NCBI RefSeq assembly: GCF_003722315.1
Contig: NZ_CP033580.1
Coordinates: 62,001-126,000 of the forward strand
Reading direction: 5' to 3'
Origin: Thermoanaerobacter ethanolicus JW 200
GTDB lineage: Bacteria > Bacillota > Thermoanaerobacteria > Thermoanaerobacterales > Thermoanaerobacteraceae
DNA length: 64,000 nt
In this document: one piece after another, positions 1 to 64,000 of the stretch
How positions within the stretch are numbered: position 1 is the first letter of the stretch
Layout: the number at the start of each line of letters is the position of its first letter
The notes under the pieces: generated by a model
Told to the model about the DNA's origin: nothing
The model's input: the letters and a program-made list of their open reading frames with translations, nothing else
The model's database searches: none
Program-made: the position numbers and the translations under genes

Positions 1-61
1 CGGGCTTTTAGGGCCCGCAGGATTTTAAGTCCTGTGCGTCTGCCAGTTCCGCCACTCCGGC
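1..61 (-). tRNA. tRNA-Leu (anticodon TAA), 3' part cut off by the window edge
   Basis: The reverse strand from 61 reads GCCGGAGTGGCGGAACTGG, the acceptor and D-arm start of a bacterial leucine tRNA. It is followed by an anticodon stem-loop carrying TAA between CCTGT-type arms and by the start of the long variable arm typical of class II tRNAs. The T arm and acceptor 3' strand lie outside the window. The serine alternative is excluded by the anticodon. Confidence 0.93.
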
Positions 62-157
62 TTCATCTCCTTGAGACAGTATTTATTATATTATATCTAT
101 ATCTTTAAGTCAATAGTTTTTTATCCACTTTTGCAACTTCAAATGAAAATTCCATTT

Positions 158-1063
158 CTATAGCTTAAATTCCCCAAATTTATAGAGGACTGCTCCTTCT
201 AAATTATCCCACTCACTAACCGTTATTTCTTTGAAACTCAGCATTTCTAATATAGTCAGTAATATAGCAGTTCCCGCAATTATTATATCAGCCCTTTGGG
301 GCTGCAATCCAAAAATTTTTTTTCGTTCTTCCAATGTAACAGACATAAATTTATCTAAAATCCTTTTAATTTCTTCCTTTTTTAACTGATAGCCATGGAC
401 TTTTTCTTGAGAATAAATTTCTAATTGCTGAGAAACTGCGGCAAGAGTTGTTATCGTTCCTCCTATGCCGATAACATTTTCAACCTCTTTGTACTTATCA
501 ATGGAATTTACCACTGCATCTATTATGTGTAACCTAATTTCATCATATTCCTCAGTTGTAGGAGGATCATTTTTAATAAATTTTTCAGTAAGCCTCACAG
601 CCCCTATATCAAAACTTTTTTTTACAAATTCTCTACCTTTGTACGCTAATTCAGTACTTCCTCCTCCTATATCTAACACCAGAGCATCTTCCTTATTAAC
701 TCCCATCACCGCTCCGATGTATCCAAACAAGCTCTCTGTTTCTCCATCTATAATTTCTACCTCTAGCCCAAGTTTTCCAATTTGCTCAAAAAAAGCATCT
801 TTATTTTTAGCATCCCTCATCGCAGATGTTGCAAAAGCATATATAACTTCTGCGCCTTTTTCTTGGGCCAATTTCACAAAGCGTTCAATCACTTCAATGC
901 TTCTCTGTATCGCATTATTATTTAACTTCCCCGTTTTAGAAATTCCTTCCCCTAATCGAGTTATTTCAACGTCTTTTTGTATCTTGTTTATATTTTCATT
1001 ATCTATGTCACATATAAGTTGGCGTATTGAATTTGTCCCTATATCAATCGCACAAATTCTCAT
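158..1063 (-). CDS. Ppx/GppA-family phosphatase (exopolyphosphatase / pppGpp phosphohydrolase)
   Basis: The protein (301 aa) belongs to the ASKHA-fold Ppx/GppA family, which hydrolyses inorganic polyphosphate or pppGpp in the cytoplasm. The N-terminal phosphate-binding motif DIGTNS is at residues 7-12, a second DIGGGSTEL motif lies near the middle, and a GIGGTITTL motif follows. At about 300 residues it is the short, two-domain form without the C-terminal HD-like extension. I chose ATG at 1063, because GGGGG lies about 5 nt upstream, over an in-frame TTG at 1075 with no ribosome site. It is the last gene of the leftward yabQ-divIC-S1 block, the usual position of this gene in clostridia. Substrate preference cannot be told from the sequence. 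Confidence 0.9.
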   Translation of the reverse strand: MRICAIDIGTNSIRQLICDIDNENINKIQKDVEITRLGEGISKTGKLNNNAIQRSIEVIERFVKLAQEKGAEVIYAFATSAMRDAKNKDAFFEQIGKLGLEVEIIDGETESLFGYIGAVMGVNKEDALVLDIGGGSTELAYKGREFVKKSFDIGAVRLTEKFIKNDPPTTEEYDEIRLHIIDAVVNSIDKYKEVENVIGIGGTITTLAAVSQQLEIYSQEKVHGYQLKKEEIKRILDKFMSVTLEERKKIFGLQPQRADIIIAGTAILLTILEMLSFKEITVSEWDNLEGAVLYKFGEFKL

Positions 1064-1125
1064 AATAACCCCCAACTATCACAGGTAAAAACCCTTTATG
1101 AAAAATCTTCGGGCATAACCCGAAG

Positions 1126-1557
1126 TTAATATCCATTGCTTCTTCTGTAGCCTGTGTTTCTTCTCTTGGAATCAAAATTCTTTCGCAGCTGTTGCTGTCT
1201 TTCGTCTGAATCCTTTAAAAACTTAAGCAATCTCTCTTCAAAAGAACTATTAGTATTATAATTCCTATTGCTCTGCCATACAAAATCCTTTGGATCTCTT
1301 TCTTTATTATTATTATTTTTTTTAGGCAAAGCCTTTTTGATTGACAAACTTATTCTTCCATTAGCATCCATGGACAATATTTTTACTTTTACTTTATCAT
1401 GCTCCTTCAAATGCTCCCTAATGTCTTTTACATAGGTATTAGCAACTTCCGAAATATGCACCAACCCAGTTTTTCCCTCTGGTAGCTGAATAAATGCTCC
1501 AAAGTCTGTGATGTTTAACACAGTGCCCTCAACAACATCTCCAACCTCAAATGGCAT
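1126..1557 (-). CDS. yabR: S1 RNA-binding domain protein (YabR-like)
   Basis: One S1 OB-fold domain spans roughly residues 4-75, with the hallmark GDVVEGTVLNITDFGAFI start and the LVHISEVA strand. A basic, low-complexity tail rich in N, K and R follows (about 80-143). Short S1 proteins of this kind resemble the repeated S1 domain of ribosomal protein S1 and PNPase and are thought to bind RNA. Placement directly downstream of divIC matches the yabR position in Bacillus subtilis and relatives, which is why I use that symbol. No catalytic function is evident, and the biological role of the family is poorly known. Confidence 0.85.
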   Translation of the reverse strand: MPFEVGDVVEGTVLNITDFGAFIQLPEGKTGLVHISEVANTYVKDIREHLKEHDKVKVKILSMDANGRISLSIKKALPKKNNNNKERDPKDFVWQSNRNYNTNSSFEERLLKFLKDSDERQQQLRKNFDSKRRNTGYRRSNGY

Positions 1558-1644
1558 ATAAATAAAGATCCTCCCTCTAAAAATTTTATTAATGAGTTCA
1601 TTATATATTAAAATACAAAATATTTCAAGATAAATTTTTCGAAA

Positions 1645-1932
1645 TCACTTTTTTGTCTCTTGTGTCTTAGTTTTTGAAATATCTACATAAATTATTTCTC
1701 CTTTTTTAACCAACCCCAATTTTTGCCTTGCCTCATTTTCAATAAAACTTTCACTATTTATCTGGTGAAGTAATTCATTTAAATACTTATTTTCTTTCAT
1801 TACTGCAGCTTCTTTATTTTTCAAATCCCTATACCTATTATTAAGTTTCTCTAATGCAACTTGCTGCTGAAAAAAAGTAAATCCAATATATGCAATAAAG
1901 GCAAAAAACAATATCTTCTTTAGTTTTTTCAC
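1645..1932 (-). CDS. divIC: Septum formation initiator DivIC/FtsB-like cell division protein
   Basis: A 95-aa bitopic membrane protein. There is a short cytoplasmic start (MKKLKK), one transmembrane segment at about residues 7-22, then a coiled coil (roughly 26-60) with heptad-spaced L and K/E, and a short extracellular end containing ENEARQKLGLVKKGE, the recognisable DivIC/FtsB pattern. DivIC partners FtsL and DivIB in the divisome and sporulation septum. It lies between yabQ and the S1 gene, the order seen in Bacillus and many clostridia. Sequence conservation in the family is low, so much of the confidence comes from size, topology and synteny. Confidence 0.88.
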   Translation of the reverse strand: MKKLKKILFFAFIAYIGFTFFQQQVALEKLNNRYRDLKNKEAAVMKENKYLNELLHQINSESFIENEARQKLGLVKKGEIIYVDISKTKTQETKK

Positions 1933-2000
1933 TCAAAACACCTACTTTCACAATGCGGATTAATCTATTATTTTTATTCGACATCTCTTTAAAAAATCCT

Positions 2001-2477
2001 CTATTTTTTCCTCTTAAAAATCTTAAAATAGGTTAAATTATTTTTTAGAAAAGCACCAGGCAAAGTTAAAATTTTTCTTGTAAACCTATAAGGAACAATA
2101 AAAAAATTGACTACTATTTTAACAGGGTATATAATAATTTCTGCCATCTTTTTTAAAAACTTTATTGTAAATTCATAAATTCCAATTAAAGCTTGGGTGA
2201 TGAAATAACTTAGTAACACATAATAAAGAATAACTCCAATTGCAAATCCTAAAAAACTATAAAGCCTGATTTCAACGTAATTGCTTATATACATAAAATA
2301 AAGCATAGTAATTGTCCCAAAAAGCCAAAATATAATATCGGCAATATTAGAAAAAGTTTTTTTAAGCCTAAAAACTTGCCTTGTCACTTTAAAAATATCG
2401 TATATAAATCCCAGCACAAAACCGCCATACACTGTAACTAAAAATGCATAAATTTGACTTTGTATGGTTATTACCAT
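2001..2477 (-). CDS. yabQ: Spore cortex biosynthesis membrane protein YabQ
   Basis: A 158-aa protein with several hydrophobic segments. A glycine-rich first helix (YGGFVLGFIYDIFKVTRQ) is followed by two or three further membrane spans (about 40-100) and a basic C-terminus. The FVLGFIYDIFR pattern and the location immediately before divIC fit YabQ, which in Bacillus is needed for spore cortex synthesis and localises to the forespore outer membrane through YabP. Here the usual neighbour yabP is not adjacent but lies 3.1 kb away at 5591-5887, separated by three unrelated genes, one of them on the opposite strand. I cannot identify its promoter with confidence; a sigma-E promoter would be expected. 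Confidence 0.85.
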   Translation of the reverse strand: MVITIQSQIYAFLVTVYGGFVLGFIYDIFKVTRQVFRLKKTFSNIADIIFWLFGTITMLYFMYISNYVEIRLYSFLGFAIGVILYYVLLSYFITQALIGIYEFTIKFLKKMAEIIIYPVKIVVNFFIVPYRFTRKILTLPGAFLKNNLTYFKIFKRKK

Positions 2478-2554
2478 TTACATACCCTCCTTTTCTTGTT
2501 ATATTATATTTATCCACTGCAACAAGAATGAAACTAAAATAGGGGCGATGCATC

Positions 2555-4174
2555 ATGACAACAGTATATGTTTCCGGACATAAAAATCCAGATACCGATT
2601 CTATTTGCTCAGCTATTGCTTATGCCTATCTAAAGCGCATATCTGAAGGTATAAATGCTATACCTGTTAGATTAGGTCCTATAAACCGAGAGACAAAATT
2701 TGTATTAGACTATTTTGGAGTAGAAAAGCCTACTTTTATTGAAAATGTATATACCCAAGTACAAGACATTAAATTTGATAAATCTCTTGTTTTTAAAGAA
2801 AACACCTCCATGTTTGAAGCATGGAACGCTATGATGGAAAAAAACATTAGAACAATAGCAGTAGTAGATGAGGAGAACAAATTAATAGGAATTGCAACAG
2901 TAGGAGATTTGGCAAAGGCATATCTTTCCTCTTCTCATGAATTATCTAAATATAAAATTCCTATTGACAATATATTAGCTACTTTGAAAGGAGAAGAAAT
3001 TTTAAGATATGTAGATTATCTTGAAGGCGACATTTTAGTAGCTGCAATGTCCAAAGAAAATGTGTTAAAAAGAATAAAAAAAGGAGATATCTTAATCGTT
3101 GGAGACAGAGATGATATACAGCAAGCTGCAATTCAACAAGGAATAAAAGCTCTCATAATTACTGGCAATAACGGAATTTCAGAAAAAATTTTTGAACTAG
3201 CTAAACAATACAAAGTAACAATTATAAAAGTTGTACCAGATACTTTTGACACTGTTAAATTATTAAACCAAAGTATACCATTATCATATGTAATAAAAAA
3301 AGAAGACCTAGTAACATTTAGAGTCAGCGATTATATTGATGATGTAAAAGAAGTAATGTTAAAATATAGATACCGCAACTTTCCAGTTGTCGATGAAGAA
3401 GGAAAAGTTGTAGGACTACTTGCAAGGCGACATATTTTAGACTATGAAAGAAAAAATGTAATAATGGTAGACCACAATGAATTCTCTCAAGCAGTAGAAG
3501 GAATAGAACAAGCAAGAATATTAGAAATAATTGACCATCACAGGATTGGGACGATAGAAACAGAGCAGCCAATACTATTTAGAAACCATCCAGTAGGCTC
3601 TACTGCTACAATTATAAATCGACTTTTTGAAGAAAAAGGGCTAATTCCAGAACCAAAAATAGCGGGAATAATGTGCGCTGCTATTTTATCAGATACTCTT
3701 GTATTTAAATCTCCTACTTGCACACCAGAAGACGTAAGAGCAGCTAAGAAACTTGCAGAAATTGCCAACATAGACATAAATGAGTTTGGAACTGAAATGT
3801 TCAAAGCAGGTACCTCTTTAGAAGGGAAAACTGTTGAAGAAATATTTTATACAGATTTTAAAGAATTTACAATAAATAATTATAAAATTGGCATAGGTCA
3901 GGTGAATACTCTCACAGATGCAGGAAAATTAAAACAAGACCTAATAAATTTTATGGAAAAAGTAAAAAAAGATAAAGGTTATGATATTTTACTACTTATG
4001 CTTACAGACATAATAAACGAAGGATCTGAAATACTTTTTGTAGGAAATAATAAAGAATTGTTGGAAAGAGCCTTCAACGTACAAATAAAAAATAACAGTT
4101 TTTACCTTCCATATGTCATATCAAGAAAAAAACAAGTATTGCCACCTATTATTAAAGCGATAAACTCCCAATAA
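2555..4174 (+). CDS. ppaC: Manganese-dependent inorganic pyrophosphatase, family II, with regulatory CBS and DRTGG domains
   Basis: A cytoplasmic family II pyrophosphatase (DHH superfamily) of 539 aa that splits PPi using Mn or Co. The N-terminal metal motif HKNPDTDS is at residues 9-16. A CBS domain (about 70-125), a DRTGG domain (about 155-245) and a second CBS domain (about 250-300) are inserted before the second half of the catalytic core, which resumes with MVDHNE (D306-H307) and the DHH triad at 327-329, followed by the C-terminal DHHA2 domain. Plain family II enzymes are about 310 aa, so the insertion defines the CBS-PPase subtype, known from clostridia to be controlled by adenine nucleotides and diadenosine polyphosphates. 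It stands alone on the plus strand within a leftward gene block and ends in a bidirectional hairpin. Confidence 0.95.
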   Translation: MTTVYVSGHKNPDTDSICSAIAYAYLKRISEGINAIPVRLGPINRETKFVLDYFGVEKPTFIENVYTQVQDIKFDKSLVFKENTSMFEAWNAMMEKNIRTIAVVDEENKLIGIATVGDLAKAYLSSSHELSKYKIPIDNILATLKGEEILRYVDYLEGDILVAAMSKENVLKRIKKGDILIVGDRDDIQQAAIQQGIKALIITGNNGISEKIFELAKQYKVTIIKVVPDTFDTVKLLNQSIPLSYVIKKEDLVTFRVSDYIDDVKEVMLKYRYRNFPVVDEEGKVVGLLARRHILDYERKNVIMVDHNEFSQAVEGIEQARILEIIDHHRIGTIETEQPILFRNHPVGSTATIINRLFEEKGLIPEPKIAGIMCAAILSDTLVFKSPTCTPEDVRAAKKLAEIANIDINEFGTEMFKAGTSLEGKTVEEIFYTDFKEFTINNYKIGIGQVNTLTDAGKLKQDLINFMEKVKKDKGYDILLLMLTDIINEGSEILFVGNNKELLERAFNVQIKNNSFYLPYVISRKKQVLPPIIKAINSQ

Positions 4175-4186
4175 GTTTATCGCTTT
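4154..4186. terminator. Bidirectional hairpin between convergent ppaC and the HAD gene
   Basis: A perfect 13-bp inverted repeat (4154-4166 and 4174-4186) with a 7-nt loop. The ppaC stop codon (4172-4174) and the reverse-strand stop of the HAD gene (4177-4179) both lie inside it. The sequence to the right is T-rich; the left flank is only moderately A-rich. Confidence 0.75.
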
Positions 4187-4806
4187 AACTTTTCTATTAT
4201 ATCGCCAAAATTTTTAAAAGAAATATATGGAATATCATTTTCTTTGCAATATTTTTCTAAAACACCATTTGCAAAAACCTCATCAGCATATTTCACAACA
4301 CAAATATCTGAATATCCATCTCCTATATATACTACATAATACCCCTCATTTTTGTATCTATTCAATACTTCCAGCTTACACATACCACATTTGTTGCAAT
4401 CCTTGCTCTTATATGGAAAATCCACTTTTATTTCTCCCTTATCAAACCAAAGCTTATTGCTATAAAACTCTACATTAAACCCATACTTGTCCATAATGGC
4501 CTTTATATTAAAGTCATATCCATCACTCACTATTACAACTTCATAATTCTTTACTTTGCAAAAATTTAAAAACTCCAAGAAATAATCATCTATCTCAATA
4601 GTGTAAAGCAAATCCAAAAGTTTTTTCTCGTTCATTTCCATAAGCTTTAATGTCTCAATTGCGCATTCTTCAGTAGACATTTCCCCCTTTTCCCATAATT
4701 CCTCATAATACTGCCAACCATCCTTTGCAAACTTATTCACCATCAAATCAACAGTATCTACTTTAGTAACAGTACCGTCAAAATCTACTAAAAAGACTTT
4801 CTTCAA
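4177..4806 (-). CDS. HAD-superfamily phosphatase, MtnX/phosphoserine-phosphatase-like
   Basis: A 209-aa HAD subfamily IB hydrolase. The nucleophile motif is DFDGT (D8 and D10), motif II is VVIVSDG near residue 95, and the metal motif GDGYSD sits in the C-terminal third. A helical cap lies between about 15 and 75. The protein resembles MtnX-type 2-hydroxy-3-keto-5-methylthiopentenyl-1-phosphate phosphatases and phosphoserine phosphatase-like enzymes. No methionine-salvage genes are nearby, so the substrate is open. A Cys cluster, CNKCGMC, in the region after the core could bind a metal. The gene is followed by 4823-5491 on the same strand with a 16-nt gap, so the two are probably cotranscribed. 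Confidence 0.8.
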   Translation of the reverse strand: MKKVFLVDFDGTVTKVDTVDLMVNKFAKDGWQYYEELWEKGEMSTEECAIETLKLMEMNEKKLLDLLYTIEIDDYFLEFLNFCKVKNYEVVIVSDGYDFNIKAIMDKYGFNVEFYSNKLWFDKGEIKVDFPYKSKDCNKCGMCKLEVLNRYKNEGYYVVYIGDGYSDICVVKYADEVFANGVLEKYCKENDIPYISFKNFGDIIEKLKR

Positions 4807-4822
4807 TTAAATTTCTCCCCCT

Positions 4823-5491
4823 TTATTTTATATTCAAAAGCCATTTTACAAATTTTATAGCCAAATCTTTGTGCTGTCCATTCGCAATAATTGTAACAAT
4901 TTTATCATTATAGTCATATCCCAAATTTTTTAAATATTTATTATTCCATCCAACGTATATTCCGTAAGCACCTGGTTTTACCTCATTAGAGGGTTCCTCT
5001 ACTTTTGCCACATTTAACCCTGATAAATTTAACTCCTTTATCTCATCCAATCGCAAAAAAGCACCTTGACTTGCCAATATATCAAAATTATTTTTATCTA
5101 AAATAATGACATCTATATCTTGCGCTCCCATTCTGGCCATTAATTTTTGAGTTGAGGCAGGGTCAAGAGTAAAATTGCCATTTGGATTTTTTACAAGCCC
5201 ATAAAAATCAATAGAAGCTTGTTTTTTGCCTGAAGGATCGCCAATCAATTCTTTAGTAACCTCTTTGCTAAATTCATTTAACCTATCAAAGTCCATAAAT
5301 TTCCCCACGAAGGCAATATTCAATACATATTCTTTTCTATTTAAGACACTGCTTGTAAAAGCGCCTAATAGATAAATCACCAATATGCCTGTGATAATAT
5401 GAACTTTATAATAGTCCCATATATATTCCACTTTTTCTTTTGTAGTCATGTTTCTAAACCAATTTTTTCTCTCCTCACTCATTTGTTTCAC
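4823..5491 (-). CDS. Hypothetical single-pass membrane protein with a large outside domain
   Basis: I do not recognise a named family. The 222-aa protein starts with a charged cytoplasmic stretch, has one transmembrane helix at about residues 32-50 (HIITGILVIYLLGAFTSSVL), and then about 170 residues predicted outside the cell. The outer part alternates strands and helices (YVLNIAFVGKF, DIDVIILDKNNFDILASQGAF, PGAYGIYVGWNN) in a way that recalls a periplasmic-binding-protein lobe, but this is only an impression. Most likely read with the downstream HAD gene. A possible role in signalling or ligand capture is speculation. Confidence 0.6.
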   Translation of the reverse strand: MKQMSEERKNWFRNMTTKEKVEYIWDYYKVHIITGILVIYLLGAFTSSVLNRKEYVLNIAFVGKFMDFDRLNEFSKEVTKELIGDPSGKKQASIDFYGLVKNPNGNFTLDPASTQKLMARMGAQDIDVIILDKNNFDILASQGAFLRLDEIKELNLSGLNVAKVEEPSNEVKPGAYGIYVGWNNKYLKNLGYDYNDKIVTIIANGQHKDLAIKFVKWLLNIK

Positions 5492-5571
5492 ACCTCTCTA
5501 CTTCCTTTGCGCAAAAATATCCAAATTTATTATAGCAATTAAACTTTTTAAAATCGAGTATATAAAACAAA

Positions 5572-5594
5572 ATAAGCCGCAACATGCGACTTAT
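5572..5594 (-). terminator. Intrinsic terminator behind yabP
   Basis: On the reverse strand a 10-bp stem with one mismatch (5585-5594 pairing with 5572-5581, 3-nt loop) is followed by TTTTGTTTT. It overlaps the yabP stop codon. Confidence 0.75.
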
Positions 5595-5887
5595 CTAAAC
5601 ATTCTACTTATGAATCCCCCTGATTTTCCTATAAGGCCACTTTTGTCACTGTAATTTAAATTTACTATTTCTCCATCAATTGACACTTGTCCGTCATCAA
5701 GGTTCAATTTATTAATGTGAAGCCCTTGACCTCTTATTGTCAAAATTCCCAAATCCGTCTCCAATATTACGGTTTCTTCGTCAAAGCTTACAACATTTGT
5801 TACCCCAGAAATACTGATTTTTTCTCTATTTTCAATTGTAATATTATGAGGTTTCCCCGCTCTTAAAAAGTTCCTTTTATCTTCCAT
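5591..5887 (-). CDS. yabP: Sporulation protein YabP (YabP/YqfC family)
   Basis: A 98-aa protein consisting of one YabP/YqfC domain: ITIENREKISISGV, SFDEETVILETDLGILTIRGQGLHI and LNLDDGQVSIDGEI are the conserved blocks, covering about residues 15-80. In Bacillus, YabP is made in the mother cell, sits around the forespore and recruits YabQ during cortex formation. The ribosome site GGGGAGG is about 8 nt before the ATG. In this genome it has its own terminator and is separated from yabQ. YqfC, the paralogue from another locus, is the alternative, but the remains of the mazG-hup-rqcP-yabQ-divIC block around it favour YabP. Confidence 0.88.
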   Translation of the reverse strand: MEDKRNFLRAGKPHNITIENREKISISGVTNVVSFDEETVILETDLGILTIRGQGLHINKLNLDDGQVSIDGEIVNLNYSDKSGLIGKSGGFISRMFR

Positions 5888-5950
5888 TTTAAACCTCCCC
5901 TCTTTTTAATTGACTATTATTATCTATGAATCTTGTACTTTTTTTAGAAC

Positions 5951-5973
5951 AAAAAAATCCTCCAATAGGAGGA
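5951..5973 (-). terminator. Intrinsic terminator behind the spoIID-like gene
   Basis: On the reverse strand a 6-bp G/C-rich stem (TCCTCC with GGAGGA, loop of 4) is followed by seven T residues, 3 nt after the stop codon of the spoIID-like gene. Its arms include a Shine-Dalgarno-like GGAGG. Confidence 0.8.
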
Positions 5974-5975
5974 CT

Positions 5976-6956
5976 TCAATCCCAAATCTTGACTATATTT
6001 ATGCTTTTAAAGTAATAGTTTAGTATGTCTTTCGCCTTTTTCCCCTCTTTAGCCATTTGATAAGCTCCCCATTGAGACATTCCTACACCATGCCCAAACC
6101 CTCTTCCTTTTATCACTAATTTACTTCCATCATAGGAAACCTCATCTATCATGGTAGATTTTAGTTTTTCACTTCCAATTGCCATTCTAAAATCGGGAGC
6201 ATTTACAGGAATCTTATCGAAAAGAAGGTTTATCGTCCTGCCTGAAGCTCCTTTTGTTCCTATTTTGACAGTTTTAAAGTCATTTATTCCAAGCCCCATT
6301 TTCTTTAACGCATTAATCACTTCACTTTTTGTAAAAGTAGCTGTCCAATGCTTTACATTAGCCGGTGCATCAGGACTATCATTTGACTTTACACTTACAA
6401 TGTAAGGAGGTTCCGCCTTTTTATAATTAAGGCCTTCTTTAGCTAAAGCAGTTTGTCCTGCTGCATGAGAGTGAAACCATGCATTTATAAATTTTCCGTC
6501 ATAGACAGCAACTACACCTCTTGTATCTTTTACTGCTTCTTTTATTTTAGAATTTATATTTGAAGGGTTCCAAGCTTGAGCCTCTTCAAAATCTGTTGAT
6601 ATATCAGCTCCTGGATATTTAGACTTTTTAGTGCTTACAAAATTTAAAACATATGTCCTTGCTAAAATCGCTTGTGCTTTTAAAGCCTCAATTGGCCAGT
6701 CATTCTTTATTTCTCCTGCCACCGTTCCTTCAACATACTTTTCTAGAGGCATTTTTTCTATTTTGCCCGTTTGCACAACATAAACTTTAAGAATAGGCTC
6801 TTTCTTCTCTCCTGCATTTATTTTGGCAGGTATTTTAGGTAGTTCCATTCGTGGCTTTTTTATTGGTTCAGGTTTTTTGGCGGGCGGCTTGCAGGAAGTC
6901 ATGGCAAATAACAAAGCTACTAACACCGCAATTAATTTCAGTATGTTCCTATACAA
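5976..6956 (-). CDS. SpoIID/LytB-domain protein, peptidoglycan lytic transglycosylase type
   Basis: A 326-aa exported protein. The N-terminus is a lipoprotein-like signal (hydrophobic residues about 8-20, then SC at 21-22), followed by a proline/lysine linker (about 24-50). The SpoIID domain begins with MPLEKYVEGTVAGEI and has the signature LKAQAILARTYVLNF. It ends with the conserved RGFGHGVGMSQWGAY block and the YYFKSINI tail. SpoIID cleaves glycan strands and, with SpoIIM and SpoIIP, drives forespore engulfment. However, clostridial genomes often carry several paralogues, and a companion spoIIQ or murAB gene is not next to this one, so spoIID itself is not assured. It lies between yabP and an IS element. 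Confidence 0.85.
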   Translation of the reverse strand: MYRNILKLIAVLVALLFAMTSCKPPAKKPEPIKKPRMELPKIPAKINAGEKKEPILKVYVVQTGKIEKMPLEKYVEGTVAGEIKNDWPIEALKAQAILARTYVLNFVSTKKSKYPGADISTDFEEAQAWNPSNINSKIKEAVKDTRGVVAVYDGKFINAWFHSHAAGQTALAKEGLNYKKAEPPYIVSVKSNDSPDAPANVKHWTATFTKSEVINALKKMGLGINDFKTVKIGTKGASGRTINLLFDKIPVNAPDFRMAIGSEKLKSTMIDEVSYDGSKLVIKGRGFGHGVGMSQWGAYQMAKEGKKAKDILNYYFKSINIVKIWD

Positions 6957-6975
6957 TTAAAATCCCTCCTATACT

Positions 6976-6986
6976 TTTATTTATAG
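6976..6986. repeat. Left copy of the 11-bp direct repeat flanking the IS element
   Basis: TTTATTTATAG occurs here and again at 8630-8640, exactly bordering the element, as expected of a target-site duplication. Because the sequence is AT-rich, the true duplication could be a little shorter. Confidence 0.75.
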
Positions 6987-8629
6987 ACTTGTGCAAAATT
7001 CAGAAGCCTTAATTTAAGCCATTCTACAGACATACTTTTTTCCTATCACTCTTGAATTTTTTATCTTTTATGTAGGATTTCCCCTCCCATTTGTCGAATT
7101 ATTATATATACACTATAAAAAATTTTTTAAGAAGGAGGAAATTCTACATGTACCAGCTTCAATTGCTTTTAAATATACCTGAACTCTTTACCTCTCAGTC
7201 TAAAATTGATTTCTATTCTTCTATGTTTGAAAATCTTGACCTGTCTTCAATACCTGAATTCCCTTCCTCTAGTCCTGGCCGTAAGGGTTATTCTCACCAT
7301 GCACTTTTTAGAGCTTTTATTGTCATGAAAGCTGAAAGATTCGGCACAATTTCTGACCTTTTAGATTATCTCCGCAATAATCTTATCATTGCTCATCTTT
7401 GTGGCTTCGACATTTCTAAACCTCTTCCTTCTTATTGGACTTTTCGCCGTTTTATTAATGACTTCTCTCATGATTATTTGACCTCTATTTTTCAAAATCA
7501 GGTCAATATCCTCAAAAATATGGGTATTATCTCCGGTGAGTTTATTTCCATGGATTCTACCCCTATTAAAGCTAACACTAAGTTAAATAACCCTAAGTCT
7601 TTTTCTAAAAATAAATTCTCTAAAGATAATCAGCCTAAGTCAGATAAGGATTGTAAATTAGGCGTTTATTCTGCTTCTAACGATTCTTCTAATAAACGCT
7701 ATAAGTTTTATTGGGGCTATAAAAATCACATTATTGTTGATGCTATCTCTGGTTTACCCATCGCTGAAACTACTACCCCCGCTGATGCCCCTGATTTTGA
7801 AGCCGCTTTATCTTTGCTTGAGAAGACTAATAAGTGGTTTAACCTTAAGTATGTTAATTTTATTGCCGATAAGGGGTATGATGTTAAGAGAGTTTATAAT
7901 TTTGTTAGAGATACTCTCCATGGTCATTGTTTTATTCCTCTTAACAAGCGTAATTCTAAAAATCCCCCACTGACTGATGATGGTTATATGGTTTGTGAAG
8001 CAGGTATTAAAATGCTCAAAGATGGCAAGCAATATTTTGATGGTTTTATTAAGCAAAAATTTGTTTGCAAGTTCTGTAATTCTAAAGATGACTCTGCCTG
8101 CCCTATTCAGCATCCTAAATATTTTAATGGCAAAAAGCATAGAGGCTGTACTAAGTATGCTATTATATCTTCTGATTATAGGTCCTCTATTAATAGAGAC
8201 TCCCTATATTTTAAGGCTGTCTATAAATTGAGGATTGAATCAGAAAGATATAATTCCCGCTTTAAAGCTCTAGATTTTGAAAAAGCTTATGTTAGAAATA
8301 TTAATTCTGTCAGCAACCTTAATACTTTTGGCCATATTACTTTGCTTACTGTCGCTATTGTAGCTATTAAACTGGGTAAATTTGATGAGTTTAGATCTCT
8401 TGTTGCTTTGATGCAATCGGCCTAATTTTTATTGAATCTATTTCATGCCATTTTTTAACATTTGACTTCTACAGGATATTTATGCCCTTTTTTAGCTCCT
8501 CTTTTTGTCTTTTCTTTTCCCTTACCACTTCCTTTATGTTTGATTGTCAGTGTTGATTACTATATATTGTATGTAATACATATTTTGGTTTTTGATTATG
8601 ATTATTTTAATTAATTTTGCACATCCCTA
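6987..8629 (+). mobile_element. Insertion sequence, about 1.64 kb, DDE transposase type
   Basis: The ends carry an inverted TGTGCAAAATT (6990-7000; complement at 8613-8623), and the whole is bordered by an 11-bp direct repeat (6976-6986, 8630-8640). It contains one complete transposase gene (7148-8425) with a good ribosome site, so the element may still be active. It has inserted between the spoIID-like gene and the rqcP gene, in intergenic DNA, transcribed against its neighbours. Base composition of the transposase (T-rich third positions such as TCT, CCT and GCT) differs from the A-rich codon use of host genes. I assign it loosely to the IS5/IS1182 side of the DDE transposases. Confidence 0.88.
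7148..8425 (+). CDS. Transposase of the 1.64-kb IS element (DDE, IS4/IS5/IS1182-like)
   Basis: A 425-aa transposase. The N-terminal part has the DUF772-like stretch (SYWTFRRFIND). The first catalytic Asp is in SMDSTPIKANT, the second in ADKGYD, and the acidic third in ESERYNSRFK. A Cys-containing insert (CKFCNSKDDSACPIQHP...CTKY) sits between the second and third catalytic blocks, like the zinc-ribbon-like insert of IS1182 enzymes. I chose ATG at 7148, which has AAGGAGGAAATT upstream, over the earlier in-frame codon at 7091. The reading frame is intact from end to end. Confidence 0.88.
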   Translation: MYQLQLLLNIPELFTSQSKIDFYSSMFENLDLSSIPEFPSSSPGRKGYSHHALFRAFIVMKAERFGTISDLLDYLRNNLIIAHLCGFDISKPLPSYWTFRRFINDFSHDYLTSIFQNQVNILKNMGIISGEFISMDSTPIKANTKLNNPKSFSKNKFSKDNQPKSDKDCKLGVYSASNDSSNKRYKFYWGYKNHIIVDAISGLPIAETTTPADAPDFEAALSLLEKTNKWFNLKYVNFIADKGYDVKRVYNFVRDTLHGHCFIPLNKRNSKNPPLTDDGYMVCEAGIKMLKDGKQYFDGFIKQKFVCKFCNSKDDSACPIQHPKYFNGKKHRGCTKYAIISSDYRSSINRDSLYFKAVYKLRIESERYNSRFKALDFEKAYVRNINSVSNLNTFGHITLLTVAIVAIKLGKFDEFRSLVALMQSA

Positions 8630-8640
8630 TTTATTTATAG
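8630..8640. repeat. Right copy of the 11-bp direct repeat flanking the IS element
   Basis: Identical to 6976-6986. One base further out the two copies differ (T versus A). Confidence 0.75.
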
Positions 8641-8665
8641 TATTTGAGGGATTTTCACAAATCAT

Positions 8666-8911
8666 TCATTCTTCTATCAATTTATACATTTTGTAAGCCT
8701 CGTCTTTTAAAGCATGTTCCTTTACACCTATAACCTCTATTTTGACAATTTTATTTCCAAAGCTTATCTCTATTATATCATGTTCTTTTACTTCGTCACT
8801 AGCTTTTGCCTGCTTGCCATTTATAAAAACTAATCCTTTGTCACAGGCCTCTTTTGCAATCGTACGCCTTTTGATAAGCCTTGAAACTTTCAAAAACTTA
8901 TCAACTCTCAT
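8666..8911 (-). CDS. rqcP: S4-domain RNA-binding protein RqcP (YabO, Hsp15-like)
   Basis: An 81-aa protein made of one S4 domain (MRVDKFLKVSRLIKRRTIAKEAC and VFINGKQAKASDEVKEHDIIEI). RqcP/YabO binds the stalled 50S subunit with RqcH and supports alanine-tail synthesis during ribosome-associated quality control. It belongs to the mazG-hup-rqcP-yabP-yabQ order. Here it has been cut off from hup by a group II intron, and from yabP by an IS element and the spoIID-like gene. The ribosome site (GGGGGTG, about 11 nt before the ATG) lies in the 3' exon just behind the intron. Confidence 0.9.
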   Translation of the reverse strand: MRVDKFLKVSRLIKRRTIAKEACDKGLVFINGKQAKASDEVKEHDIIEISFGNKIVKIEVIGVKEHALKDEAYKMYKLIEE

Positions 8912-8936
8912 GTGCTTTTTACACCCCCATGCAAAA

Positions 8937-10848
8937 ATCGAGTAGGAGCTGAATAATTATTTTATTCAGCGTCCTCTCACACCACCGTACGTACCGTTCG
9001 GTATACGGCGGTTCATTAGGAATTGTGTACAATTAGATATCTTTGGGATAAACTCTTATAACCTATGCTTTCAAAGTATTTATTTGTAAGAGTCTTATTT
9101 AGGATTGGGCTATTGGATATTCTTAAGTCACCTTTCCTTGTATTGGCGTATTCCCAGGCTTTTTGTTCTTCTACTCCTAGTTTTACTAAGTTATCATGCT
9201 TCGTTTTTATCTTCTTCCATTGTTTCCATATACATGCCCTTAGTCTTCGCCTTATCCATTCGTCAAGGGTTTTCATTATGCTTTTCGCGTCTGCTAATCC
9301 AAAATAGTTGACCCATCCTGTTGTTATTTGATTTAGTCTTTTTATTCTGTTTTCCATGCTTATTCCCTTGTTCCGATTGGTTATTTCTCTTACTTTTTCC
9401 TTAAACCTTTTGATGGATTTTTCATGGATTCTTATTCTTACTTCGTTTTCTTTTGTATAGAATGAAAATCCAAGAAATTTTCTTCTCCATGGTCTATCTA
9501 CAGCACTTTTTGCTTCGTTGACTTTTAGTTTTAATTTGCTTTCTATGAACTTCTTTATGCTCTTCATTACTCTGTTTCCTGCAGACCTGCTTTTTACATA
9601 TATGTTGCAGTCATCTGCATATCGGCAGAATTTATGCCCTCGTTTCTCAAGTTCTTTGTCTAGTTCGTCCAACATTATGTTTGCTAATAGGGGACTTAAT
9701 GGCCCTCCTTGGGGTGTCCCTTCTTCTGTTGATACTTTGATTCCGTTTATCATTACTCCTGATTCTAGGTATCTTCGTATTAACTTTAGTACCCTTTTAT
9801 CTCCTATCCGCTTTTCTAGTTTGGACATTATTATGTCGTGGTTTACTCTGTCAAAGAACTTTTCTAAGTCCATATCTACAACCCACGTGTATCCTTCATT
9901 TATGTATGCTTCTGCGGCTTTTATTGCGTCTTTTGCACTGCGTCCTGGTCTGAATCCATAACTGCTATCTGAAAATGTATGGTTGTAGACTTTATTTAGT
10001 ATTTGGGCTATTGCTTGTTGTATTAGTCTGTCTAGTACTGTAGGTATTCCTAGTAGTCTTACTCCTCCATCTGGTTTGGGAATTTCTACTCTTCGCACTG
10101 GTTGTGGTTTGTATTTCCCCTCCAGCAGTTGTTGTTTTATGGTTGCCCAGTTTTCTTTGAGATACGGTAGAAGTTCATCTACTTCCATCCCATCGACTCC
10201 ATGGCTTCCTTTATTTGCAACAACGCGCTTGTATGCTGCTTCCATGTTCCTTCGTTCTACTATCATTTCAAGCATCTTGCTGGTATATCTTTGTACTTCG
10301 TTTCTTCCATCTTCCGACGCCGATGATATACTATGCACTTCCGTTGTCTTTTGAAATTCCATTTCTCTATTCAACGGATAGCCTCTTTGTTGAGTTGTCT
10401 GCAGTCTCTGCATATCTTTCGAGTCCATAAGATTTCCAAAACCTCCTAACGTTCGGTCCTTCCTTATCTATTCATGTCTAGATAAGTACTATGACCTCTG
10501 CTGACTTCTCAAGGTTCAGCCATACATCACTGCATGGGTTGTCACTTCAGATTTTACTTCCATGACTTATCCTTGAGACCTCCCCGGGTAAGAACGATAA
10601 CTTTCATCTCATATATCTGCCAGATTTACTGTATGGGATTCGGGTAGTGTTGGACTTCGTTTTGTTACGCAAACTCATCCACCCCAATTCAGCCTCTTAT
10701 CTGGTTCTTGTTCATCAGACCGAGATTTTGCCTTAAGCTTCCTTCAGATTCCACCTCACGATGGACACCCTTGCTCTTGGCTAGTGGTTCCCACTACCAA
10801 GCCCACAGCGGACTTTCACCGCCTAGCTATCGCCCATGCCGGGCGCAC
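8937..10848 (-). mobile_element. Group IIC intron inserted behind the hup terminator
   Basis: The reverse strand begins at 10848 with GTGCGCCCGGCATGGG, a typical group II 5' end. It carries about 420 nt of ribozyme domains I-III, a reverse transcriptase in domain IV (9016-10428), and domains V and VI at the 3' end. Domain V is recognisable by the stop-proximal GAACCGCCG...GTACGGTGGT pairing, and domain VI is a 9-bp hairpin with a 5-nt loop, followed by CTACTCGAT near 8937. The exact 3' end is uncertain by one or two bases. The intron starts 2 nt after a perfect 14-bp hairpin, which is the site preference of class IIC introns: insertion behind intrinsic terminators. Length is about 1.9 kb and the ORF is intact, so it may be mobile. 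Confidence 0.93.
9016..10428 (-). CDS. ltrA: Group II intron reverse transcriptase/maturase
   Basis: A 470-aa intron-encoded protein. An RT domain spans about residues 60-330, with KPDGGVRLLGIP (RT2), GFRPGRSAKDAI (RT3), VVDMDLEKFFDRVNH (RT4), GTPQGGPLSPLLANI (RT5) and the catalytic YADD at 270-273. The maturase (X) domain follows, ending in WVNYFGLADAKS and WIRRRLR. There is no C-terminal HNH endonuclease, consistent with class C introns, which use replication forks or single-stranded DNA rather than endonuclease-primed cleavage. The stop codon is followed immediately by domain V. The protein assists splicing and reverse splicing of its own intron. Confidence 0.95.
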   Translation of the reverse strand: MDSKDMQRLQTTQQRGYPLNREMEFQKTTEVHSISSASEDGRNEVQRYTSKMLEMIVERRNMEAAYKRVVANKGSHGVDGMEVDELLPYLKENWATIKQQLLEGKYKPQPVRRVEIPKPDGGVRLLGIPTVLDRLIQQAIAQILNKVYNHTFSDSSYGFRPGRSAKDAIKAAEAYINEGYTWVVDMDLEKFFDRVNHDIIMSKLEKRIGDKRVLKLIRRYLESGVMINGIKVSTEEGTPQGGPLSPLLANIMLDELDKELEKRGHKFCRYADDCNIYVKSRSAGNRVMKSIKKFIESKLKLKVNEAKSAVDRPWRRKFLGFSFYTKENEVRIRIHEKSIKRFKEKVREITNRNKGISMENRIKRLNQITTGWVNYFGLADAKSIMKTLDEWIRRRLRACIWKQWKKIKTKHDNLVKLGVEEQKAWEYANTRKGDLRISNSPILNKTLTNKYFESIGYKSLSQRYLIVHNS

Positions 10849-10850
10849 GT

Positions 10851-10883
10851 AAGAAAATCAGGTCATAAAGACCTGATTTTCTT
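10851..10883 (-). terminator. Terminator of hup and target motif of the group IIC intron
   Basis: A perfect 14-bp inverted repeat (10851-10864 with 10870-10883, loop of 5) overlaps the hup stop codon. On the reverse strand the downstream T-tract is interrupted after two bases by the intron. The 3' exon beyond the intron begins TTTTTGC, so the original site was probably this hairpin followed by AC and a T-run. Confidence 0.9.
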
Positions 10884-11157
10884 AAGAATTTACTAAATCC
10901 TTCAACGCTTTTCCTGCTTTGAAGATAGGAGCTTTTGAAGCAGGAATTGTTATTTCTTCTCTTGTCTGAGGATTTCTTCCTTTTCTTTCTGCTCTTTCTC
11001 TTACTTCAAATGTACCAAATCCTACTAATTGAACTTTGTCACCGTTTTTCAATGCTTCTTCTACTGCCTCGATGAAAGCATTCAATGCCTTTTCAGCATC
11101 CTTTTTTGTTAACTCACTTTTTTCTGCAATTTTCGCAACAAGATCTGCCTTATTCAC
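10882..11157 (-). CDS. hup: DNA-binding protein HU
   Basis: A 91-aa histone-like protein. The whole length matches the HU/IHF fold: [28 protein letters not shown] for the dimerising helices, then [28 protein letters not shown] for the beta arm, with the conserved RNPQT tip. HU compacts DNA and bends it during replication, repair and recombination. AGGAGG lies about 8 nt before the start. It sits between mazG and rqcP, as in many clostridia, but is now closed off by its own terminator and the intron. Confidence 0.96.
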
Positions 11158-11235
11158 AACAATACCTCCTTAGTTTTAAATATGTTTTACTCTTATTTAT
11201 TCTTCACAAAATCGAAAAATCCTGCTAATATACGC

Positions 11236-12723
11236 TTATTTTTCATTTTTTTTATCAAATTTATTCATCTTTGCTTCATTCCATAGCTTATCCATGTCAT
11301 CTAATGTCATTTCATCCAATTTTTGTCCATTTTTTGCTGCAGTTTTTTCTATGTATTCAAATCGCTTTATAAATTTTTCCACTGTGTTGTGAGTTGCGCT
11401 TTCTGGTTCTACATCTAAAAATCTAGCTACATTTACCACTGCAAAAATTAAATCTCCAACTTCCTCAATAATCTTTTCTTTATCTTTCCCTTTATACACC
11501 TCCTTTAATTCTTCTAACTCCTCATAAACTTTAGAAATTGCATCCTCAACCCTCTCCCAATCAAAACCCACCTTTGCTGCTTTTTCCTGGACCTTATAAC
11601 TTCTGATAAGAGCAGGCATATGCTTTGGCACATCTTTTAAAACTTCCGTATAAGAATTTAAATCCTTCTCTTCTCTCTTCAACTCATCCCATTTTTCTAA
11701 TACGGCTTTAGAAGTTTTTAATTCTTCTGTCCCAAAAACGTGAGGATGCCTCCAAATCATCTTTTTGCATATGCCATCTACTACATCGCAAAAATTGAAT
11801 GTTCCCCTCTCCTTTGCAATTTGTGAATGGAATACAACTTGTAAAAGCACATCTCCTAACTCTTCTGCCATCTTATCCTCAGATTCTTTCTCAATCGCAT
11901 CAATTAACTCATAACTCTCTTCCACCAAATATTTTTCAAGGCTTTGATGAGTCTGCTCTTTATCCCATGGACATCCCTTTTCACTTCTTAAAATTCTCAT
12001 TATCTCTAAAAGGTCATATATGTCATACTTTTCTTGAAAAATTTTTTGAACAGGAGGAATATATAGCGAAGTAAGATAATCGATCCAATCAATTCTATCA
12101 ATCAGATAAAGTGGCATCGTTTCTATCACTTGTCTACCATTAATTCCTGCATTTTTTATTAAAGTTACAAGATAATTATCGCCATATATTTCTGACAGCT
12201 TTAATTTCGCTTCTGAAGCGACAAATTTATCATATATTTGCACTACTATATTATGGCATCTTTTATCCGGCTTTTGAGTATCTAAAGATAAAGCGTCGAT
12301 TATTTTCAACCCATAAATAGGGTCAATTTTTAAATCGCTTATAATTGCATCAATAAAAGAAACAGCTGGTATAACTTCTACTGATATATCGGCACAGTCT
12401 TTGCAAAAGTTTAATATGTACTCTACTGATTTTTCTGCAACATGGGGATGCCCCGGCACAGCATATACCACATTTCGATATTTTCTTGCTATATCTATTA
12501 TTTCCCGAGCAATATTTTCATAAACTTCCTCAAAAGTCATACTTTTTTCGTATATTTTATCAAAAGTTTCAAAAATAATTTCTTGCTCTTTAAGATATGA
12601 AACAATAGGATGTTTTTCGGTCCTCAAAAAGACTTTATCAGCTCTTTTCATCTTTTCCAATACTCCTACTGTAATAGTATCTGGTGAGCCCGGTCCTAAT
12701 CCTACAATAAATAGTTTATTCAC
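11236..12723 (-). CDS. mazG: Fused tetrapyrrole-methylase-like / MazG nucleotide pyrophosphohydrolase (YabN)
   Basis: A two-domain protein of 495 aa. Residues about 1-215 form a tetrapyrrole (corrin/porphyrin) methylase-like domain, with FIVGLGPGSPDTITVG and the VVYAVPGHPHVAEKSVEYIL loop. Residues about 235-490 contain two MazG blocks: CPWDKEQTHQSLEKYLVEESYELIDAI, with EELGDVLLQVVFH, and the degenerate repeat VYEELEELKEVY, with EEVGDLIFAVVN. The MazG part hydrolyses NTPs to NMP and PPi as house-cleaning; what the methylase half does is unknown. I moved the start to GTG 12723, where AGAGGTGG lies 5 nt upstream, instead of the more distal in-frame codon at 12753. This is the YabN architecture of Bacillus. 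Confidence 0.93.
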   Translation of the reverse strand: MNKLFIVGLGPGSPDTITVGVLEKMKRADKVFLRTEKHPIVSYLKEQEIIFETFDKIYEKSMTFEEVYENIAREIIDIARKYRNVVYAVPGHPHVAEKSVEYILNFCKDCADISVEVIPAVSFIDAIISDLKIDPIYGLKIIDALSLDTQKPDKRCHNIVVQIYDKFVASEAKLKLSEIYGDNYLVTLIKNAGINGRQVIETMPLYLIDRIDWIDYLTSLYIPPVQKIFQEKYDIYDLLEIMRILRSEKGCPWDKEQTHQSLEKYLVEESYELIDAIEKESEDKMAEELGDVLLQVVFHSQIAKERGTFNFCDVVDGICKKMIWRHPHVFGTEELKTSKAVLEKWDELKREEKDLNSYTEVLKDVPKHMPALIRSYKVQEKAAKVGFDWERVEDAISKVYEELEELKEVYKGKDKEKIIEEVGDLIFAVVNVARFLDVEPESATHNTVEKFIKRFEYIEKTAAKNGQKLDEMTLDDMDKLWNEAKMNKFDKKNEK

Positions 12724-12812
12724 AAAAACCACCTCTAACATTAAAATGTACAAATAATATTATATCACTTATCATAATTTTTATATAATTAAATTTACTC
12801 TGTACAAACCTG

Positions 12813-12841
12813 TTGAAAAAGTTGCCAAATTAAATTATAAT
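12813..12841 (+). promoter_or_regulatory. Promoter of the HTH-TPR gene
   Basis: TTGAAA (12813-12818), a 17-nt spacer and TATAAT (12836-12841) lie about 35 nt before the start codon, divergent from mazG. This is a near-consensus housekeeping promoter. Confidence 0.75.
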
Positions 12842-12875
12842 ATATTTTAGCATCTGCATTAAGGAGTGGTATTAC

Positions 12876-14186
12876 ATGGATATGGTAGAATTAGGCAAAA
12901 GAATCAGGGAAGAAAGAAAAAGGCAATTTTTAAAACAAGGAGATTTATCAGGGGATGAATTTTCAAAGGGCTATATAAGTCTTATAGAAAAAGGTAAGAT
13001 AAGCCCTTCCTTGAAAGCTTTAAATTTCATAGCTCAAAAGTTAAATAAGCCAGTTGTTTATTTTTTAGATGAGGATTATGTCGAAAAAGAAGAATTAAAA
13101 AAAGAACTTGCAAAATACAAAAATATTTTAGAAAAGTTCTTAACTGCTCAAAAAGCTTTTGATAACAAAAATTATGATGAAGCTATTAAATTATACATCG
13201 ATATTTTAGACAATGCAATAGATGAGTATTCAACAAATTTGATAAATTTTTACCTAGCCAAATCTTATTTTGCTATCAAAGACTATACAAAAGTTCTTGA
13301 AATTTTAGATAAAATATCTCCATATTTTGAAAAAAGCTCATTGACTGAAATTATAGTAGAAATGCATTACATGAAAGGATTGTGTTTGGGCAATCTGCAA
13401 AAATTTCAATCATCATTGGAAAATTATTTAAAAGCTTTAGATGGTTTTGAAAAATACTCTTTAAAACACACACAGTTGAAATCCCGCATACTTTATAGTA
13501 TAGCAAATTTATACAGTAAAATGGGAGAATTTATTAAAGCAAGAGATTATTATATGAAATGCCTTGAATATTCTACTCAAATTAAAGCAGTAGATTTTAT
13601 TGCTTTGTCAAATAATGGACTAGGACTTGTAAATCACGAGCTTAAACAATATAAGGATGCTTTAAAATATATAAGGCGTGCTATTCTGATAAGTAAAACC
13701 CTAAACTTAAAAGAAGATATTGCTAATGAATACAATTATTTAGGTTTTGTATATACAGATTTAAAAAAGTATGATATTGCAGAAAAATATTTTGTAAAGA
13801 GCTATTCGATGTATAAAGATTTAGGAAATGAAAGAGGAATGGCATACAATCTCACAGAAATCGGAAGAATTTACTATTTAAAAGAAGATTATCCCAAAGC
13901 ATTAGAATATTTAAATCAATCTTTAGAAATCGTAACAAAACTAGGAGAAGAAGAAGAAATGGGTAGAATTTATACAATATTAGGAAATTTACATTTAAAA
14001 CAAGGCCAGTTCGAATTAAGTGAAAAAGAACTTTTAAAATCTGTAGAAATACTCAAAACCCTTGGCCTTAAAAAGGACTTGTCCGAAGCCTATAAAGGAT
14101 TGGGAAATCTGTATATTGCCCTAAATAATCCAGAAGAAGCTAAAAAATATTTTAATCAATCAATAGAGCTGTTATATGAAAATTAA
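12876..14186 (+). CDS. XRE-family HTH regulator with tetratricopeptide repeats
   Basis: A 436-aa protein. Residues about 6-62 form a Cro/C1-type helix-turn-helix (GKRIREERKRQ...GYISLIEKGKISPSLKALNFIA). The rest is a run of at least seven TPR units (for example LKSRILYSIANLYSKMGEFIKARDYY and EMGRIYTILGNLHLKQGQFELSEKEL). This layout is shared by Rap/PlcR/PrgX-like peptide-sensing regulators and by many uncharacterised clostridial regulators. No secreted signalling peptide gene is visible next to it. It is followed after 18 nt by an MFS transporter on the same strand, so it may control export of a small molecule; that is inference from context. Confidence 0.85.
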   Translation: MDMVELGKRIREERKRQFLKQGDLSGDEFSKGYISLIEKGKISPSLKALNFIAQKLNKPVVYFLDEDYVEKEELKKELAKYKNILEKFLTAQKAFDNKNYDEAIKLYIDILDNAIDEYSTNLINFYLAKSYFAIKDYTKVLEILDKISPYFEKSSLTEIIVEMHYMKGLCLGNLQKFQSSLENYLKALDGFEKYSLKHTQLKSRILYSIANLYSKMGEFIKARDYYMKCLEYSTQIKAVDFIALSNNGLGLVNHELKQYKDALKYIRRAILISKTLNLKEDIANEYNYLGFVYTDLKKYDIAEKYFVKSYSMYKDLGNERGMAYNLTEIGRIYYLKEDYPKALEYLNQSLEIVTKLGEEEEMGRIYTILGNLHLKQGQFELSEKELLKSVEILKTLGLKKDLSEAYKGLGNLYIALNNPEEAKKYFNQSIELLYEN

Positions 14187-14204
14187 TAGCAAGGAGAAAA
14201 ATAA

Positions 14205-15437
14205 ATGAATACAGTGGAAAAATTAGAATATTCTTTTCCTGCTCTTAAACACAGAAATTTTAGGCTCTTCTGGTTTGGACAAATGATTTCCCTTATAGGC
14301 ACATGGATGCAAAATATAGGCCAAGGTTGGCTAGTTCTTAAACTGACAAATTCGTCTTTTTTATTGGGGCTAGTAAGTGCTGTTCAGTTTTTACCTGTGA
14401 TGCTTTTTTCTCTATTCGCAGGCGTTGTAATAGATAGATTCCCAAAGAGAAAACTAATTTTATTTACACAGTCAAGTTTTGCAATTTCTGCCTTTATCTT
14501 GGCCACTTTGACTGCTTTAAAGATAATAAATTATTGGGAAATCTTGGCTTTGGCTTTGTTTAATGGCTTTTTGAATACAATAGATATGCCAGCAAGGCAA
14601 TCTTTCATCATTGACTTAGTGGGCAAAAAAGATTTAATGAATGCCATTGCTTTAAACTCTGCAGTGTTTAACGCAGCAAGAATAGTAGGACCAGCAATTG
14701 CAGGAATATTAATTGGCAAATTAGGATATGCTGTATGTTTTTATTTAAATTCTGCAAGCTTTATTGCTGTAATAATAGGACTCATATTAATTACCGTAGA
14801 AGGAAAAACGCCAAAAACTAATGATGTCAAAGCAAAGATTTTTGATGACTTAAAGGACGGGTTAATATACATCAAAAATACTCCAATTATACTCACCACG
14901 ATACTCATGATTGCAATTTTAAGCACTTTCTCAATGAATTTCAATGTATTAGTTCCCGTTTTTACTAAAGATGTACTTCACAGAGAAGCTACTGGTTATG
15001 GTATGCTTATGTCAGCAATGGGAACAGGAGCACTAATTGGAGCATTGGTACTGGCTTCAATAAGCAGAAGAGGAGTAAAACCCGTTTATTTGTTTGGCGG
15101 TGGCATAGGTCTTGGAATTTTTCAAATCCTCATAGGAATACAGAGTAATTATCTATTAACAGCTTTACTTTTAGCTTTAGCAGGGTGGTCTATGATAACT
15201 TTTAGTTCCTCCGCAAACACTACTATACAAATTAACTCTGCAGATGAATTCAGAGGAAGAGTAATGAGTGTTTATTCTTTGGTTTTTGGTGGAGTAACTC
15301 CTATAGGCTCATTGTATGCTGGTACATTATCTCAAAAGTTTGGCTCCCACATAACTTTTATAGTAAGTGGAATAATCGCCCTTTCGTATACACTTTATGT
15401 CTTAGTGTTTCAATATAAAAAAGTGTATAAAGTATAA
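14205..15437 (+). CDS. Major facilitator superfamily exporter (MFS_3/EntS-like)
   Basis: A 410-aa integral membrane protein with about 12 hydrophobic segments. It begins with the PALKHRNFRLFWFGQMISLIGTWMQNIGQGWLV signature of the EntS/MFS_3 group and has a VIDRFPKRKLI loop (motif A) after TM2. Members export siderophores, macrolides or other small molecules by proton antiport. Cotranscription with the upstream HTH-TPR regulator is likely: AAGGAG ribosome site, 18-nt gap. No substrate can be named. Confidence 0.88.
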   Translation: MNTVEKLEYSFPALKHRNFRLFWFGQMISLIGTWMQNIGQGWLVLKLTNSSFLLGLVSAVQFLPVMLFSLFAGVVIDRFPKRKLILFTQSSFAISAFILATLTALKIINYWEILALALFNGFLNTIDMPARQSFIIDLVGKKDLMNAIALNSAVFNAARIVGPAIAGILIGKLGYAVCFYLNSASFIAVIIGLILITVEGKTPKTNDVKAKIFDDLKDGLIYIKNTPIILTTILMIAILSTFSMNFNVLVPVFTKDVLHREATGYGMLMSAMGTGALIGALVLASISRRGVKPVYLFGGGIGLGIFQILIGIQSNYLLTALLLALAGWSMITFSSSANTTIQINSADEFRGRVMSVYSLVFGGVTPIGSLYAGTLSQKFGSHITFIVSGIIALSYTLYVLVFQYKKVYKV

Positions 15438-15461
15438 TGTTTTTCCCATTCTAATTTTTTT

Positions 15462-16685
15462 CTACTCTTCCTCATATATCCTTTTTGCCTCTTTAAATAT
15501 TTCAATAGCCCTTGGAAGAAGCCCATTGACATAAGCAATTAAAATTCCATAATTTACGATAGGTATTTTTTTCTCTTTAGCGTAAGAAATCCTATAAAGC
15601 ATCTCTCTTCTATTTAGCATACAAGCTCCACAATGAACAATTAAACTGTAAGATTCCAAATCCGCAGGAAATGTCATACCACTAGACCAGCTAAATTGCA
15701 AATTCTTTCCTGTTTTTTGTCTTAGCCAACGAGGTATTTTAACTGTTCCTATATCATCTTCTTGTCTGTGGTGGGTACACCCTTCTGCAATTAAAACTTT
15801 ATCGCCCTCCTTTAATTTTTCGATAACTCTTACCCCTTTTACAAGCTCCTCTAAATCTCCTTTATATCGGGCAAAAAGTATTGAAAATGAAGTGAGAGGT
15901 ATGTCAGGAGGAACAATAGCACCAACCTTATTAAAAACTTGTGAATCTGTAATAACTAAAGAAGGCTTATTATTTATGCTTTTTAATGCTTTGTCCAATT
16001 CTGTATCTTTTACTACTAGTGCTATACCGCCAGTGTCAAGAATGTCCCTTATAGTTTGTTGCTGGGGAAGTATAAGCCTCCCCTTTGGAGCTGCTTTATC
16101 AATAGGCACAACTAAAATCACTAAATCACCAGTTTTTATCAAATCCCCTACCAATTTTATACTATCATCGCTTGGTGCTTTTTTTATTATCATCATTTTG
16201 AGTTCTTCTATTCCTTCTTTGTTTCTAGCAGAAACTTCTATCAGTTTTAGATTTAATCTTTTTTCCCATTCTTTTTTTTGTAATTGTGAATAATTTGACA
16301 AATCTTTTTTATTAATAACCCCTACAACTGGGATGTTTTTCTCCGTTATTATCTGTAAAATCTTTTCCTCAAATTCTGTAACTCCTTCTGTACCATCAAT
16401 CACAAGAATAGCGAGGTCTGTTTTATTTAGAACTTCATAGGTCTTTTTTACTCTCAGCTCTCCAAGAGGCCCTACATCATCTAATCCTGCAGTATCAATA
16501 ATTACCACTGGTCCGATTGGAAGTATCTCCATAGCTTTTGAGACAGGGTCAGTAGTAGTGCCTGCAATATCAGACACAAGAGCCACTTCTTGATTTGTTA
16601 AAGCATTAATGAGACTTGATTTTCCCGCATTTCTTCTACCGAAAAGCGCAATATGAAGTCTAGATGAGGTAGGCGTAGTATTCAT
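15462..16685 (-). CDS. hydF: [FeFe]-hydrogenase maturation GTPase HydF
   Basis: A 407-aa protein. The N-terminal GTPase domain (about 1-170) has GRRNAGKSS (Walker A), DIAGTTTDP, DTAGLDD and NKKD. A dimerisation domain (about 180-260) and the C-terminal cluster domain follow, with C303, H305 (CTHH), C352 and C355 (HCGAC), the ligands of the [4Fe-4S] cluster on which the 2Fe subcluster made by HydE and HydG is assembled before transfer to HydA. I used ATG 16685, preceded by GGGAGA, rather than the longer 423-codon frame. hydE and hydG are not in the window. It points to a hydrogen-producing anaerobe. Confidence 0.95.
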   Translation of the reverse strand: MNTTPTSSRLHIALFGRRNAGKSSLINALTNQEVALVSDIAGTTTDPVSKAMEILPIGPVVIIDTAGLDDVGPLGELRVKKTYEVLNKTDLAILVIDGTEGVTEFEEKILQIITEKNIPVVGVINKKDLSNYSQLQKKEWEKRLNLKLIEVSARNKEGIEELKMMIIKKAPSDDSIKLVGDLIKTGDLVILVVPIDKAAPKGRLILPQQQTIRDILDTGGIALVVKDTELDKALKSINNKPSLVITDSQVFNKVGAIVPPDIPLTSFSILFARYKGDLEELVKGVRVIEKLKEGDKVLIAEGCTHHRQEDDIGTVKIPRWLRQKTGKNLQFSWSSGMTFPADLESYSLIVHCGACMLNRREMLYRISYAKEKKIPIVNYGILIAYVNGLLPRAIEIFKEAKRIYEEE

Positions 16686-16754
16686 ATTTAAATCTCCCTT
16701 CATAAAAAATAACCTATATAATGAATAATACAAATCAGGGAGTTTGTCAATAAT

Positions 16755-18140
16755 TTATCTATCTTTTAAAGGCAACTCAATAGTGAAAACACTACCTTTT
16801 CCTACCTCGCTTTCTACAGTAATAGTCCCTTTGTGTTCTTCAATTATCTTTTTAGAAATAGCAAGTCCCAATCCTGTGCCACTGTATTTATTATTTTTAC
16901 CTCTATAAAATTTATCAAATATATATTTTATTTCCTCTTGCGGAATTCCTTGTCCCTGGTCTTCAATCCTTATTACAGCTTTTTTGTCCTTTATGTCAAG
17001 AAACACCTTAACATATTTTCCTCTACTACAAGCTTTTATTCCATTGTCAATTATATTCACTAATACTTGTTTTAATCGATTTACATCCCCATTTATGACA
17101 ACCCTATCAATCTTTTTTTTGCAAATTAAATTTACTCCATAATTGCTAGCATGAGGTCTTAAAATTGCGACTGTATCCTCTATCAATTTATCTAACTCTA
17201 CTTCTTCAAAACTTAGTTTAATCTTATTTAATTCTATCTTAGAAAAATCCAAAAGTTCATCCACTAAACGAGAAAGCCTATCTGTTTCTTCATCAATAAT
17301 GTTCAAATACTCATATAGTTCACTATTTTTTTCTACCAAATCCATCGCAGTTATCGCGAATCCTTTTATGGAAGTAAGAGGTGTTTTTAATTCGTGAGAA
17401 ATATTGCTTATAAATTCATTTTTCATCTCTTCTAACTGTCCCAATTCTTCGGCCATTTTGTTAAAAGAATCCGCAAGTATTCCTATTTCGTCATTTGAAG
17501 TTTTCTCCGCTCTCACTTTAAAATTGCCCTTTGCCATTTCCTGAGTTGCCTTTTTTACCATTTCAAGAGGTTTTGTTAATTCATTTGCTATAAAAAATCC
17601 TATTATCAACGCAACTAAAGAAGACACTGTCAAAACAAGCGCTAAAAATAAAACCAGTCTTTTTATTATGTTGGAAACTTCCTCCAAAGAAGAAGAAAGC
17701 CTCAAAATTGCCACATAATTTAATTTGTTTTTTACAGGAACCGAAACGTGTAAAACTCTTTCATTATTGATTTTTTCTGTATAAACTCCACTTTCTCCAG
17801 AAATAGCTTGTATGACATCCGGGGTGAGTATTTTGACAGGGACAGGAGTAGATGAAAGTGTGGAATCTCCTAAAAGCATACCTTCCATATTTAAAACCTG
17901 AACTTGAGCATTAGTATCTGTAGCAAGCTTTTTAACTACATCTTGGCTTATTGTATATATATCTGCATCAATGTAGCTGTCAAACACACGAGAAAAAGAA
18001 GTGCCCTGAGAAGTTAATATCTCAATTATATTGTCAATATAATATTTTTCAAGAGTTAAAGTAGATATGACTCCGAAAAAAATTATTATCATTGTAATCA
18101 ATAAAATATATGAAATGGTAAGTTTAATCTTTATACTCAT
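16755..18140 (-). CDS. Sensor histidine kinase with double transmembrane sensor and HAMP
   Basis: A 461-aa membrane kinase. A first TM at about residues 7-27 is followed by an outside sensor domain (about 30-160), a second TM (about 163-188), HAMP (about 188-240) and HisKA with SHELKTP (phospho-accepting H249). The HATPase domain shows NIIDNGIKAC (N box), DQGQGIP (G1), FDKFYRG (F box) and GTGLGLAISKKI (G2). It directly follows the response regulator with no intergenic bases, forming a cognate pair of the PhoR/ResE type. The stimulus is unknown; the divergent gene is dfx (superoxide reductase), so redox stress is one possibility. Confidence 0.92.
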   Translation of the reverse strand: MSIKIKLTISYILLITMIIIFFGVISTLTLEKYYIDNIIEILTSQGTSFSRVFDSYIDADIYTISQDVVKKLATDTNAQVQVLNMEGMLLGDSTLSSTPVPVKILTPDVIQAISGESGVYTEKINNERVLHVSVPVKNKLNYVAILRLSSSLEEVSNIIKRLVLFLALVLTVSSLVALIIGFFIANELTKPLEMVKKATQEMAKGNFKVRAEKTSNDEIGILADSFNKMAEELGQLEEMKNEFISNISHELKTPLTSIKGFAITAMDLVEKNSELYEYLNIIDEETDRLSRLVDELLDFSKIELNKIKLSFEEVELDKLIEDTVAILRPHASNYGVNLICKKKIDRVVINGDVNRLKQVLVNIIDNGIKACSRGKYVKVFLDIKDKKAVIRIEDQGQGIPQEEIKYIFDKFYRGKNNKYSGTGLGLAISKKIIEEHKGTITVESEVGKGSVFTIELPLKDR

Positions 18141-18830
18141 TTAGTTTCCCCCAAAATAGTACCCAACTCCCCATTGGGTATGTATATATTTCGGCTGGTC
18201 AGGATTTACTTCAATTTTCTCCCTCAATCTTCGTATATGTACGTCCAAAGTTTTCGTATCCTCGATAAAAGAATCGCCCCATATAGAAGCAATAAGTTCC
18301 TCTCTCTTTACAACTTTTTTCCTATTTGTCATCAACATCTTTAAAATCTGAAATTCTCTCGGAGTAAGAAAAACCTCCTTTCCTCTTACAAAAGCCTTAT
18401 TCTGGATCAAGTCCAATTTTATTTCATCATATTCCAACAAATTGATACTTTTACTTGAAGCATTAAATTCATAAACCCTTCTTATAACCGCTCTTACTCT
18501 GGCGACAAGTTCTCTCGGGTTAAAAGGTTTTGTTATATAGTCATCTGCTCCTAGCTCTAAGCCCAAGATTTTATCCACATCCTGGCTTTTGGCTGTCAAG
18601 ATAATTACTGGAGTATTCACTTTCATGGCTCTTATCTTTTTCAAAAGTTCAAAACCACTTATGTCCGGAAGCATTATATCCAACACTATAACAGAAAACC
18701 TTTCCCTTTCTAATAAATAAAGTGTCTTCTCACCCTCATGCACTATTTCAGTCTCGTAGTATTTATCCAAATTTATTTTTACAAATTTAGCTATATTAAC
18801 ATCGTCTTCAATTACCAATATTTTGTGCAT
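18141..18830 (-). CDS. OmpR/PhoB-family response regulator
   Basis: A 229-aa regulator. The receiver domain (about 1-115) has the acidic pocket ED at 8-9 and the phosphoacceptor D51 in VLDIMLP, with T and K at the usual later positions (ILTAKS, YITKPFNPRELVARV). The winged-helix DNA-binding domain spans about 130-227 (LTPREFQILKMLM, VDVHIRRLREKIE-like, GVGYYFGG). It is first in a two-gene operon with the adjacent kinase and divergent from dfx across a 230-bp intergenic region. Confidence 0.93.
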   Translation of the reverse strand: MHKILVIEDDVNIAKFVKINLDKYYETEIVHEGEKTLYLLERERFSVIVLDIMLPDISGFELLKKIRAMKVNTPVIILTAKSQDVDKILGLELGADDYITKPFNPRELVARVRAVIRRVYEFNASSKSINLLEYDEIKLDLIQNKAFVRGKEVFLTPREFQILKMLMTNRKKVVKREELIASIWGDSFIEDTKTLDVHIRRLREKIEVNPDQPKYIHTQWGVGYYFGGN

Positions 18831-18940
18831 TTTACCACCTCCTCACCATTATATTATCATACTTTTATAAAAATTAACAATTGCATTTTTCAATTGTCCG
18901 ATATTTGTAACTCAATTTATAAAAAATTTTTCCTTCCCTC

Positions 18941-18969
18941 TTGAAACTTAAAAAATTTTAATGTATTAT
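18941..18969 (+). promoter_or_regulatory. Promoter of dfx
   Basis: TTGAAA (18941-18946), a 17-nt spacer and TATTAT (18964-18969). The predicted transcription start, about 7 nt downstream, falls on the first base of the inverted repeat at 18976. Confidence 0.7.
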
Positions 18970-18975
18970 AAATAT

Positions 18976-19013
18976 AGAAGATAATATATTTCCGTTAAAA
19001 TATATTATCTTCT
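18976..19013 (+). repeat. Perfect 16-bp inverted repeat at the predicted 5' end of the dfx mRNA
   Basis: AGAAGATAATATATTT (18976-18991) and its exact complement (18998-19013) are separated by 6 nt. In RNA this makes a very 5'-terminal stem-loop; in DNA it is a large palindrome just downstream of the -10 box, which could equally be a repressor operator. A terminator role is unlikely because it is AT-only and is not followed by a T-run. Confidence 0.85.
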
Positions 19014-19060
19014 GAAACTTAATTTTAATTTCACACTTTTACATAGAAGGAGGAATAAAA

Positions 19061-19438
19061 ATGGCTGATTTATATGGAGTTTACAAATGTGAAAAATGTG
19101 GAAATATAGTAGAAGTACTTCACGAAGGGGTTGGCACTTTAGTCTGCTGTGGTGAACCAATGGTAAAAATGCAAGAAAAAACAGGAGATACAGGCACAGA
19201 AAAGCACACACCTGTTATTGAAAGAAATGGAAATATTGTAACAGTAAAAGTAGGAAGTATACCTCACCCAATGGAAGAAAAACATTGGATTGAATGGATT
19301 TCTCTCTTAGCTGATGGGGTATACATGAGAAAAGTATTAAAACCAGGTGAAAAGCCTGAAGCAGTTTTTGTAACAGATGCAAAAGATTTAAAAGCGTGGT
19401 CCTACTGCAATTTGCACGGTCTATGGAAATCTGAATGA
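19061..19438 (+). CDS. dfx: Desulfoferrodoxin (superoxide reductase, two-iron type)
   Basis: A 125-aa cytoplasmic protein that reduces superoxide to hydrogen peroxide without making oxygen. The N-terminal desulforedoxin domain (1-36) has the four Fe ligands in CEKCG and VCCGEPM. The C-terminal neelaredoxin domain has the (His)4Cys centre: [23 protein letters not shown] and CNLHGLW. Both centres are intact, so this is class I Dfx. AGGAGG sits 8 nt before the ATG. It is probably monocistronic, ending in a hairpin shared with the convergent transporter. Confidence 0.96.
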
Positions 19439-19439
19439 A

Positions 19440-19467
19440 AATAAGGGCAAAAAGCCCTTATTTTTTA
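19440..19467. terminator. Bidirectional terminator between dfx and the sugar transporter gene
   Basis: AATAAGGGC (19440-19448), a loop of five A, and GCCCTTATT (19454-19462), followed by T residues to the right and preceded by A-rich sequence to the left. It begins 2 nt after the dfx stop and includes the reverse-strand stop of the transporter gene (19458-19460). Confidence 0.88.
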
Positions 19468-20777
19468 CTCTCTAACTTATACCTCTCCAATTCTTTTTCT
19501 GTCAAAGAATATTTATTAAACACAATTAAGCTTAGTATAATTATAGCACCTGCTAAAGGCCCACAAAGCTGTAAACCAAGCGGATTTTCTGCATTATACC
19601 CAAAAATCTTAAATAAAAGTGGAGTTACAAGAGAAGAAATCCCTATTACTATTTTTATTATAAATCCCTGAGCTCCAAAAAACATTCCCTCTCTTCTTTG
19701 CCCTGTCTTAATCCCATCCAATTCCGCTATATCAGCAATCATTGCATTAGGTACTACAAAGAATACAGAAAGCGGTATACCAGCTAATAAAATGATAATT
19801 ATAGAAACTGTTTTATTAAAAACAGTCCCAAAAAGTCCAGTAAGAGTTAAAATGAAAGCAAATATTATAGAAAACACCATAAGAAGTTTTTTCTTTCCGT
19901 ATAATAGTGTAAGCTTCGGCACAAAGAAGCTAAACAAAACTGCCACAACAAATGCACCTGCAATCATAAAGCCAGAATCTTCAGCAGGAGTCTTTAAAAG
20001 CACTTCTGTTATATAAGGCATTGCTATAGTCAAGGTATTTATGCCAAACCACAAAGCTGTTGCTGCAGTAAGGTAATACATAAAATCTGCATTTGCCAAA
20101 GTCATCTTAATAGAAGTAAACATCCCCACTGTAGGTATATTTTCTTCCTCTATTTTTTCTTCTTTTACAAAAATAGGCGTAAGCATTAAAGTAATAAAAG
20201 CAAAGATTCCCAATATAATTCCCATAATTTTAAAATTAAAAATCCCAATCAGAATTCCCGACCCTGCTTCTGCTACCATAACACCTATAATCTGCGTTAT
20301 CCCTTGCATCATAGTAAGTGTAATTCTTTCTTTTGCATCTTTAGTTATTTCAGGTATGAGAGCAAGATACGGCGCCACAACTGCAGTAAAAGACACAAAA
20401 AATAAACTTAATACAAAAGTGAGATAAACAAAATTTACTATTGACACCTCAGAAACAGGAGGAAACCATATCATTATAAAAGAAATCATCAAAACAGGTG
20501 AGCCAAATAGCACAAAAGGTATTCTCCTGCCCATTTTGGTATTTAATTTGTCAGAATAATAAGCAACTATTGGGTCAGATATGCCGTCAAATATTCTCGC
20601 AACTATCATAGAAAAACCTATAAGGCTTATTGGTACAAGCATTTTAAGCCCCTGTGTATTAAATGCTGGAGGAGTGTAATAGTATTGATACCATTTTACC
20701 GCAGTCTGTGTAAATATGGAAATTCCTAAATACCCCAAAGAATACATAAAAAGCACAAAAAATCTATTATTTTTCAT
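19458..20777 (-). CDS. GPH/MelB-type sugar:cation symporter family protein (MFS)
   Basis: A 439-aa membrane protein with about 12 TM segments. The GPH (glycoside-pentoside-hexuronide) signature is seen in RIFDGISDPIVAYYSDKLNTKMGRRIPFVLFG (about residues 62-93), which includes the MelB cation-site aspartates, and in the later TGQRREGMFFGAQGF block near the C-terminus. These carriers import sugars or sugar acids with Na+ or H+. It is the last gene of a four-gene operon, overlapping the upstream nitrilase by 11 nt. Together with the glycosidase-like gene, it suggests uptake of an oligosaccharide or glycoside; the substrate is not known. Confidence 0.87.
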   Translation of the reverse strand: MKNNRFFVLFMYSLGYLGISIFTQTAVKWYQYYYTPPAFNTQGLKMLVPISLIGFSMIVARIFDGISDPIVAYYSDKLNTKMGRRIPFVLFGSPVLMISFIMIWFPPVSEVSIVNFVYLTFVLSLFFVSFTAVVAPYLALIPEITKDAKERITLTMMQGITQIIGVMVAEAGSGILIGIFNFKIMGIILGIFAFITLMLTPIFVKEEKIEEENIPTVGMFTSIKMTLANADFMYYLTAATALWFGINTLTIAMPYITEVLLKTPAEDSGFMIAGAFVVAVLFSFFVPKLTLLYGKKKLLMVFSIIFAFILTLTGLFGTVFNKTVSIIIILLAGIPLSVFFVVPNAMIADIAELDGIKTGQRREGMFFGAQGFIIKIVIGISSLVTPLLFKIFGYNAENPLGLQLCGPLAGAIIILSLIVFNKYSLTEKELERYKLESKK

Positions 20778-21852
20778 CTTTTACCCTCCTAAAATTCTCA
20801 TACACCTTTTCATAATAATCCTTCTCAAATTCCTCATTCACATCTTTAAAGTATTCCGCTTTTTCCCTTACTTCATATAGCCTTTCAATGTCTAAATCAG
20901 AAGTTACGACATAATCACCTTCATAATGAGGCGCAATTGCAATTATTCCATCTTCATTTTCAGTCATATCAATGGGAGCAAAAATAGCTGCTTTCCCTGT
21001 AAAGTGAATTCCTCCTATCCATCCGTTTAAAGAAGCTTTTGCACCATAAATGTACGACTCCTGTACCCTTGGCCATATTCCCCTTAAAGCTCTCCAGAAA
21101 TTGTACTCCTCCATATTGGCAATAGGCAGTATTACAATTTCCGCCCCCTTTTCAAAAGCCATTCTAAAGGTCTCAAAATATGTGGCATCCATACAAACAG
21201 GGCATGCAATCTTACCTATATCAAGAGAAAATACTTTAAGTTCCTCATCCCTCTTTATACCAATCTTCTCTTCAAAATCTGTCAAATGAATTTTCTTCTG
21301 CCTTCCTAAAATCTCACCTTCTCTTGATATTAACGTGCCACCATTGTACAAATTGCCATTTTCAGTGATAATATAACTTCCTGTGTAAATATAAATTCCA
21401 TACCTTTTAGCAAAATCCCTCATTATCTTCTCATAAGCCTCTTGATAAGCTTTTGATATAGATTTAAATATAACTTTGAGTAATCCTTCTCCACCACCTT
21501 CGCTATTTGAAACCTCTTCACTTTTTGCCTTTTTATTTAGAAAATTATTTAGCTTGCCAAATCCGGGAATAAGCCCTAACAAATCAAAAAAATTGTATTC
21601 AGGAAAGGCTACTATATCACTTCCTTTTAATGCTGCCTCTTCTACAAATTTTCTCATCCTTTCGGCATATTCTTCAAAAGAATTTGTAACTTTTATTTCC
21701 CTCTCCACACATGCGACCCTTACTTTCCCTTTTTTCTTTAAAATAAAATTTCCTCTTGAAAACCCATGTAATCTTCTTAAATAGTTATTAACTTTTTTCT
21801 CAGACATTTTGCTTTCAAAAACAATCTCTAAAATGTTTTTCATATCAATCAC
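20767..21852 (-). CDS. Carbon-nitrogen hydrolase (nitrilase superfamily), apparently active
   Basis: A 361-aa protein with an unusual N-terminal extension of about 45 residues before the nitrilase fold. The catalytic triad can be read: Glu in IVAFPEYNFF, Lys in RQKKIHLTDFE, and Cys in CPVCMDATYF. A second Glu lies in the EEYNFW region. The superfamily hydrolyses amides or nitriles, or transfers acyl groups. An insertion near residues 95-125 (GFGKLNNFLNKKAKSEEVSNSEGGGEG) is not typical. It overlaps the upstream nitrilase-like gene by 4 nt and the downstream transporter by 11 nt. The amide substrate is unknown; coupling to a glycosidase-like protein and a sugar carrier suggests an amide-containing sugar compound. 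Confidence 0.8.
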   Translation of the reverse strand: MIDMKNILEIVFESKMSEKKVNNYLRRLHGFSRGNFILKKKGKVRVACVEREIKVTNSFEEYAERMRKFVEEAALKGSDIVAFPEYNFFDLLGLIPGFGKLNNFLNKKAKSEEVSNSEGGGEGLLKVIFKSISKAYQEAYEKIMRDFAKRYGIYIYTGSYIITENGNLYNGGTLISREGEILGRQKKIHLTDFEEKIGIKRDEELKVFSLDIGKIACPVCMDATYFETFRMAFEKGAEIVILPIANMEEYNFWRALRGIWPRVQESYIYGAKASLNGWIGGIHFTGKAAIFAPIDMTENEDGIIAIAPHYEGDYVVTSDLDIERLYEVREKAEYFKDVNEEFEKDYYEKVYENFRRVKDEK

Positions 21853-22628
21853 CTAAAAATCCCTTTATAGGAGTTTATATTAAGTTGTTTTATCACATCA
21901 AATTTAGAAATAGCTTTTTGTCTCTCTACCTCATTAAGTTCCGCAATTATTATATTAGAATCTACTTCCTTGGCAAGAAAACCATCATCGTCTTTTGTCA
22001 TCTCTAAAGGAGCATGTATAGCTGCCTCTGAATAAAAGTTATTTCCTTTATACTCTCCTTTAAATCCACTTTCAATTGCAAAAAACAAGTTTTGCTGCAC
22101 ATTTTGCCATACCCCTGCTATCTGCCTTGCAAAATTTCTCTGTCCTTTTATTGCAACAGGTGAAAGCACCAGATTGACACCTTTTAAAGCCGCATATCTT
22201 GAAACCTGAGGATAAAACACATCAGTAGAAAGAATTATGCTAATTTTATATCCCTTTATATCTACAATTTTAAGAGCCGTATCTCTTGATAATCCTAATT
22301 CTCTCTCCCACCTTGCAAGGTATAACTGCCTTTGAAATAGTTTAATCTCTCCATTTAACATTACAAAAGAAGAATGATAAACTTTTCCGTCGTGGTTTTC
22401 AAAATAACTTCCCGGATTTATAGCTATGTCTTTATACCTCAATGAAAAATCCCTAATTTTTTCTATAAAATCCTCTTCAAAATCACATACCTCTCCAGTA
22501 AGAGCGGGAAAAACCACAAGGTCAACTGCCTTTTCCTCGCATTCTCTTAAAACCTCCTCATATTTTCTTATACAGCTTCCGCTATCACCCCTTTTAAAAA
22601 CTGCTGCAGCTACTCTCATAAAACTCAC
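21849..22628 (-). CDS. Nitrilase-fold protein lacking the catalytic Glu-Lys-Cys residues
   Basis: A 259-aa paralogue of the downstream nitrilase, readable along its length: both share the motif AAI-AP-(L/I)-(E/D)-MT followed by a DDG/EDG loop. At the three catalytic places the residues are changed: VVFPALTGE instead of FPE, FQRQLYLARWE instead of QKKIHL, and IILSTDVFY instead of CPVCMDATY (Cys to Ser). It is therefore probably an inactive partner or regulatory subunit of the 361-aa enzyme, not a hydrolase itself. Overlaps of 4 nt on both sides suggest translational coupling and equal synthesis. This is inference from eye alignment; no structure was modelled. Confidence 0.75.
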   Translation of the reverse strand: MSFMRVAAAVFKRGDSGSCIRKYEEVLRECEEKAVDLVVFPALTGEVCDFEEDFIEKIRDFSLRYKDIAINPGSYFENHDGKVYHSSFVMLNGEIKLFQRQLYLARWERELGLSRDTALKIVDIKGYKISIILSTDVFYPQVSRYAALKGVNLVLSPVAIKGQRNFARQIAGVWQNVQQNLFFAIESGFKGEYKGNNFYSEAAIHAPLEMTKDDDGFLAKEVDSNIIIAELNEVERQKAISKFDVIKQLNINSYKGIFR

Positions 22629-24403
22629 TCCTCAAAAAGTATTCTATAAAGAGCCATTGCAAGATATCCTGAACCAGTTGCAAAACCAACTCCTGTCTTT
22701 GCTTCCCCTGTATCTTTGTCAAAACTCTCTGCTAAAAGCCCATAATCCATATTTGCCATCTTAAGCCACTTCAAAGCTTCCTCCCTCATTAAGGGATTTA
22801 ATAGGCTACCACAAAGCCCTAAACCTGAGGGTGTATTGGGATGATGGTCACAGGCAAGCTCTTTTATTTTTGCATCTTCAAAATAATATTTGTATTTTCG
22901 AGAGTAATAGTAATCAATTGTATTTTTAAATACTTCATTTTGATAGTCTACAAAGTCATAATAATACATAAGCCCTAAATTGCCGGGTGGGTCATTGTAG
23001 AGTTTATAATTCCCTTCTCCATCAGTAGACCAAGCAAAAATCCTCTTACCTTCTACCTCTGTCACAAGGTATTTGTATATTCCATTGTAAATGCCGTCTA
23101 TCTTTTTCTGAAGCATATCCGCCTTTTTATACCAGTTAAGCTTTAAGTAAAGATTCTTTAAGTTTATAAACCCTCTCCAGAGTATTACATTGTCTATCGT
23201 AACAAAGGGGTACTCTGAAGGGTCGTCAGAGGGAAGCAAGAAAGTTTTATAAAGTCCTATCCTACTGTCATATTCTTCCTCAATTCGGCTGTATACAACT
23301 TCTAATGCCTTTACAAGCTCTATATCATCTAAATCCACATCCATATTCTCAAGTAGTATAAAATAGCTGGCAGCCTCATCCAACTCAAATCCGGGATATA
23401 AAACCGTTCCATCTATATAATGGGCATGTGCCCCTGCATTTTTACTGTGTCTTAAAATCATCTCCCTTGCAATGTAATCGTGAAAGCTTTTATCAATAAT
23501 TTTTACAGCAGGAAAAGACCATAAAAAACTATCCCTTTCCCAAAAGGCTCCTGAGACATAATATCTTGGACTTCTTGATGTTAATGCAATATAATTGTCG
23601 GATTCCATGTCTTTTCCTATAGAGAAAAAGTAGTTAAAAAATAGGTTTTTGTTCAATAAACTTTCTAAATCCTTATCTTGAGAATATTTTATATACTTAT
23701 TTTTAAGCCAGTTGTAAAACTCTTTATATATATTTTTAAATCCTTTTCTTTTTAAATGAATTAAAGTAGTTGAAGCCCCATCCATATCGGAGTTTACACT
23801 TATATAAAAACAGTTTGTCCCATTGGTTTTCGATTTAAGTATTATTTTTTCATTCTTTTCCTCATAATCAAAATCTTTTTCTCCACCAAAAGCAAGTGAA
23901 AAAGCTATATTATAAGAATAAATGTTTAAAGCAGGGTTTTTAAGCCATTTGTCAATTTTAAATTCTTTTTTAAATTCTATTTCATGAGAGTTAAATCTTA
24001 AAAAGAACAGTTTATCAAGATTTACTTCTAAATAAACTTCTATTTCTTCAGAGCTTTCAAATTCATATATAAAACCTTTTTCCTTGATATCTGCATAGAT
24101 TTTTATTATTACAAAATCCCCGTTTGAAAAATACAGTTTAATATTAGGTATGTAATAAAGCTCTTCTGATACTTCACTTTTTACAATTTCAAGTTTTTCA
24201 CCTTTTTTATAAAATACAGGTTTAAACAAAGCTTCTTCTCCAGAAAGCTCCACAAGTCCTTTATTTGAAAGAGAAACAATATTTAAATTTTTTATTGAAG
24301 CCTTCTCTACATCTATCTCAGGTAAACTTATATAGTGATTTCCCGCATACAGCACTCTAACATTTTTATCAATCTCATGAGGCCTTGTTATGATTTTATT
24401 CAC
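22625..24403 (-). CDS. Six-hairpin glycosidase-like protein
   Basis: A 592-aa cytoplasmic protein (no signal peptide). The first 280 residues look like a beta-rich domain. The C-terminal 310 have the alternating helices and aromatic/acidic motifs of (alpha/alpha)6-barrel glycosidases: YYVSGAFWERDSFLWSFPAV, GTVLYPGFELDEAASYFILLENM, VTIDNVILWRGFINLKNLYLKL and GLGLCGSLLNPLMREEALKWL. I cannot place it in a numbered glycoside hydrolase family; it has some feel of GH125/GH63 or amylo-1,6-glucosidase types. Candidate acid and base are the Glu/Asp in WERDSF and ELDEA. It is first in the operon with the two nitrilase-fold genes and the GPH carrier. Confidence 0.65.
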   Translation of the reverse strand: MNKIITRPHEIDKNVRVLYAGNHYISLPEIDVEKASIKNLNIVSLSNKGLVELSGEEALFKPVFYKKGEKLEIVKSEVSEELYYIPNIKLYFSNGDFVIIKIYADIKEKGFIYEFESSEEIEVYLEVNLDKLFFLRFNSHEIEFKKEFKIDKWLKNPALNIYSYNIAFSLAFGGEKDFDYEEKNEKIILKSKTNGTNCFYISVNSDMDGASTTLIHLKRKGFKNIYKEFYNWLKNKYIKYSQDKDLESLLNKNLFFNYFFSIGKDMESDNYIALTSRSPRYYVSGAFWERDSFLWSFPAVKIIDKSFHDYIAREMILRHSKNAGAHAHYIDGTVLYPGFELDEAASYFILLENMDVDLDDIELVKALEVVYSRIEEEYDSRIGLYKTFLLPSDDPSEYPFVTIDNVILWRGFINLKNLYLKLNWYKKADMLQKKIDGIYNGIYKYLVTEVEGKRIFAWSTDGEGNYKLYNDPPGNLGLMYYYDFVDYQNEVFKNTIDYYYSRKYKYYFEDAKIKELACDHHPNTPSGLGLCGSLLNPLMREEALKWLKMANMDYGLLAESFDKDTGEAKTGVGFATGSGYLAMALYRILFEE

Positions 24404-24502
24404 CCTAACCCCTCCTGCTAATTTTCTATTCTCTTAGAAAAAATTGTTTTCACCTTAATTGTACTATTTTTTCTAAAATAGGTAAATAAGAATATAAAAA
24501 TA

Positions 24503-24525
24503 GGCGAATACTCTTCGCCCTTTAT
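24503..24525 (-). terminator. Terminator behind the BFD-like fragment
   Basis: On the reverse strand GGCGAA (24519-24514), a loop of five and TTCGCC (24508-24503) are followed by TATTTTTAT. It begins just after the stop codon of the BFD-like remnant, and its persistence suggests the decayed locus was once an ordinary transcription unit. Confidence 0.8.
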
Positions 24526-24725
24526 ACCAAGCCACTGCGAATATTCAAGCCCTTATCAATAGCTTCCTGCACTATTTTATGGCAGCACTTGCCCAACGGA
24601 TTTTTTCTTTGACAATCGGAATTGCTCATTGCACCCGTAAGTTTTAAAACTTCTTTCATAGTATTAGCGCCATATTCTACTACCGCCTTTATAATTTCTT
24701 CTTCTGTCACACTGCTGCAATAACA
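24522..24725 (-). pseudogene. BFD-like [2Fe-2S]-binding domain, 5'-truncated remnant
   Basis: The open frame gives a CYCSSVTEEEIIKAVVEYGA stretch starting at 24725, then TMKEVLKLTGAMSNSDC and KCCHKIVQEAI. This matches the BFD-like pattern CxC-x2-VT-x3-I...TG-x-C-x-C, so the iron-sulfur ligand cysteines include the CxC that lies upstream of the first usable start (GTG 24710). A translated product from 24710 would lack that CxC. Upstream the frame runs on without a start into the P-type ATPase remnant read in another frame. I think a deletion fused the body of the ATPase to the middle of this gene. It may have been a metal-handling companion of the ATPase. Confidence 0.6.
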
Positions 24726-25442
24726 CGCATATTTAATACTGCAATAATCAATGCCAAAAAAACAACAATAGAAGTGTAATATTTCGCAAACTTTGTCATA
24801 AATTTTTCTGTAGGAGCTTTCTTACTGCTAGCCTCTTCAATAAATTCTAGTATTTTTGAAACAGTGGTATTTTTTCACCAGGCTTTACTATGATGACGTC
24901 TCCCGGTCTTACTCCTTGTGGTGAAACCCTCTTTATTTCATATCCAATTTTTAAGTTAGCATAATCGGGACGAATATTCATTAACTCTATAATAGACCTT
25001 TTCGAATGATCAACAGCAATATCCTGCAGAAGTTCCCCAATTTGGTAAAAAAGCATTACGGCTACACTTTCAGGATACTCTCCAATAGCAAAAGCACCAA
25101 TTGTCGCTATGCTCATGAGAAAATACTCATCAAAAATCTGCCCTTTCAAAATATTTTTGGCAGCTTTTAAGACGACATCTCCTCCTGCGATTAATAACTT
25201 ATAAAAAATAAGGTAAATTTGATATAAACCAATAAATTAAATAGCAATGCTATCGCAAACAAGATAGCAGAAATCCCATATTGAATGATTCTCCTGTATA
25301 CTTTATTAGAGTCATCATTCTCAAAAAAAAGCTTACAACTATCAGAATCACAATTTGCGTTCAGTGGACTTCCTTTTGCATCTAGGGCACAACTTCCACA
25401 ACCAAACCTCTCTAAAACAAAGGCCCTTTGATTATTTTGCAT
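24707..25442 (-). pseudogene. Heavy-metal P-type ATPase (CadA/ZntA-like), collapsed remnant
   Basis: Three frame segments join into the N-terminal third of a metal ATPase. The first, from the ATG at 25442, has FVLERFGCGSCAL and a TM ending LFFISY. After a frameshift near 25195 comes LLIAGGDVV, ILKGQIFDEYFLMSIATIGAFAIGEYPE and VIVKPGEKIP (down to about 24870). After a deletion of roughly 45-50 codons in the actuator domain comes TVSKILEFIEEASSKKAPTEKF with its TM. It then breaks off at TGA 24707, before the CPC metal site and the DKTGT phosphorylation motif, neither of which is present. It cannot work as a pump. A good ribosome site (AGGAGAGG) remains before the ATG. Confidence 0.9.
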
Positions 25443-25509
25443 AGTATTACCTCTCCTGATTCATTCATTAATATGTATTTGTTGAACATTCTACTTCCTT
25501 TTAAAATTC

Positions 25510-25538
25510 TTGACCGAATAGTTCAAATGTGTTATAAA
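25510..25538 (+). promoter_or_regulatory. Promoter of the ttuB-ttuA transcription unit
   Basis: TTGACC (25510-25515), a 17-nt spacer and TATAAA (25533-25538), about 50 nt before the ttuB start codon. Confidence 0.75.
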
Positions 25539-25587
25539 TAATTTTACCGCACAATTTTCGAGATTTGGTTCTACGGGGGTATCAAGA

Positions 25588-25782
25588 ATGACAGTAATAT
25601 TTGTAGGAAAAGACAATCAAATTACAATAAAAGCTCCAAAAAATGTTGAAAAACTCGCGAAAGAGTTGGAGATAAATTTAGAATCACATGTCTTTATAAA
25701 AAATGGAGAAATAGTTACTCCAGATGAAATTCTTCAAGATGATGATGTAGTAGAGATAATATCGGTAGTTTCTGGAGGTTAG
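25588..25782 (+). CDS. ttuB: Ubiquitin-like sulfur carrier protein (ThiS/MoaD/TtuB-like)
   Basis: A 64-aa beta-grasp protein ending in the obligatory diglycine (ISVVSGG), whose C-terminal carboxylate is adenylated and then thiocarboxylated. The order is sulfur carrier, then a TtuA-type tRNA thiolase 19 nt downstream, then an E1-like ThiF protein. This suggests the tRNA 2-thiolation pathway (s2T54 in thermophiles) and hence TtuB. ThiS of thiamine synthesis is the alternative and has the same fold; no thiG or thiH is next to it. The symbol is therefore provisional. Confidence 0.8.
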   Translation: MTVIFVGKDNQITIKAPKNVEKLAKELEINLESHVFIKNGEIVTPDEILQDDDVVEIISVVSGG

Positions 25783-25801
25783 TAGAAGGAGGCTTTACCA
25801 A

Positions 25802-26704
25802 TTGAAGTGCATAAGATGTAAGAAAAAAGCAGTTATCACTCTAAAAAGGCATAATGCAGCCTTCTGTGCTGAGTGTTTTTTACATTATTATAGAAACCAA
25901 GTCTTAAAAAACATTCAAAAAAATAAAATGTTTAAAAAAGACGATAGAGTTTTAGTGGTAGTATCTGGCGGCAAAGATAGTATGGCTCTGTGGGACGTTC
26001 TAGCCAAGGAAGGTTATAACGTTGTCGCAATGTATATAAACCTTGGAATTGGAGAGTATTCAAACAGGTCTCAAGAGGTGGTTGAAAATTTTGCAAAGAA
26101 AAATAATCTCCCACTCATTGTAAAAAATATTAAAGAAGAATTCGGGCTTGATATATACAAGCTTTCAAAGACTTTAAAACGAAGCCCCTGTTCCGTATGT
26201 GGAACAATTAAAAGATACTTGTTTAACAAAGTAGCTTACGACAATGGATTTTCAGTTATTGCAACAGGCCATAATTTAGATGACGAAGTAGCAACACTTT
26301 TAGGCAATATTTTGAATTGGGGAGAAAGCTATCTTGCAAGACAGGGACCAGTTTTACCTCAAACTCATCCGAAACTTATAAAAAAAGTAAAGCCTCTTTA
26401 TACTTTAACAGAAAAAGAAAACATGTATTACGTACTTTTAAACAAAATTGAATTTTTACATGAAGAGTGTCCTTATTCAGTTGGAGCTCGTTCAATTCTT
26501 TATAAAGAATTGCTAAATGAACTGGAAGAAAAAAGTCCTGGCACAAAACAGCGTTTTTTGATTGGCTTCCTTGAAAAGGGCAAAAAACATTTTAAAGAGG
26601 TAGAAAATATTGAATTGAAGGAATGCAAAACTTGTGGCCATGTCACAACAACGGAAGAATGTTCTTTTTGCAGACTTACAAAAGTTTCTAATACCGTTGG
26701 CTAG
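25802..26704 (+). CDS. ttuA: tRNA 2-thiolation enzyme, TtuA/TtcA-family PP-loop protein
   Basis: A 300-aa protein. There is an N-terminal zinc site (C3, C6, C22, C25), a PP-loop ATPase domain with SGGKDS at 55-60, a pair of catalytic/cluster cysteines C130 and C133 (RSPCSVCG) with a later cysteine in HEECPYS, and a C-terminal zinc ribbon (CKTCGHVTTTEECSFC). Two terminal zinc fingers around a PP-loop core with an iron-sulfur site mark the TtuA/CTU1 group, which takes sulfur from a TtuB-like carrier to make 2-thiouridine-type bases. In thermophiles this is s2T54, which raises tRNA melting temperature. The start is TTG 25802 with GGAGG 9 nt upstream. It is followed by a terminator. Confidence 0.87.
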   Translation: MKCIRCKKKAVITLKRHNAAFCAECFLHYYRNQVLKNIQKNKMFKKDDRVLVVVSGGKDSMALWDVLAKEGYNVVAMYINLGIGEYSNRSQEVVENFAKKNNLPLIVKNIKEEFGLDIYKLSKTLKRSPCSVCGTIKRYLFNKVAYDNGFSVIATGHNLDDEVATLLGNILNWGESYLARQGPVLPQTHPKLIKKVKPLYTLTEKENMYYVLLNKIEFLHEECPYSVGARSILYKELLNELEEKSPGTKQRFLIGFLEKGKKHFKEVENIELKECKTCGHVTTTEECSFCRLTKVSNTVG

Positions 26705-26720
26705 TGTAGAGATTGTACCT

Positions 26721-26762
26721 AAGGCTGGTAGTATAAAAAATTTTTAAAACCAGCCTTTTTCT
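26721..26762 (+). terminator. Intrinsic terminator behind ttuA
   Basis: AAGGCTGGT (26721-26729) pairs with ACCAGCCTT (26749-26757), followed by a T-run. A second, inner A6/T5 pairing can extend the hairpin. Confidence 0.88.
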
Positions 26763-26816
26763 TACACAAAAGTCAACATTTAAAATTACAAACAAAGTAA
26801 GGAGAGTGAAAAATGC

Positions 26817-27422
26817 ATGAATCTTTTTGATGTAATGCTTAAAAATTATTTTGATGAAAAGATGCTTGACAAGCTTTCAAGAGTAAAAATTCTTCTCATT
26901 GGCTGTGGTGGACTTGGTTCAAATGTTGCAGTAATGCTTATAAGAAGTGGCATTAAAAACCTCACAATAGTTGATTTTGATGAGGTAGACATCTTAAATC
27001 TCAACCGACAAAATTACTTTTTACACCATGTAGGAGAAAAAAAGGTATTAGCCCTTAAAGATACTCTCTTTAAAATCAACCCCCACGCAAACATAGCAGC
27101 CAAAAATATAAAAATTGATGAGTCAAATTTAGATGAGTTAATCCCTCAACATGATATAGTTGTGGAAGCTGTTGACAATGAATTTACCAAAACGCTGATT
27201 TTTAAAAAAGCCCAAAAACATAATAAAAAAGTGGTTTTGGCTTCAGGTGTCGCAGGATTTGGTGATTGCGAAAATATTAAAATAAAACGGGGTAAAAACT
27301 TTTCAATTGTGGGTGATTTTGTTACATCGATTAATGAAAAGAAACCTTTGGCACCCAAAGTCATGGCAGTCGCCGCAATACAAGCAGATGAAGTATTAAG
27401 GATGATAAACGAGCTGGAGTAA
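26817..27422 (+). CDS. E1-like adenylyltransferase, short ThiF family
   Basis: A 201-aa single-domain E1-like enzyme. It has the nucleotide-binding LLIGCGGLGSNVA, the VDFDEVDILNLNRQ block with the ATP-contacting residues, and VVEAVDNEFTK. It lacks the paired zinc-binding CxxC motifs of long ThiF/MoeB proteins, fitting the compact clostridial ThiF family. It would adenylate the C-terminal Gly of a sulfur carrier such as the upstream TtuB/ThiS-like protein. AAGGAGAG lies 8 nt before the ATG. A terminator separates it from ttuA, so it may be transcribed on its own or by read-through. Confidence 0.83.
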   Translation: MNLFDVMLKNYFDEKMLDKLSRVKILLIGCGGLGSNVAVMLIRSGIKNLTIVDFDEVDILNLNRQNYFLHHVGEKKVLALKDTLFKINPHANIAAKNIKIDESNLDELIPQHDIVVEAVDNEFTKTLIFKKAQKHNKKVVLASGVAGFGDCENIKIKRGKNFSIVGDFVTSINEKKPLAPKVMAVAAIQADEVLRMINELE

Positions 27423-28063
27423 AAATGATAATATAATTATTTTTTTTCAAGTATTTTTTTCTTTCAAGATATTCCTCTTCGCTTATTTCCCCTCTTGCAT
27501 ATCTTTCTTTTAAAATTTCTATCGCATCCCTCTCTTTGTTTCTATTTTTTGTGCCTCGAAATAATGATATAATAAAGTATATTGCAGCTGTGAGCTTAAA
27601 TAGCTCTTCTTCTTTAGGTATATCATATACCTTTGCAGTAAAATCACCTTTTTCAAGCTTTTTAGCAACTTCCGTAATATTAACTAACGGTCTTGTAATA
27701 TAATTTGACACATAAATACTTATAATCAATGCTATAAAAATAGCTATCACCGTTGCTATAACATTATATCTGCTAATGTCATATAAAAACTTAAAATCCA
27801 AGTCACTCATCATCATCGGCTCATAATAAATTATATCCACATATCCCACTGTTTTTTTCATCTACAATGATGGGAAGAGTTTTTTCAGAAATATTTTTCT
27901 TATTCCATTTTCCCATCATATTCATCATATATGACATTGAAGAAAAATCCCATATAATCTTGCCATCTTTATCTCTAAGTCTTAATCCATATCCTTCCAT
28001 CATAGCTGCATGACCAATTAGAATAAAAAAAGAAAATAAAGAACTATACCCTTTGTTGAAAAG
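27361..28063 (-). pseudogene. Sensor histidine kinase remnant fused to a SHOCT-domain tail
   Basis: Reading leftward: a membrane segment and outside domain (MMEGYGLRLRDKDGKIIWD...PIIVDE), a frameshift in a run of seven A at 27852-27858, then TVGYVDIIYYEP, a second TM and a HAMP domain (VSNYITRPLVNITEVAKKLEKGDF). Where HisKA should follow, the sequence jumps to YFIISLFRG and a SHOCT motif (AIEILKERYARGEISEEEYLERKKYL), which belongs to a different small membrane protein. The kinase core is absent. The open frame then runs into the antisense of the ThiF-like gene without its native stop. A deletion joining two genes, plus a frameshift, best explains it. A product is very unlikely to signal. Confidence 0.82.
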
Positions 28064-28213
28064 CTACAAAAGCAGTAGTTGGAGAAGCCAGTGAAGTCTT
28101 AATTTTATCGTTAAAAAATTATTTTAGAAGTTCTTGTCAAAAATAAGAATTGACATTATAATGGAATCGTAATCAATATAAAATTGTAATGTGTATTAAG
28201 GAGGAAAAATAAA

Positions 28214-28390
28214 ATGGATGCCAAAGAGATAGTATTAAAAACTTTAAGAGAATCTTCAAAGCCTCTGCGTCCTAGTGATATTGTAGAAAAATCCGGCCTT
28301 GACAAAAAAGAAGTTGAAAAGGCTATTAAAGAATTAAAAAAAGAAGATTTAATAATGTCTCCTAAAAGATGCTATTACTCTGCAAAATAA
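28214..28390 (+). CDS. Small winged-helix-like protein, 58 aa
   Basis: A 58-aa frame starts at ATG 28214, 9 nt after AAGGAGG, and ends at TAA 28390, directly before a strong terminator; that arrangement makes it a real gene. The sequence (AKEIVLKTLRESSKPLRPSDIVEKSGLDKKEVEKAIKELKKEDLI) has the H1-H2-H3 pattern of a winged-helix DNA-binding domain ending in a short wing with YYSAK. It may be a minimal transcriptional regulator. TTGACA at 28150 and TATAAA at 28177 are present but 21 nt apart, so the promoter is uncertain. Confidence 0.75.
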   Translation: MDAKEIVLKTLRESSKPLRPSDIVEKSGLDKKEVEKAIKELKKEDLIMSPKRCYYSAK

Positions 28391-28401
28391 TTTGTAAAAA
28401 A

Positions 28402-28432
28402 AGAGAGTGCAGGTTTTACACTCTCTGATTTT
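28402..28432 (+). terminator. Intrinsic terminator behind the 58-aa winged-helix gene
   Basis: AGAGAGTG (28402-28409) pairs with CACTCTCT (28419-28426), followed by GATTTTTTA. An A-run on its left could make it work for the leftward small frame at 28436-28627 as well. Confidence 0.88.
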
Positions 28433-28435
28433 TTA

Positions 28436-28627
28436 TTACCTTTTTCTATAGCCAAAACTTTTTGAAACTACTCTTCCAATACTATTTATTCTGGCAGTTA
28501 TACAAAAGCAATGAGTCGGAGTATCAGCAACACAATTTTCCTCGGATAGAATGCATACAATTTTCTGTATTCTCCCTCTGTCATATTGGGTAGACTCCTC
28601 ACAAAATTCACCCGCCCTAATGTTCAT
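28436..28627 (-). CDS. Possible small Cys-containing protein, unknown function
   Basis: A 63-aa frame in otherwise empty DNA, ending just before the shared terminator at 28402-28432. It has five cysteines (CEES, VCIL, ENCVAD, THCFC) and a basic C-terminus (VVSKSFGYRKR). No ribosome site of note precedes the ATG (only AAAAAGCAG). I do not recognise the family and would not exclude a chance frame; the fit against the terminator is the only support. Confidence 0.35.
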   Translation of the reverse strand: MNIRAGEFCEESTQYDRGRIQKIVCILSEENCVADTPTHCFCITARINSIGRVVSKSFGYRKR

Positions 28628-28825
28628 TACTGCTTTTTCTAATTATGATTTTATTTTAAGATATCACAATCTCAGCAGATTTTCAACAGTTTAACAACTC
28701 TTTATAAGGCCTTTTAGATACAAAAATTCATAAAAATTATTTAAATTTGTGATATACGTTACAGTAAAATTTTCAATACAGGGTAAAATATAATCAGGTA
28801 TGTTAGAGAAAAGGAGGTATTTCCC

Positions 28826-30039
28826 ATGAGTGAACTTATTAATAATAGGGAATACAGAAGGAAACTTTTAAAAGAAGTTATAAAAGAACTTCATAGGGGT
28901 AAAAGCGTTGCGGAAGTTAAGGAAAAATTTAAAGATGTCATAAATGGAATAACTTCTACAGAATTGCCAGCAATAGAACAAGAACTAATAAACGAGGGAC
29001 TAGACGTAAAAGAAGTACAGAGGCTATGTGATGTCCATGCTGAAGTGTTTAGAGATTCATTAGAACAACTAAAAAAGCCCGAAACAATTCCGGGGCATCC
29101 AGTGCACACCTTTAAAGAAGAAAATAGAGCAATAGAAAAGCACATTAATGAAAATATAAAACCTACTCTTGAAAAGTTGAAAAACAGCGGAAGTTTTGAA
29201 GACGCTCAAAAGCTTTTAGAGCATATTAATCTTTTAATGGACATAGACAAGCATTATTCGAGAAAAGAAAACCTGCTTTTTCCGTACCTTGAAAAATACG
29301 GTATAACGGGACCTCCCTCTGTCATGTGGGGTGTTGATGATGAAATAAGGAAAATGCTCAAAGACTTGAGAACAAGCCTTATTAATTACGATAATTCGAA
29401 AAAAGAAGAAATATTACAACATGCCAATGCTACATTAAACAAAATATTAGACATGATTTTTAAAGAAGAAAATATACTTTTGCCTATGGCATTAGACACC
29501 TTCACAGAAGATGAATGGATAAGTATAATGGAAGAAAGTGATGAAATAGGATATTGCCTTATTGAACCAGAGATAAAATGGCACCCAGAACGTGTCAATG
29601 TTGAAAAAAAAGAAAAATTTAGTAATAAAGCATTCCTTGGTTATATAAAATTTGACACAGGTATTTTAAAACCAGAAGAAATAAGTGCCATATTTGATAA
29701 TCTCCCTTTTGACATAACCTTTGTAGACAAAGATGACATAGTAAAATATTTTTCCAACACAAAAGACAGAATATTTGCAAGGACAAAATCCGTCATTGGC
29801 AGAAAAGTTCAATATTGTCACCCACCTACAAGTGTCCATATTGTTGAACAGCTGCTTCAGGACTTCAAGTCAGGCAAAAAAGTCATGAAGACTTCTGGAT
29901 AAAGTTGGGTGACAAATATGTATTTATAAGATATTTTGCTTTAAGGGACAAAAATGGTGAATATATAGGTACTTTAGATGTAACACAGGATATCGCTCCT
30001 ATAAAAGCAATAGAAGGAGAAAAGAGGCTTATGTCTTAA
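28826..30039 (+). pseudogene. DUF438 / hemerythrin / PAS protein broken by a one-base frameshift
   Basis: The frame from ATG 28826 (ribosome site AAGGAGG) encodes a DUF438 domain (about 1-80), a hemerythrin-like HHE domain (about 95-235; HPVHTFKEENRAIEKH, HYSRKENLLFPYLE, EENILLPMALD) and the beginning of a PAS domain (DNLPFDITFVDKDD), and stops at 29902. The next frame, from the run of six A at 29876-29881, continues without a gap: SHEDFWIKLGDKYVFIRYFALRDKNGEYIGTLDVTQDI, ending at 30039. The PAS domain is completed exactly, so one A is missing from the run. Translational or transcriptional slippage on the A-run, or a sequencing error, could restore the 404-aa protein. The family is thought to sense oxygen, NO or iron. 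Confidence 0.9.
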
Positions 30040-30047
30040 TAAATTTT

Positions 30048-30084
30048 AAAGGGGTCAGCTTTAAAAACTGTCCCCTTTATTTTC
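30048..30084. terminator. Hairpin between the DUF438 gene and the flavin lipoprotein gene
   Basis: An 11-bp stem with one mismatch (30048-30058 with 30068-30078), built on the AAAGGGG/CCCCTTT motif, followed to the right by TATTTTCT and to the left by AATTTTAAA. It can serve both converging genes. Confidence 0.78.
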
Positions 30085-30096
30085 TCTACTCAAAAA

Positions 30097-30513
30097 TTAC
30101 TTTGCACTCTTTAAAGCCTCTGTAGCTAATTCTTTAAAAGTTTTCGAAGTTTCTGTAGCCCCTGTTACTGTATCTACTTTAGCAGGATCTTGCTTTTCTA
30201 TTAGTTGTTGCTCTAACTTTTCATCTGCTTCTTTTGGAGTAATATTAGTTTTTTCTTTCATCTTTTCGGCATATTGTTGATCATTTCTCTTAAATTGCCC
30301 ATCTTTGTTAACTTCATTATAGGTTACAGATGCTATTTTGCCATCCTTTACAGTTATTTCTATTTGTCCCTTCCAGCCATGACTGTCAAAATTAGGCTGT
30401 TCTGCTTTGTAAGTACCATCTTTGTAACCACCGCTTGCTGTTTTTGAAGAACAGCCACTCAGTACAAACAAAGCAAACACCCCTACCAACATAAGAACCA
30501 AAATCCTTTTCAT
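30097..30513 (-). CDS. pplA: FMN-binding-domain lipoprotein (PplA-like extracellular electron carrier)
   Basis: A 138-aa lipoprotein. The signal peptide is MKRILVLMLVGVFALFVLSGC with lipobox LSGC (Cys at 21). A single FMN-binding domain follows (about 30-135), with WKGQIEITVKDGKIASVTY and DTVTGATETSKTF; the Thr of GAT is where ApbE/FmnB attaches FMN by a phosphoester bond. Listeria PplA has two such domains; this one has one. It lies at the end of the ndh2-eetA-eetB-dmkB-fmnB-dmkA run, but has its own consensus promoter (30555-30583). It would be the cell-surface carrier that hands electrons to outside acceptors. RnfG/NqrC-type subunits have the same motif but are integral membrane proteins, so they are unlikely here. 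Confidence 0.85.
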   Translation of the reverse strand: MKRILVLMLVGVFALFVLSGCSSKTASGGYKDGTYKAEQPNFDSHGWKGQIEITVKDGKIASVTYNEVNKDGQFKRNDQQYAEKMKEKTNITPKEADEKLEQQLIEKQDPAKVDTVTGATETSKTFKELATEALKSAK

Positions 30514-30554
30514 ACAATTACACCTCTCCTCAATATAAATTTTTATTTAAGAAT

Positions 30555-30583
30555 ATTATACCATTACGTTAAAATAATATCAA
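30555..30583 (-). promoter_or_regulatory. Promoter of the flavin lipoprotein gene
   Basis: On the reverse strand TTGATA (30583-30578), a 17-nt spacer and TATAAT (30560-30555), about 40 nt before the ATG. It lies between dmkA and the lipoprotein gene and so gives the lipoprotein independent expression. Confidence 0.82.
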
Positions 30584-30636
30584 GATATATAAATTAAAAA
30601 CGTTTCCTTTACAAAAAACTCCATCAATTTGTCTCA

Positions 30637-31572
30637 CTAAAATTTTGTTTTGGACAGCAATGAAGCTAAAATCATCATAATTCCTGTAATTTGATATATC
30701 TTCACAGTATTAGCATTCGCTTTTACTAACTGTGGTATATTGTCATAATATTTACGAGCAATATTTACAGATTGTACTGCTAATGGAATTGTTATAAAAG
30801 ATAATAACCATAGTAAGTTTTTGGTAACAACAGCTATTACAATGAAAGAGAGATATGCTGCTCCATAAAGGGCTGCATATACCTTTACTCCTTTTTCTTT
30901 GCCTATCCTTACTAATAAATTGTATTTATGGCCTTTAAGGTCAGCCTCATAATCGGGATATTGATTTATCCAAAGAACATTGGTTATTAAAAAACCTATA
31001 GGCAAGGAAATCAGTAAAACATCTATACTTACGCGATGTGTCATCACCAAATACATTCCCATCACTATTAAAGGTCCAAATGTCACTCCCACAGCTATTT
31101 CTCCAAGTCCATTATAACTAAATTTAAAGGGAGGTAAACTATAAAAAATTGACATCAAAACTCCTAATAATCCTACAATTAACACCAAAGGTTCCCTAAA
31201 GATTACAATAACCAATCCTATGATACAAGCGGCAAGCATTGTTATAATTGCAATAAGTATTGTCTCTTCAACTGTGAGTTTACCTTCGACTATGGTCTTT
31301 TTTCCACCGCTAAAAGGAGTCCTTTTATCTGGAGTTACAAAAGTGTCTACTCCAGACTTATAATCAATAAATTCATTAACTGCATTTTTGCCAATTTCAA
31401 TAAAATAAATACCTATCAAAGATATAACAAACCATAAAAAGTTAAATTCTCCAGTTTTGCCATATGCATAGGCAGCTGCAACAAACATAGGTACAGTAGA
31501 TGCTACCCATATCTTAGGATCTGCCAATTGCCAAAATCCCTTCCAAGCCCTCAAAAATTCTGATTTGTTCAT
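30637..31572 (-). CDS. dmkA: UbiA-family prenyltransferase (DmkA/MenA-like)
   Basis: A 311-aa membrane prenyltransferase with about nine TM segments. The first Asp-rich motif is NEFIDYKSGVDTF and the second INQYPDYEADLKGHKYNLLVRIG, both coordinating Mg-prenyl diphosphate. It joins a polyprenyl chain to 1,4-dihydroxy-2-naphthoate, giving demethylmenaquinone. In the Listeria electron-transfer locus the equivalent gene, dmkA, supplies a separate quinone pool for Ndh2. I took ATG 31572, preceded by GGAGGGGAG, as start. No other men genes are in the window. Confidence 0.85.
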   Translation of the reverse strand: MNKSEFLRAWKGFWQLADPKIWVASTVPMFVAAAYAYGKTGEFNFLWFVISLIGIYFIEIGKNAVNEFIDYKSGVDTFVTPDKRTPFSGGKKTIVEGKLTVEETILIAIITMLAACIIGLVIVIFREPLVLIVGLLGVLMSIFYSLPPFKFSYNGLGEIAVGVTFGPLIVMGMYLVMTHRVSIDVLLISLPIGFLITNVLWINQYPDYEADLKGHKYNLLVRIGKEKGVKVYAALYGAAYLSFIVIAVVTKNLLWLLSFITIPLAVQSVNIARKYYDNIPQLVKANANTVKIYQITGIMMILASLLSKTKF

Positions 31573-31598
31573 AAAATTTCTCCCCTCCAAAGCCAAAA

Positions 31599-32636
31599 TT
31601 ATCTAGTCATTAAACTATACTCAGGGTCAGTAATTTTGAAATTGCCTTTTAATCCGGAAGTTATATATACTTTTTTGTCATCTGTGACAAAAATAGCTTG
31701 TACTCCTGGTAAACTTTCTGCAAGTTTTAAACCTTCTTCTAATCCCATAACAAAAATTTTTGAAAGCGCATCGCCATCAATAGAAGTGTCTGTTATTATT
31801 GTCACACTGTAGAGATGGTTATCTGCAGGATACCCTGTAAAAGGATTCAATATATGATGATATAATTTTCCATCTTTTTCAAAATACCTTTCATATACTC
31901 CAGAAGTAACAACAGCTTTATTGGAAACCTCTACTATGCCCAAATACTCACCTCTTGGTTTAAAAGGAGTTTGAATACCTATACGCCAGTTACTGCCATC
32001 TGGTTTTGTTCCTATTGTAAGGACATCACCTCCTAAATTTATTATGGCATGTTTTACACCTTCTTTTTTTAAAACTTGTGCAACTTTATCTGCCGCATAT
32101 CCTTTGGCAATACCTCCTAAATCTATGCTCATACCTTTGTTTTTTAACATAATAGTCATATTTTTTTCATCCAGTATTATATTTTTATAACTTACAAGAG
32201 GAAGTTTAGCTTTTATTTCTTCAGGTGAAGGTACTCTGGCTTTATCGGTGCCTATATTCCAAAGTTTTACTATAGGTCCTACTGTAATATCAAAATACCC
32301 CTTTTCAACATCAGAAAAATGTACCGCTTTTTTTATCACATAAAAGGTGTCAGGTGAAACCTTAACAGGTCTAACACCTGCATTCTCATTAATTTGATTC
32401 ACTTCACTGCCTTTGATGGCAACACTCATCTTGTCCTCTACATCTCTTATAGCTTTAAATCCATCATCTAATACTTTTTTCGGAGCTTTATCGTATATGG
32501 TTATTGTGCAATAAGTATCTAAAGCAAATTGGGTATCAGATATAGGCTGTGAATTTTTATTTGAACATCCAGATAGTATAATGGCGGCATTAAATATTAG
32601 AAAAAAAATTACAAAAGAAGTTATGGATTTTTTCAT
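31599..32636 (-). CDS. fmnB: ApbE/FmnB-type FAD:protein FMN transferase, lipoprotein
   Basis: A 345-aa exported enzyme with signal peptide and lipobox (ILSGC, Cys near 24). ApbE features: ALDTYCTITIYD near the N-terminus, SIDLGGIAKGYAADKVAQVL, INLGGDVLTIGTKPDGSNWRIGI, and HHILNPFTGYPADNHLYSVTIIT with the metal-binding DTSIDGDALSKIFVMG. It cuts FAD and transfers FMN to Thr or Ser in proteins with an FMN-binding domain, outside the membrane. Its natural client is the lipoprotein encoded two genes on. The stop codon is 26 nt before the dmkA start. Confidence 0.93.
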   Translation of the reverse strand: MKKSITSFVIFFLIFNAAIILSGCSNKNSQPISDTQFALDTYCTITIYDKAPKKVLDDGFKAIRDVEDKMSVAIKGSEVNQINENAGVRPVKVSPDTFYVIKKAVHFSDVEKGYFDITVGPIVKLWNIGTDKARVPSPEEIKAKLPLVSYKNIILDEKNMTIMLKNKGMSIDLGGIAKGYAADKVAQVLKKEGVKHAIINLGGDVLTIGTKPDGSNWRIGIQTPFKPRGEYLGIVEVSNKAVVTSGVYERYFEKDGKLYHHILNPFTGYPADNHLYSVTIITDTSIDGDALSKIFVMGLEEGLKLAESLPGVQAIFVTDDKKVYITSGLKGNFKITDPEYSLMTR

Positions 32637-32669
32637 ATAATCTCCTCCAAAAATAGCTTTACATATTTT

Positions 32670-33638
32670 TTAATAATTCCTATATAAAAGCTTACTCGTA
32701 ACTTCAATTAAAATTTGTTTAGGTGGAGAGTCTTTCAACATAGATATTTTATCAAAGGCTTTTTTAGTATATTTTTCTGCCAGCATTTTTGACCGGTCTA
32801 CACCACCATTTTCCTGAACGAATTCAACTATGCGTTTTATGTCTTCCTCACAATAACTCTCTTTTTTAAGTAATGCTATCATTTTTTCGTCTTTATTCTT
32901 TTCTAAAGAATATATTAAAGGCAGTGTAAAAACTCCTTGTCTTATATCATTGCACAAAGGTTTGCCAACCACATTTTCTTCTCCAGTATAGTCCAGAACA
33001 TCGTCTATAATTTGAAAAGCCATGCCAATATTGTATCCTATACTTCCCAATATTTTAGCCAACTTTTCTCCACAGTTGCTTTCATAAGCTCCCACGTAAA
33101 AACTTAAGGCAAAAAGTGCAGCAGTTTTTGCAGCTATCCGCTTCAAATAATCATTTATTGTGATATCTATATTGTATCGGCTTTCAAATTGTCCAATTTC
33201 ACCTTTGCATATTCTAGACACCACTTTTGACACTTTCTTAAGATTTTCAATAGTAATGTTATCGGATAAAAGCAAAAAGCATTCAGAAAAAAGAAAATCC
33301 CCTATAAATACCGCATAATTTTTCCCATATTCTGCTTGGATAGTAGGTTTACTGCGTCTTATTAAAGCATTGTCAATTATATCATCGTGTACTAAAGTTG
33401 CCATGTGGAGCATCTCAACAGCAGCAGCTAAAGGTAATATCCTTTTTCTATCGTATTCTCCAAATTTCCCAGACAAGATTACAAAAGCAGGCCTAAGCAT
33501 CTTTCCGCTGTTACGAATCATATCTAACAATATATTTCTAATTGACCTATTGGAGTTTTTTATACGTTTTTCCATTATTTTTATAACTTCATCAAGCTCA
33601 TTTTTTATTTCTAAATTATTATTCCAAAACTTATCCAT
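32670..33638 (-). CDS. dmkB: Polyprenyl diphosphate synthase (DmkB/HepT-like)
   Basis: A 322-aa trans-isoprenyl diphosphate synthase. First Asp-rich motif LVHDDIIDNALIRRSKPT, second FQIIDDVLDYTG, both intact, with GKMLRPAFVIL upstream. Such enzymes make the long prenyl chain (C30-C40) of the quinone tail, and the chain length cannot be set by eye. In the flavin-based electron-transfer locus, DmkB supplies DmkA. It is immediately followed by dmkA's partner fmnB, and upstream eetB overlaps eetA, so the whole set is probably one transcript from ndh2. Confidence 0.88.
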   Translation of the reverse strand: MDKFWNNNLEIKNELDEVIKIMEKRIKNSNRSIRNILLDMIRNSGKMLRPAFVILSGKFGEYDRKRILPLAAAVEMLHMATLVHDDIIDNALIRRSKPTIQAEYGKNYAVFIGDFLFSECFLLLSDNITIENLKKVSKVVSRICKGEIGQFESRYNIDITINDYLKRIAAKTAALFALSFYVGAYESNCGEKLAKILGSIGYNIGMAFQIIDDVLDYTGEENVVGKPLCNDIRQGVFTLPLIYSLEKNKDEKMIALLKKESYCEEDIKRIVEFVQENGGVDRSKMLAEKYTKKAFDKISMLKDSPPKQILIEVTSKLLYRNY

Positions 33639-33651
33639 CTGACCACCTTAA

Positions 33652-34206
33652 TCAATGTAAATTTAGATTTTTTAATTTCTTCCAATGCTTTAGAATAAAT
33701 TTTGAAGACAATCCCACAAAAATGCCAGTCCCAACTCCAGCTATCATTAATACAGGTATATAAACCATTATATTGATATTTTGCACTATAAGAGAAGCTA
33801 CCAGCATCTGACCAATGTTGTGAAATACAGCACCTATAACACTGACCCCAACTTCAGTTATATTTTCTTTGCCTACTTTTTTTGCGAAAAACATGGCAAA
33901 AAGGCTTAATAAACCTCCGCCTATGCTATAAAAAAAGGAAGATGGCGAGGAAGCAAAAAATGTTGCTAGCAATATCCTTACAGCAAGCACAATAAATGTA
34001 TCAAAAAAGCCAAACAAATACAAAGATACGACTGTGATTATGTTAGCAAGTCCTAACTTAGCACCGGGAGCAATAAAAGGGACAGGTAATATTCCTTCTA
34101 TAATGTATAAGACTAAAGAATTAGCAACTAATATAGCCAGAAAAACCATTCTCTGAGTCTTTGACATAGTTGTATGCTCAATAGACGACTTGGTCAACTT
34201 TGTCAT
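33652..34206 (-). CDS. eetB: EetB-like membrane protein (Gx-transporter / heptaprenyl synthase component I family)
   Basis: A 184-aa hydrophobic protein with about six TM segments, including EGILPVPFIAPGAKLGLANIITVVSLYLFG and SIGGGLLSLFAMFFAKK, the marks of the Hpre_diP_synt_I/Gx transporter family, which resembles ECF-transporter substrate-binding subunits. EetB in the Listeria locus belongs to this family and is required for electron transfer between quinol and the flavin lipoprotein. I use ATG 34206, with GGGGTG 8 nt upstream; it overlaps eetA by 29 nt, so translation is coupled. Family members annotated as heptaprenyl synthase subunits are the main alternative. Confidence 0.83.
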   Translation of the reverse strand: MTKLTKSSIEHTTMSKTQRMVFLAILVANSLVLYIIEGILPVPFIAPGAKLGLANIITVVSLYLFGFFDTFIVLAVRILLATFFASSPSSFFYSIGGGLLSLFAMFFAKKVGKENITEVGVSVIGAVFHNIGQMLVASLIVQNINIMVYIPVLMIAGVGTGIFVGLSSKFILKHWKKLKNLNLH

Positions 34207-34558
34207 TTTTAACACCCCGTATTTCTACAACTATCCTAAACGGCAAACATATTATACTTTGCCCCGGTTTATCAATAAATCCTTCTTTTATACAAATTTT
34301 ATCTGGGCACTCAGCGTAAATAACCTTTACCCCACCATCTTCAACCAGCAATACATCTTTCCCATATTTTGTAACTATAGGTATCTCTTCTCGATAATTA
34401 ACATCATCTAAGGACACCTCTTTATATATCTTACCGTCTACCATTATTGCCGCATATTTGTGGGGATAATGTTGGGTTGTTGATACTTTGTAAAATATCA
34501 ACAACCCGATAGACAAAATCGCCACAAAAAGTACTATGAGGATATCACCTTTTTTCAC
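34178..34558 (-). CDS. eetA: EetA-like protein with NusG domain II fold
   Basis: A 126-aa membrane-anchored protein. One TM (about residues 6-24) is followed by an outside domain of the NusG domain II (NusG_II) type: YAAIMVDGKIYKEVSLDD, then VKVIYAECPDKICIKEGFIDKPGQSIICLPFRIVVEI with cysteines at CPDKIC and IICLP. These cysteines, conserved in the family, could bind a cofactor. EetA and EetB are required for electron transfer in Listeria although their mechanism is not known. Directly downstream of ndh2 (26-nt gap). Confidence 0.85.
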   Translation of the reverse strand: MKKGDILIVLFVAILSIGLLIFYKVSTTQHYPHKYAAIMVDGKIYKEVSLDDVNYREEIPIVTKYGKDVLLVEDGGVKVIYAECPDKICIKEGFIDKPGQSIICLPFRIVVEIRGVKNDKVDQVVY

Positions 34559-34584
34559 TATAAATAACCCTCTTTCATATTACA

Positions 34585-36375
34585 TCAGCTAACATAAAGA
34601 TACGTTCTTCTGGCAAAAGAAGTCTTTTTCCACCAATTTTTTATCCACGGTATCACATAATAATCCAGTCCAAAAGCTCTCCCCGCTCCTCCCATAAGAG
34701 CTATAGCTGAAAAAATATACCACAATATAGACTTATCTGCCATCGCAGATAATATGAAGTTCAGTGCCAAGAATATAGAACCAGCTGATGCTAAGGCGGT
34801 AAACAAACCTGCTATTAAAGCCAGACCTATCGCTACTTCTGCAAGCACTACCATTGCTTGGAATAAGAAGGCATGTGGTGCTACAAAAGTATCCATAAAC
34901 CATTTGTAGAAAGCTGGAGGCTCTTTTAACAATGGCTGCAAGGCCTGCGCTGCAGTTGCAGCTTCGCCAGCTTTAGCTGTAGCACCGGATACATCAGAGG
35001 TAGTTATAATAAATATTTTTGAAGGGTCAAGCCATCCTTGCTGTATCTTATTTATGCCTTCTATAAGCCACAATGCACCCACATATATTCTTAAAAGAAC
35101 AAGCCAAAAGATAGGAATATGCGCGGCAATATGTCCTCCCAATATTGAGCGATTGCTTTTAACTTCAAAGAACTCATGGTAAATGTATGATAACACGGCA
35201 TCAACGCCTGCTACTCCAAAAAGGTAATGCATATTTACAAGGTGCTTCATAGCCATTGCTAAAAAGCCTGTCAAAGACACACCCATAAGTTCTGCTACTG
35301 CATATCTACTTCCTATAGAAACCATAAAACCATGGTATCTAGGTTTAAAAGGCTTTTTTTCTTCTCCTTTTATATCAGCCACTATATTGTGTACTGCAGT
35401 TTCAGCTGACTGTAGTGCTGTCTCTACAACTTGAGGAATAGGTTTTCCATCTAACTCATAGTATGCTAAATCGCCTATTACATAGATATTTTCTTTGCCT
35501 ACTGCTTGCATGTATTCATTTGTCTGGACTCTACATCTTCTACCTAACTCTAAGCCAAAATTCTCAACGCATTTGTTACCTTGAACTCCACAGGTCCATA
35601 TAAGCGTTTTTGTTTCAATCTTTCTTTCATCTTTTAAAACTATATAATCCTTTGCTACTTCCACTATAGGAGCATTAGTCAAAACTTCTACTCCTTTTCT
35701 GTTCAAAAACTTTTGAGCTTTGGCAGCTAATCTTGCATTTAAGTTGGGAAGTATGGTATTCAGCGCTTCTACCACCATAATTTTAACATCATTGCGATCT
35801 AAATGATATTTGTCACACAAGCTTTTTGTCCATTCCATTAATTCGCCTGCAGTTTCAATTCCCGTAAACCCTGCGCCAGCTACCACAAAGGTAAGCATTT
35901 TTCTTTTCTTTTCTGCATTACTTTCAACACTCGCTTTTCTAAACATCTCCTCAATATGTTCCCTTGTCTTAATAGCAGCTTCTAACGTTCCTACCGTAAA
36001 CCCATACTCAAACACACCGGGTATGCCAAAATCACATGGTTCACTTCCAATCCCTAAAATCAAATAATCATAGTTATACTCCCCATCTTTTCCAATTACG
36101 CTTTGCTTTTCATAATCAATCTTTTCCACTTCATCTGTTATGACTTTTACTTTTTTGTTTGCGAAAATTTTGTGTAAGTACACACGAACGCTATCAGGTT
36201 CTATTCTGGAACCAGCCACTTCATGTAAATCTGTTAACAATGTATGATAGGGTTTTTTGTCAATAAGAGTTATTTCTACAGTGCTATCATTTTTAAATTT
36301 TTTGTTTAATAGTTTGGCGGCGTGTACGCCCCCATACCCGGCCCCAATGATAACAATTCTTTTATGACTACTCAT
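34585..36375 (-). CDS. ndh2: Type II NADH dehydrogenase with C-terminal DoxX-like membrane extension (Ndh2)
   Basis: A 596-aa flavoprotein. The NDH-2 core (about 1-395) has the FAD motif IVIIGAGYGGVHAAKLL, the NADH motif FVVAGAGFTGIETAGEL, and the FAD-ribityl/quinone motif GDLAYYELDGKPIPQVVETALQSAE. A membrane-bound extension (about 430-596) resembles DoxX: LRIYVGALWLIEGINKIQQGWLDPSKIF and further TM segments. The electron-transfer Ndh2 of Listeria also carries a C-terminal membrane extension that separates it from the respiratory Ndh1. It oxidises NADH and reduces the dedicated quinone. I start at ATG 36375 with AGAGGTG upstream. It leads the operon; a promoter with TAGACA-17-TAAAAT is visible about 60 nt upstream. 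Confidence 0.9.
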   Translation of the reverse strand: MSSHKRIVIIGAGYGGVHAAKLLNKKFKNDSTVEITLIDKKPYHTLLTDLHEVAGSRIEPDSVRVYLHKIFANKKVKVITDEVEKIDYEKQSVIGKDGEYNYDYLILGIGSEPCDFGIPGVFEYGFTVGTLEAAIKTREHIEEMFRKASVESNAEKKRKMLTFVVAGAGFTGIETAGELMEWTKSLCDKYHLDRNDVKIMVVEALNTILPNLNARLAAKAQKFLNRKGVEVLTNAPIVEVAKDYIVLKDERKIETKTLIWTCGVQGNKCVENFGLELGRRCRVQTNEYMQAVGKENIYVIGDLAYYELDGKPIPQVVETALQSAETAVHNIVADIKGEEKKPFKPRYHGFMVSIGSRYAVAELMGVSLTGFLAMAMKHLVNMHYLFGVAGVDAVLSYIYHEFFEVKSNRSILGGHIAAHIPIFWLVLLRIYVGALWLIEGINKIQQGWLDPSKIFIITTSDVSGATAKAGEAATAAQALQPLLKEPPAFYKWFMDTFVAPHAFLFQAMVVLAEVAIGLALIAGLFTALASAGSIFLALNFILSAMADKSILWYIFSAIALMGGAGRAFGLDYYVIPWIKNWWKKTSFARRTYLYVS

Positions 36376-36487
36376 AAAAAACACCTCTTATTTGATATAA
36401 TTATAACAGTATTCCTTACATAAATTTTACTATATAAATTACGCTTTGTCTATAGTTTAACAACGAAAACCTTATCTTATATTTTTT

Positions 36488-36531
36488 AAAAAAATTCATG
36501 GGGATATACCTTATCAAAAAAGCATACCCCC
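36488..36531 (-). terminator. Probable terminator behind ferritin
   Basis: On the reverse strand a GGGGGTATGC / ATATCCCC imperfect stem with a T-rich loop (36531-36500) is followed by a run of T residues (36494-36488). It separates ferritin from ndh2. Confidence 0.6.
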
Positions 36532-36617
36532 GTACTGTATTTCCGCGATTTCGTTAAGTTTCCATAAGCAGAGTCATCGTTTTAAAAATGCCTAAATTTA
36601 AACAAACAACGAACCGT

Positions 36618-37142
36618 TTATTGCTGTCCTTGCGCAAGTGGAGCAGGTAATACAAATGTCCTTTGAGCCAATTCAGCATTCAGCATGAATATAGGCTGTA
36701 TGTTATCTCCTATAAGCTCTAACTTGTCAACAAGCCTCTGGAAGCTCTCTTCTTCTTCTACCTGCTCATTAACAAACCACTGCAAAAATGCATTTGTGGC
36801 ATGGTCTTTATCCTCAATTGCTATATCAACAAGCTTGTAAATCCTTTCAGTTACAGTTTTTTCATGACTCAAAGCCTTTTTAAAAAGGTCTAAAATACTT
36901 TCAAAGTTTCCCTCTGGTTTTTCTATCGGGTACAGAGTCACTTTCCCACCCATGCGATATATGTACTCGTAAAAAATTCTCGCATGTGCAAGTTCTTCTT
37001 GTGTCTGAACCTTGAAGAAATTAGCAAAACCTTCTAAGTTTTTCTCTTGAAAATAATTTTCCATTGCTACATATAGATATGCAGAATAAATTTCGTAATT
37101 CAACTGTTTATTTAATCCTTCCAACATTTTGTTGCTTAACAT
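36618..37142 (-). CDS. ftnA: Bacterial non-heme ferritin
   Basis: A 174-aa iron-storage protein. Ferroxidase ligands are recognisable: E in NYEIYSAYLYVAM (E17-like), EELAHARIFYEYI (E50 and H53-like), E94-like in ALSHEKTVTERIYKL, and Q127-like in FLQWFVNEQVEEE. The four-helix fold covers the whole length. It forms a 24-mer shell and stores Fe(III) after oxidation. I used ATG 37142, preceded by AAAGGTGGG. Being next to an Fe(III)-reduction-type electron-transfer locus is suggestive. A terminator separates them, so any shared control is not evident. Confidence 0.94.
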   Translation of the reverse strand: MLSNKMLEGLNKQLNYEIYSAYLYVAMENYFQEKNLEGFANFFKVQTQEELAHARIFYEYIYRMGGKVTLYPIEKPEGNFESILDLFKKALSHEKTVTERIYKLVDIAIEDKDHATNAFLQWFVNEQVEEEESFQRLVDKLELIGDNIQPIFMLNAELAQRTFVLPAPLAQGQQ

Positions 37143-37247
37143 ACAAAACCCACCTTTCAATCTAGAACTTCCTTATATTTCTATTGTACACTTTTAAAAG
37201 CCAAAAAACAAGTAAAAATAAGACAAACCAGTATTTTAAGAATTTCC

Positions 37248-37991
37248 TTAAATCTTTCCTTGGTTTTCTACTAATTTCTTTTTCTCTTTTACTTTCTCTT
37301 CATCGGCAAGATAATAATGCCTTATAGGCTTTAAATCATCATCAAGCTCATAAACTAAGGGAATTCCTGTAGGGATGTTTAGCTCCATTATCTCCTCATT
37401 TGAAAGATTGTCAAGGTATTTTATCAGCCCTCTTAAACTGTTTCCATGGGCAACTATGAGGACTTTTTTACCGGATTTTATCGTCGGCGCAATTGTTGAT
37501 TTCCAATACGGAATAACCCTATTAATTGTGTCAATCAAGTTTTCAGTGAGGGGAATTTCATCTTCAGAAAGGTCAGCATATCTGGGGTCAAAACCGGGGT
37601 ATCTTGGGTCATCTTTTGTCAATGCAGGAGGCCTTACATCAGCAGACCTTCTCCATATTTTTACCTGCTCTTCTCCGTATTTCTTGGCAGTCTCAGCTTT
37701 ATTGAGCCCTTGAAGTGCTCCGTAATGTCTTTCATTGAGCCTCCATGATTTGTAAACCGGTATCCACATCCTGTCCAATTCATCAAGAACAATCCACAAA
37801 GTCCTTATAGCCCTTTTAAGTACAGAAGTAAAAGCACAATCAAAAGTGTATCCTTCTGCCTTTAAAGTCTTGCCACTCTCTCTTGCCTCTTCAATACCTC
37901 TCGGTGACAGATCCACATCCGTCCAGCCAGTAAATCTATTTTCCATATTCCACAGGCTTTCTCCATGCCGCAGTAAAACAACCTTATGCAT
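37248..37991 (-). CDS. gpmA: 2,3-bisphosphoglycerate-dependent phosphoglycerate mutase
   Basis: A 247-aa glycolytic enzyme converting 3- to 2-phosphoglycerate. Phosphohistidine motif [10 protein letters not shown] (H11-like), substrate loop [11 protein letters not shown], then [28 protein letters not shown] and the second catalytic His in VAHGNSLRG. The length matches E. coli GpmA. I chose ATG 37991 with AAAGGTGGG 7 nt upstream. A promoter (38075-38103) and a Fur/PerR-like palindrome (38110-38124) lie upstream, in a 430-bp region that ends at the IS1182-type element. Confidence 0.95.
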
Positions 37992-38055
37992 ACTTTTTCC
38001 CACCTTTCACATATTATATATCAAAAATTTATACAAAGATTTTCTGTCTTTTCAT

Positions 38056-38126
38056 ACTCTATCCTGTTTTCTTAATTATATCTCACTTAAAACTTAAATA
38101 CAATAGTATTGATAATTATTCTTATT
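38056..38126. repeat. Copy 1 of a 70-bp promoter-region direct repeat
   Basis: Shares with 40841-40912 a conserved block (CTATCCTGTTTTCT, ATTATATCTCA) and the end block TTGATAATTATTCTTATT, with a less similar middle. Both copies are in the same orientation and lie upstream of leftward genes (gpmA, GNAT). Confidence 0.75.
38075..38124 (-). promoter_or_regulatory. gpmA promoter with a Fur/PerR-like box upstream of -35
   Basis: On the reverse strand TTGTAT (38103-38098), a 17-nt spacer and TATAAT (38080-38075). Seven nt upstream of the -35 hexamer is TGATAATTATTCTTA (38110-38124), which matches a 7-1-7 Fur or PerR box well in its left half (TGATAAT) and partly in the right. The rest of 38125-38217 shows nothing I can support. 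Confidence 0.55.
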
Positions 38127-38217
38127 TAAGATTTATATGTATCCGAAAATCTATATTTATAAAATACTATTTATTTACGCAATTTTTTGCAAAATAATGG
38201 GTATTGCCAGATTATTT

Positions 38218-40186
38218 TACTTTGACAATGCCATCTCCCGGTTTATCAACCATTATAACAAGCAAATAGATTTATTTAAATTATAGTTTTGATTCTAGTG
38301 TAAAAAGCCTCTTTTCTTTATGAAGAAGTATAAATATAAAATAGATTGAATAAATAAACATAAAAATATAGGTAGTACAAATTTTCATAGAATTATGTTA
38401 GAATCAAAGAAGCAAAAATTACAACAAATGGGGTGTTGCACTTGTTTAGAGAAAACAGCGACCATTTTCAACAATCTTTATTTGAAAGTGTTAACTTCAT
38501 GGATTCAAGGATAAAGGCTAAACTAGAAAAATCATGGGCACCCATATTCTATAAATACGTGTTCTGCAACATCGATGAAAAACCCTTTTCAGTCTTATAC
38601 AGTGATACAGGAAGGCCTAACTTCCCGGTTAACATACTCCTTTCCCTGGAATACATAAAACACCTTAAAAACTACTCTGATGATGAACTTATTGAAAACT
38701 TTAACTTCAATTACCTGATAAATTACGCTGTAGGAATAAGGACATTAGGAGGCATGAACCTTTCAGAGAAAACCTTGTATGACTTTAGATCAAGGATATA
38801 CCAATACCTCATAAAACATCCTGAACAAGAGGACTTGATATTCGGGCAATTTCTAAATCTTACCAGTATTTTTGCCAAAGAAGCAGGCATATCCATGAAA
38901 GAACAGCGCATGGACTCCACCATGTTCATGTCAAACATCAAAAAAGCAGGAAGAATCGCCCTTGCCTTTGATGTACTTTACAGGGCAGTAAAATCCATCC
39001 CTGAAGATAGACTTTCAGAGAACCTGAAAGAAGTCCTCAACCCTAAATTCAAGACAGAAGTGATACATAAAACCAAGCCTTCAGAAAGCGAAAGCAGGCT
39101 CGAAATACTCTTGAATCTGTGCCAAGAAGCAAAGGAAACAATCGAAAACATTCCCGGACTTGAAAAATCCGATGCATATAAAATCCTCGCAAGATTCCTG
39201 TCAGAACAGGCGTACTACGACGAAAAAACCAAGAGGCTCAAGGCCAAAGACAGCAAAAGCATACCCAGCGATTCCCTTCAGTCAGCATACGATGAGGATG
39301 CTACTTATCGCAAGAAGGGGAACAAAGCTGAAAGCGGATACGTTTTAAACCTCAGCGAAACCTGTTCAAAAGAAAATCCCTTCCAGCTCATAACAGACTA
39401 TACGGTAGAAAAGAACATAAAAAGCGATGTAGAACTTTTAAAAGAAAGACTACCTATTGTAAAACAAAATACTGAATGCCAAGAAGTCTATGTAGACGGT
39501 GGTTATTACTCCGAAGAAGTAGTGCAAATTGCAAAAGAAAACGGTGTGGAACTCCACTTTACCGACTTAAGCGGCAGGAAGCCTATTTCTAGGATATCAG
39601 TGACCGAATATGAAATAGATGAAGAAACGAAAGTGATAACGAAGTGCCCAAGGGGAATAATACCCATCCATGCCGGTGTTAAGAAGGGGCAGACGGTGGC
39701 CCATTTTCCAAAAGAAGCCTGTGCAATGTGTGAATTGAAAAATCAATGTTACTGCAAAGAACAGAAAAAAGATTACGTGGTGAGGATAAATCTAAAATCG
39801 ATAGAAGCAGCCAAACAACGGGAAAAGATAGAATGTAGGTGTGAGGAAGACAAGAGCAAAAGAGCTGCAATAGAAGGTACCAATTCAGCCTTGAAGAGGG
39901 GTCATGGTCTTTCGAAGCTTCGAGTAAGGGGACTTGTAAAATGTAGAGTAAACGTAGGCTTAAAGGTATTGGCCCAGAACTTTAAGCGTTTTGCAAGATA
40001 CATGTTGGAGCGAGCTAAAAAAGCTATTCCAAAGGTCCGAGGGGGAAGTGTGCCCATATTGGCCCAATAAATGGTAATAACGTATTATAAAGGTAAATAT
40101 AAGCTTTTCTTGGCGGACTTTAAACTGGATTTTTGTTATCATAGGTGCAAATTACCACAATTTACCTAAATAAATTTGTCAAAGTA
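38218..40186 (+). mobile_element. IS1182-family-like insertion sequence, about 1.97 kb
   Basis: The ends have an inverted TACTTTGACAA (38218-38228) / TTGTCAAAGTA (40176-40186). The interior carries a complete IS1182-type transposase (38433-40070). I could not find a convincing target-site duplication next to the ends. The left non-coding arm is about 215 bp, the right 115 bp. It is inserted between gpmA and a GNAT gene and ends 14 bp after the GNAT stop codon. Confidence 0.82.
38433..40070 (+). CDS. IS1182-family transposase
   Basis: A 545-aa DDE transposase. The DUF772 block (FPVNILLSLEYIKHLKNYSDDELIENFNFNYLINYAVG...SEKTLYDFRSRI) covers about 60-140. The first catalytic Asp is in QRMDSTMFMSN, the second in YVDGGYYS. 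A zinc-ribbon-like insert (CAMCELKNQCYCKEQ) precedes the third acidic residue in AAIEGTNSALKRGHGLSKLRVRG. GC content is higher than in host genes. The reading frame is complete; the start in use may be TTG 38433 or a nearby codon. Confidence 0.9.
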   Translation: MLHLFRENSDHFQQSLFESVNFMDSRIKAKLEKSWAPIFYKYVFCNIDEKPFSVLYSDTGRPNFPVNILLSLEYIKHLKNYSDDELIENFNFNYLINYAVGIRTLGGMNLSEKTLYDFRSRIYQYLIKHPEQEDLIFGQFLNLTSIFAKEAGISMKEQRMDSTMFMSNIKKAGRIALAFDVLYRAVKSIPEDRLSENLKEVLNPKFKTEVIHKTKPSESESRLEILLNLCQEAKETIENIPGLEKSDAYKILARFLSEQAYYDEKTKRLKAKDSKSIPSDSLQSAYDEDATYRKKGNKAESGYVLNLSETCSKENPFQLITDYTVEKNIKSDVELLKERLPIVKQNTECQEVYVDGGYYSEEVVQIAKENGVELHFTDLSGRKPISRISVTEYEIDEETKVITKCPRGIIPIHAGVKKGQTVAHFPKEACAMCELKNQCYCKEQKKDYVVRINLKSIEAAKQREKIECRCEEDKSKRAAIEGTNSALKRGHGLSKLRVRGLVKCRVNVGLKVLAQNFKRFARYMLERAKKAIPKVRGGSVPILAQ

Positions 40187-40200
40187 CAGAAAAGCAGATT

Positions 40201-40701
40201 CTAAAATTGAGTTTCTACACTAGAATCTAGTTTTATTTCAAATTCAATTTCATGCAATATCGGTATATTATCATATCCATATAAAGGAATTTCGGGTTTT
40301 ATCTTTCGTGCTTCCTGAACTGCATTTACATAAAGTGCAACCATATTGAATCCTCTTTTTTGGTAAAAACGAATCGCTCTTATATTATCATTGGTTGTAA
40401 TAAGCCAAATTCTTTTACATTCTTGCTCCTTTGCTTTATGTATTACACGCTCTAACAATTTACTACCGATACCTTGATTTTCAATTAAACTATCAAGGGA
40501 TACTATTTCACATTCCTCATTATCAATATTATAGGTTATTAAACCTTTTATATCATTATTTACAATAGCCACATACCCTGGTAATTTGTCCATTGAATGA
40601 ACTTTACCTTTTGAAACCATTATTGGCGAACCCCAATTGCGTATTATAAAATCTATTACTTTTTTCTTTAACTTTTCATCAATTGGCTTAATAACAAGCA
40701 T
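40201..40701 (-). CDS. GNAT-family N-acetyltransferase
   Basis: A 166-aa acetyltransferase domain. The acetyl-CoA-binding motif is LIENQGIGSKLLERVIHKAKEQECKRIWLITTNDNIRAIRFYQKRGFNMVALY, a classical Q/RxxGxG/A motif A with motif B following. Its target, whether small molecule or protein, cannot be inferred. The gene has lost its right-hand neighbours to an IS element but itself is intact. A promoter closely similar to that of gpmA lies upstream (40860-40910). Confidence 0.85.
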   Translation of the reverse strand: MLVIKPIDEKLKKKVIDFIIRNWGSPIMVSKGKVHSMDKLPGYVAIVNNDIKGLITYNIDNEECEIVSLDSLIENQGIGSKLLERVIHKAKEQECKRIWLITTNDNIRAIRFYQKRGFNMVALYVNAVQEARKIKPEIPLYGYDNIPILHEIEFEIKLDSSVETQF

Positions 40702-40840
40702 GACATTTCACCTCTACTATCTTCTTGAATCTTTTCATCGGAAAATTATATCTTTTTTGCGCTATTAATTTCAACTGTTGCTTCCTTTCTCTCGCATTTT
40801 CACTATTACTAATTCTCAACACATAGTCTCTGCTTACTAT

Positions 40841-40912
40841 ACCCTATCCTGTTTTCTAAATTATATCTCAATTATTCTCCTGATTCCAACAATATTGATA
40901 ATTATTCTTATT
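40841..40912. repeat. Copy 2 of the 70-bp promoter-region direct repeat
   Basis: The second copy of 38056-38126, same orientation. With the first copy it brackets the IS1182-type element and the GNAT gene (2.7 kb). Confidence 0.75.
40860..40910 (-). promoter_or_regulatory. GNAT-gene promoter with a Fur/PerR-like box
   Basis: On the reverse strand TTGGAA (40889-40884), an 18-nt spacer and TATAAT (40865-40860), with TGATAATTATTCTTA at 40896-40910, 7 nt beyond the -35 as in the gpmA copy. Between the box and 40995 there is only AT-rich DNA with a 27-codon plus-strand frame lacking a ribosome site; I see nothing else there. Confidence 0.5.
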
Positions 40913-40995
40913 AGGTGAATTTATAATGAGAAAAGCCAATTTTAAGGAATGTATTGATAAAATTGATAAAATAAAATCAAAAAAAGAAATAATTT

Positions 40996-41317
40996 TTAAA
41001 AACATTTAAATTCTAAAGGAAAACGTCTTTTTTCTACATATCCATACCCTTTTTCAGCAGTATATTTTCTTCTAAAAGTTAATTCCTTTAATGCTGTAAC
41101 TTTATTCTGATTCTGTATTCTCGACATATCTAAATAGGGGGGTTATATCTATATACTCCATTTTCAAGTAAGCTTTATACTGTGTATCGTAAAATCTCTC
41201 AATTGTATTTTTGATTAAATCCTTATCATCTTTAAGAATATAAGAACAACCAGATAGCAAATTAATTAAGACAAATAGAATAACTGCCAATTTGAAAAAT
41301 TTTTCAAGCCAACTCAT
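40996..41317 (-). pseudogene. Small lipoprotein gene frameshifted at a C-run
   Basis: ATG 41317 (preceded by GGGAGGGAAAAG) opens a lipoprotein: hydrophobic signal, then LLSGCSYIL with the lipobox Cys. The frame stops early at 41102 after TPLFRYVENTESE. If one of six C residues at 41137-41142 is removed, it continues MEYIDITPYLDMSRIQNQNKV and KELTFRRKYTAEKGYGYVEKRRFPLEF to a stop at 40996. The continuation is rich in well-formed codons and looks genuine, so a one-base insertion is likely. The family is unknown to me; whether the 3' end is complete is uncertain. Confidence 0.65.
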
Positions 41318-41360
41318 CTTTTCCCTCCCATCTCCTTCTTCCTTTTCCATTATAACTTCT

Positions 41361-41422
41361 TAAATGTTAAAATTTATTAAAAAACTATTAAGTTTTGATT
41401 ACAAAATGGTTACAGTATAAAT
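41361..41422. repeat. Copy A of a 62-bp repeated upstream element
   Basis: 58 of 62 bases match 50060-50121. It lies between the leftward lipoprotein remnant and the rightward vapBC operon. The reverse strand contains TGTAACC about 28 nt from TTAATA, which recalls ECF-sigma promoters with AAC in the -35 region; that reading is tentative. Confidence 0.8.
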
Positions 41423-41461
41423 TTTTATTTTTATTTAAGAAATATAAAATTCCATTCTCCC

Positions 41462-41494
41462 TTGACTTAAAAGATTAAGTGTATTACAATACAC
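41462..41494 (+). promoter_or_regulatory. vapBC promoter with palindromic operator
   Basis: TTGACT (41462-41467), a 17-nt spacer and TACAAT (41485-41490). The palindrome GTGTATT-AC-AATACAC (41479-41494) covers the -10 box, where binding by the VapBC complex would block transcription, as known for autoregulated toxin-antitoxin operons. Confidence 0.8.
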
Positions 41495-41511
41495 ATTAGG
41501 AGGTGTACGTG

Positions 41512-41712
41512 ATGAGAACAAATATAGTCATAGATGAAAATCTCATCAAAGAAGCGTTAAAAATCTCAGGATTAAAAACTAAAAAAGAAGTTGTCAATTT
41601 GGCTTTAAAAGAATTTGTAGAAAATCGCAGAAGAAAAAATTTAATGGAGATAAAAGGAAAAATACAGTTTGATGAAAATTATGATTACAAAAAAATGAGG
41701 GAAGGCAAATGA
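41512..41712 (+). CDS. vapB: VapB-family antitoxin (ribbon-helix-helix)
   Basis: A 66-aa protein. The N-terminal ribbon-helix-helix (MRTNIVIDENLIKEALKISGLKTKKEVVNLALKEFVENR) binds DNA as a dimer; the C-terminal tail (MEIKGKIQFDENYDYKKMREGK) is the VapC-wrapping part. ATG 41512 has AGGAGGT 7 nt upstream and is preferred over GTG 41503. Its stop overlaps the vapC start by 4 nt, the standard coupling that keeps antitoxin in excess. Confidence 0.92.
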   Translation: MRTNIVIDENLIKEALKISGLKTKKEVVNLALKEFVENRRRKNLMEIKGKIQFDENYDYKKMREGK

Positions 41713-42107
41713 TTTTGGTAGATACATCTGTTCTAATATCTTTTCTGAAAGGCATAGAAAATGAAAAAGTAAAAAAATTTGAAGAAATAATACAGAATAA
41801 TATCCCCTTTGGAATAAACAATTTTATCTATCAAGAATTATTACAAGGAGCAAAAACTGAAAATGAATTTAACTTAATTAAAGAATATTTAGGCACACAA
41901 AAATTCTATGACCTAAAATATGGCACCAAATCTTATGAAAACGCTGCAAAATTGTATTTCAAGTGTAAGAAAAAAGGAATCACTATTCGCAGCACCATAG
42001 ATTTACTTATAGCAGAAACAGCCATTGAAAATAATTTATATTTGTTACACGATGATAAAGATTTTTCTTTAATTGCACAAGTTGATGAAAGATTAAAAGA
42101 GTATTGA
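41709..42107 (+). CDS. vapC: VapC-family PIN-domain ribonuclease toxin
   Basis: A 132-aa PIN domain. The acidic active site is present: D5 in ILVDTS, E in IYQELLQG, D in RSTIDLLIAETA, and D in HDDKDFSLIA. VapC toxins cut initiator tRNA or the sarcin-ricin loop; which one cannot be said. It overlaps vapB by ATGA and is followed by a terminator. A second, 3' fragment of nearly the same gene lies at 48960-49100. Confidence 0.93.
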   Translation: MILVDTSVLISFLKGIENEKVKKFEEIIQNNIPFGINNFIYQELLQGAKTENEFNLIKEYLGTQKFYDLKYGTKSYENAAKLYFKCKKKGITIRSTIDLLIAETAIENNLYLLHDDKDFSLIAQVDERLKEY

Positions 42108-42110
42108 TAA

Positions 42111-42142
42111 GGGCTGTCTTTTTTATTGACAGCCCATTTTTC
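42111..42142 (+). terminator. Intrinsic terminator behind vapBC
   Basis: GGGCTGTC (42111-42118) pairs with GACAGCCC (42128-42135), followed by ATTTTTCTT. Confidence 0.9.
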
Positions 42143-42236
42143 TTCAAACTATTGTTTATTACGCATCCAAGCATAAAAGCAAAAGACTTTAAATTACTCG
42201 CAAAAAGGTTTGTCAATAACCTGTTCCTAAATAAAT

Positions 42237-43739
42237 TTAATAGCTTTCTCCAAAAATCTTTTTATACAAATCTTCACCATAGCTTGTTTGAAGTGGTTTG
42301 CCTTCGGTTATTTTAAAAGTACGCTTTCCGTCGTTTCGTCTTTCGGCTCGTAAAAAAATAACATTCTCCAGTTTTTTATTATAAAAACTATAGGCAAATT
42401 CAAACAAATGTGTCACAAAGAAAACTTTGATGCGTTTTTCAATCAATGCAGTAATTATTTGCCTTGCAATTTCCGAACCTTCTCTTTCATTTGTCGCAGC
42501 AAATGATTCATTAAACAGTACCATGGAATTTGGCTTTATATTGTCTACTATATCACTCATTCTGCTAAGCTCTTCATCAAGCTTTCCACTTTTCATGGTA
42601 GCATCTTCTTTCCGTTTATAGTGGGTAAAAATCCCATCACATATGTTAGCAGAAAAATACTCGGCTGGCACAAACATACCACATTGCATCATCAACTGAG
42701 CCAAACCTATGCTTCGCAAAAAGGTAGATTTACCCCCTTGGTTAGCACCTGTAATTATTGCCAGATCTTTATTATCAGCATTTAAATCGTTGCCCACGAT
42801 TTTTTGTTTCATTGTCAAAGCCAAACAGACATCGTATAATCCTTTAAAAGAATGCCTACGTTCACTGGATGCTACCGGAATAGGAAAAGACACCGGCTCT
42901 CCAATTTGGGCAAGTTTCTCATATAAATTCAAACAGCCAATGTAAAAAGCCAATTCAGTCCGTAATATGTTAAAAAAACTGAGAATATGATCAGCAGACT
43001 GAGCAAGTGCATTTGCCACGAGGTTGATTCCTCTGTCTTTTAAGTCAGATAAAGCTCTTGCCCCGCTTTCATCGCGCTCACTTATATAAAAAGTATAAGC
43101 ATTCGGTCTTTTTGAAAAAATCCTGTCTATTAGACTTTGTTTTTTATCCTCCTGTTTGCGAAGAATATAATTGACACCTTTATTGCCTTTACCCAACTCA
43201 GCACTGATCAAAATTCCATCGCGAAATTCCAGTTCTTTTAAATGATTTTGGATACTTTCAAAATATTCATCATCAAGTTCTTTTTTGAGCATTGTAAAAA
43301 ACCTTTTAAAACCATATGATTCGAATTTATCAGCATGTTGGTCGGCAATACTCTTTAGTTTTTTCAGCATTTCCATAAACATATGCAATACATCCATTGA
43401 GCTATGAAGTATAGCTGCAGGGTACCTGGTGAAAATGCTAAAATAATACTTTTTCTCGTTTTCAATTGCTTCTACTGCTATATTATAGATATTCCTAACA
43501 ATGGAAGAATTTTTTAGAGAATCCTTCAGAACATCTTGGCGATATAATATTGTATCCAGATCACTATACACGCTGGATAAAACAGATTTTTTGGCTACTT
43601 CAAATAAAAAATTATCACCAAGGGACATAGCATTGAACAAAGTGTTTAATTCTAAATCCTGTATCAATGCTTCTTCGTTCGAGGGCAATTTTTGTTGCAG
43701 GTCAAAATCATGATCTCTATACATAAGTAAAACTTTCAT
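42237..43739 (-). CDS. MutS-like ATPase, second gene of a MutS pair
   Basis: A 500-aa protein with MutS core (helical lever, about 40-330) and C-terminal ABC-type ATPase: Walker A GANQGGKST, then Walker B-like NSMVLFNESFAATNEREG and a switch His in VFFVTHLFEFAY. It has no mismatch-recognition domain I (no F-x-E), no connector domain, no Smr nuclease domain and is much shorter than MutS (about 850 aa) or MutS2 (about 790 aa). Start at ATG 43739 (GGAGAGG upstream) overlaps the previous MutS-like gene by 4 nt. Together they are under a fluoride riboswitch. Function unknown; perhaps one half of a heterodimeric clamp acting on DNA or RNA. Confidence 0.85.
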   Translation of the reverse strand: MKVLLMYRDHDFDLQQKLPSNEEALIQDLELNTLFNAMSLGDNFLFEVAKKSVLSSVYSDLDTILYRQDVLKDSLKNSSIVRNIYNIAVEAIENEKKYYFSIFTRYPAAILHSSMDVLHMFMEMLKKLKSIADQHADKFESYGFKRFFTMLKKELDDEYFESIQNHLKELEFRDGILISAELGKGNKGVNYILRKQEDKKQSLIDRIFSKRPNAYTFYISERDESGARALSDLKDRGINLVANALAQSADHILSFFNILRTELAFYIGCLNLYEKLAQIGEPVSFPIPVASSERRHSFKGLYDVCLALTMKQKIVGNDLNADNKDLAIITGANQGGKSTFLRSIGLAQLMMQCGMFVPAEYFSANICDGIFTHYKRKEDATMKSGKLDEELSRMSDIVDNIKPNSMVLFNESFAATNEREGSEIARQIITALIEKRIKVFFVTHLFEFAYSFYNKKLENVIFLRAERRNDGKRTFKITEGKPLQTSYGEDLYKKIFGESY

Positions 43740-45271
43740 GATTTTATCCTCTCCTTTAAGCAATTATACGTTAGCCTGTATTTTTCAGCAATTGATATGG
43801 CGTATGAAAGCCCATCAGGAGGTCTTCTAACAATTTTATATGTGCGCAATGCCGGATTCTCAGGAACTACCGTACTGACCATACTTACAATTTTTTCGCT
43901 TAAGAATGCCAATTCATCTATAAATGTTACCCAGACGCACAGCACATCTAATTGTATTATTTTTTCCATTATCTTCTTACTTAAAAATAATGCGTCTTTT
44001 GCTGTGGTAGAGGTAAAAATTTCATTCATTATTATAATACTGTTTGATGTCGCATGAGCAAGAATATTGTGAATTCTAAACAATTCATCTTCCAGTTTTC
44101 CACGAAGATCTTTAATATTTTCTTCCTTTTCAAAATGTGTAAATAGTTTATCAAAAAGAAAGAGTTGCGCTTCCTTTCCGGGAACAGGGCAGCCTATACT
44201 GGCCAAATAATGCAATTGTCCAAAAGTGCGTGCAAATGTTGTTTTGCCTCCCTGGTTCGGACCGGTAATTACAAATATACGCTCTTTACCTTTTAAATAA
44301 AAATCATTACAAACAACAGCCGAATTTTCGTTGATGAGTTTATAAGCCAGAGCTAAATCAAATCCTTCGTAATTATAAACTTCCTTGCATTTACTAGATA
44401 TTTGTGGATAACAAAATTTTAGTCCAGCGCGCTTGAATAGTGCCATATATTCCAAATAAGCAATATAAAATTGTACTTCCCTATCAAAAGTAGCTATTGT
44501 CTCGTCTAAATAATCACTATTTTTCATACAATAATTATCAAGATTAGAAAATATATCATGATATAACTGAGCTACTAAATCCAATATTTTTGCTTCGACA
44601 TGGTTCATATCTGGCCAATCAGAAAATTTGACTTTATAATCCTTTGCTGCTTCCTGTTTGAATTTTTCAAACGTTTTTTCTACTTCTATACTGTAATCAA
44701 TTTCAGATTCATATTTACGAACCGTCACACGGTTACCTTTTATTAACAAGCAATATTTTACTGTAGACAAATCAGCTTTAAGTTTTTTCGTTTCACTCAG
44801 TAGCAGCTGAAAACGGTCAGAATTAATATAATCTATCAAATATTGACGAAATGCTAAAAAACCACGAGATTTTAACTCTACAGAAGACAAGTCTTCTACT
44901 AAATCAGTAATTGCATCACAGTAGATTTCTACAGCATCCAAAAACCATCTTTCTTTCTGGTATTTGTAGTAAAGTTTGTCTGCTTGAGCAAGGTGTTTGC
45001 GCATTTCTTGCATTTTTTCCGCAAATGATTTTATATCCTCAAGCAAAACTTCATTTTCAAGATCTTGCATTATTTCATGGCGATACTTGATAGTATCAAT
45101 ATCGTTTAAAGGAGTGTAAAAAAACAGTTTTAAATTATATTCTTCTTTGCCTCTTGTTATGACATCTATAATTTGATCAAGATTTAAGTCAACAAAAAAA
45201 TCAGGCGCTTCGAATGTTTCTTTTTTTACTCCATCTTCGTTTTTTTCAAATAATATGCTATGGAAAGGCAT
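43736..45271 (-). CDS. MutS-like ATPase, first gene of a MutS pair
   Basis: A 511-aa paralogue of the downstream protein. An N-terminal block (MPFHSILFEKNEDG) is followed by helical MutS lever/clamp-type sequence and a C-terminal ATPase: GPNQGGKTTFARTFGQL (Walker A), NSIIIMNEIFTSTTAKDAL (Walker B region) and VLCVWVTFIDELAFL, where the usual switch His is missing (TFID instead of TH). Thus the two ATPase sites of a heterodimer would not be equal. I used ATG 45271 with GGGAGG 8 nt before it. It follows a riboswitch leader; the pair is transcribed leftward. No mutL is near. Confidence 0.85.
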   Translation of the reverse strand: MPFHSILFEKNEDGVKKETFEAPDFFVDLNLDQIIDVITRGKEEYNLKLFFYTPLNDIDTIKYRHEIMQDLENEVLLEDIKSFAEKMQEMRKHLAQADKLYYKYQKERWFLDAVEIYCDAITDLVEDLSSVELKSRGFLAFRQYLIDYINSDRFQLLLSETKKLKADLSTVKYCLLIKGNRVTVRKYESEIDYSIEVEKTFEKFKQEAAKDYKVKFSDWPDMNHVEAKILDLVAQLYHDIFSNLDNYCMKNSDYLDETIATFDREVQFYIAYLEYMALFKRAGLKFCYPQISSKCKEVYNYEGFDLALAYKLINENSAVVCNDFYLKGKERIFVITGPNQGGKTTFARTFGQLHYLASIGCPVPGKEAQLFLFDKLFTHFEKEENIKDLRGKLEDELFRIHNILAHATSNSIIIMNEIFTSTTAKDALFLSKKIMEKIIQLDVLCVWVTFIDELAFLSEKIVSMVSTVVPENPALRTYKIVRRPPDGLSYAISIAEKYRLTYNCLKERIKS

Positions 45272-45317
45272 AAGAAAGTACCTCCCTTTCAAAGTTGTAG
45301 GCAAATGCACTAAATAC

Positions 45318-45411
45318 AAAAAAGCTGACAACCCCTACGTTTTTACCGTAGAAGCCATCAGCTGTTTATCAGCAGTTCGGATTTTCCAAAAGGGGGCTTC
45401 ATCCCTTTTTG
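45318..45411 (-). promoter_or_regulatory. Fluoride riboswitch (crcB motif) with overlapping transcription terminator
   Basis: On the reverse strand from about 45411: AAAAGGGATGAAGCCCCC, then after a short arm AACTGCTGATAAACAGC and CTGATGGCTTCTAC, ending near 45346. This matches the fluoride aptamer pattern GAUG-x-x-GCC ... AACUGC-loop-GCAG ... CUGAUGGC-x-UCUAC, including the GAAGCC/GGCTTC pseudoknot partners. The sequence AGCTGATGGCTTCTACG (45363-45347) can alternatively pair with CGTAG...GTCAGCT (45340-45324), followed by six T (45323-45318), an intrinsic terminator. So fluoride binding should prevent termination and turn on the MutS-like pair. Seen by eye; no covariance model was run. Confidence 0.88.
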
Positions 45412-45414
45412 AAT

Positions 45415-45443
45415 ATTATATCACTTTTTTATGAAGCCTGCAA
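45415..45443 (-). promoter_or_regulatory. Promoter of the fluoride riboswitch-MutS operon
   Basis: On the reverse strand TTGCAG (45443-45438), a 17-nt spacer and TATAAT (45420-45415), a few bases before the aptamer 5' end. Confidence 0.8.
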
Positions 45444-45659
45444 GAATATGTGAAAATTTACTTCAAAGCATAATGTTTATGTTTATTTGTTTAAAATAAA
45501 AAGATTTTTGTATTGTTTTATATCCAAATTTTGTAATACTGCTTATTATTCTATAAGTAAACTTAACAATATAAAATACTAGATATCATTATTTTGTAGT
45601 ATAATGATAATATGAGAAAAATAAATATTCATTCATTTTATGTTTTGGGAGGGATCTTA

Positions 45660-45983
45660 TTGAATAAAGGTAAAAGTATAACATTCAATACTTTAATACA
45701 TTGGGAAGAATTTCGCAAGCGTATTATAGTTGAAGGCATTATAACAGGTTTCTTTGTTGGATTGATTATTGCTATTTTAAGATATATTCTTGAAAAAACA
45801 AATATTCTTGTAATAAGTGTATACAAAATTCTTCATACAAATCCTTACTTGTTAATTGGCTGGATAATTTTCCTTTCTCTAATAGGCTTATTATTGGGTA
45901 TAATAGTGAAAAAAGAACCTATGATAAGCGGTAGCGGTATACCTCAAGTTGAAGGCATGATTATCGGTTATATAAAAGTTAAC
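45660..45983 (+). pseudogene. CLC-family chloride channel/antiporter, 5' fragment
   Basis: Start TTG 45660 has GGGAGGG 6 nt upstream; an earlier ATG (45612) is closer to the predicted transcription start. The fragment has TM segments and the first selectivity-filter motif GSGIPQVEGMI, then GYIKVN, where homology stops at about 45983. Behind it the frame runs a few more codons to TGA 46016 within inserted DNA. It continues in the right-hand fragment from 47641, starting with VNWLRVLLLK. Lost function is likely unless the insertion is excised. Confidence 0.85.
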
Positions 45984-46130
45984 ACGAAAATAGACTATCT
46001 AAAAGGAGAATTTTGAACATTGACAACTGCATAGGCTTAAACATCCAGCCAGAAAAAAGGTAATAAATATTAAACCAATGCTTTAAAAGCATCAGCTGGG
46101 AATTTTTGTAAAGTTATCTAATTATACTAC

Positions 46131-47383
46131 TTAAATTTGGGACACTGTTACTTCTAAACCCAACTTGCGAGCTTCGTTAATAATCCGTTTAACGCGAATT
46201 ATTTCCTGTTTCTTTCGCACTTCATCGAAAATTCTTTCATCATAGTCAGTGTTATTTTTAAGCATAGTATAAATGATAACTAATATTTTCCTGGCAAGTG
46301 CTACTACCGCTTTTTTTGTACCACGGCGCTGCTTTACTTTCCAATACCATGTGGCAAGATATGAATCCCTTATGCGGGTTATACTCCATGCTACTTCACA
46401 CAGTATCCTCTTTATATAAGTGTTTCCTTTTGTTACTCGAGTGGACTTTTTTTTCCCGCACTTTCATTATTACCGGGACTTAATCCTGCCCATGAGCAAA
46501 TGTGCTCTGCAGTCTTGAATTTATCCATATCTGTACCTATTTCAGCAATTATTGCAGCAGCTGCCGTTACATCTATGCCAGGTATTCCATCTAGCTGTTC
46601 AATCTGTCTCTTGTATTTTTCAATCTCAGCATTAATACTCTCTTCTATCTCATAAAGATGTTTATACGTTTCATCTAAATGATTGAGTAAAAGCTTTAAA
46701 AATTCTCTTTGATGCTTATTCATTCTACCATTAATTGATAGCTTTATGTCTTCTATTTTACTGCGTGCTCTCCCTCTTACATAATTTTCAACTTCTTTAG
46801 CTGTTATACTTCCATGCTCTGCTATATGGTCTATTATCGCTCTACCTGATACGCCAAATATATCTGTCAAAAAATTTGAAAGCTTAAATCCACAGCTTTG
46901 TAAATGCTTCTCTATACGATTTTTTTGAGAAGATATCTCTTCAATTATGCTTTTGCGATATCTCGTAAGGTTGCGTAATTCTCGAATTTCTTGCGGAGGA
47001 ATAAAGCTTCCACTTAAAAGACCAGCTCTTAATAAAGTAGCAATCCATTCTGCATCTTTCATATCAGTTTTTTTACCGGGTACATTCTTCATATGTTTTG
47101 CATTAGCTACTATGATTGATATGTTACCATCAAAAGCACTTTCGAGTACGTTATATACGGGTTGCCAGTATATCCCTGTACTCTCCATGGCAACATGATG
47201 ACAGTTTTCTGTTTCAAGCCATGTTTTTAATTCTTCAAGGTCTTTTAATAAAGTGGAAAATGTTCTTATCGTTTTTTCCGGCTTTTCATCATTGACAGAA
47301 CCTTTAAGCAAACAAGCCACTATTGTTTCTTTGTGAACATCTAGTCCACAGCAAACTTCTAGTAAATCCTGCATTTTCTTCAC
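46131..47383 (-). pseudogene. IS110-family transposase, frameshifted at an A8 run
   Basis: The N-terminal RuvC-like DEDD domain is intact (CCGLDVHKETIVACL; HVAMESTGIYWQPV; MKNVPGKKTDMKDAEWIATLLRAGL), followed by a helical region and the transposase_20 block (IEQLDGIPGIDVTAAAAIIAEIG, SWAGLSPGNNESAGKK). The frame then stops at 46433. Shifting at the run of eight A (46447-46454) restores KKSTRVTKGNTYIKRILCEVAWSITRIRDSYLA...LARKILVIIYTML up to a stop at 46131. A length of nine A would keep the frame. The catalytic Ser region of the C-terminal domain is beyond the shift, so activity needs slippage on the A-run or is lost. Confidence 0.85.
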
Positions 47384-47640
47384 TCCTGTTAAATTTATTA
47401 CAGGGTTGATTACCTGAGAAAAATAAGAAACTTAACACCCGTGCTGTTCCCATATTGCCTTAATATGGGGCGACAATTGGTTGTGCTCAAAGGTAATCAA
47501 GTTAGGTTAATTCACGAGGTATTAATCCATCAGCATTAAATCAACCTTTGACCCTGTTAATTTTAGTTTACCAAAAAACTAGTTTCTTGCAACTTGAAAA
47601 TTTATTTTCATCTATGGTTGTGCTTTGTTAAGCATGGAGG
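47384..47640 (-). ncRNA. Candidate bridge RNA region in the transposase-proximal end of the IS110-type element
   Basis: About 257 bp without an ORF upstream of the transposase. It contains an 8-bp hairpin (47449-47456 with 47462-47469, loop of 5) enclosed by a perfect 10-bp long-range pairing (TTGATTACCT 47406-47415 with AGGTAATCAA 47491-47500), and outer ACAGGGT/ACCCTGT complementarity. Internal loops of such a fold are where target- and donor-binding segments are found in known bridge RNAs. Strand and ends are inferred from family knowledge, not shown. Confidence 0.45.
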
Positions 47641-48888
47641 GTTAATTGGTTACGAGTTTTATTGTTAAAGCTCATAGGTACTATTTTAGCGATAGGTGCA
47701 GGACTTTCTTTAGGACGCGAAGGTCCATGTGTGCAAATTGGTTCTTCAATCGGACAAGGAATAAGTAGGTTGTTTGGTAGATTTAGAGTTGAAGAAAAAT
47801 ACCTTCTTACATGTGGAGCTAGTGCAGGGCTTGCAGCAGCTTTTAATGCACCACTTGCAGGAGTTATTTTTGCTCTTGAAGAACTGCATAAAAATTTCTC
47901 ACCATTGGTACTTGTATCTAGTATGGTTTCATCACTTACATCAACTTTTGTAGCTGGTGAACTATTAGGAATCAAACCTATTTTTAATCTGAAAAATCTA
48001 GCAGTAATGCCGCTTAATAATTATCTTTATCTTATTTTACTTGGAATTATCGTTGGGTTATGTGGAATTGTATTTAATAAAACTCTTTTAAAAACTCAAG
48101 ATATATATAACATGTTAAAAATAAAATCACATATGAAGCCAATAATACCTCTTATTATATCTGTTGCAGTTGGACTATGGATACCTATGGCACTTGGCGG
48201 CGGTGAAAGTCTTGTCGATACATTAAGTAAAGATAGTTTTAGTTTAAAATTTTTAATTTTGCTATTGATTGTTAAATTTTTATTTACTATGGTAAGCTAT
48301 GGCTCAGGTGTACCAGGAGGTATTTTTATGCCTCTCCTTATAATAGGTTCACTGATTGGCAACATATACGGAACTGTAATAATTAACATAATGCATATAA
48401 ACCCTATTTATATCAAAAATTTTATTGTATTTGCTATGGCAGGATATTTTGCTGCTATAGTTAGGGCACCGATAACAGGTAGTTTGCTCGTAACTGAAAT
48501 GACCGGTTCATTTTCTCATTTGTTGGCCCTAAGCACTGTCTCTATAACGGCATACCTTTCATCAGATTTGTTCTCAAATATGCCGATTTATGAATCTTTG
48601 TTAGAACGTCTGCCAATAAAGAAAGGACAAAAATCTATTACCGCCAATAAAAAAAGAAAGACGATTTTCGAAATGCCTGTTTGTGTAGGCTCAAGTTTAG
48701 ATGGCAAAAAATTAAAGGATATTAGTTTGCCCCAAAGTTGCTTACTTGTTGGCATAAAGAGGGGAACGCATGAATTAATACCAAAGGGAAATACGAAAAT
48801 TCTAGCCGGCGATTATCTAGTAGTCCTTGCAGATGAAGATAAAGCTACAGAAATTAGAGAAATTTTGTTGAATATGACACAGAAGTGA
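47641..48888 (+). pseudogene. CLC-family chloride channel/antiporter, 3' fragment with RCK_C domain
   Basis: In-frame from 47641, reading VNWLRVLLLKLIG, then the second filter motif GREGPCVQIGSS, the third GGIFMPLLIIGS in YGSGVPGGIFMP, and further TMs. A C-terminal TrkA-C/RCK_C domain (about the last 75 residues: MPVCVGSSLDGKKLKDISLPQSCLLVGIKRG) follows. Filter residues are the Cl- type (GSGIPQ, GREGP, GxFxP), not those of the fluoride-specific CLC-F group. A product starting at an internal codon near 47662 would lack the first part of the channel. Confidence 0.88.
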
Positions 48889-48898
48889 ACAAATCTTA

Positions 48899-48959
48899 AA
48901 TAGACACGGGGACGGTTTCTTTGTCCGAGTCGGACAAATGAACCGTCCCCGTGTCTATT
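48899..48959. repeat. 61-bp REP-like palindrome, probable terminator
   Basis: Arms of 30 bp (48899-48928 and 48930-48959) match except at two positions; the core motif is GACACGGGGACGGTT. It is GC-rich in an AT-rich region. It has no T-run of note. Related motifs occur at 30048-30078 and 55879-55944. Confidence 0.9.
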
Positions 48960-49100
48960 GGGAAAAAGGGAATCACCATTCGCAGCACTATAGATTTACT
49001 CATAGCACAAACAGCCATTGAAAACAATTTATATTTGTTGCACGATGATAAAGATTTTTCCTTAATTGCACAAGTTGATGAAAGATTAAAAGAGTACTAA
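48960..49100 (+). pseudogene. vapC 3' fragment
   Basis: 46 codons, GKKGITIRSTIDLLIAQTAIENNLY and LHDDKDFSLIAQVDERLKEY, then TAA. This is identical to the C-terminal third of the VapC at 41709-42107 except for two residues (K to G at the first codon and E to Q at AETA to AQTA). There is no start and no antitoxin; the left end abuts the 61-bp palindrome. It holds only two of the four catalytic acids. Confidence 0.9.
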
Positions 49101-49144
49101 AAAGAAGTCTGTATAAAAAAGTAGCAGCCTTTTTTATTATGTAT

Positions 49145-50011
49145 TTATTGCACTGGAAGAACTTCAGCAGCACGTTCCAGTTCGTAACCTTCCGGAGTAA
49201 CCATTCGAAAAAGCATTATTCGGCTCTTTGTTTCTTTATCCACCATTATCCCAGCATCACTATAGTTTATCCTCACCGTTTGGTAACCTTGAAGTTGAGG
49301 TTCAACTACCACCAACCATTCATCATCCAATCGGTAGATTTCTTTAACCTTATGAGATAATAGCCATAGTTCAAAAGAATGTGATGAATTAAAAGAACTG
49401 CCGACTGGTTTTTCCCAGTCTTCTGAAAATCCAATCATGTAATACAACCCTGCTCCTTCAGAAAGTCCTCCGGTATAAATGAAAAAGTTGCGTTGAGCAC
49501 AACTAATAAGTTGTGTTATGTCACTATATTTTCCTCCCATAAAGGTACTATGCCAAGCTTTAGAGTAAATAGGTCGAATCCAGCTATCATCTTCGCTGGT
49601 AATTTCAAAAGGAACTTTACAACCAAGCGAACGGATATCTTGAATAGAATGAATCTTATTTTGTTCTAAGAACTGTTTAATTTGTTCTCTGTTCCAATCG
49701 TTCACTATTGTGTTAGGTTGTTCTGGCTCAATGGCATGTAACCTCTCCAACAGCTTTGAAGTTATTTTTACTGTATAACCTTCACTGCTCTGTTCCAACT
49801 GGACATCAGCACCTAATGCTTTAGCAATCCACTTTACAGGGACCATAGTTCTTCCGTTAATAATTTGCGGTGGAACGTCTGGTTTGATTTCTTGGCCGTT
49901 AACAATGATCTTAATATGATTAGAAATCTTAATATGATTAGATGCGAAAACACCTGCAGCAAAGGCTAGTATTAACATGACAACACCTGTAACTACTGAC
50001 CACTTCTTCAT
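49145..50011 (-). CDS. Exported protein with copper-amine-oxidase-N-terminal (stalk) domain
   Basis: A 288-aa protein. It has a signal peptide (about 1-24, VVTGVVMLILAFAAGVFAS). Next comes a stalk domain (KIIVNGQEIKPDVPPQIINGRTMVPVKWIAKALGADV) of the kind found on clostridial surface proteins, and an unrecognised C-terminal domain of about 190 residues. A 15-nt tandem duplication (49907-49940) gives SNHIKISNHIKI right after the signal cleavage region. The start is ATG 50011 or the preceding GTG, after GGGGG. Upstream is copy B of the 62-bp element; downstream, convergent, is the vapC fragment. Role unknown; surface attachment or sensing is possible. Confidence 0.75.
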   Translation of the reverse strand: MKKWSVVTGVVMLILAFAAGVFASNHIKISNHIKIIVNGQEIKPDVPPQIINGRTMVPVKWIAKALGADVQLEQSSEGYTVKITSKLLERLHAIEPEQPNTIVNDWNREQIKQFLEQNKIHSIQDIRSLGCKVPFEITSEDDSWIRPIYSKAWHSTFMGGKYSDITQLISCAQRNFFIYTGGLSEGAGLYYMIGFSEDWEKPVGSSFNSSHSFELWLLSHKVKEIYRLDDEWLVVVEPQLQGYQTVRINYSDAGIMVDKETKSRIMLFRMVTPEGYELERAAEVLPVQ

Positions 50012-50059
50012 CACTGGTAAAATCCCCCTGCTTGTATTTTTTATTTCATTATACCACTT

Positions 50060-50121
50060 TAAATGTTAAAATTTATTAAAAAATTATTAAGTTTTGTTTA
50101 TAAAATGGTTACAGTGTAAAT
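50060..50121. repeat. Copy B of the 62-bp repeated upstream element
   Basis: 58 of 62 bases match 41361-41422. It lies between the exported stalk-domain gene (leftward) and the sigma factor gene (rightward). The remainder up to 50290 has no other recognisable site. Confidence 0.8.
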
Positions 50122-50290
50122 TGTTCCTTCCTTAGTATATAAAGTACATAGGTATACTTGTATCCTTCTATAAACAATCATATCCAACAAGATATAATCT
50201 TGTCCGAGAACCAAACTCCTTTTACAAACATCTATAAAGTGAGAAGGTCATCCGGATGACTCATCTCATCGCAAAATAGGAGGTGTAAGA

Positions 50291-50815
50291 TTGGAAATCA
50301 TACAAGAAGTAAAGAAAGCCAAGCAAGGAGACAAGTCTTCCTTTGCAAAACTCATATACCATTTTGAAAAAGACATGTATATAGTGGCAAAAAGCATATT
50401 GCAAGACGACAATGACTGTGCTGATGCCGTATCTGAAACTGTACTAAAAGCTTATGAGTCTATTTCTCAATTAAAGCATCCAAAGTATTTTAAAACATGG
50501 CTTATGAAAATTCTAGTTAACAATTGCTACCAAATAAAACGCCTCCAGAAAAGAGTAATAACAGTAGATGACTTCCCTGATATTCCTGTACCCCAGGAAG
50601 AATACAACAACACAGAATTGTATCAAGTGTTAAACAAATTAGAAGATGATTTAAAAGTAATAGTGGTAATGTATTATTTACAAGACATGTCAGTCAAAGA
50701 AATTTCTTAAATATTGGATACCCCAGAGGGTACTGTAAAATCGCGACTTTTTAGGGCTAGAAAAAAGCTAAAAGAAATATTAAATTTGGAGGGAGGTAAT
50801 TTGTCCTATGAATAA
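50291..50815 (+). pseudogene. ECF-type RNA polymerase sigma factor with an in-frame ochre codon in region 4
   Basis: The frame has sigma region 2 (AKLIYHFEKDMYIVAKSILQDDNDCADAVSETVLKAYESI...FKTWLMKILVNNC, about 15-85) and begins region 4.2 (LNKLEDDLKVIVVMYYLQDMSVKEIS). Codon 140 (50708-50710) is TAA; reading through it gives ILDTPEGTVKSRLFRARKKLKEIL, which is the recognition helix, up to a stop at 50815. So a single base change (for instance CAA to TAA) separates region 2 from the DNA-binding helix. The truncated 139-aa product could not recognise -35 DNA. The anti-sigma gene overlaps the full-length frame by 8 nt. Confidence 0.92.
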
Positions 50816-51896
50816 AAAAATTGACAGACAAATACGTGACTTTTTGCAAAATAGAGACATTAAAGTGCCTGAATACTTCCATAAAAAAGTAGAAACTACA
50901 TTAAATACAATAAAAGAAATGAAAGGAGACAACAAAGTGCCAAAAAATACTACTTCTAAGAAAATCACCTTAGGAGCACTTTTAAAAGTAGCTTCCCTTT
51001 TAATCGTAGCAATACTGACAGTAGGAATAATAGACCCTGCTATAGGGAAAAATATTCCTATAATCAATTCTGTATTTGAATATCTATCAAATAAAGGTAT
51101 AGAAAAGGCTGAGTATCAAAAATACGCTGTAGGAATAGGGGCTTCGCAAATATCTAAAGGTGTTGAAGTGACACTGAATGAAGCAGCTTTTGATGGCTCT
51201 AGGTTAGTGGTAGGATATATAATAAAAGACAACCATATCCCAAAAAAAATAGAAAAAGATAAAATTTACATTGATAGCAGTGCTGAAACAACAATAAATA
51301 ATGAAAATTTATCTGCTGGCAGTAACACTGTTTCAGGAATTTTAACTGATGACAATACTTTTATAGCATCAGGAAAATATGAACTTGTGAGAGGATATCT
51401 CGATAAAATCCCCTCTTCTATAGATGTAAAAATCAATATAAGAGAAATAACTTTTTATGAAGGAACAAATAGACACACTATTAAAGGCAAATGGAACTTT
51501 AGTTTTACGGTTCCTGCCTCCAGCGCTAAAGTTGACTTAAAAGTATTAGAACCGAAAATTGTAATCAAAGACAAATTAGGTGAAATCAAATTTAATAAAA
51601 TAATTCTTTCACCCTTTTCCACCAGCATAGAAATTGAAGCTCCACAAGACCCTGTAGTAGGCTGGTATGAATATACTGACGAATATCAATATATGCAACC
51701 CAGCTTATGGACTGTGACTGACGACAAAGGCAATATCCTAAAGTGGGAAGCAGAGTATAATCTTTTTGATATAAATGGCAAAGTAGAAAAAGATAAAGCC
51801 TATCCCAGATTAATAAAATTCTCTCCTGTCAGCCCCGATACTGCATATATAAATATCAAATCCAGTAAATTTGAAGTAAAATTGCCTGTAAAATAA
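50808..51896 (+). CDS. DUF4179-domain anti-sigma factor-like membrane protein
   Basis: A 362-aa protein with a short cytoplasmic N-terminus (1-57), one TM at about 58-78 (LLKVASLLIVAILTVGIID), and a large outside part beginning with the DUF4179 domain (about 95-190, KYAVGIGASQISKGVEVTLNEAAFDGSRLVVGYII), followed by an Ig-like C-terminal region. Such proteins are encoded next to ECF sigma factors and are taken to hold the sigma factor at the membrane. Overlapping start (50808) inside the sigma gene indicates coupling. With the sigma gene interrupted, its partner may be missing. Confidence 0.85.
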   Translation: MNKKIDRQIRDFLQNRDIKVPEYFHKKVETTLNTIKEMKGDNKVPKNTTSKKITLGALLKVASLLIVAILTVGIIDPAIGKNIPIINSVFEYLSNKGIEKAEYQKYAVGIGASQISKGVEVTLNEAAFDGSRLVVGYIIKDNHIPKKIEKDKIYIDSSAETTINNENLSAGSNTVSGILTDDNTFIASGKYELVRGYLDKIPSSIDVKINIREITFYEGTNRHTIKGKWNFSFTVPASSAKVDLKVLEPKIVIKDKLGEIKFNKIILSPFSTSIEIEAPQDPVVGWYEYTDEYQYMQPSLWTVTDDKGNILKWEAEYNLFDINGKVEKDKAYPRLIKFSPVSPDTAYINIKSSKFEVKLPVK

Positions 51897-51904
51897 CACT
51901 TAAA

Positions 51905-51944
51905 TAGGGGGCCGGTTCTTTTTAAGAATGGCTCCCTCTATATT
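51905..51944. terminator. Hairpin between the anti-sigma gene and the ABC permease gene
   Basis: An imperfect stem TAGGGGGCC (51905-51913) / GGCTCCCTCTA (51930-51940) with inner GTTCTT/AAGAAT pairing, followed by TATTTT. It lies between convergent genes. Confidence 0.7.
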
Positions 51945-52595
51945 TTAAAACTCCCTATTTTTATAAAACTTAACAGATAATAAACATGAAACCGTCAGTA
52001 TAATAAGCGCTAAAGCAGTTATAAACAACATTTTCACTGTATCTGATTGATTCATTATAAAAGATACAATATTTTGAAACCAATCATAATTTACAAGTTT
52101 TTCAAAAAGTCTTATAACATAAGATATGCCATAAGAAAATCCAAAAATCAAAATAATGTACATAATCCCAGAAAAACCATGTCCAAATTTAAACATTAAA
52201 GGAAGGTATATGCCATTTAGAAAACTCACCGCCAGTATGCCGTAAATTACAGCTTTAAAATTGATAGGATATACATAAATAGGAAAGCCTAGTACTTTTG
52301 TAGCTGCTGCAACTAACAAATAAATAGCTATGCCTATTGCTGAATAGACAAATATAGACAGGTATTTTGCCAATACAATTTCATGCCTTTTTAGAGGCAA
52401 ACTATTTAACAAAATATCAGCTTTGTTTGTTTCATCAGCTGAGCTTGCAATTATCATTCCCATGTATGTCATACCTGCCATTATTCCTACCGCTGCGAAA
52501 TTTCGGAAAGTCGGCACCCATACTATAAGAGAAGCAGCAGTAAGCAATAAAATTTTTTTGCTTATCAGTATATCTTTTAAAATCAAACTGAACAT
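51945..52595 (-). CDS. ABC-2-type transporter permease
   Basis: A 216-aa membrane protein with about six TM segments and a short loop with SSADETNKADILLNSLPLKRHEIVLAKYLSI, typical of the ABC2_membrane_5 family (YtrC/D-like). It is third in a GntR-ATPase-permease operon, overlapping the ATPase gene by 13 nt. Members respond to cell-wall stress or export small hydrophobic compounds. Substrate unknown. Confidence 0.83.
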   Translation of the reverse strand: MFSLILKDILISKKILLLTAASLIVWVPTFRNFAAVGIMAGMTYMGMIIASSADETNKADILLNSLPLKRHEIVLAKYLSIFVYSAIGIAIYLLVAAATKVLGFPIYVYPINFKAVIYGILAVSFLNGIYLPLMFKFGHGFSGIMYIILIFGFSYGISYVIRLFEKLVNYDWFQNIVSFIMNQSDTVKMLFITALALIILTVSCLLSVKFYKNREF

Positions 52596-53455
52596 TTAAA
52601 CTCCTCCTTTGTAAAATATAACATCACGTCTTCTAAAGTGGGTTTCTCAACAATGACAGTATCTTTTAAAAGCTTTCTTATTTTCTTTTTATCCTTCACT
52701 AATCCTTCAAATCCAAACTTATTTTCCTTGATTCCCACAAAATATTTTTTAATATTCTCATCCAAAATGTCTTTGCTCCCCTTGACAATCCCGTAATTTT
52801 CTATAATTTCATCTTTTGTGCTACTAAATATTATTTCACCTCTATTAATCAAAGTGATGTAATCAGCAATTTTATCCAAATCAGAGGTTATATGAGTTGA
52901 AAAGAAAATACTTTTGTTTTCATCCTGTATTAAAGAAGAAAAAATATCCAGAAGTTCATTTCTTATCAAAGGATCCAGCCCTGAAGTCGGCTCATCCATA
53001 ATGAGAAGTTCAGCCCCATGGGACAACGCTATGGCAAGGGCAAATTTTATTTTCATTCCCCTGGATAAACTCTTTATTTTTCTTTTAGCTGGCAAATCAA
53101 ATTCTTTTAAATACTTCATAAAAGCTTCCTCATCCCAGTTTTTATACAGGAGGGCTATAACTCTTTTCATTTCAGAAATAGTTAAGTCTCCATAAAAATA
53201 ACTTTCTTCATATACAAACCCAATTCTTTCTTTTATTTCCTTTTCATGTTTTATATTATCTAACCCAAAAACTTTAATTTCCCCTCCATCTCTTTTTAGC
53301 AAATTCATAATAAGCTTAATAGTCGTACTTTTCCCTGCCCCATTAGGTCCAATGAAACCCATAATAAACCCTCTTGGCAGTGAAAAACTGATATCTTTTA
53401 ATGTAAACCCTTTAAAACTTTTTCTTAAATTCCTAACTTCCAAAATTGGCTCCAT
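52583..53455 (-). CDS. ABC transporter ATP-binding protein (YtrB-like)
   Basis: A 290-aa ATPase. Walker A is GPNGAGKST (near 36-44), Q-loop YEESYFYGDLT, signature LSRGMKIKFALAIAL, Walker B LLIMDEPTSGLD and the switch His in FFSTHI. The C-terminal 70 residues form a variable tail (DENIKKYFVGIKENKFGFEGL). Gene order after a GntR regulator with a 3-nt gap resembles ytrAB of Bacillus, induced by wall-active antibiotics. Confidence 0.92.
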   Translation of the reverse strand: MEPILEVRNLRKSFKGFTLKDISFSLPRGFIMGFIGPNGAGKSTTIKLIMNLLKRDGGEIKVFGLDNIKHEKEIKERIGFVYEESYFYGDLTISEMKRVIALLYKNWDEEAFMKYLKEFDLPAKRKIKSLSRGMKIKFALAIALSHGAELLIMDEPTSGLDPLIRNELLDIFSSLIQDENKSIFFSTHITSDLDKIADYITLINRGEIIFSSTKDEIIENYGIVKGSKDILDENIKKYFVGIKENKFGFEGLVKDKKKIRKLLKDTVIVEKPTLEDVMLYFTKEEFKCSV

Positions 53456-53458
53456 CTT

Positions 53459-53833
53459 TTAGACCTCCTTATACAAAATCTCTAACATCTCTTTTATCTC
53501 TTCTAAGGATAAGTTTACTGCTTTTGCAGCTATAATCGCTTCTACTAATTTTTCTTCTACAATTTTTAGCCGTTTCTCACGCATTAATTCCTTGTTTTGC
53601 GCTGCTACGTAAGTACCCTTTCCCGGAATTGTAGTAATGAATCCTTCTTTTTCAAGTTCATCATAAGCTCTTTTCGTCGTAATTACGCTAATCTGCAGTT
53701 CTTTTGCTAAATTCCTAATAGAAGGAAGCAGTTCTCCCTCCTCCAACTCTCCTTTCAAAATTGCTTCTTTGATTTGTCTGACAATTTGCTCATATATAGG
53801 CTCATCCGCTGAATTTGAAATGATAATGTTCAT
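53459..53833 (-). CDS. ytrA: GntR-family transcriptional regulator (YtrA subfamily)
   Basis: A 124-aa protein. The winged helix covers about 10-78 (PIYEQIVRQIKEAILKGELEEGELLPSIRNLAKELQISVITTKRAYDELEKEGFITTIPGKGTYVA), with the short C-terminal helix pair (about 85-124) of the YtrA subfamily that dimerises instead of an effector domain. It probably represses its own operon via the palindrome at 53856-53892, which covers the promoter. Confidence 0.93.
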   Translation of the reverse strand: MNIIISNSADEPIYEQIVRQIKEAILKGELEEGELLPSIRNLAKELQISVITTKRAYDELEKEGFITTIPGKGTYVAAQNKELMREKRLKIVEEKLVEAIIAAKAVNLSLEEIKEMLEILYKEV

Positions 53834-53855
53834 CTATTACAACCATCCTCTTTAT

Positions 53856-53903
53856 GTTATTACTGTATATGAACATTATATACAGTAATAACGTTTTTGT
53901 CAA
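53856..53903 (-). promoter_or_regulatory. Consensus promoter and 15-bp palindromic operator of the ytrA-type operon
   Basis: A perfect 15-bp inverted repeat (53856-53870 and 53878-53892, 7-nt spacer) overlaps the -10 box and spacer of a consensus promoter: reverse-strand TTGACA (53903-53898), 17 nt, TATAAT (53880-53875). The likely ligand-free repressor is the GntR protein encoded immediately downstream. Confidence 0.9.
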
Positions 53904-54045
53904 TATTTTATTGTGAAAACTTACCTCAGAGCGTGATACAGCAGCTATTAAAAATAAAATAGCATATTCTTTAAAAAGAGGAACATAATAAAACGCTCAA
54001 AAATCCTTAAAAGAGCAATATTAACCAGTTTGTTAATCTTACAAT

Positions 54046-54074
54046 TTGACTTCTTTTTTGAATTGGTTTACAAT
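54046..54074 (+). promoter_or_regulatory. Promoter of pepF
   Basis: TTGACT (54046-54051), a 17-nt spacer and TACAAT (54069-54074), about 40 nt before the start codon. Confidence 0.75.
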
Positions 54075-54114
54075 CAAATTGATAAAAATTATATAAAAAT
54101 GGGGGAAAAGTAAA

Positions 54115-55878
54115 ATGAGATGGTCGTTAGAAAAGCTTTATACCTCCTTTGACAGCGAAGAATTTAAAAAAGACAACGAAAAGATACTTTCATCAATTGA
54201 ACACATAAAAAAGTGGTGCGAGGAAAACCTCCAAACAGATGAAAATGCAAAAGAAAAGCTTGAGTACTACATAAAGTTTAAAAATGAACTGGGAGACCTT
54301 TTAGTAAAAGTGAGGGGCTTTTCTTTGCTCTCTTTAAGTGTAGATGTTAAAAATGAAAAAGCCCTCAAAGCAGTTGAAACCCTTGAAAATGTTACAACAA
54401 TGCTGGCAGAGCCTGAAACAAAATTCAAAAGGTGGCTTTTAAACCTCAAAAACGTAGATGAAATAATAGAATCCTCTTCATACCTCAAATCTCATGAGTT
54501 TTACGTAAAAGAAACAATAAAGGAAGCCGAACACCTCCTATCAGAAAAAGAAGAAATAATACTGGCAAAAATGAAAAACACGGGTTCAGAAGCATGGGCA
54601 AAGTTACATGAGTTTTTAACCTCCACACTACTTGTAGATATAAACATAAATGGAGAAGAAAAAAAACTGCCTCTTTCAGTTGTCAGAAACATGGCTTATG
54701 ACAAGGACCCTTACATAAGGAAGACTGCCTACTTTGCAGAGTTAAATTCCTACAAAAAGATAGAAGAAGCCTCAGCCGCCTGTCTAAACGGAATAAAAGG
54801 TGAAGTCCTCACTGCAACAGAATTGAGAAAATACTCTTCTCCCCTCGAAATGACGTTACAGCGCTCTCGTATGGATTTTGAAACCCTTGATGCAATGTTA
54901 AAAGCCATAGAAGAATATTTACCAGTATTTAGAAAGTATTTAAAAGAAAAAGCAAAGCTTTTAGGTCACAAAGAAGGACTTCCTTTCTATGACCTCTTTG
55001 CCCCTGTAGGAAAACTGGACAAAAAACTTACCTTTGAAGAGGCTAGAGAATTTATTGTAGAAAACTTCAAGTCTTTCAGTAAAGACCTTGCAGAATTTGC
55101 AGATAACGCTTTTAGAAATAATTGGATTGATGCAGAACCTAGAGAAGGCAAGAGAGGAGGAGCCTTTTGCTTTAACCTGCATCCAATAAAAGAAAGCAGA
55201 ATTCTCGCAAACTATGATGGAAGTTTTTCTAATGTTTTGACATTAGCCCACGAATTAGGACATGGATACCACGGCCATCTACTGGCAGATGAAACATTAA
55301 TAAACTCAAGGTACCCTATGCCCATAGCTGAAACTGCCTCTATCTTTAATGAGCACATAATAGTAAACTCCGCATTAAAAACGGCAACTAAAGAAGAAAA
55401 ACTGTCAATTATAGAAAATTCTCTCCAGCGCTCCACTCAAACCATAGTCGATATTTACTCAAGATTTTTATTTGAAGATGAACTCCTAAAAAGGCGAAAA
55501 GACCATTCCTTATCTGTGGAAGAACTAAAACAAATGATGATAGATGCTCAGAAAAAAACTTATGGAGATGGACTTGACCAAAATTATATGCACCCTTACA
55601 TGTGGATAAATAAACCCCACTATTACGATGCTGACTTAAACTATTACAATTTCCCTTACGCTTTTGGTGAACTATTTGTAAAAGGCCTAATTTGCAAGTA
55701 CAATCAAGAAGGAGAAAAATTCGTAGAGGAGTACAAAGAACTTTTATCCCAAACAGGCAAGAAAAATCTTTACGAATTAGGAAAAATCGTGGGATTTGAC
55801 ATACATTCTATCGATTTCTGGAGAAAATCTCTCGATGTCATAAAAGAAGAAATAGAACAATTTATTTCACTGATATGA
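54115..55878 (+). CDS. pepF: Oligoendopeptidase F (M3B family zinc metallopeptidase)
   Basis: A 587-aa cytoplasmic peptidase that cuts oligopeptides of about 7-17 residues. The zinc site HELGHGYHG is at 379-387 (H379, E380, H383) and the third ligand Glu lies in AETASIFNEHII some 25 residues on. The N-terminal two-thirds are the helical M3 scaffold. No signal peptide. The start has GGGGGAAAAG upstream. It stands alone with its own promoter and ends at a 66-bp palindromic region before argH. Confidence 0.94.
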   Translation: MRWSLEKLYTSFDSEEFKKDNEKILSSIEHIKKWCEENLQTDENAKEKLEYYIKFKNELGDLLVKVRGFSLLSLSVDVKNEKALKAVETLENVTTMLAEPETKFKRWLLNLKNVDEIIESSSYLKSHEFYVKETIKEAEHLLSEKEEIILAKMKNTGSEAWAKLHEFLTSTLLVDININGEEKKLPLSVVRNMAYDKDPYIRKTAYFAELNSYKKIEEASAACLNGIKGEVLTATELRKYSSPLEMTLQRSRMDFETLDAMLKAIEEYLPVFRKYLKEKAKLLGHKEGLPFYDLFAPVGKLDKKLTFEEAREFIVENFKSFSKDLAEFADNAFRNNWIDAEPREGKRGGAFCFNLHPIKESRILANYDGSFSNVLTLAHELGHGYHGHLLADETLINSRYPMPIAETASIFNEHIIVNSALKTATKEEKLSIIENSLQRSTQTIVDIYSRFLFEDELLKRRKDHSLSVEELKQMMIDAQKKTYGDGLDQNYMHPYMWINKPHYYDADLNYYNFPYAFGELFVKGLICKYNQEGEKFVEEYKELLSQTGKKNLYELGKIVGFDIHSIDFWRKSLDVIKEEIEQFISLI

Positions 55879-55944
55879 CCCCAAACCCAAACAAAAGGGA
55901 TGGTTCCTTTTGTTTGGGTTCTGAACTGTCCCCTTTGTTTGGGG
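55879..55944. repeat. Nested palindrome between convergent pepF and argH
   Basis: An inner perfect 14-bp stem (55885-55898 with 55906-55919) and an outer 8-bp arm (55879-55886 with 55937-55944). An alternative pairing uses AAAGGGATGGTTC and GAACTGTCCCCTTT, which makes it a relative of the palindromes at 30048 and 48899. It starts one base after the pepF stop and ends 12 bp before the argH stop. Confidence 0.85.
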
Positions 55945-55956
55945 AGGTCTAAGTTT

Positions 55957-57273
55957 TTATATCTTTGGTGCACCTATAGTTTTTCTTTTCTTCAATATAT
56001 TTTTAAGATCTATCGCCCCATATACATCTTTTTCTATTACATCGCTGAATTTTTTAAGTTCTTCAAGTGATAACTCTTCAATTGGTAAGTTTCGTTCTAT
56101 CGCATATAAGACAACTTTGCCTGCAATTTCATGGGCGGTCCTAAAAGGAATACCTTTTTGTACAAGATAGTCTGCAAAATCTGTAGCATTCATGTAACCA
56201 TATTTTGCAGCTTTTTCCATCTTCTCAGTCTTTACTTTAATTGTCTTTATCATTTCTGTAAAAACTCTTAAAGACATTTTTAAAGTGTCTATTCCATCAA
56301 ACAAAGCCTCTTTATCCTCCTGCATGTCTTTGTTATATGCAAGAGGAAGTCCTTTCATCACAGTAAGTATTGTAATCAAATCGCCGTAAACCCTGCCGGT
56401 TTTGCCCCTTATTAATTCTGCTGCATCGGGGTTTTTCTTTTGTGGCATCATACTGCTTCCTGTTGAAAATCTGTCGTCCATCTCAATAAAATCAAATTCT
56501 TTGGTGGACCACAAAATTAATTCCTCACAGAATCTGCTCAAATGCATCATTGTTATAGAGGCAAAGCTTAAAAATTCTATTACAAAGTCTCTATCGCTTA
56601 CACCATCCATGCTGTTTAAAGTTATATCATCGAACCCTAAAAGAGATGCCACGTATTTTCTATCAATATCAAAGGTGGTACCCGCAAGTGCACCAGAGCC
56701 TAAAGGCATTACATTGACTCTTTTCACCATATCCTCAAGCCTTGATAAATCTCTTTTAAACATTTCAACATAGGCAAGAAGATGATGGCCAAAAGTCACA
56801 GGCTGTGCCCTTTGCAAATGTGTATATCCCGGCATAATCGCTTCTTTATAAGTTTCAGCCATTTCTTTTAAGGTATCTATAAGTTTTATTAAATCCTCTT
56901 TTATTTTGTCTATCTCTTCTCTCAAATAAAGCCTTTCATCTGTCGCAACCTGGTCGTTTCGACTTCTTCCTGTGTGAAGTTTACGCCCTGTATCGCCTAT
57001 TTTCTCAGTTAAAAGCCTTTCAACATAAGAATGAACATCTTCATCATTTGGTATCTCTCCTACATTGGTTTCATCAAGAATTTCCTTTAACCCTTTTTCT
57101 ATTAAATTGAGCTCATCTTCTGTCAGCACTCCAGCTTTATAAAGTCCTTTTGCATGGGCAATTGAGCCTAATATGTCATGCTTTAAAAGCCTAATATCAA
57201 AAGAAATGGAGGAATTAAACTCCTCCATTAGTTTGTCCGTCTCGCTTTTAAACCTACCTCCCCACAGCTTCAT
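55957..57273 (-). CDS. argH: Argininosuccinate lyase
   Basis: A 438-aa enzyme of the fumarase/aspartase superfamily that splits argininosuccinate into arginine and fumarate. It starts with [22 protein letters not shown]; has [12 protein letters not shown], the [17 protein letters not shown] block, [22 protein letters not shown] (catalytic His/Thr) and the mobile signature [16 protein letters not shown] with the catalytic Ser. Last gene of the arginine operon; its start overlaps the argG end by 20 nt. Confidence 0.97.
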
Positions 57274-58486
57274 CCATATCCTTCCTCTCCATTTCCATCA
57301 ACGCCTTAATTTTTAAAGAAAGTCCAAAGAGATTTATGAATCCTTCTGCATCTTTTTGATTATAAACCTCATCTTTACCAAAAGTTACAAATTCTTCATT
57401 GTAAAGAGAATAAGGAGATTTTGCTCCTGCGTTTATGACATTTCCTTTATAAAGCTTCAGTCTTACAACACCCGTTACATTTTTTTGCGTTTCCTCCACA
57501 AAAGCGTCTAGCGCAGCTTTAAGTGGTGAAAACCACAAACCGTTGTAAACAAGGTCTGCATATTTTTGTGAAACCAAATCCTTAAACCTCATTGTTTCCT
57601 TATCAAGCACAAGATATTCAAGTTCTTTGTGAGCAGCGTGAAGCAGTGTCCCTGCAGGAGTTTCATAAACACCGCGAGATTTCATCCCTACAAGCCTATT
57701 TTCAACAATGTCGGCTATCCCCACACCGTTTCTTCCTGCAATTACGTTTAATTCTTCTATTAATTTGACAGGTTCTAAAGCTTTGCCGTTTACTTTCACA
57801 GGTATGCCCTTTTCAAATTCTATAACTACATATTCCGGCTTATCTGGGGCTTTGTCAGGTGGGGTGATTATATCGTAAAGGTCGCTTTTAGGCTCATTCC
57901 AGGGGTCTTCAAGGTCGCCACCTTCATGGCTTATATGCCACAAGTTATTATCGACACTGTATATTTTTTCTTTAGTAACAGGGATTGGAATCCCTTTCTT
58001 TTTCGCATAGTCTATTTCATCTTCCCTTGATTTTAAATCCCATATCCTCCACGGGGCTATGATTTTTATTGAAGGGTCAAGAGCATGTATTGATACCTCA
58101 AACCTCACCTGGTCATTGCCTTTGCCTGTCGCACCATGAGCTATTGCCTTTGCACCCTCTTTGTGGGCAATCTCCACAAGTTTTTTGGCAATTAAAGGTC
58201 TCGCCATTGAAGTGCCTAAAAGGTATTTCCCTTCGTAAACAGCACCAGCCTTTAAAGTAGGAAATATATAATCTTTGACAAATTCTTCTTTTACGTCTTC
58301 AATATATACTTTACTGGCACCACTCGCTAAAGCCTTGTCTTTTATATGTTTAAGTTCTTCTCCCTGTCCTACATCAATGCAAGCCGCTATTATCTCACAT
58401 TCATAGTTTTCTTTAAGCCATGGTATAATTACTGATGTGTCAAGTCCTCCTGAATAAGCAAGTACCACTTTTTCGCCTTTTAACAT
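57254..58486 (-). CDS. argG: Argininosuccinate synthase
   Basis: A 410-aa enzyme joining citrulline and aspartate with ATP. The PP-loop [15 protein letters not shown] lies at the N-terminus; [13 protein letters not shown] and later SEDGxx-like [18 protein letters not shown] blocks follow. I begin at ATG 58486, preceded by AAGGAG, instead of the longer frame to 58549, which overlaps carB and lacks a ribosome site. It is 13 nt behind carB. Confidence 0.97.
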
Positions 58487-58499
58487 TTTTAAACACTCC

Positions 58500-61400
58500 T
58501 TACAAAACCAAATTTTTGACATTATCCTTTTGTATTTCTTGATATTCATTTACAGATAAAATGGACAAGCCGTTTATATTTACTTTTGACACAGCATTTA
58601 ATGCCGCTTTTATAGTATCTATAGATGTAAAAAGAGGAATTCTATATTCTACTGATGTTCTTCTTAACTTAAATCCCGTATTATCAGGTTTTTTACCTTT
58701 TGTCGGTGTATTTACTACAGCGTCAAAATATCCATCCTTCAGCAATTTTATTGCATTGTCAAGAGACATAATATTTACATGAATACCCATCAAACTCAAA
58801 TACTTACCTGTCCTGTATGTGGCATATATTTCATAACTTAAGCCCTGCAATTTTTCTACTAAAGATACTGCTTCTTGAAAATCTCTTTCCGCTATTGAAA
58901 GAAGAATCTTACCTTTTTTAGGTATTTTAAGGCCTGCTCCTTCTAAAGCTTTGTAAAGTGCTCCTTCATAGCTTAAATCTATACCCATTATTTCTCCAGT
59001 TGATTTCATTTCAGGACTTAGTGAAACTTCAACATCTGTCAATTTTTCCATAGAAAATACGGGAGCTTTTACAACCGTATATGGGGTCTGCGGCCATAAA
59101 CCGCCTTTATAACCTAACTCTTTTAGCTTTTTGCCTAAGGCCACTTCTACTGCGAGTTTTACCATAGGTATACCCGTTGCTTTGCTCATAATAGGTACAG
59201 TACGTGAAGCTCTGGGATTTACTTCTAACACGTATACAGTGCCTTCTTTTACAGCAAATTGAATATTTATAAGTCCTTTTACATTTAAAGCTTTTGAAAT
59301 CTTCTCTGTGTATTCGATAATAGTGTTTATCTCCCGTTCAGACAAATTTCTTGCAGGATATATTGAGAAACTATCTCCTGAATGCACTCCAGCTCTTTCT
59401 ATGTGCTCCATTATTCCGGGTATTAATACACACTCACCATCTGAAACTGCATCAACTTCTACTTCTCTTCCATCTATATATTTATCTATTAAAACAGGTT
59501 TGCCTGGAGATACTTGGGTTGCATTTGAAACATAGTCGATTATCTCTTGAAGTGTGTTAACTTTTTCCATGGACTGACCGCCTATAACATAGGATGGCCT
59601 TACAAGAAGTGGAAAACCAAGTTTTAAGGCTATATCTTTTGCATCTCCTACTGTTAATGCATATTCGCCTTTAGGTTGATTGATGTTTAGCTCTTTTAAA
59701 AGTTTTGAGAATTTTTCCCTGTCTTCACTTATGTCAATGCTTTCATGCGATGTGCCTAATATTTTCACTCCGTTTTTGACTAACTCTTCTGTAAGATTTA
59801 TCGCTGTCTGGCCGCCAAACATTACCATTACACCAAGTGGTTTTTCTTTTTCATATATGTTTAAAACATCCTCTAATGTAATAGGCTCAAAGTACAACCT
59901 GTCTCCCGTGTCAAAGTCTGTGCTGACAGTTTCAGGATTGTTGTTTATTATGATAGATTTAATTCCAGCATCTCTTAAAGCCCACAAGGCTTTAACAGAA
60001 CAGTAATCAAACTCAATTCCCTGACCAATTCTTATAGGACCAGAGCCTATTACAATTACTTTTGGTATGTCATGGGTCTCAACTTCGTCTTCTTCGCCAT
60101 AAGTTGAATATATATATTGTGTAACTGATTCAAATTCCGCTGCACAGGTATCTACCATTTTATAGGAAGGATATATGCTATATTCTTTTCTTAATGCTCT
60201 CACATCTTCTTCTTTAATTCCCTTTATTGTTGCAATTTCTCTGTCTGAAAATCCCATTCTCTTTGCTTTTTTAAGAATCTCTTCCCTTAACTCATTTTTC
60301 TCTATTTCCCTTTCCATATTTATAATATTTAAAAGCTTATTTAAAAACCATTTGTCTATTTTTGTAACGTCATTAATATAATCAATGTCTATATCGCGGC
60401 GAAGAGCTTCTGCTATATAAAATAGCCTCATGTCATTAGGAACTGATATGCCTTTTAGTATTTCTTCTGTTTTCATGCCTTTTATATTTTTTAATCGAAG
60501 GCCGTAAGCTTTTATCTCTAATGACCTTACGGCCTTCAAGAGGGAGGCTTCAAAAGACCTTTCTATTGCCATTACTTCTCCTGTCGCCTTCATCTGTGTA
60601 CCTATTTTTCTATCAGTAGTATAAAATTTGTCAAAAGGCCATCTCGGTATTTTTGTCACAACATAATCCAGTGCAGGTTCAAAAAATGCAGTTGTTTTAC
60701 CTGTTACAGGATTTTTTATTTCATCAAGTCTAAGCCCTATTGCAATTTTTGCAGCAACCTTTGCAATAGGATAACCTGTCGCTTTTGATGCCAGTGCGCT
60801 TGAACGACTAACCCTTGGGTTTACTTCTATAACATAGTATTTGTGGCTTTGGGGATCTAAAGCAAATTGGATATTACATCCTCCCTCAATTTTTAAAGCC
60901 TTGATTATTTTAATGCTTGCACTTCTTAACATTTGATATTCGTAATCTGACAAAGTCTGCACTGGCGCTACAACTATACTATCTCCTGTATGAACTCCTA
61001 CTGGATCAAAATTTTCCATGCTGCAAATCGTAATACAATTATCAGCGGCATCTCTCATTACCTCAAACTCTATTTCTTTCCATCCGTACAGAGATTTTTC
61101 AACAAGCACTTCTCCAACCATGCTTTTTTTAAGACCTAAATCCACAATCGATATAAGTTCTTCGTCATTGTGGGCTATACCACCGCCTGTACCTCCGAGT
61201 GTATATGCAGGCCTTATTATCAAAGGATAACCGTAATTTTTAGCAAATTTAAGTGCATCCTCTACATTTGTGACTGTGATACTTTCAGCAACTGGCTCTC
61301 CTATTTCCTGCATTTTTCTTTTAAAAAGTTCTCTATCTTCTGCAGTTTTTATTGACTCAAAAGAAGTTCCTAAAAGTTTTACATTATATTTATCTAAAAT

Positions 61401-61718
61401 TCCATCTTCTTTAAGTTTGACAGCAAGATTAAGCCCTGTCTGTCCTCCTAAGGTAGCAAGAATTCCATCGGGTTTTTCTTTTGCTATTATTTTTTCAACT
61501 ACAGAAACAGTAGGATTTTCAATATAAACAATATCTGCTATATCAGTATCAGTCATTATGGTAGCTGGATTGTTGTTTACCAGAACGACTTGTACCCCTT
61601 CTTCTTTTAAGGATTTACAGGCTTGGGTTCCTGAATAATCAAACTCCGCTGCTTGCCCTATTATAATAGGGCCTGAGCCTATTACCAGAACCTTACTAAT
61701 ATCCTTATACTTCGGCAA
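58500..61718 (-). CDS. carB: Carbamoyl phosphate synthase, large subunit
   Basis: A 1072-aa enzyme with two homologous halves: each has an N-terminal domain beginning [21 protein letters not shown] or [21 protein letters not shown] and an ATP-grasp domain ([34 protein letters not shown]). An oligomerisation domain lies between (about 400-550), and the C-terminal MGS-like domain for allosteric effectors follows (about 930-1072). With CarA it makes carbamoyl phosphate from bicarbonate, glutamine and 2 ATP. Placement in the arginine operon suggests this pair serves arginine rather than pyrimidine. It overlaps carA by 14 nt. Confidence 0.97.
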
Positions 61719-62775
61719 AATAAGACCTCCTTTTGTAAACCATGACTATATCCATGAATTTATCAAAAATATCTGTTGAATCACGGGGCCCAGGACATGC
61801 CTCAGGATGATACTGCACAGAAAAAACTGGCAGAAACTTATGCATAATGCCTTCTACTGTTCCATCGTTTAAGTTTATATGGGTTACAGTTATCTTGTCT
61901 TTATCTATTGACTCCTCTTCAACAGCGTATCCGTGGTTTTGAGAAGTTATATAGTCTTTATTTGTTAGTAAATCCTTAACAGGTTGATTTGCACCTCTGT
62001 GGCCAAATTTCATCTTTACTGTATTACATCCAAGAGCAAGGGCTATTATTTGATGCCCTAAGCATATTCCAAGCACAGGTTTTATACCTATAAATTGTTT
62101 AGTAAGTTCTATTGCATAAACTGCATCTTTAGGGTCTCCTGGTCCATTTGAAAGAAATATTGCATCGGGATTTATTTGCATAACATCATCATAACTTGTA
62201 TTATAAGGAAACACATAAATATCAAACCCAACAGAATTTAGCATCTTTAAAATACTTTTTTTTGTGCCAAGGTCAATAAAAGCAAGTTTTGGGCCAATAC
62301 CCGCTATACGATATGACCTTTTTGTAGAAACTTCTTCTAAAAGATTTGTTTGGTCAAATTCTATGTCGTCGTCAGGGTTACAAGTTATAATTCCTCTCAT
62401 AGTTCCATTTTCTCTAAGCTTTTTTGTCAAAGCCCTTGTATCAATTCCCGATAATACTGGTATGTTGTGCTTATCAAGATAGCTTAAAAGCGACTCCTCA
62501 CTTTGAAAATTACTAGGCTTATCGCAATATTCCCGTACCACAAATCCTCTTATATAAGGCTTTTCTGATTGAAAGTCGTATTTGTTAATGCCGTAATTTC
62601 CTATTAAAGGATATGTCATGACAACTATTTGACCTGCATAAGATGGATCTGTTATGGCTTCTTGATAGCCTGTCATACCTGTGGTAAAAACAACCTCTCC
62701 ATATCCTTTTTTGTTTTTGCTTATTAACTCACCTTCAAATATGCTTCCATCCTCAAGTTTTAAATAACCTTTCAT
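61705..62775 (-). CDS. carA: Carbamoyl phosphate synthase, small (glutaminase) subunit
   Basis: A 356-aa subunit supplying ammonia to CarB. The N-terminal CPSase small-chain domain ([46 protein letters not shown]) is followed by a class I glutamine amidotransferase domain with the nucleophile Cys in LGICLGHQI and the His/Glu in [15 protein letters not shown] 62775 lies one base after the argD stop (TAG, C, ATG), with GGGG in the end of argD as ribosome site: tight coupling. Confidence 0.97.
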
Positions 62776-62776
62776 G

Positions 62777-63967
62777 CTAAAACCCCATTTCACAAAGTAC
62801 ATCCTCCAGTATTATTAACGCCGTATCTATTTCCTCTTCTGTCACAGTAAGAGGAGGAACAAATCTTAAAACATTGTGGCTGATACAATTTATAAGTAAG
62901 CCTTTTCCCATTGCCTTTGTCACAATATCCGAAGCTTCTTCCATATCCATTTCGCAGCCTATCATAAGGCCCTTTCCTCTCACCTCTTTTATGACACTGT
63001 ATTTCTCCTTTAAATTTTTAAGTTTTCTCCTAAAATACTCGCCTTTTTGAGCCACACTATCTAAAAAGCCTTCCTTTGTTATTTCATTCATCACTGCAAT
63101 TCCTGCGGCGCAAGCTAAAGGACTCCCGCCAAATGTGGAGGCATGGTCTCCCGGTTGAAAAACAGCTTTATCCTCTTTTGCGACAATAGCTCCTATTGGG
63201 AAGCCTCCTCCCAATCCCTTTGCTAAAGTCATAATGTCAGGAGTTATGCCGTAATGTTCATATCCAAAAAGTTTTCCCGTCCTTCCTATACCTGTCTGAA
63301 CTTCGTCTATTATAAAGAGAATGTCATTTTCATCACATATTTCTCTTGCTGCCTTTATATACTCCGGTGTAGCTTCATGGATACCACCTTCGCCTTGCAC
63401 TACTTCCAGCATAATTGCACACACTTCATCATCAATTGCTTCATAAAGAGCGTCAATATCATTAAAAGGTACATATTTAAAACCAGAAAGAAGTGGGCCA
63501 AAACCTTTGTGATATTTCTCTTGACCTGTCGCAGTAAGTGCCCCAAAAGTTCTACCGTGAAAAGAATTTTTGGCAGATATAACTTTGTACCTTTTACTAC
63601 CGTATTTTAATGAGGCATATTTTCTGGCAAGTTTTATTGCGCCTTCATTTGCTTCTGCACCACTATTTACAAAAAATACCTTGTCCCCAAAGGAGTTTTC
63701 CGCGATTGTCTTTGCAAGTTGTATCTGATTCTCATTCCAATAAAGATTAGAACAGTGTATAAGTTTTTCGGATTGGTTCTTTATAGCATCAACTAATGCC
63801 GGATGACAATGCCCCAGTGAATTTACTGCAATGCCTGCAACAAAATCGAGATAAACATTCCCTTTGTCATCCCACACTTTTGTCCCTTTTCCCTCTACCA
63901 GGGTAATAGGGTATCTGCTGTAAGTATTCATTAGATATTTCTTATCCTCAGAGGTTATCATCGTCAA
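62777..63967 (-). CDS. argD: Acetylornithine aminotransferase
   Basis: A 396-aa class III PLP aminotransferase converting N-acetylglutamate semialdehyde to N-acetylornithine. FVNSGAEANEGAIKLARKY binds PLP phosphate; FHGRTFGALTATGQEKYH, IDEVQTGIGRTG and the Schiff-base Lys in MTLAKGLGGGFPIGA are all present. The start is TTG 63967 or ATG 63961; AAAGGA upstream favours the former slightly. The preceding gene, perhaps argB, lies beyond the window. Order argD-carA-carB-argG-argH continues leftward as one operon. Confidence 0.96.
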   Translation of the reverse strand: MTMITSEDKKYLMNTYSRYPITLVEGKGTKVWDDKGNVYLDFVAGIAVNSLGHCHPALVDAIKNQSEKLIHCSNLYWNENQIQLAKTIAENSFGDKVFFVNSGAEANEGAIKLARKYASLKYGSKRYKVISAKNSFHGRTFGALTATGQEKYHKGFGPLLSGFKYVPFNDIDALYEAIDDEVCAIMLEVVQGEGGIHEATPEYIKAAREICDENDILFIIDEVQTGIGRTGKLFGYEHYGITPDIMTLAKGLGGGFPIGAIVAKEDKAVFQPGDHASTFGGSPLACAAGIAVMNEITKEGFLDSVAQKGEYFRRKLKNLKEKYSVIKEVRGKGLMIGCEMDMEEASDIVTKAMGKGLLINCISHNVLRFVPPLTVTEEEIDTALIILEDVLCEMGF

Positions 63968-64000
63968 AACATTCCTTTCCTATCATAGTACCTATTCCTT

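Follow-up and report, generated by a model that had tools for sequence, protein, structure and literature searches.

The gene for desulfoferrodoxin (dfx), a superoxide reductase, is preceded in the window (the whole stretch of 64,000 nucleotides analysed here) by a perfect palindrome. Does this palindrome act as a stem at the 5' end of the dfx mRNA or as an operator on the DNA, and which regulator would recognize it? The window is part of a 2,911,280-base genome of the genus Thermoanaerobacter, and its ORF at 19061-19438 was identified as desulfoferrodoxin by the model TIGR00320 with 187.8 bits (cut-off 146.9). The features of the locus are the following.

16755-18140, minus strand: sensor histidine kinase, partner of the divergent response regulator
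18141-18830, minus strand: divergent OmpR/PhoB-type response regulator, judged unlikely as regulator of dfx
18941-18969, plus strand: predicted dfx promoter with -35 TTGAAA (18941-18946), 17-bp spacer and -10 TATTAT (18964-18969), from the consensus scan and the promoters of relatives
18976-19013, no strand: perfect inverted repeat with 16-bp arms and 6-nt loop, its first base being the predicted start, from the chance control
18979-18993, no strand: proposed left 15-bp box AGATAATATATTTCC with a strong outer and a weak inner half, from a putative two-box reading
18980-19009, no strand: conserved core of the putative operator, GATAAT-N18-ATTATC, found in 17/17 dfx promoters and with one half common to the perR promoter
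18996-19010, no strand: proposed right 15-bp box TAAAATATATTATCT, reverse complement AGATAATATATTTTA, from the same putative reading
19048-19053, plus strand: dfx ribosome-binding site AGGAGG, from the sequence
19061-19438, plus strand: dfx, desulfoferrodoxin (2Fe superoxide reductase), 125 aa, from Pfam PF01880, PF06397 and TIGR00320

The arms AGAAGATAATATATTT (18976-18991) and AAATATATTATCTTCT (18998-19013) are complementary at 16/16 positions and are the longest among the six perfect inverted repeats in the window (arms of at least 12, loops of 3-10). As a control, we employed 40 dinucleotide shuffles of the window, which contained on average 0.1 repeats with arms of at least 12 and 0.025 with arms of at least 13, while arms of at least 14 occurred in none of the 40. 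The 16-bp-arm palindrome before dfx is real and not given by chance, and the description in the first-pass annotation of a perfect 16-bp repeat with a 6-nt loop directly past the -10 element was confirmed. The predicted promoter, TTGAAA-17 bp-TATTAT, matches 10 of the 12 consensus positions. By itself, the promoter scan of the window is little proof (9 promoter-like sites compared to 5.9 (sd 2.6) in shuffles), but the matching geometry in 17/17 relatives does support the predicted promoter. The first base of the palindrome, 18976, lies 7 nt downstream of the -10 element and is a reasonable prediction for the dfx transcription start.

Two other assignments of the palindrome were dropped. A search of Rfam with window positions 18700-19500 (E up to 1) returned two weak matches at the dfx end/terminator and none over the palindrome, which is thus left without a curated RNA family. 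An intrinsic terminator was rejected as the palindrome has no T tail; the sole terminator-like match of the scan covers minus-strand positions 19343-19359. Separately, an inverted repeat at 19440-19467, AATAAGGGC-AAAAA-GCCCTTATT followed by T's, lies between dfx and an MFS gene, whose ends converge here, and is probably a terminator; it was spotted by eye and is absent from the output of the terminator scan.

Among the 61 genomes searched, dfx is present in 46, including 8/9 of Thermoanaerobacter (absent from G003) and 9/9 of a second genus of the same family. We take this second genus to be Thermoanaerobacterium because two of three published primer ends for perR of T. saccharolyticum match one of its loci (L191) exactly; the third has an exact match at none of the loci. 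All 17 dfx promoters of the two genera contain GATAAT-N18-ATTATC 10 or 11 bp past the -10 element, and a TTGA..-17-TAT.AT promoter with a 17-bp spacer at the same place (17/17). A dfx-type sequence is also present in a tenth Thermoanaerobacter genome (G061), and G003, the genus member lacking dfx, has no copy of the dfx-type site. None of 13 dfx loci from other families carries the core (0/13, the closest having 3 mismatches), and among the best 80 of 582 dfx loci in a wider collection it was found only in Thermoanaerobacter thermocopriae (L063), even with 2 mismatches allowed. After removal of the dfx copies, loose GATAAT-N-ATTATC patterns occur near background, with 27 matches versus 21 in the control for N17-19 in the ten Thermoanaerobacter genomes, and 12 versus 13 for N18 in the nine of the second genus. 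As a side observation, the dfx promoters of family f4 (L023-L029, L031-L033) carry in 10/10 cases a different palindrome, TTGTAA-N16-TTACAA, at fixed spacing, whose right arm extends to the ribosome-binding site; by analogy, this is possibly a comparable operator.

Stems at the 5' terminus can stabilise mRNAs, and the dfx message, predicted to begin with a perfect stem of 16 bp, would fit such a role, in which the stem slows decay from this end. The arms indeed co-vary: both partners changed in 6/16 pairs, 86.5% of cells are paired, and the covariation score was reached by 1/500 shuffles and exceeded all slid controls. In a hand count, one-sided changes were of the G-U type in five cases and of the A-C type in one (one-sided p ~0.11), which is a slight lean towards RNA. 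However, the symmetric half-sites of a dimer predict equal covariation, so that covarying arms are also expected of an operator; together with the lean of the one-sided changes, the covariation makes an additional function as RNA conceivable.

Several further observations argue against the stem as the main function. GATAAT and ATTATC are invariant, but pairing of the inner arms is disrupted in the second genus: over the 12 inner arm positions, two are unpaired in 8/9 second-genus sites and one in the remaining site, compared to none in 7/8 Thermoanaerobacter sites and one in G004. In contrast to stabilising stems, inner pairs are thus lost between genera, and bases are conserved that pairing would leave free to change. 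Furthermore, when distinct inner 18-bp sequences of the two genera were compared, the reverse complement gave the better fit in 18 of 20 cases and the two orientations tied in the other 2, although these comparisons use related sequences and are not independent tests. The best case is G000 versus G017, with 15/18 positions identical in reverse complement and 11/18 directly. The Thermoanaerobacter dfx site also resembles the site at the gene perR (see below) better in reverse complement (29/30 comparisons), while in the second genus the direct orientation is better in 20/24, with one opposite case and 3 ties. The orientation of the dfx centre preferred between the genera is the one that aligns both of them with the perR site. 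A centre that is conserved but can have either orientation with respect to the gene is expected of a DNA site bound by protein, and the reversed centre and the unpaired inner arms of the second genus suit DNA rather than RNA. The predicted fold also weakens strongly with temperature: in G000 it has -15.2 kcal/mol at 37 °C but just -4.5 at 65 °C, and the second-genus stems retain only -1.1 to -3.2 kcal/mol at 60 °C; we take these organisms to grow near 55-70 °C. Lastly, the half-site recurs at perR without a comparable stem. For the G000 perR site, hardly any RNA fold is predicted, with -3.9 kcal/mol at 37 °C and -0.2 at 60 °C, and RNA structure thus cannot account for the half-site common to dfx and perR. 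Taken together, the comparative evidence speaks more for an operator in double-stranded DNA than for a stem at the mRNA 5' end, and we consider an mRNA stem-loop an unlikely explanation of the repeat. The first-pass annotation had regarded the choice between stem and repressor site as undecidable; comparison with relatives points to the repressor site and away from the stem as main function, and the repeat may have an RNA role in addition.

With a DNA site as the favoured reading, the question is which protein binds it. Inspection of the upstream regions of Fur-family genes revealed the dfx half-site right past the -10 element of one gene, perR, which is located ~2.17 Mb from dfx on the same chromosome. 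The G000 perR site is identical to the G013 dfx site at 24/32 positions (20 of the last 22), and to the reverse complement of the G000 dfx site at 23/32. A weight matrix derived from dfx sites only, for a half-site selected after the similarity to perR had been noticed, scored 17.4-23.9 bits in 8/10 Thermoanaerobacter perR promoters, compared to a background maximum of 5.9 bits over 127,548 window positions. In the perR promoters of G004 and G003 it scored just 3.4 and 2.8 bits, respectively, and it gave nothing useful in those of the second genus (9/9, best -0.5 bits). In a genome-wide search, in which the 150 best candidates were scored per genome, the dfx-only profile ranked perR as the top non-dfx place in six of the ten Thermoanaerobacter genomes (G000, G001, G002, G005, G007 and G061) and second in G006; perR is not among the matches listed for G003, G004 and G008. 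The lead in G000 is modest, with 16.7 bits for perR and 14.8 for the next place (E 0.03), and the three next places read there are coding sequence. A mixed profile that includes the perR sites, and is partly circular, gave 28.3 bits for dfx and 26.8 for perR in G000, where the next place had 14.5. Its three top places in G010 (20.1, 19.7 and 17.4 bits) were rejected as redox targets as their contexts are not redox genes: one precedes a molybdate-binding-protein-like gene, one is where a uvrB-like gene starts, and one falls within coding sequence (names by eye).

At Thermoanaerobacter perR, the right box is preserved and the left one persists in decayed form, both in the same register as in the dfx site. 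The second-genus perR promoters all contain a related, near-symmetric 15-mer, WGAKAAATYTTATTA (9/9), located 18 nt past a TATAAT in 8/9; the ninth, L189, has two TATAAT. As judged from its sequence, this 15-mer has diverged from the dfx site of that genus. We also observed an AT-rich stretch, GAAAGAGAAAATAATTATTTATTA, right past the -10 element of the rubrerythrin promoter in G000 (L257, gene at 1480), which loosely resembles the perR site; several Thermoanaerobacter genomes have retained it, G003 only poorly.

The perR product matches the NCBIfam PerR model NF052545 with 206.9 bits (cut-off 180), and its best match in the PDB is B. subtilis PerR (2FE3). Alignment to this structure shows that H37, D85, H91, H93 and D104 (B. 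subtilis numbering), which we take to be the regulatory metal ligands of PerR, are all conserved (5/5). The conserved position and core of the dfx site, the half-site it has in common with perR and the identity of this gene as PerR can thus be read from the sequences themselves.

The site could alternatively belong to a different Fur-family paralogue or another repressor controlling both dfx and perR. A Fur-family search of G000 gave 6 matches at 5 places, so that further Fur-family genes exist, one of them adjoining a peroxiredoxin gene, and the palindrome misfits the classical PerR box. However, a site shared by dfx and perR is most simply explained by PerR regulating its own gene, and among the remaining Fur-family loci of G000 no other Fur-gene promoter contains GATAAT-N16..20-ATTATC with at most one mismatch; the matches to the core pattern at L182:4698 and L184:1524 are elsewhere in these stretches, outside Fur-gene promoters. 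A second regulator of this kind therefore appears improbable to us.

Other observations on this protein family were made along the way. At L179:795-1894 (G000:C1 717794-718893), a second PerR-like Fur-family gene is located directly upstream of a peroxiredoxin-like gene (names by eye except for the Fur match), and this organism may have two peroxide sensors. Another Fur-family gene, L180:2041-2367 (G000:C1 2394424-2394788), is in two pieces with a stop in G000 and whole in G007 (L181). Perfect boxes WGATAAWNWTTATCW occur four times in G000, none of them at dfx or perR. A perfect Fur-type box, TGATAAATATTATCT, is found near base 1501 in L251, L245, L246 and L248, where it precedes a gene for an NADH-dehydrogenase-like membrane protein (named by eye).

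The divergent response regulator was a further candidate to bind the palindrome and control dfx, and the first-pass annotation had derived the plausibility of redox control from this two-component system. It is indeed the divergent neighbour of dfx here, in the inspected Thermoanaerobacter loci L009 and L010, and in G014. However, among the nine second-genus genomes an orthologue (59%) was found only in G014, yet the site is kept in 9/9, eight of them thus doing so without an orthologue of the response regulator; a relative at 46-47% is present in five of these, and in the other three nothing was found at E 1e-60. In 4/5 inspected second-genus loci the divergent gene is lyase-like (named by eye), G014 being the one with the regulator. 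Moreover, OmpR/PhoB-type proteins usually favour direct repeats as targets. We consider control of dfx by this response regulator highly improbable. Redox control as such is retained, now through a PerR-type repressor encoded elsewhere, and the two-component system as its source is not.

We thus favour with good confidence, based on these comparisons, that the palindrome is a DNA operator over the dfx start, to which PerR probably binds and represses dfx, with derepression by peroxide along with perR. In the mechanism that we infer, metal-loaded, unoxidised PerR would bind the palindrome, likely with one dimer per palindrome half, and block RNA polymerase at dfx. Peroxide would inactivate PerR, and dfx and perR would be derepressed together; perR would repress itself through the half of a dfx-type site right past its own -10 element. 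One way to read the 32-bp core is as a pair of 15-bp boxes 2 bp apart, each with a strong outer half, RGATAAT, and a weak inner half. In a 7-1-7 reading, each arm offers the strong outer heptamer RGATAAT, while the inner heptamers of Thermoanaerobacter match its complement poorly (by eye) and the left arms of the second genus come closer, AGATAAT-A/T-TTTATCA. Because of the weak inner box halves in Thermoanaerobacter, the two-dimer reading is uncertain.

A more speculative possibility, which we regard as doubtful, is that the single 38-bp element of Thermoanaerobacter serves both as a two-dimer PerR operator in the DNA and, once PerR is off, as a perfect 5' stem that prolongs the life of the dfx mRNA, the perfect arms having arisen in Thermoanaerobacter on a pre-existing operator. 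If so, a brief peroxide signal would yield a long-lived superoxide reductase transcript.

How does the proposed PerR operator compare to known systems? In B. subtilis and relatives, the PerR box has a 7-1-7 architecture with the consensus TTATAATNATTATAA, and PerR boxes in other anaerobes depart from it, according to the accessible text of PMC545781. Alike are the Fur-family site overlapping the promoter of an oxidative-defence gene and the seeming self-regulation of PerR. Unlike the B. subtilis box, with TTATAAT, the half-site here is RGATAAT, and the outer halves of the dfx site are separated by 18 bp within a palindrome of 32 bp. Inside the palindrome, every window departs from the classical box at no fewer than 6 of 14 positions; two windows with 4 mismatches, at 18957 and 18963, overlap the -10 element. 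As the B. subtilis consensus does not apply, we propose for this lineage an operator of PerR type and not a classical PerR box. An extended Fur box bound by two Fur dimers has been described, as far as the accessible portion of PMC11353095 goes; it would likewise be a long operator for two Fur-family dimers, but its 7-1-7 sites overlap, while the boxes proposed here stand face to face, 2 bp apart.

In clostridia, PerR has been linked to superoxide reductase (C. acetobutylicum, and the rbr1-perR-rbo locus of C. difficile; accessible sections of PMC7482061 and PMC8546684). The arrangement proposed here would likewise place the enzyme under a PerR repressor in a strict anaerobe. Unlike the clostridial case as these sections present it, dfx stands alone, outside a rbr-perR-dfx cluster, with its own proposed operator of distinct sequence. 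PerR control of superoxide reductase is thus already known in clostridia, and the features specific to this locus are the long palindromic layout and an apparently short target list. Among the literature matches listed, no title or abstract opening describes the operator proposed here, subscription papers being mostly outside the coverage. For Thermoanaerobacterium saccharolyticum, deletion of perR was reported to result in higher survival in air (PMC4910263, in the part available); the words 'desulfoferrodoxin' and 'superoxide' are absent from the main text of this paper, which therefore does not address dfx there.

Taken together, a hairpin noted in raw sequence could be resolved towards a DNA site via its orientation, its pairing and its recurrence in relatives. 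Our analysis thereby provides a concrete candidate operator and regulator for superoxide reductase in thermophilic, ethanol-producing anaerobes, which may be of relevance as deletion of perR is reported, in the available part of PMC4910263, to increase the air tolerance of such anaerobes.
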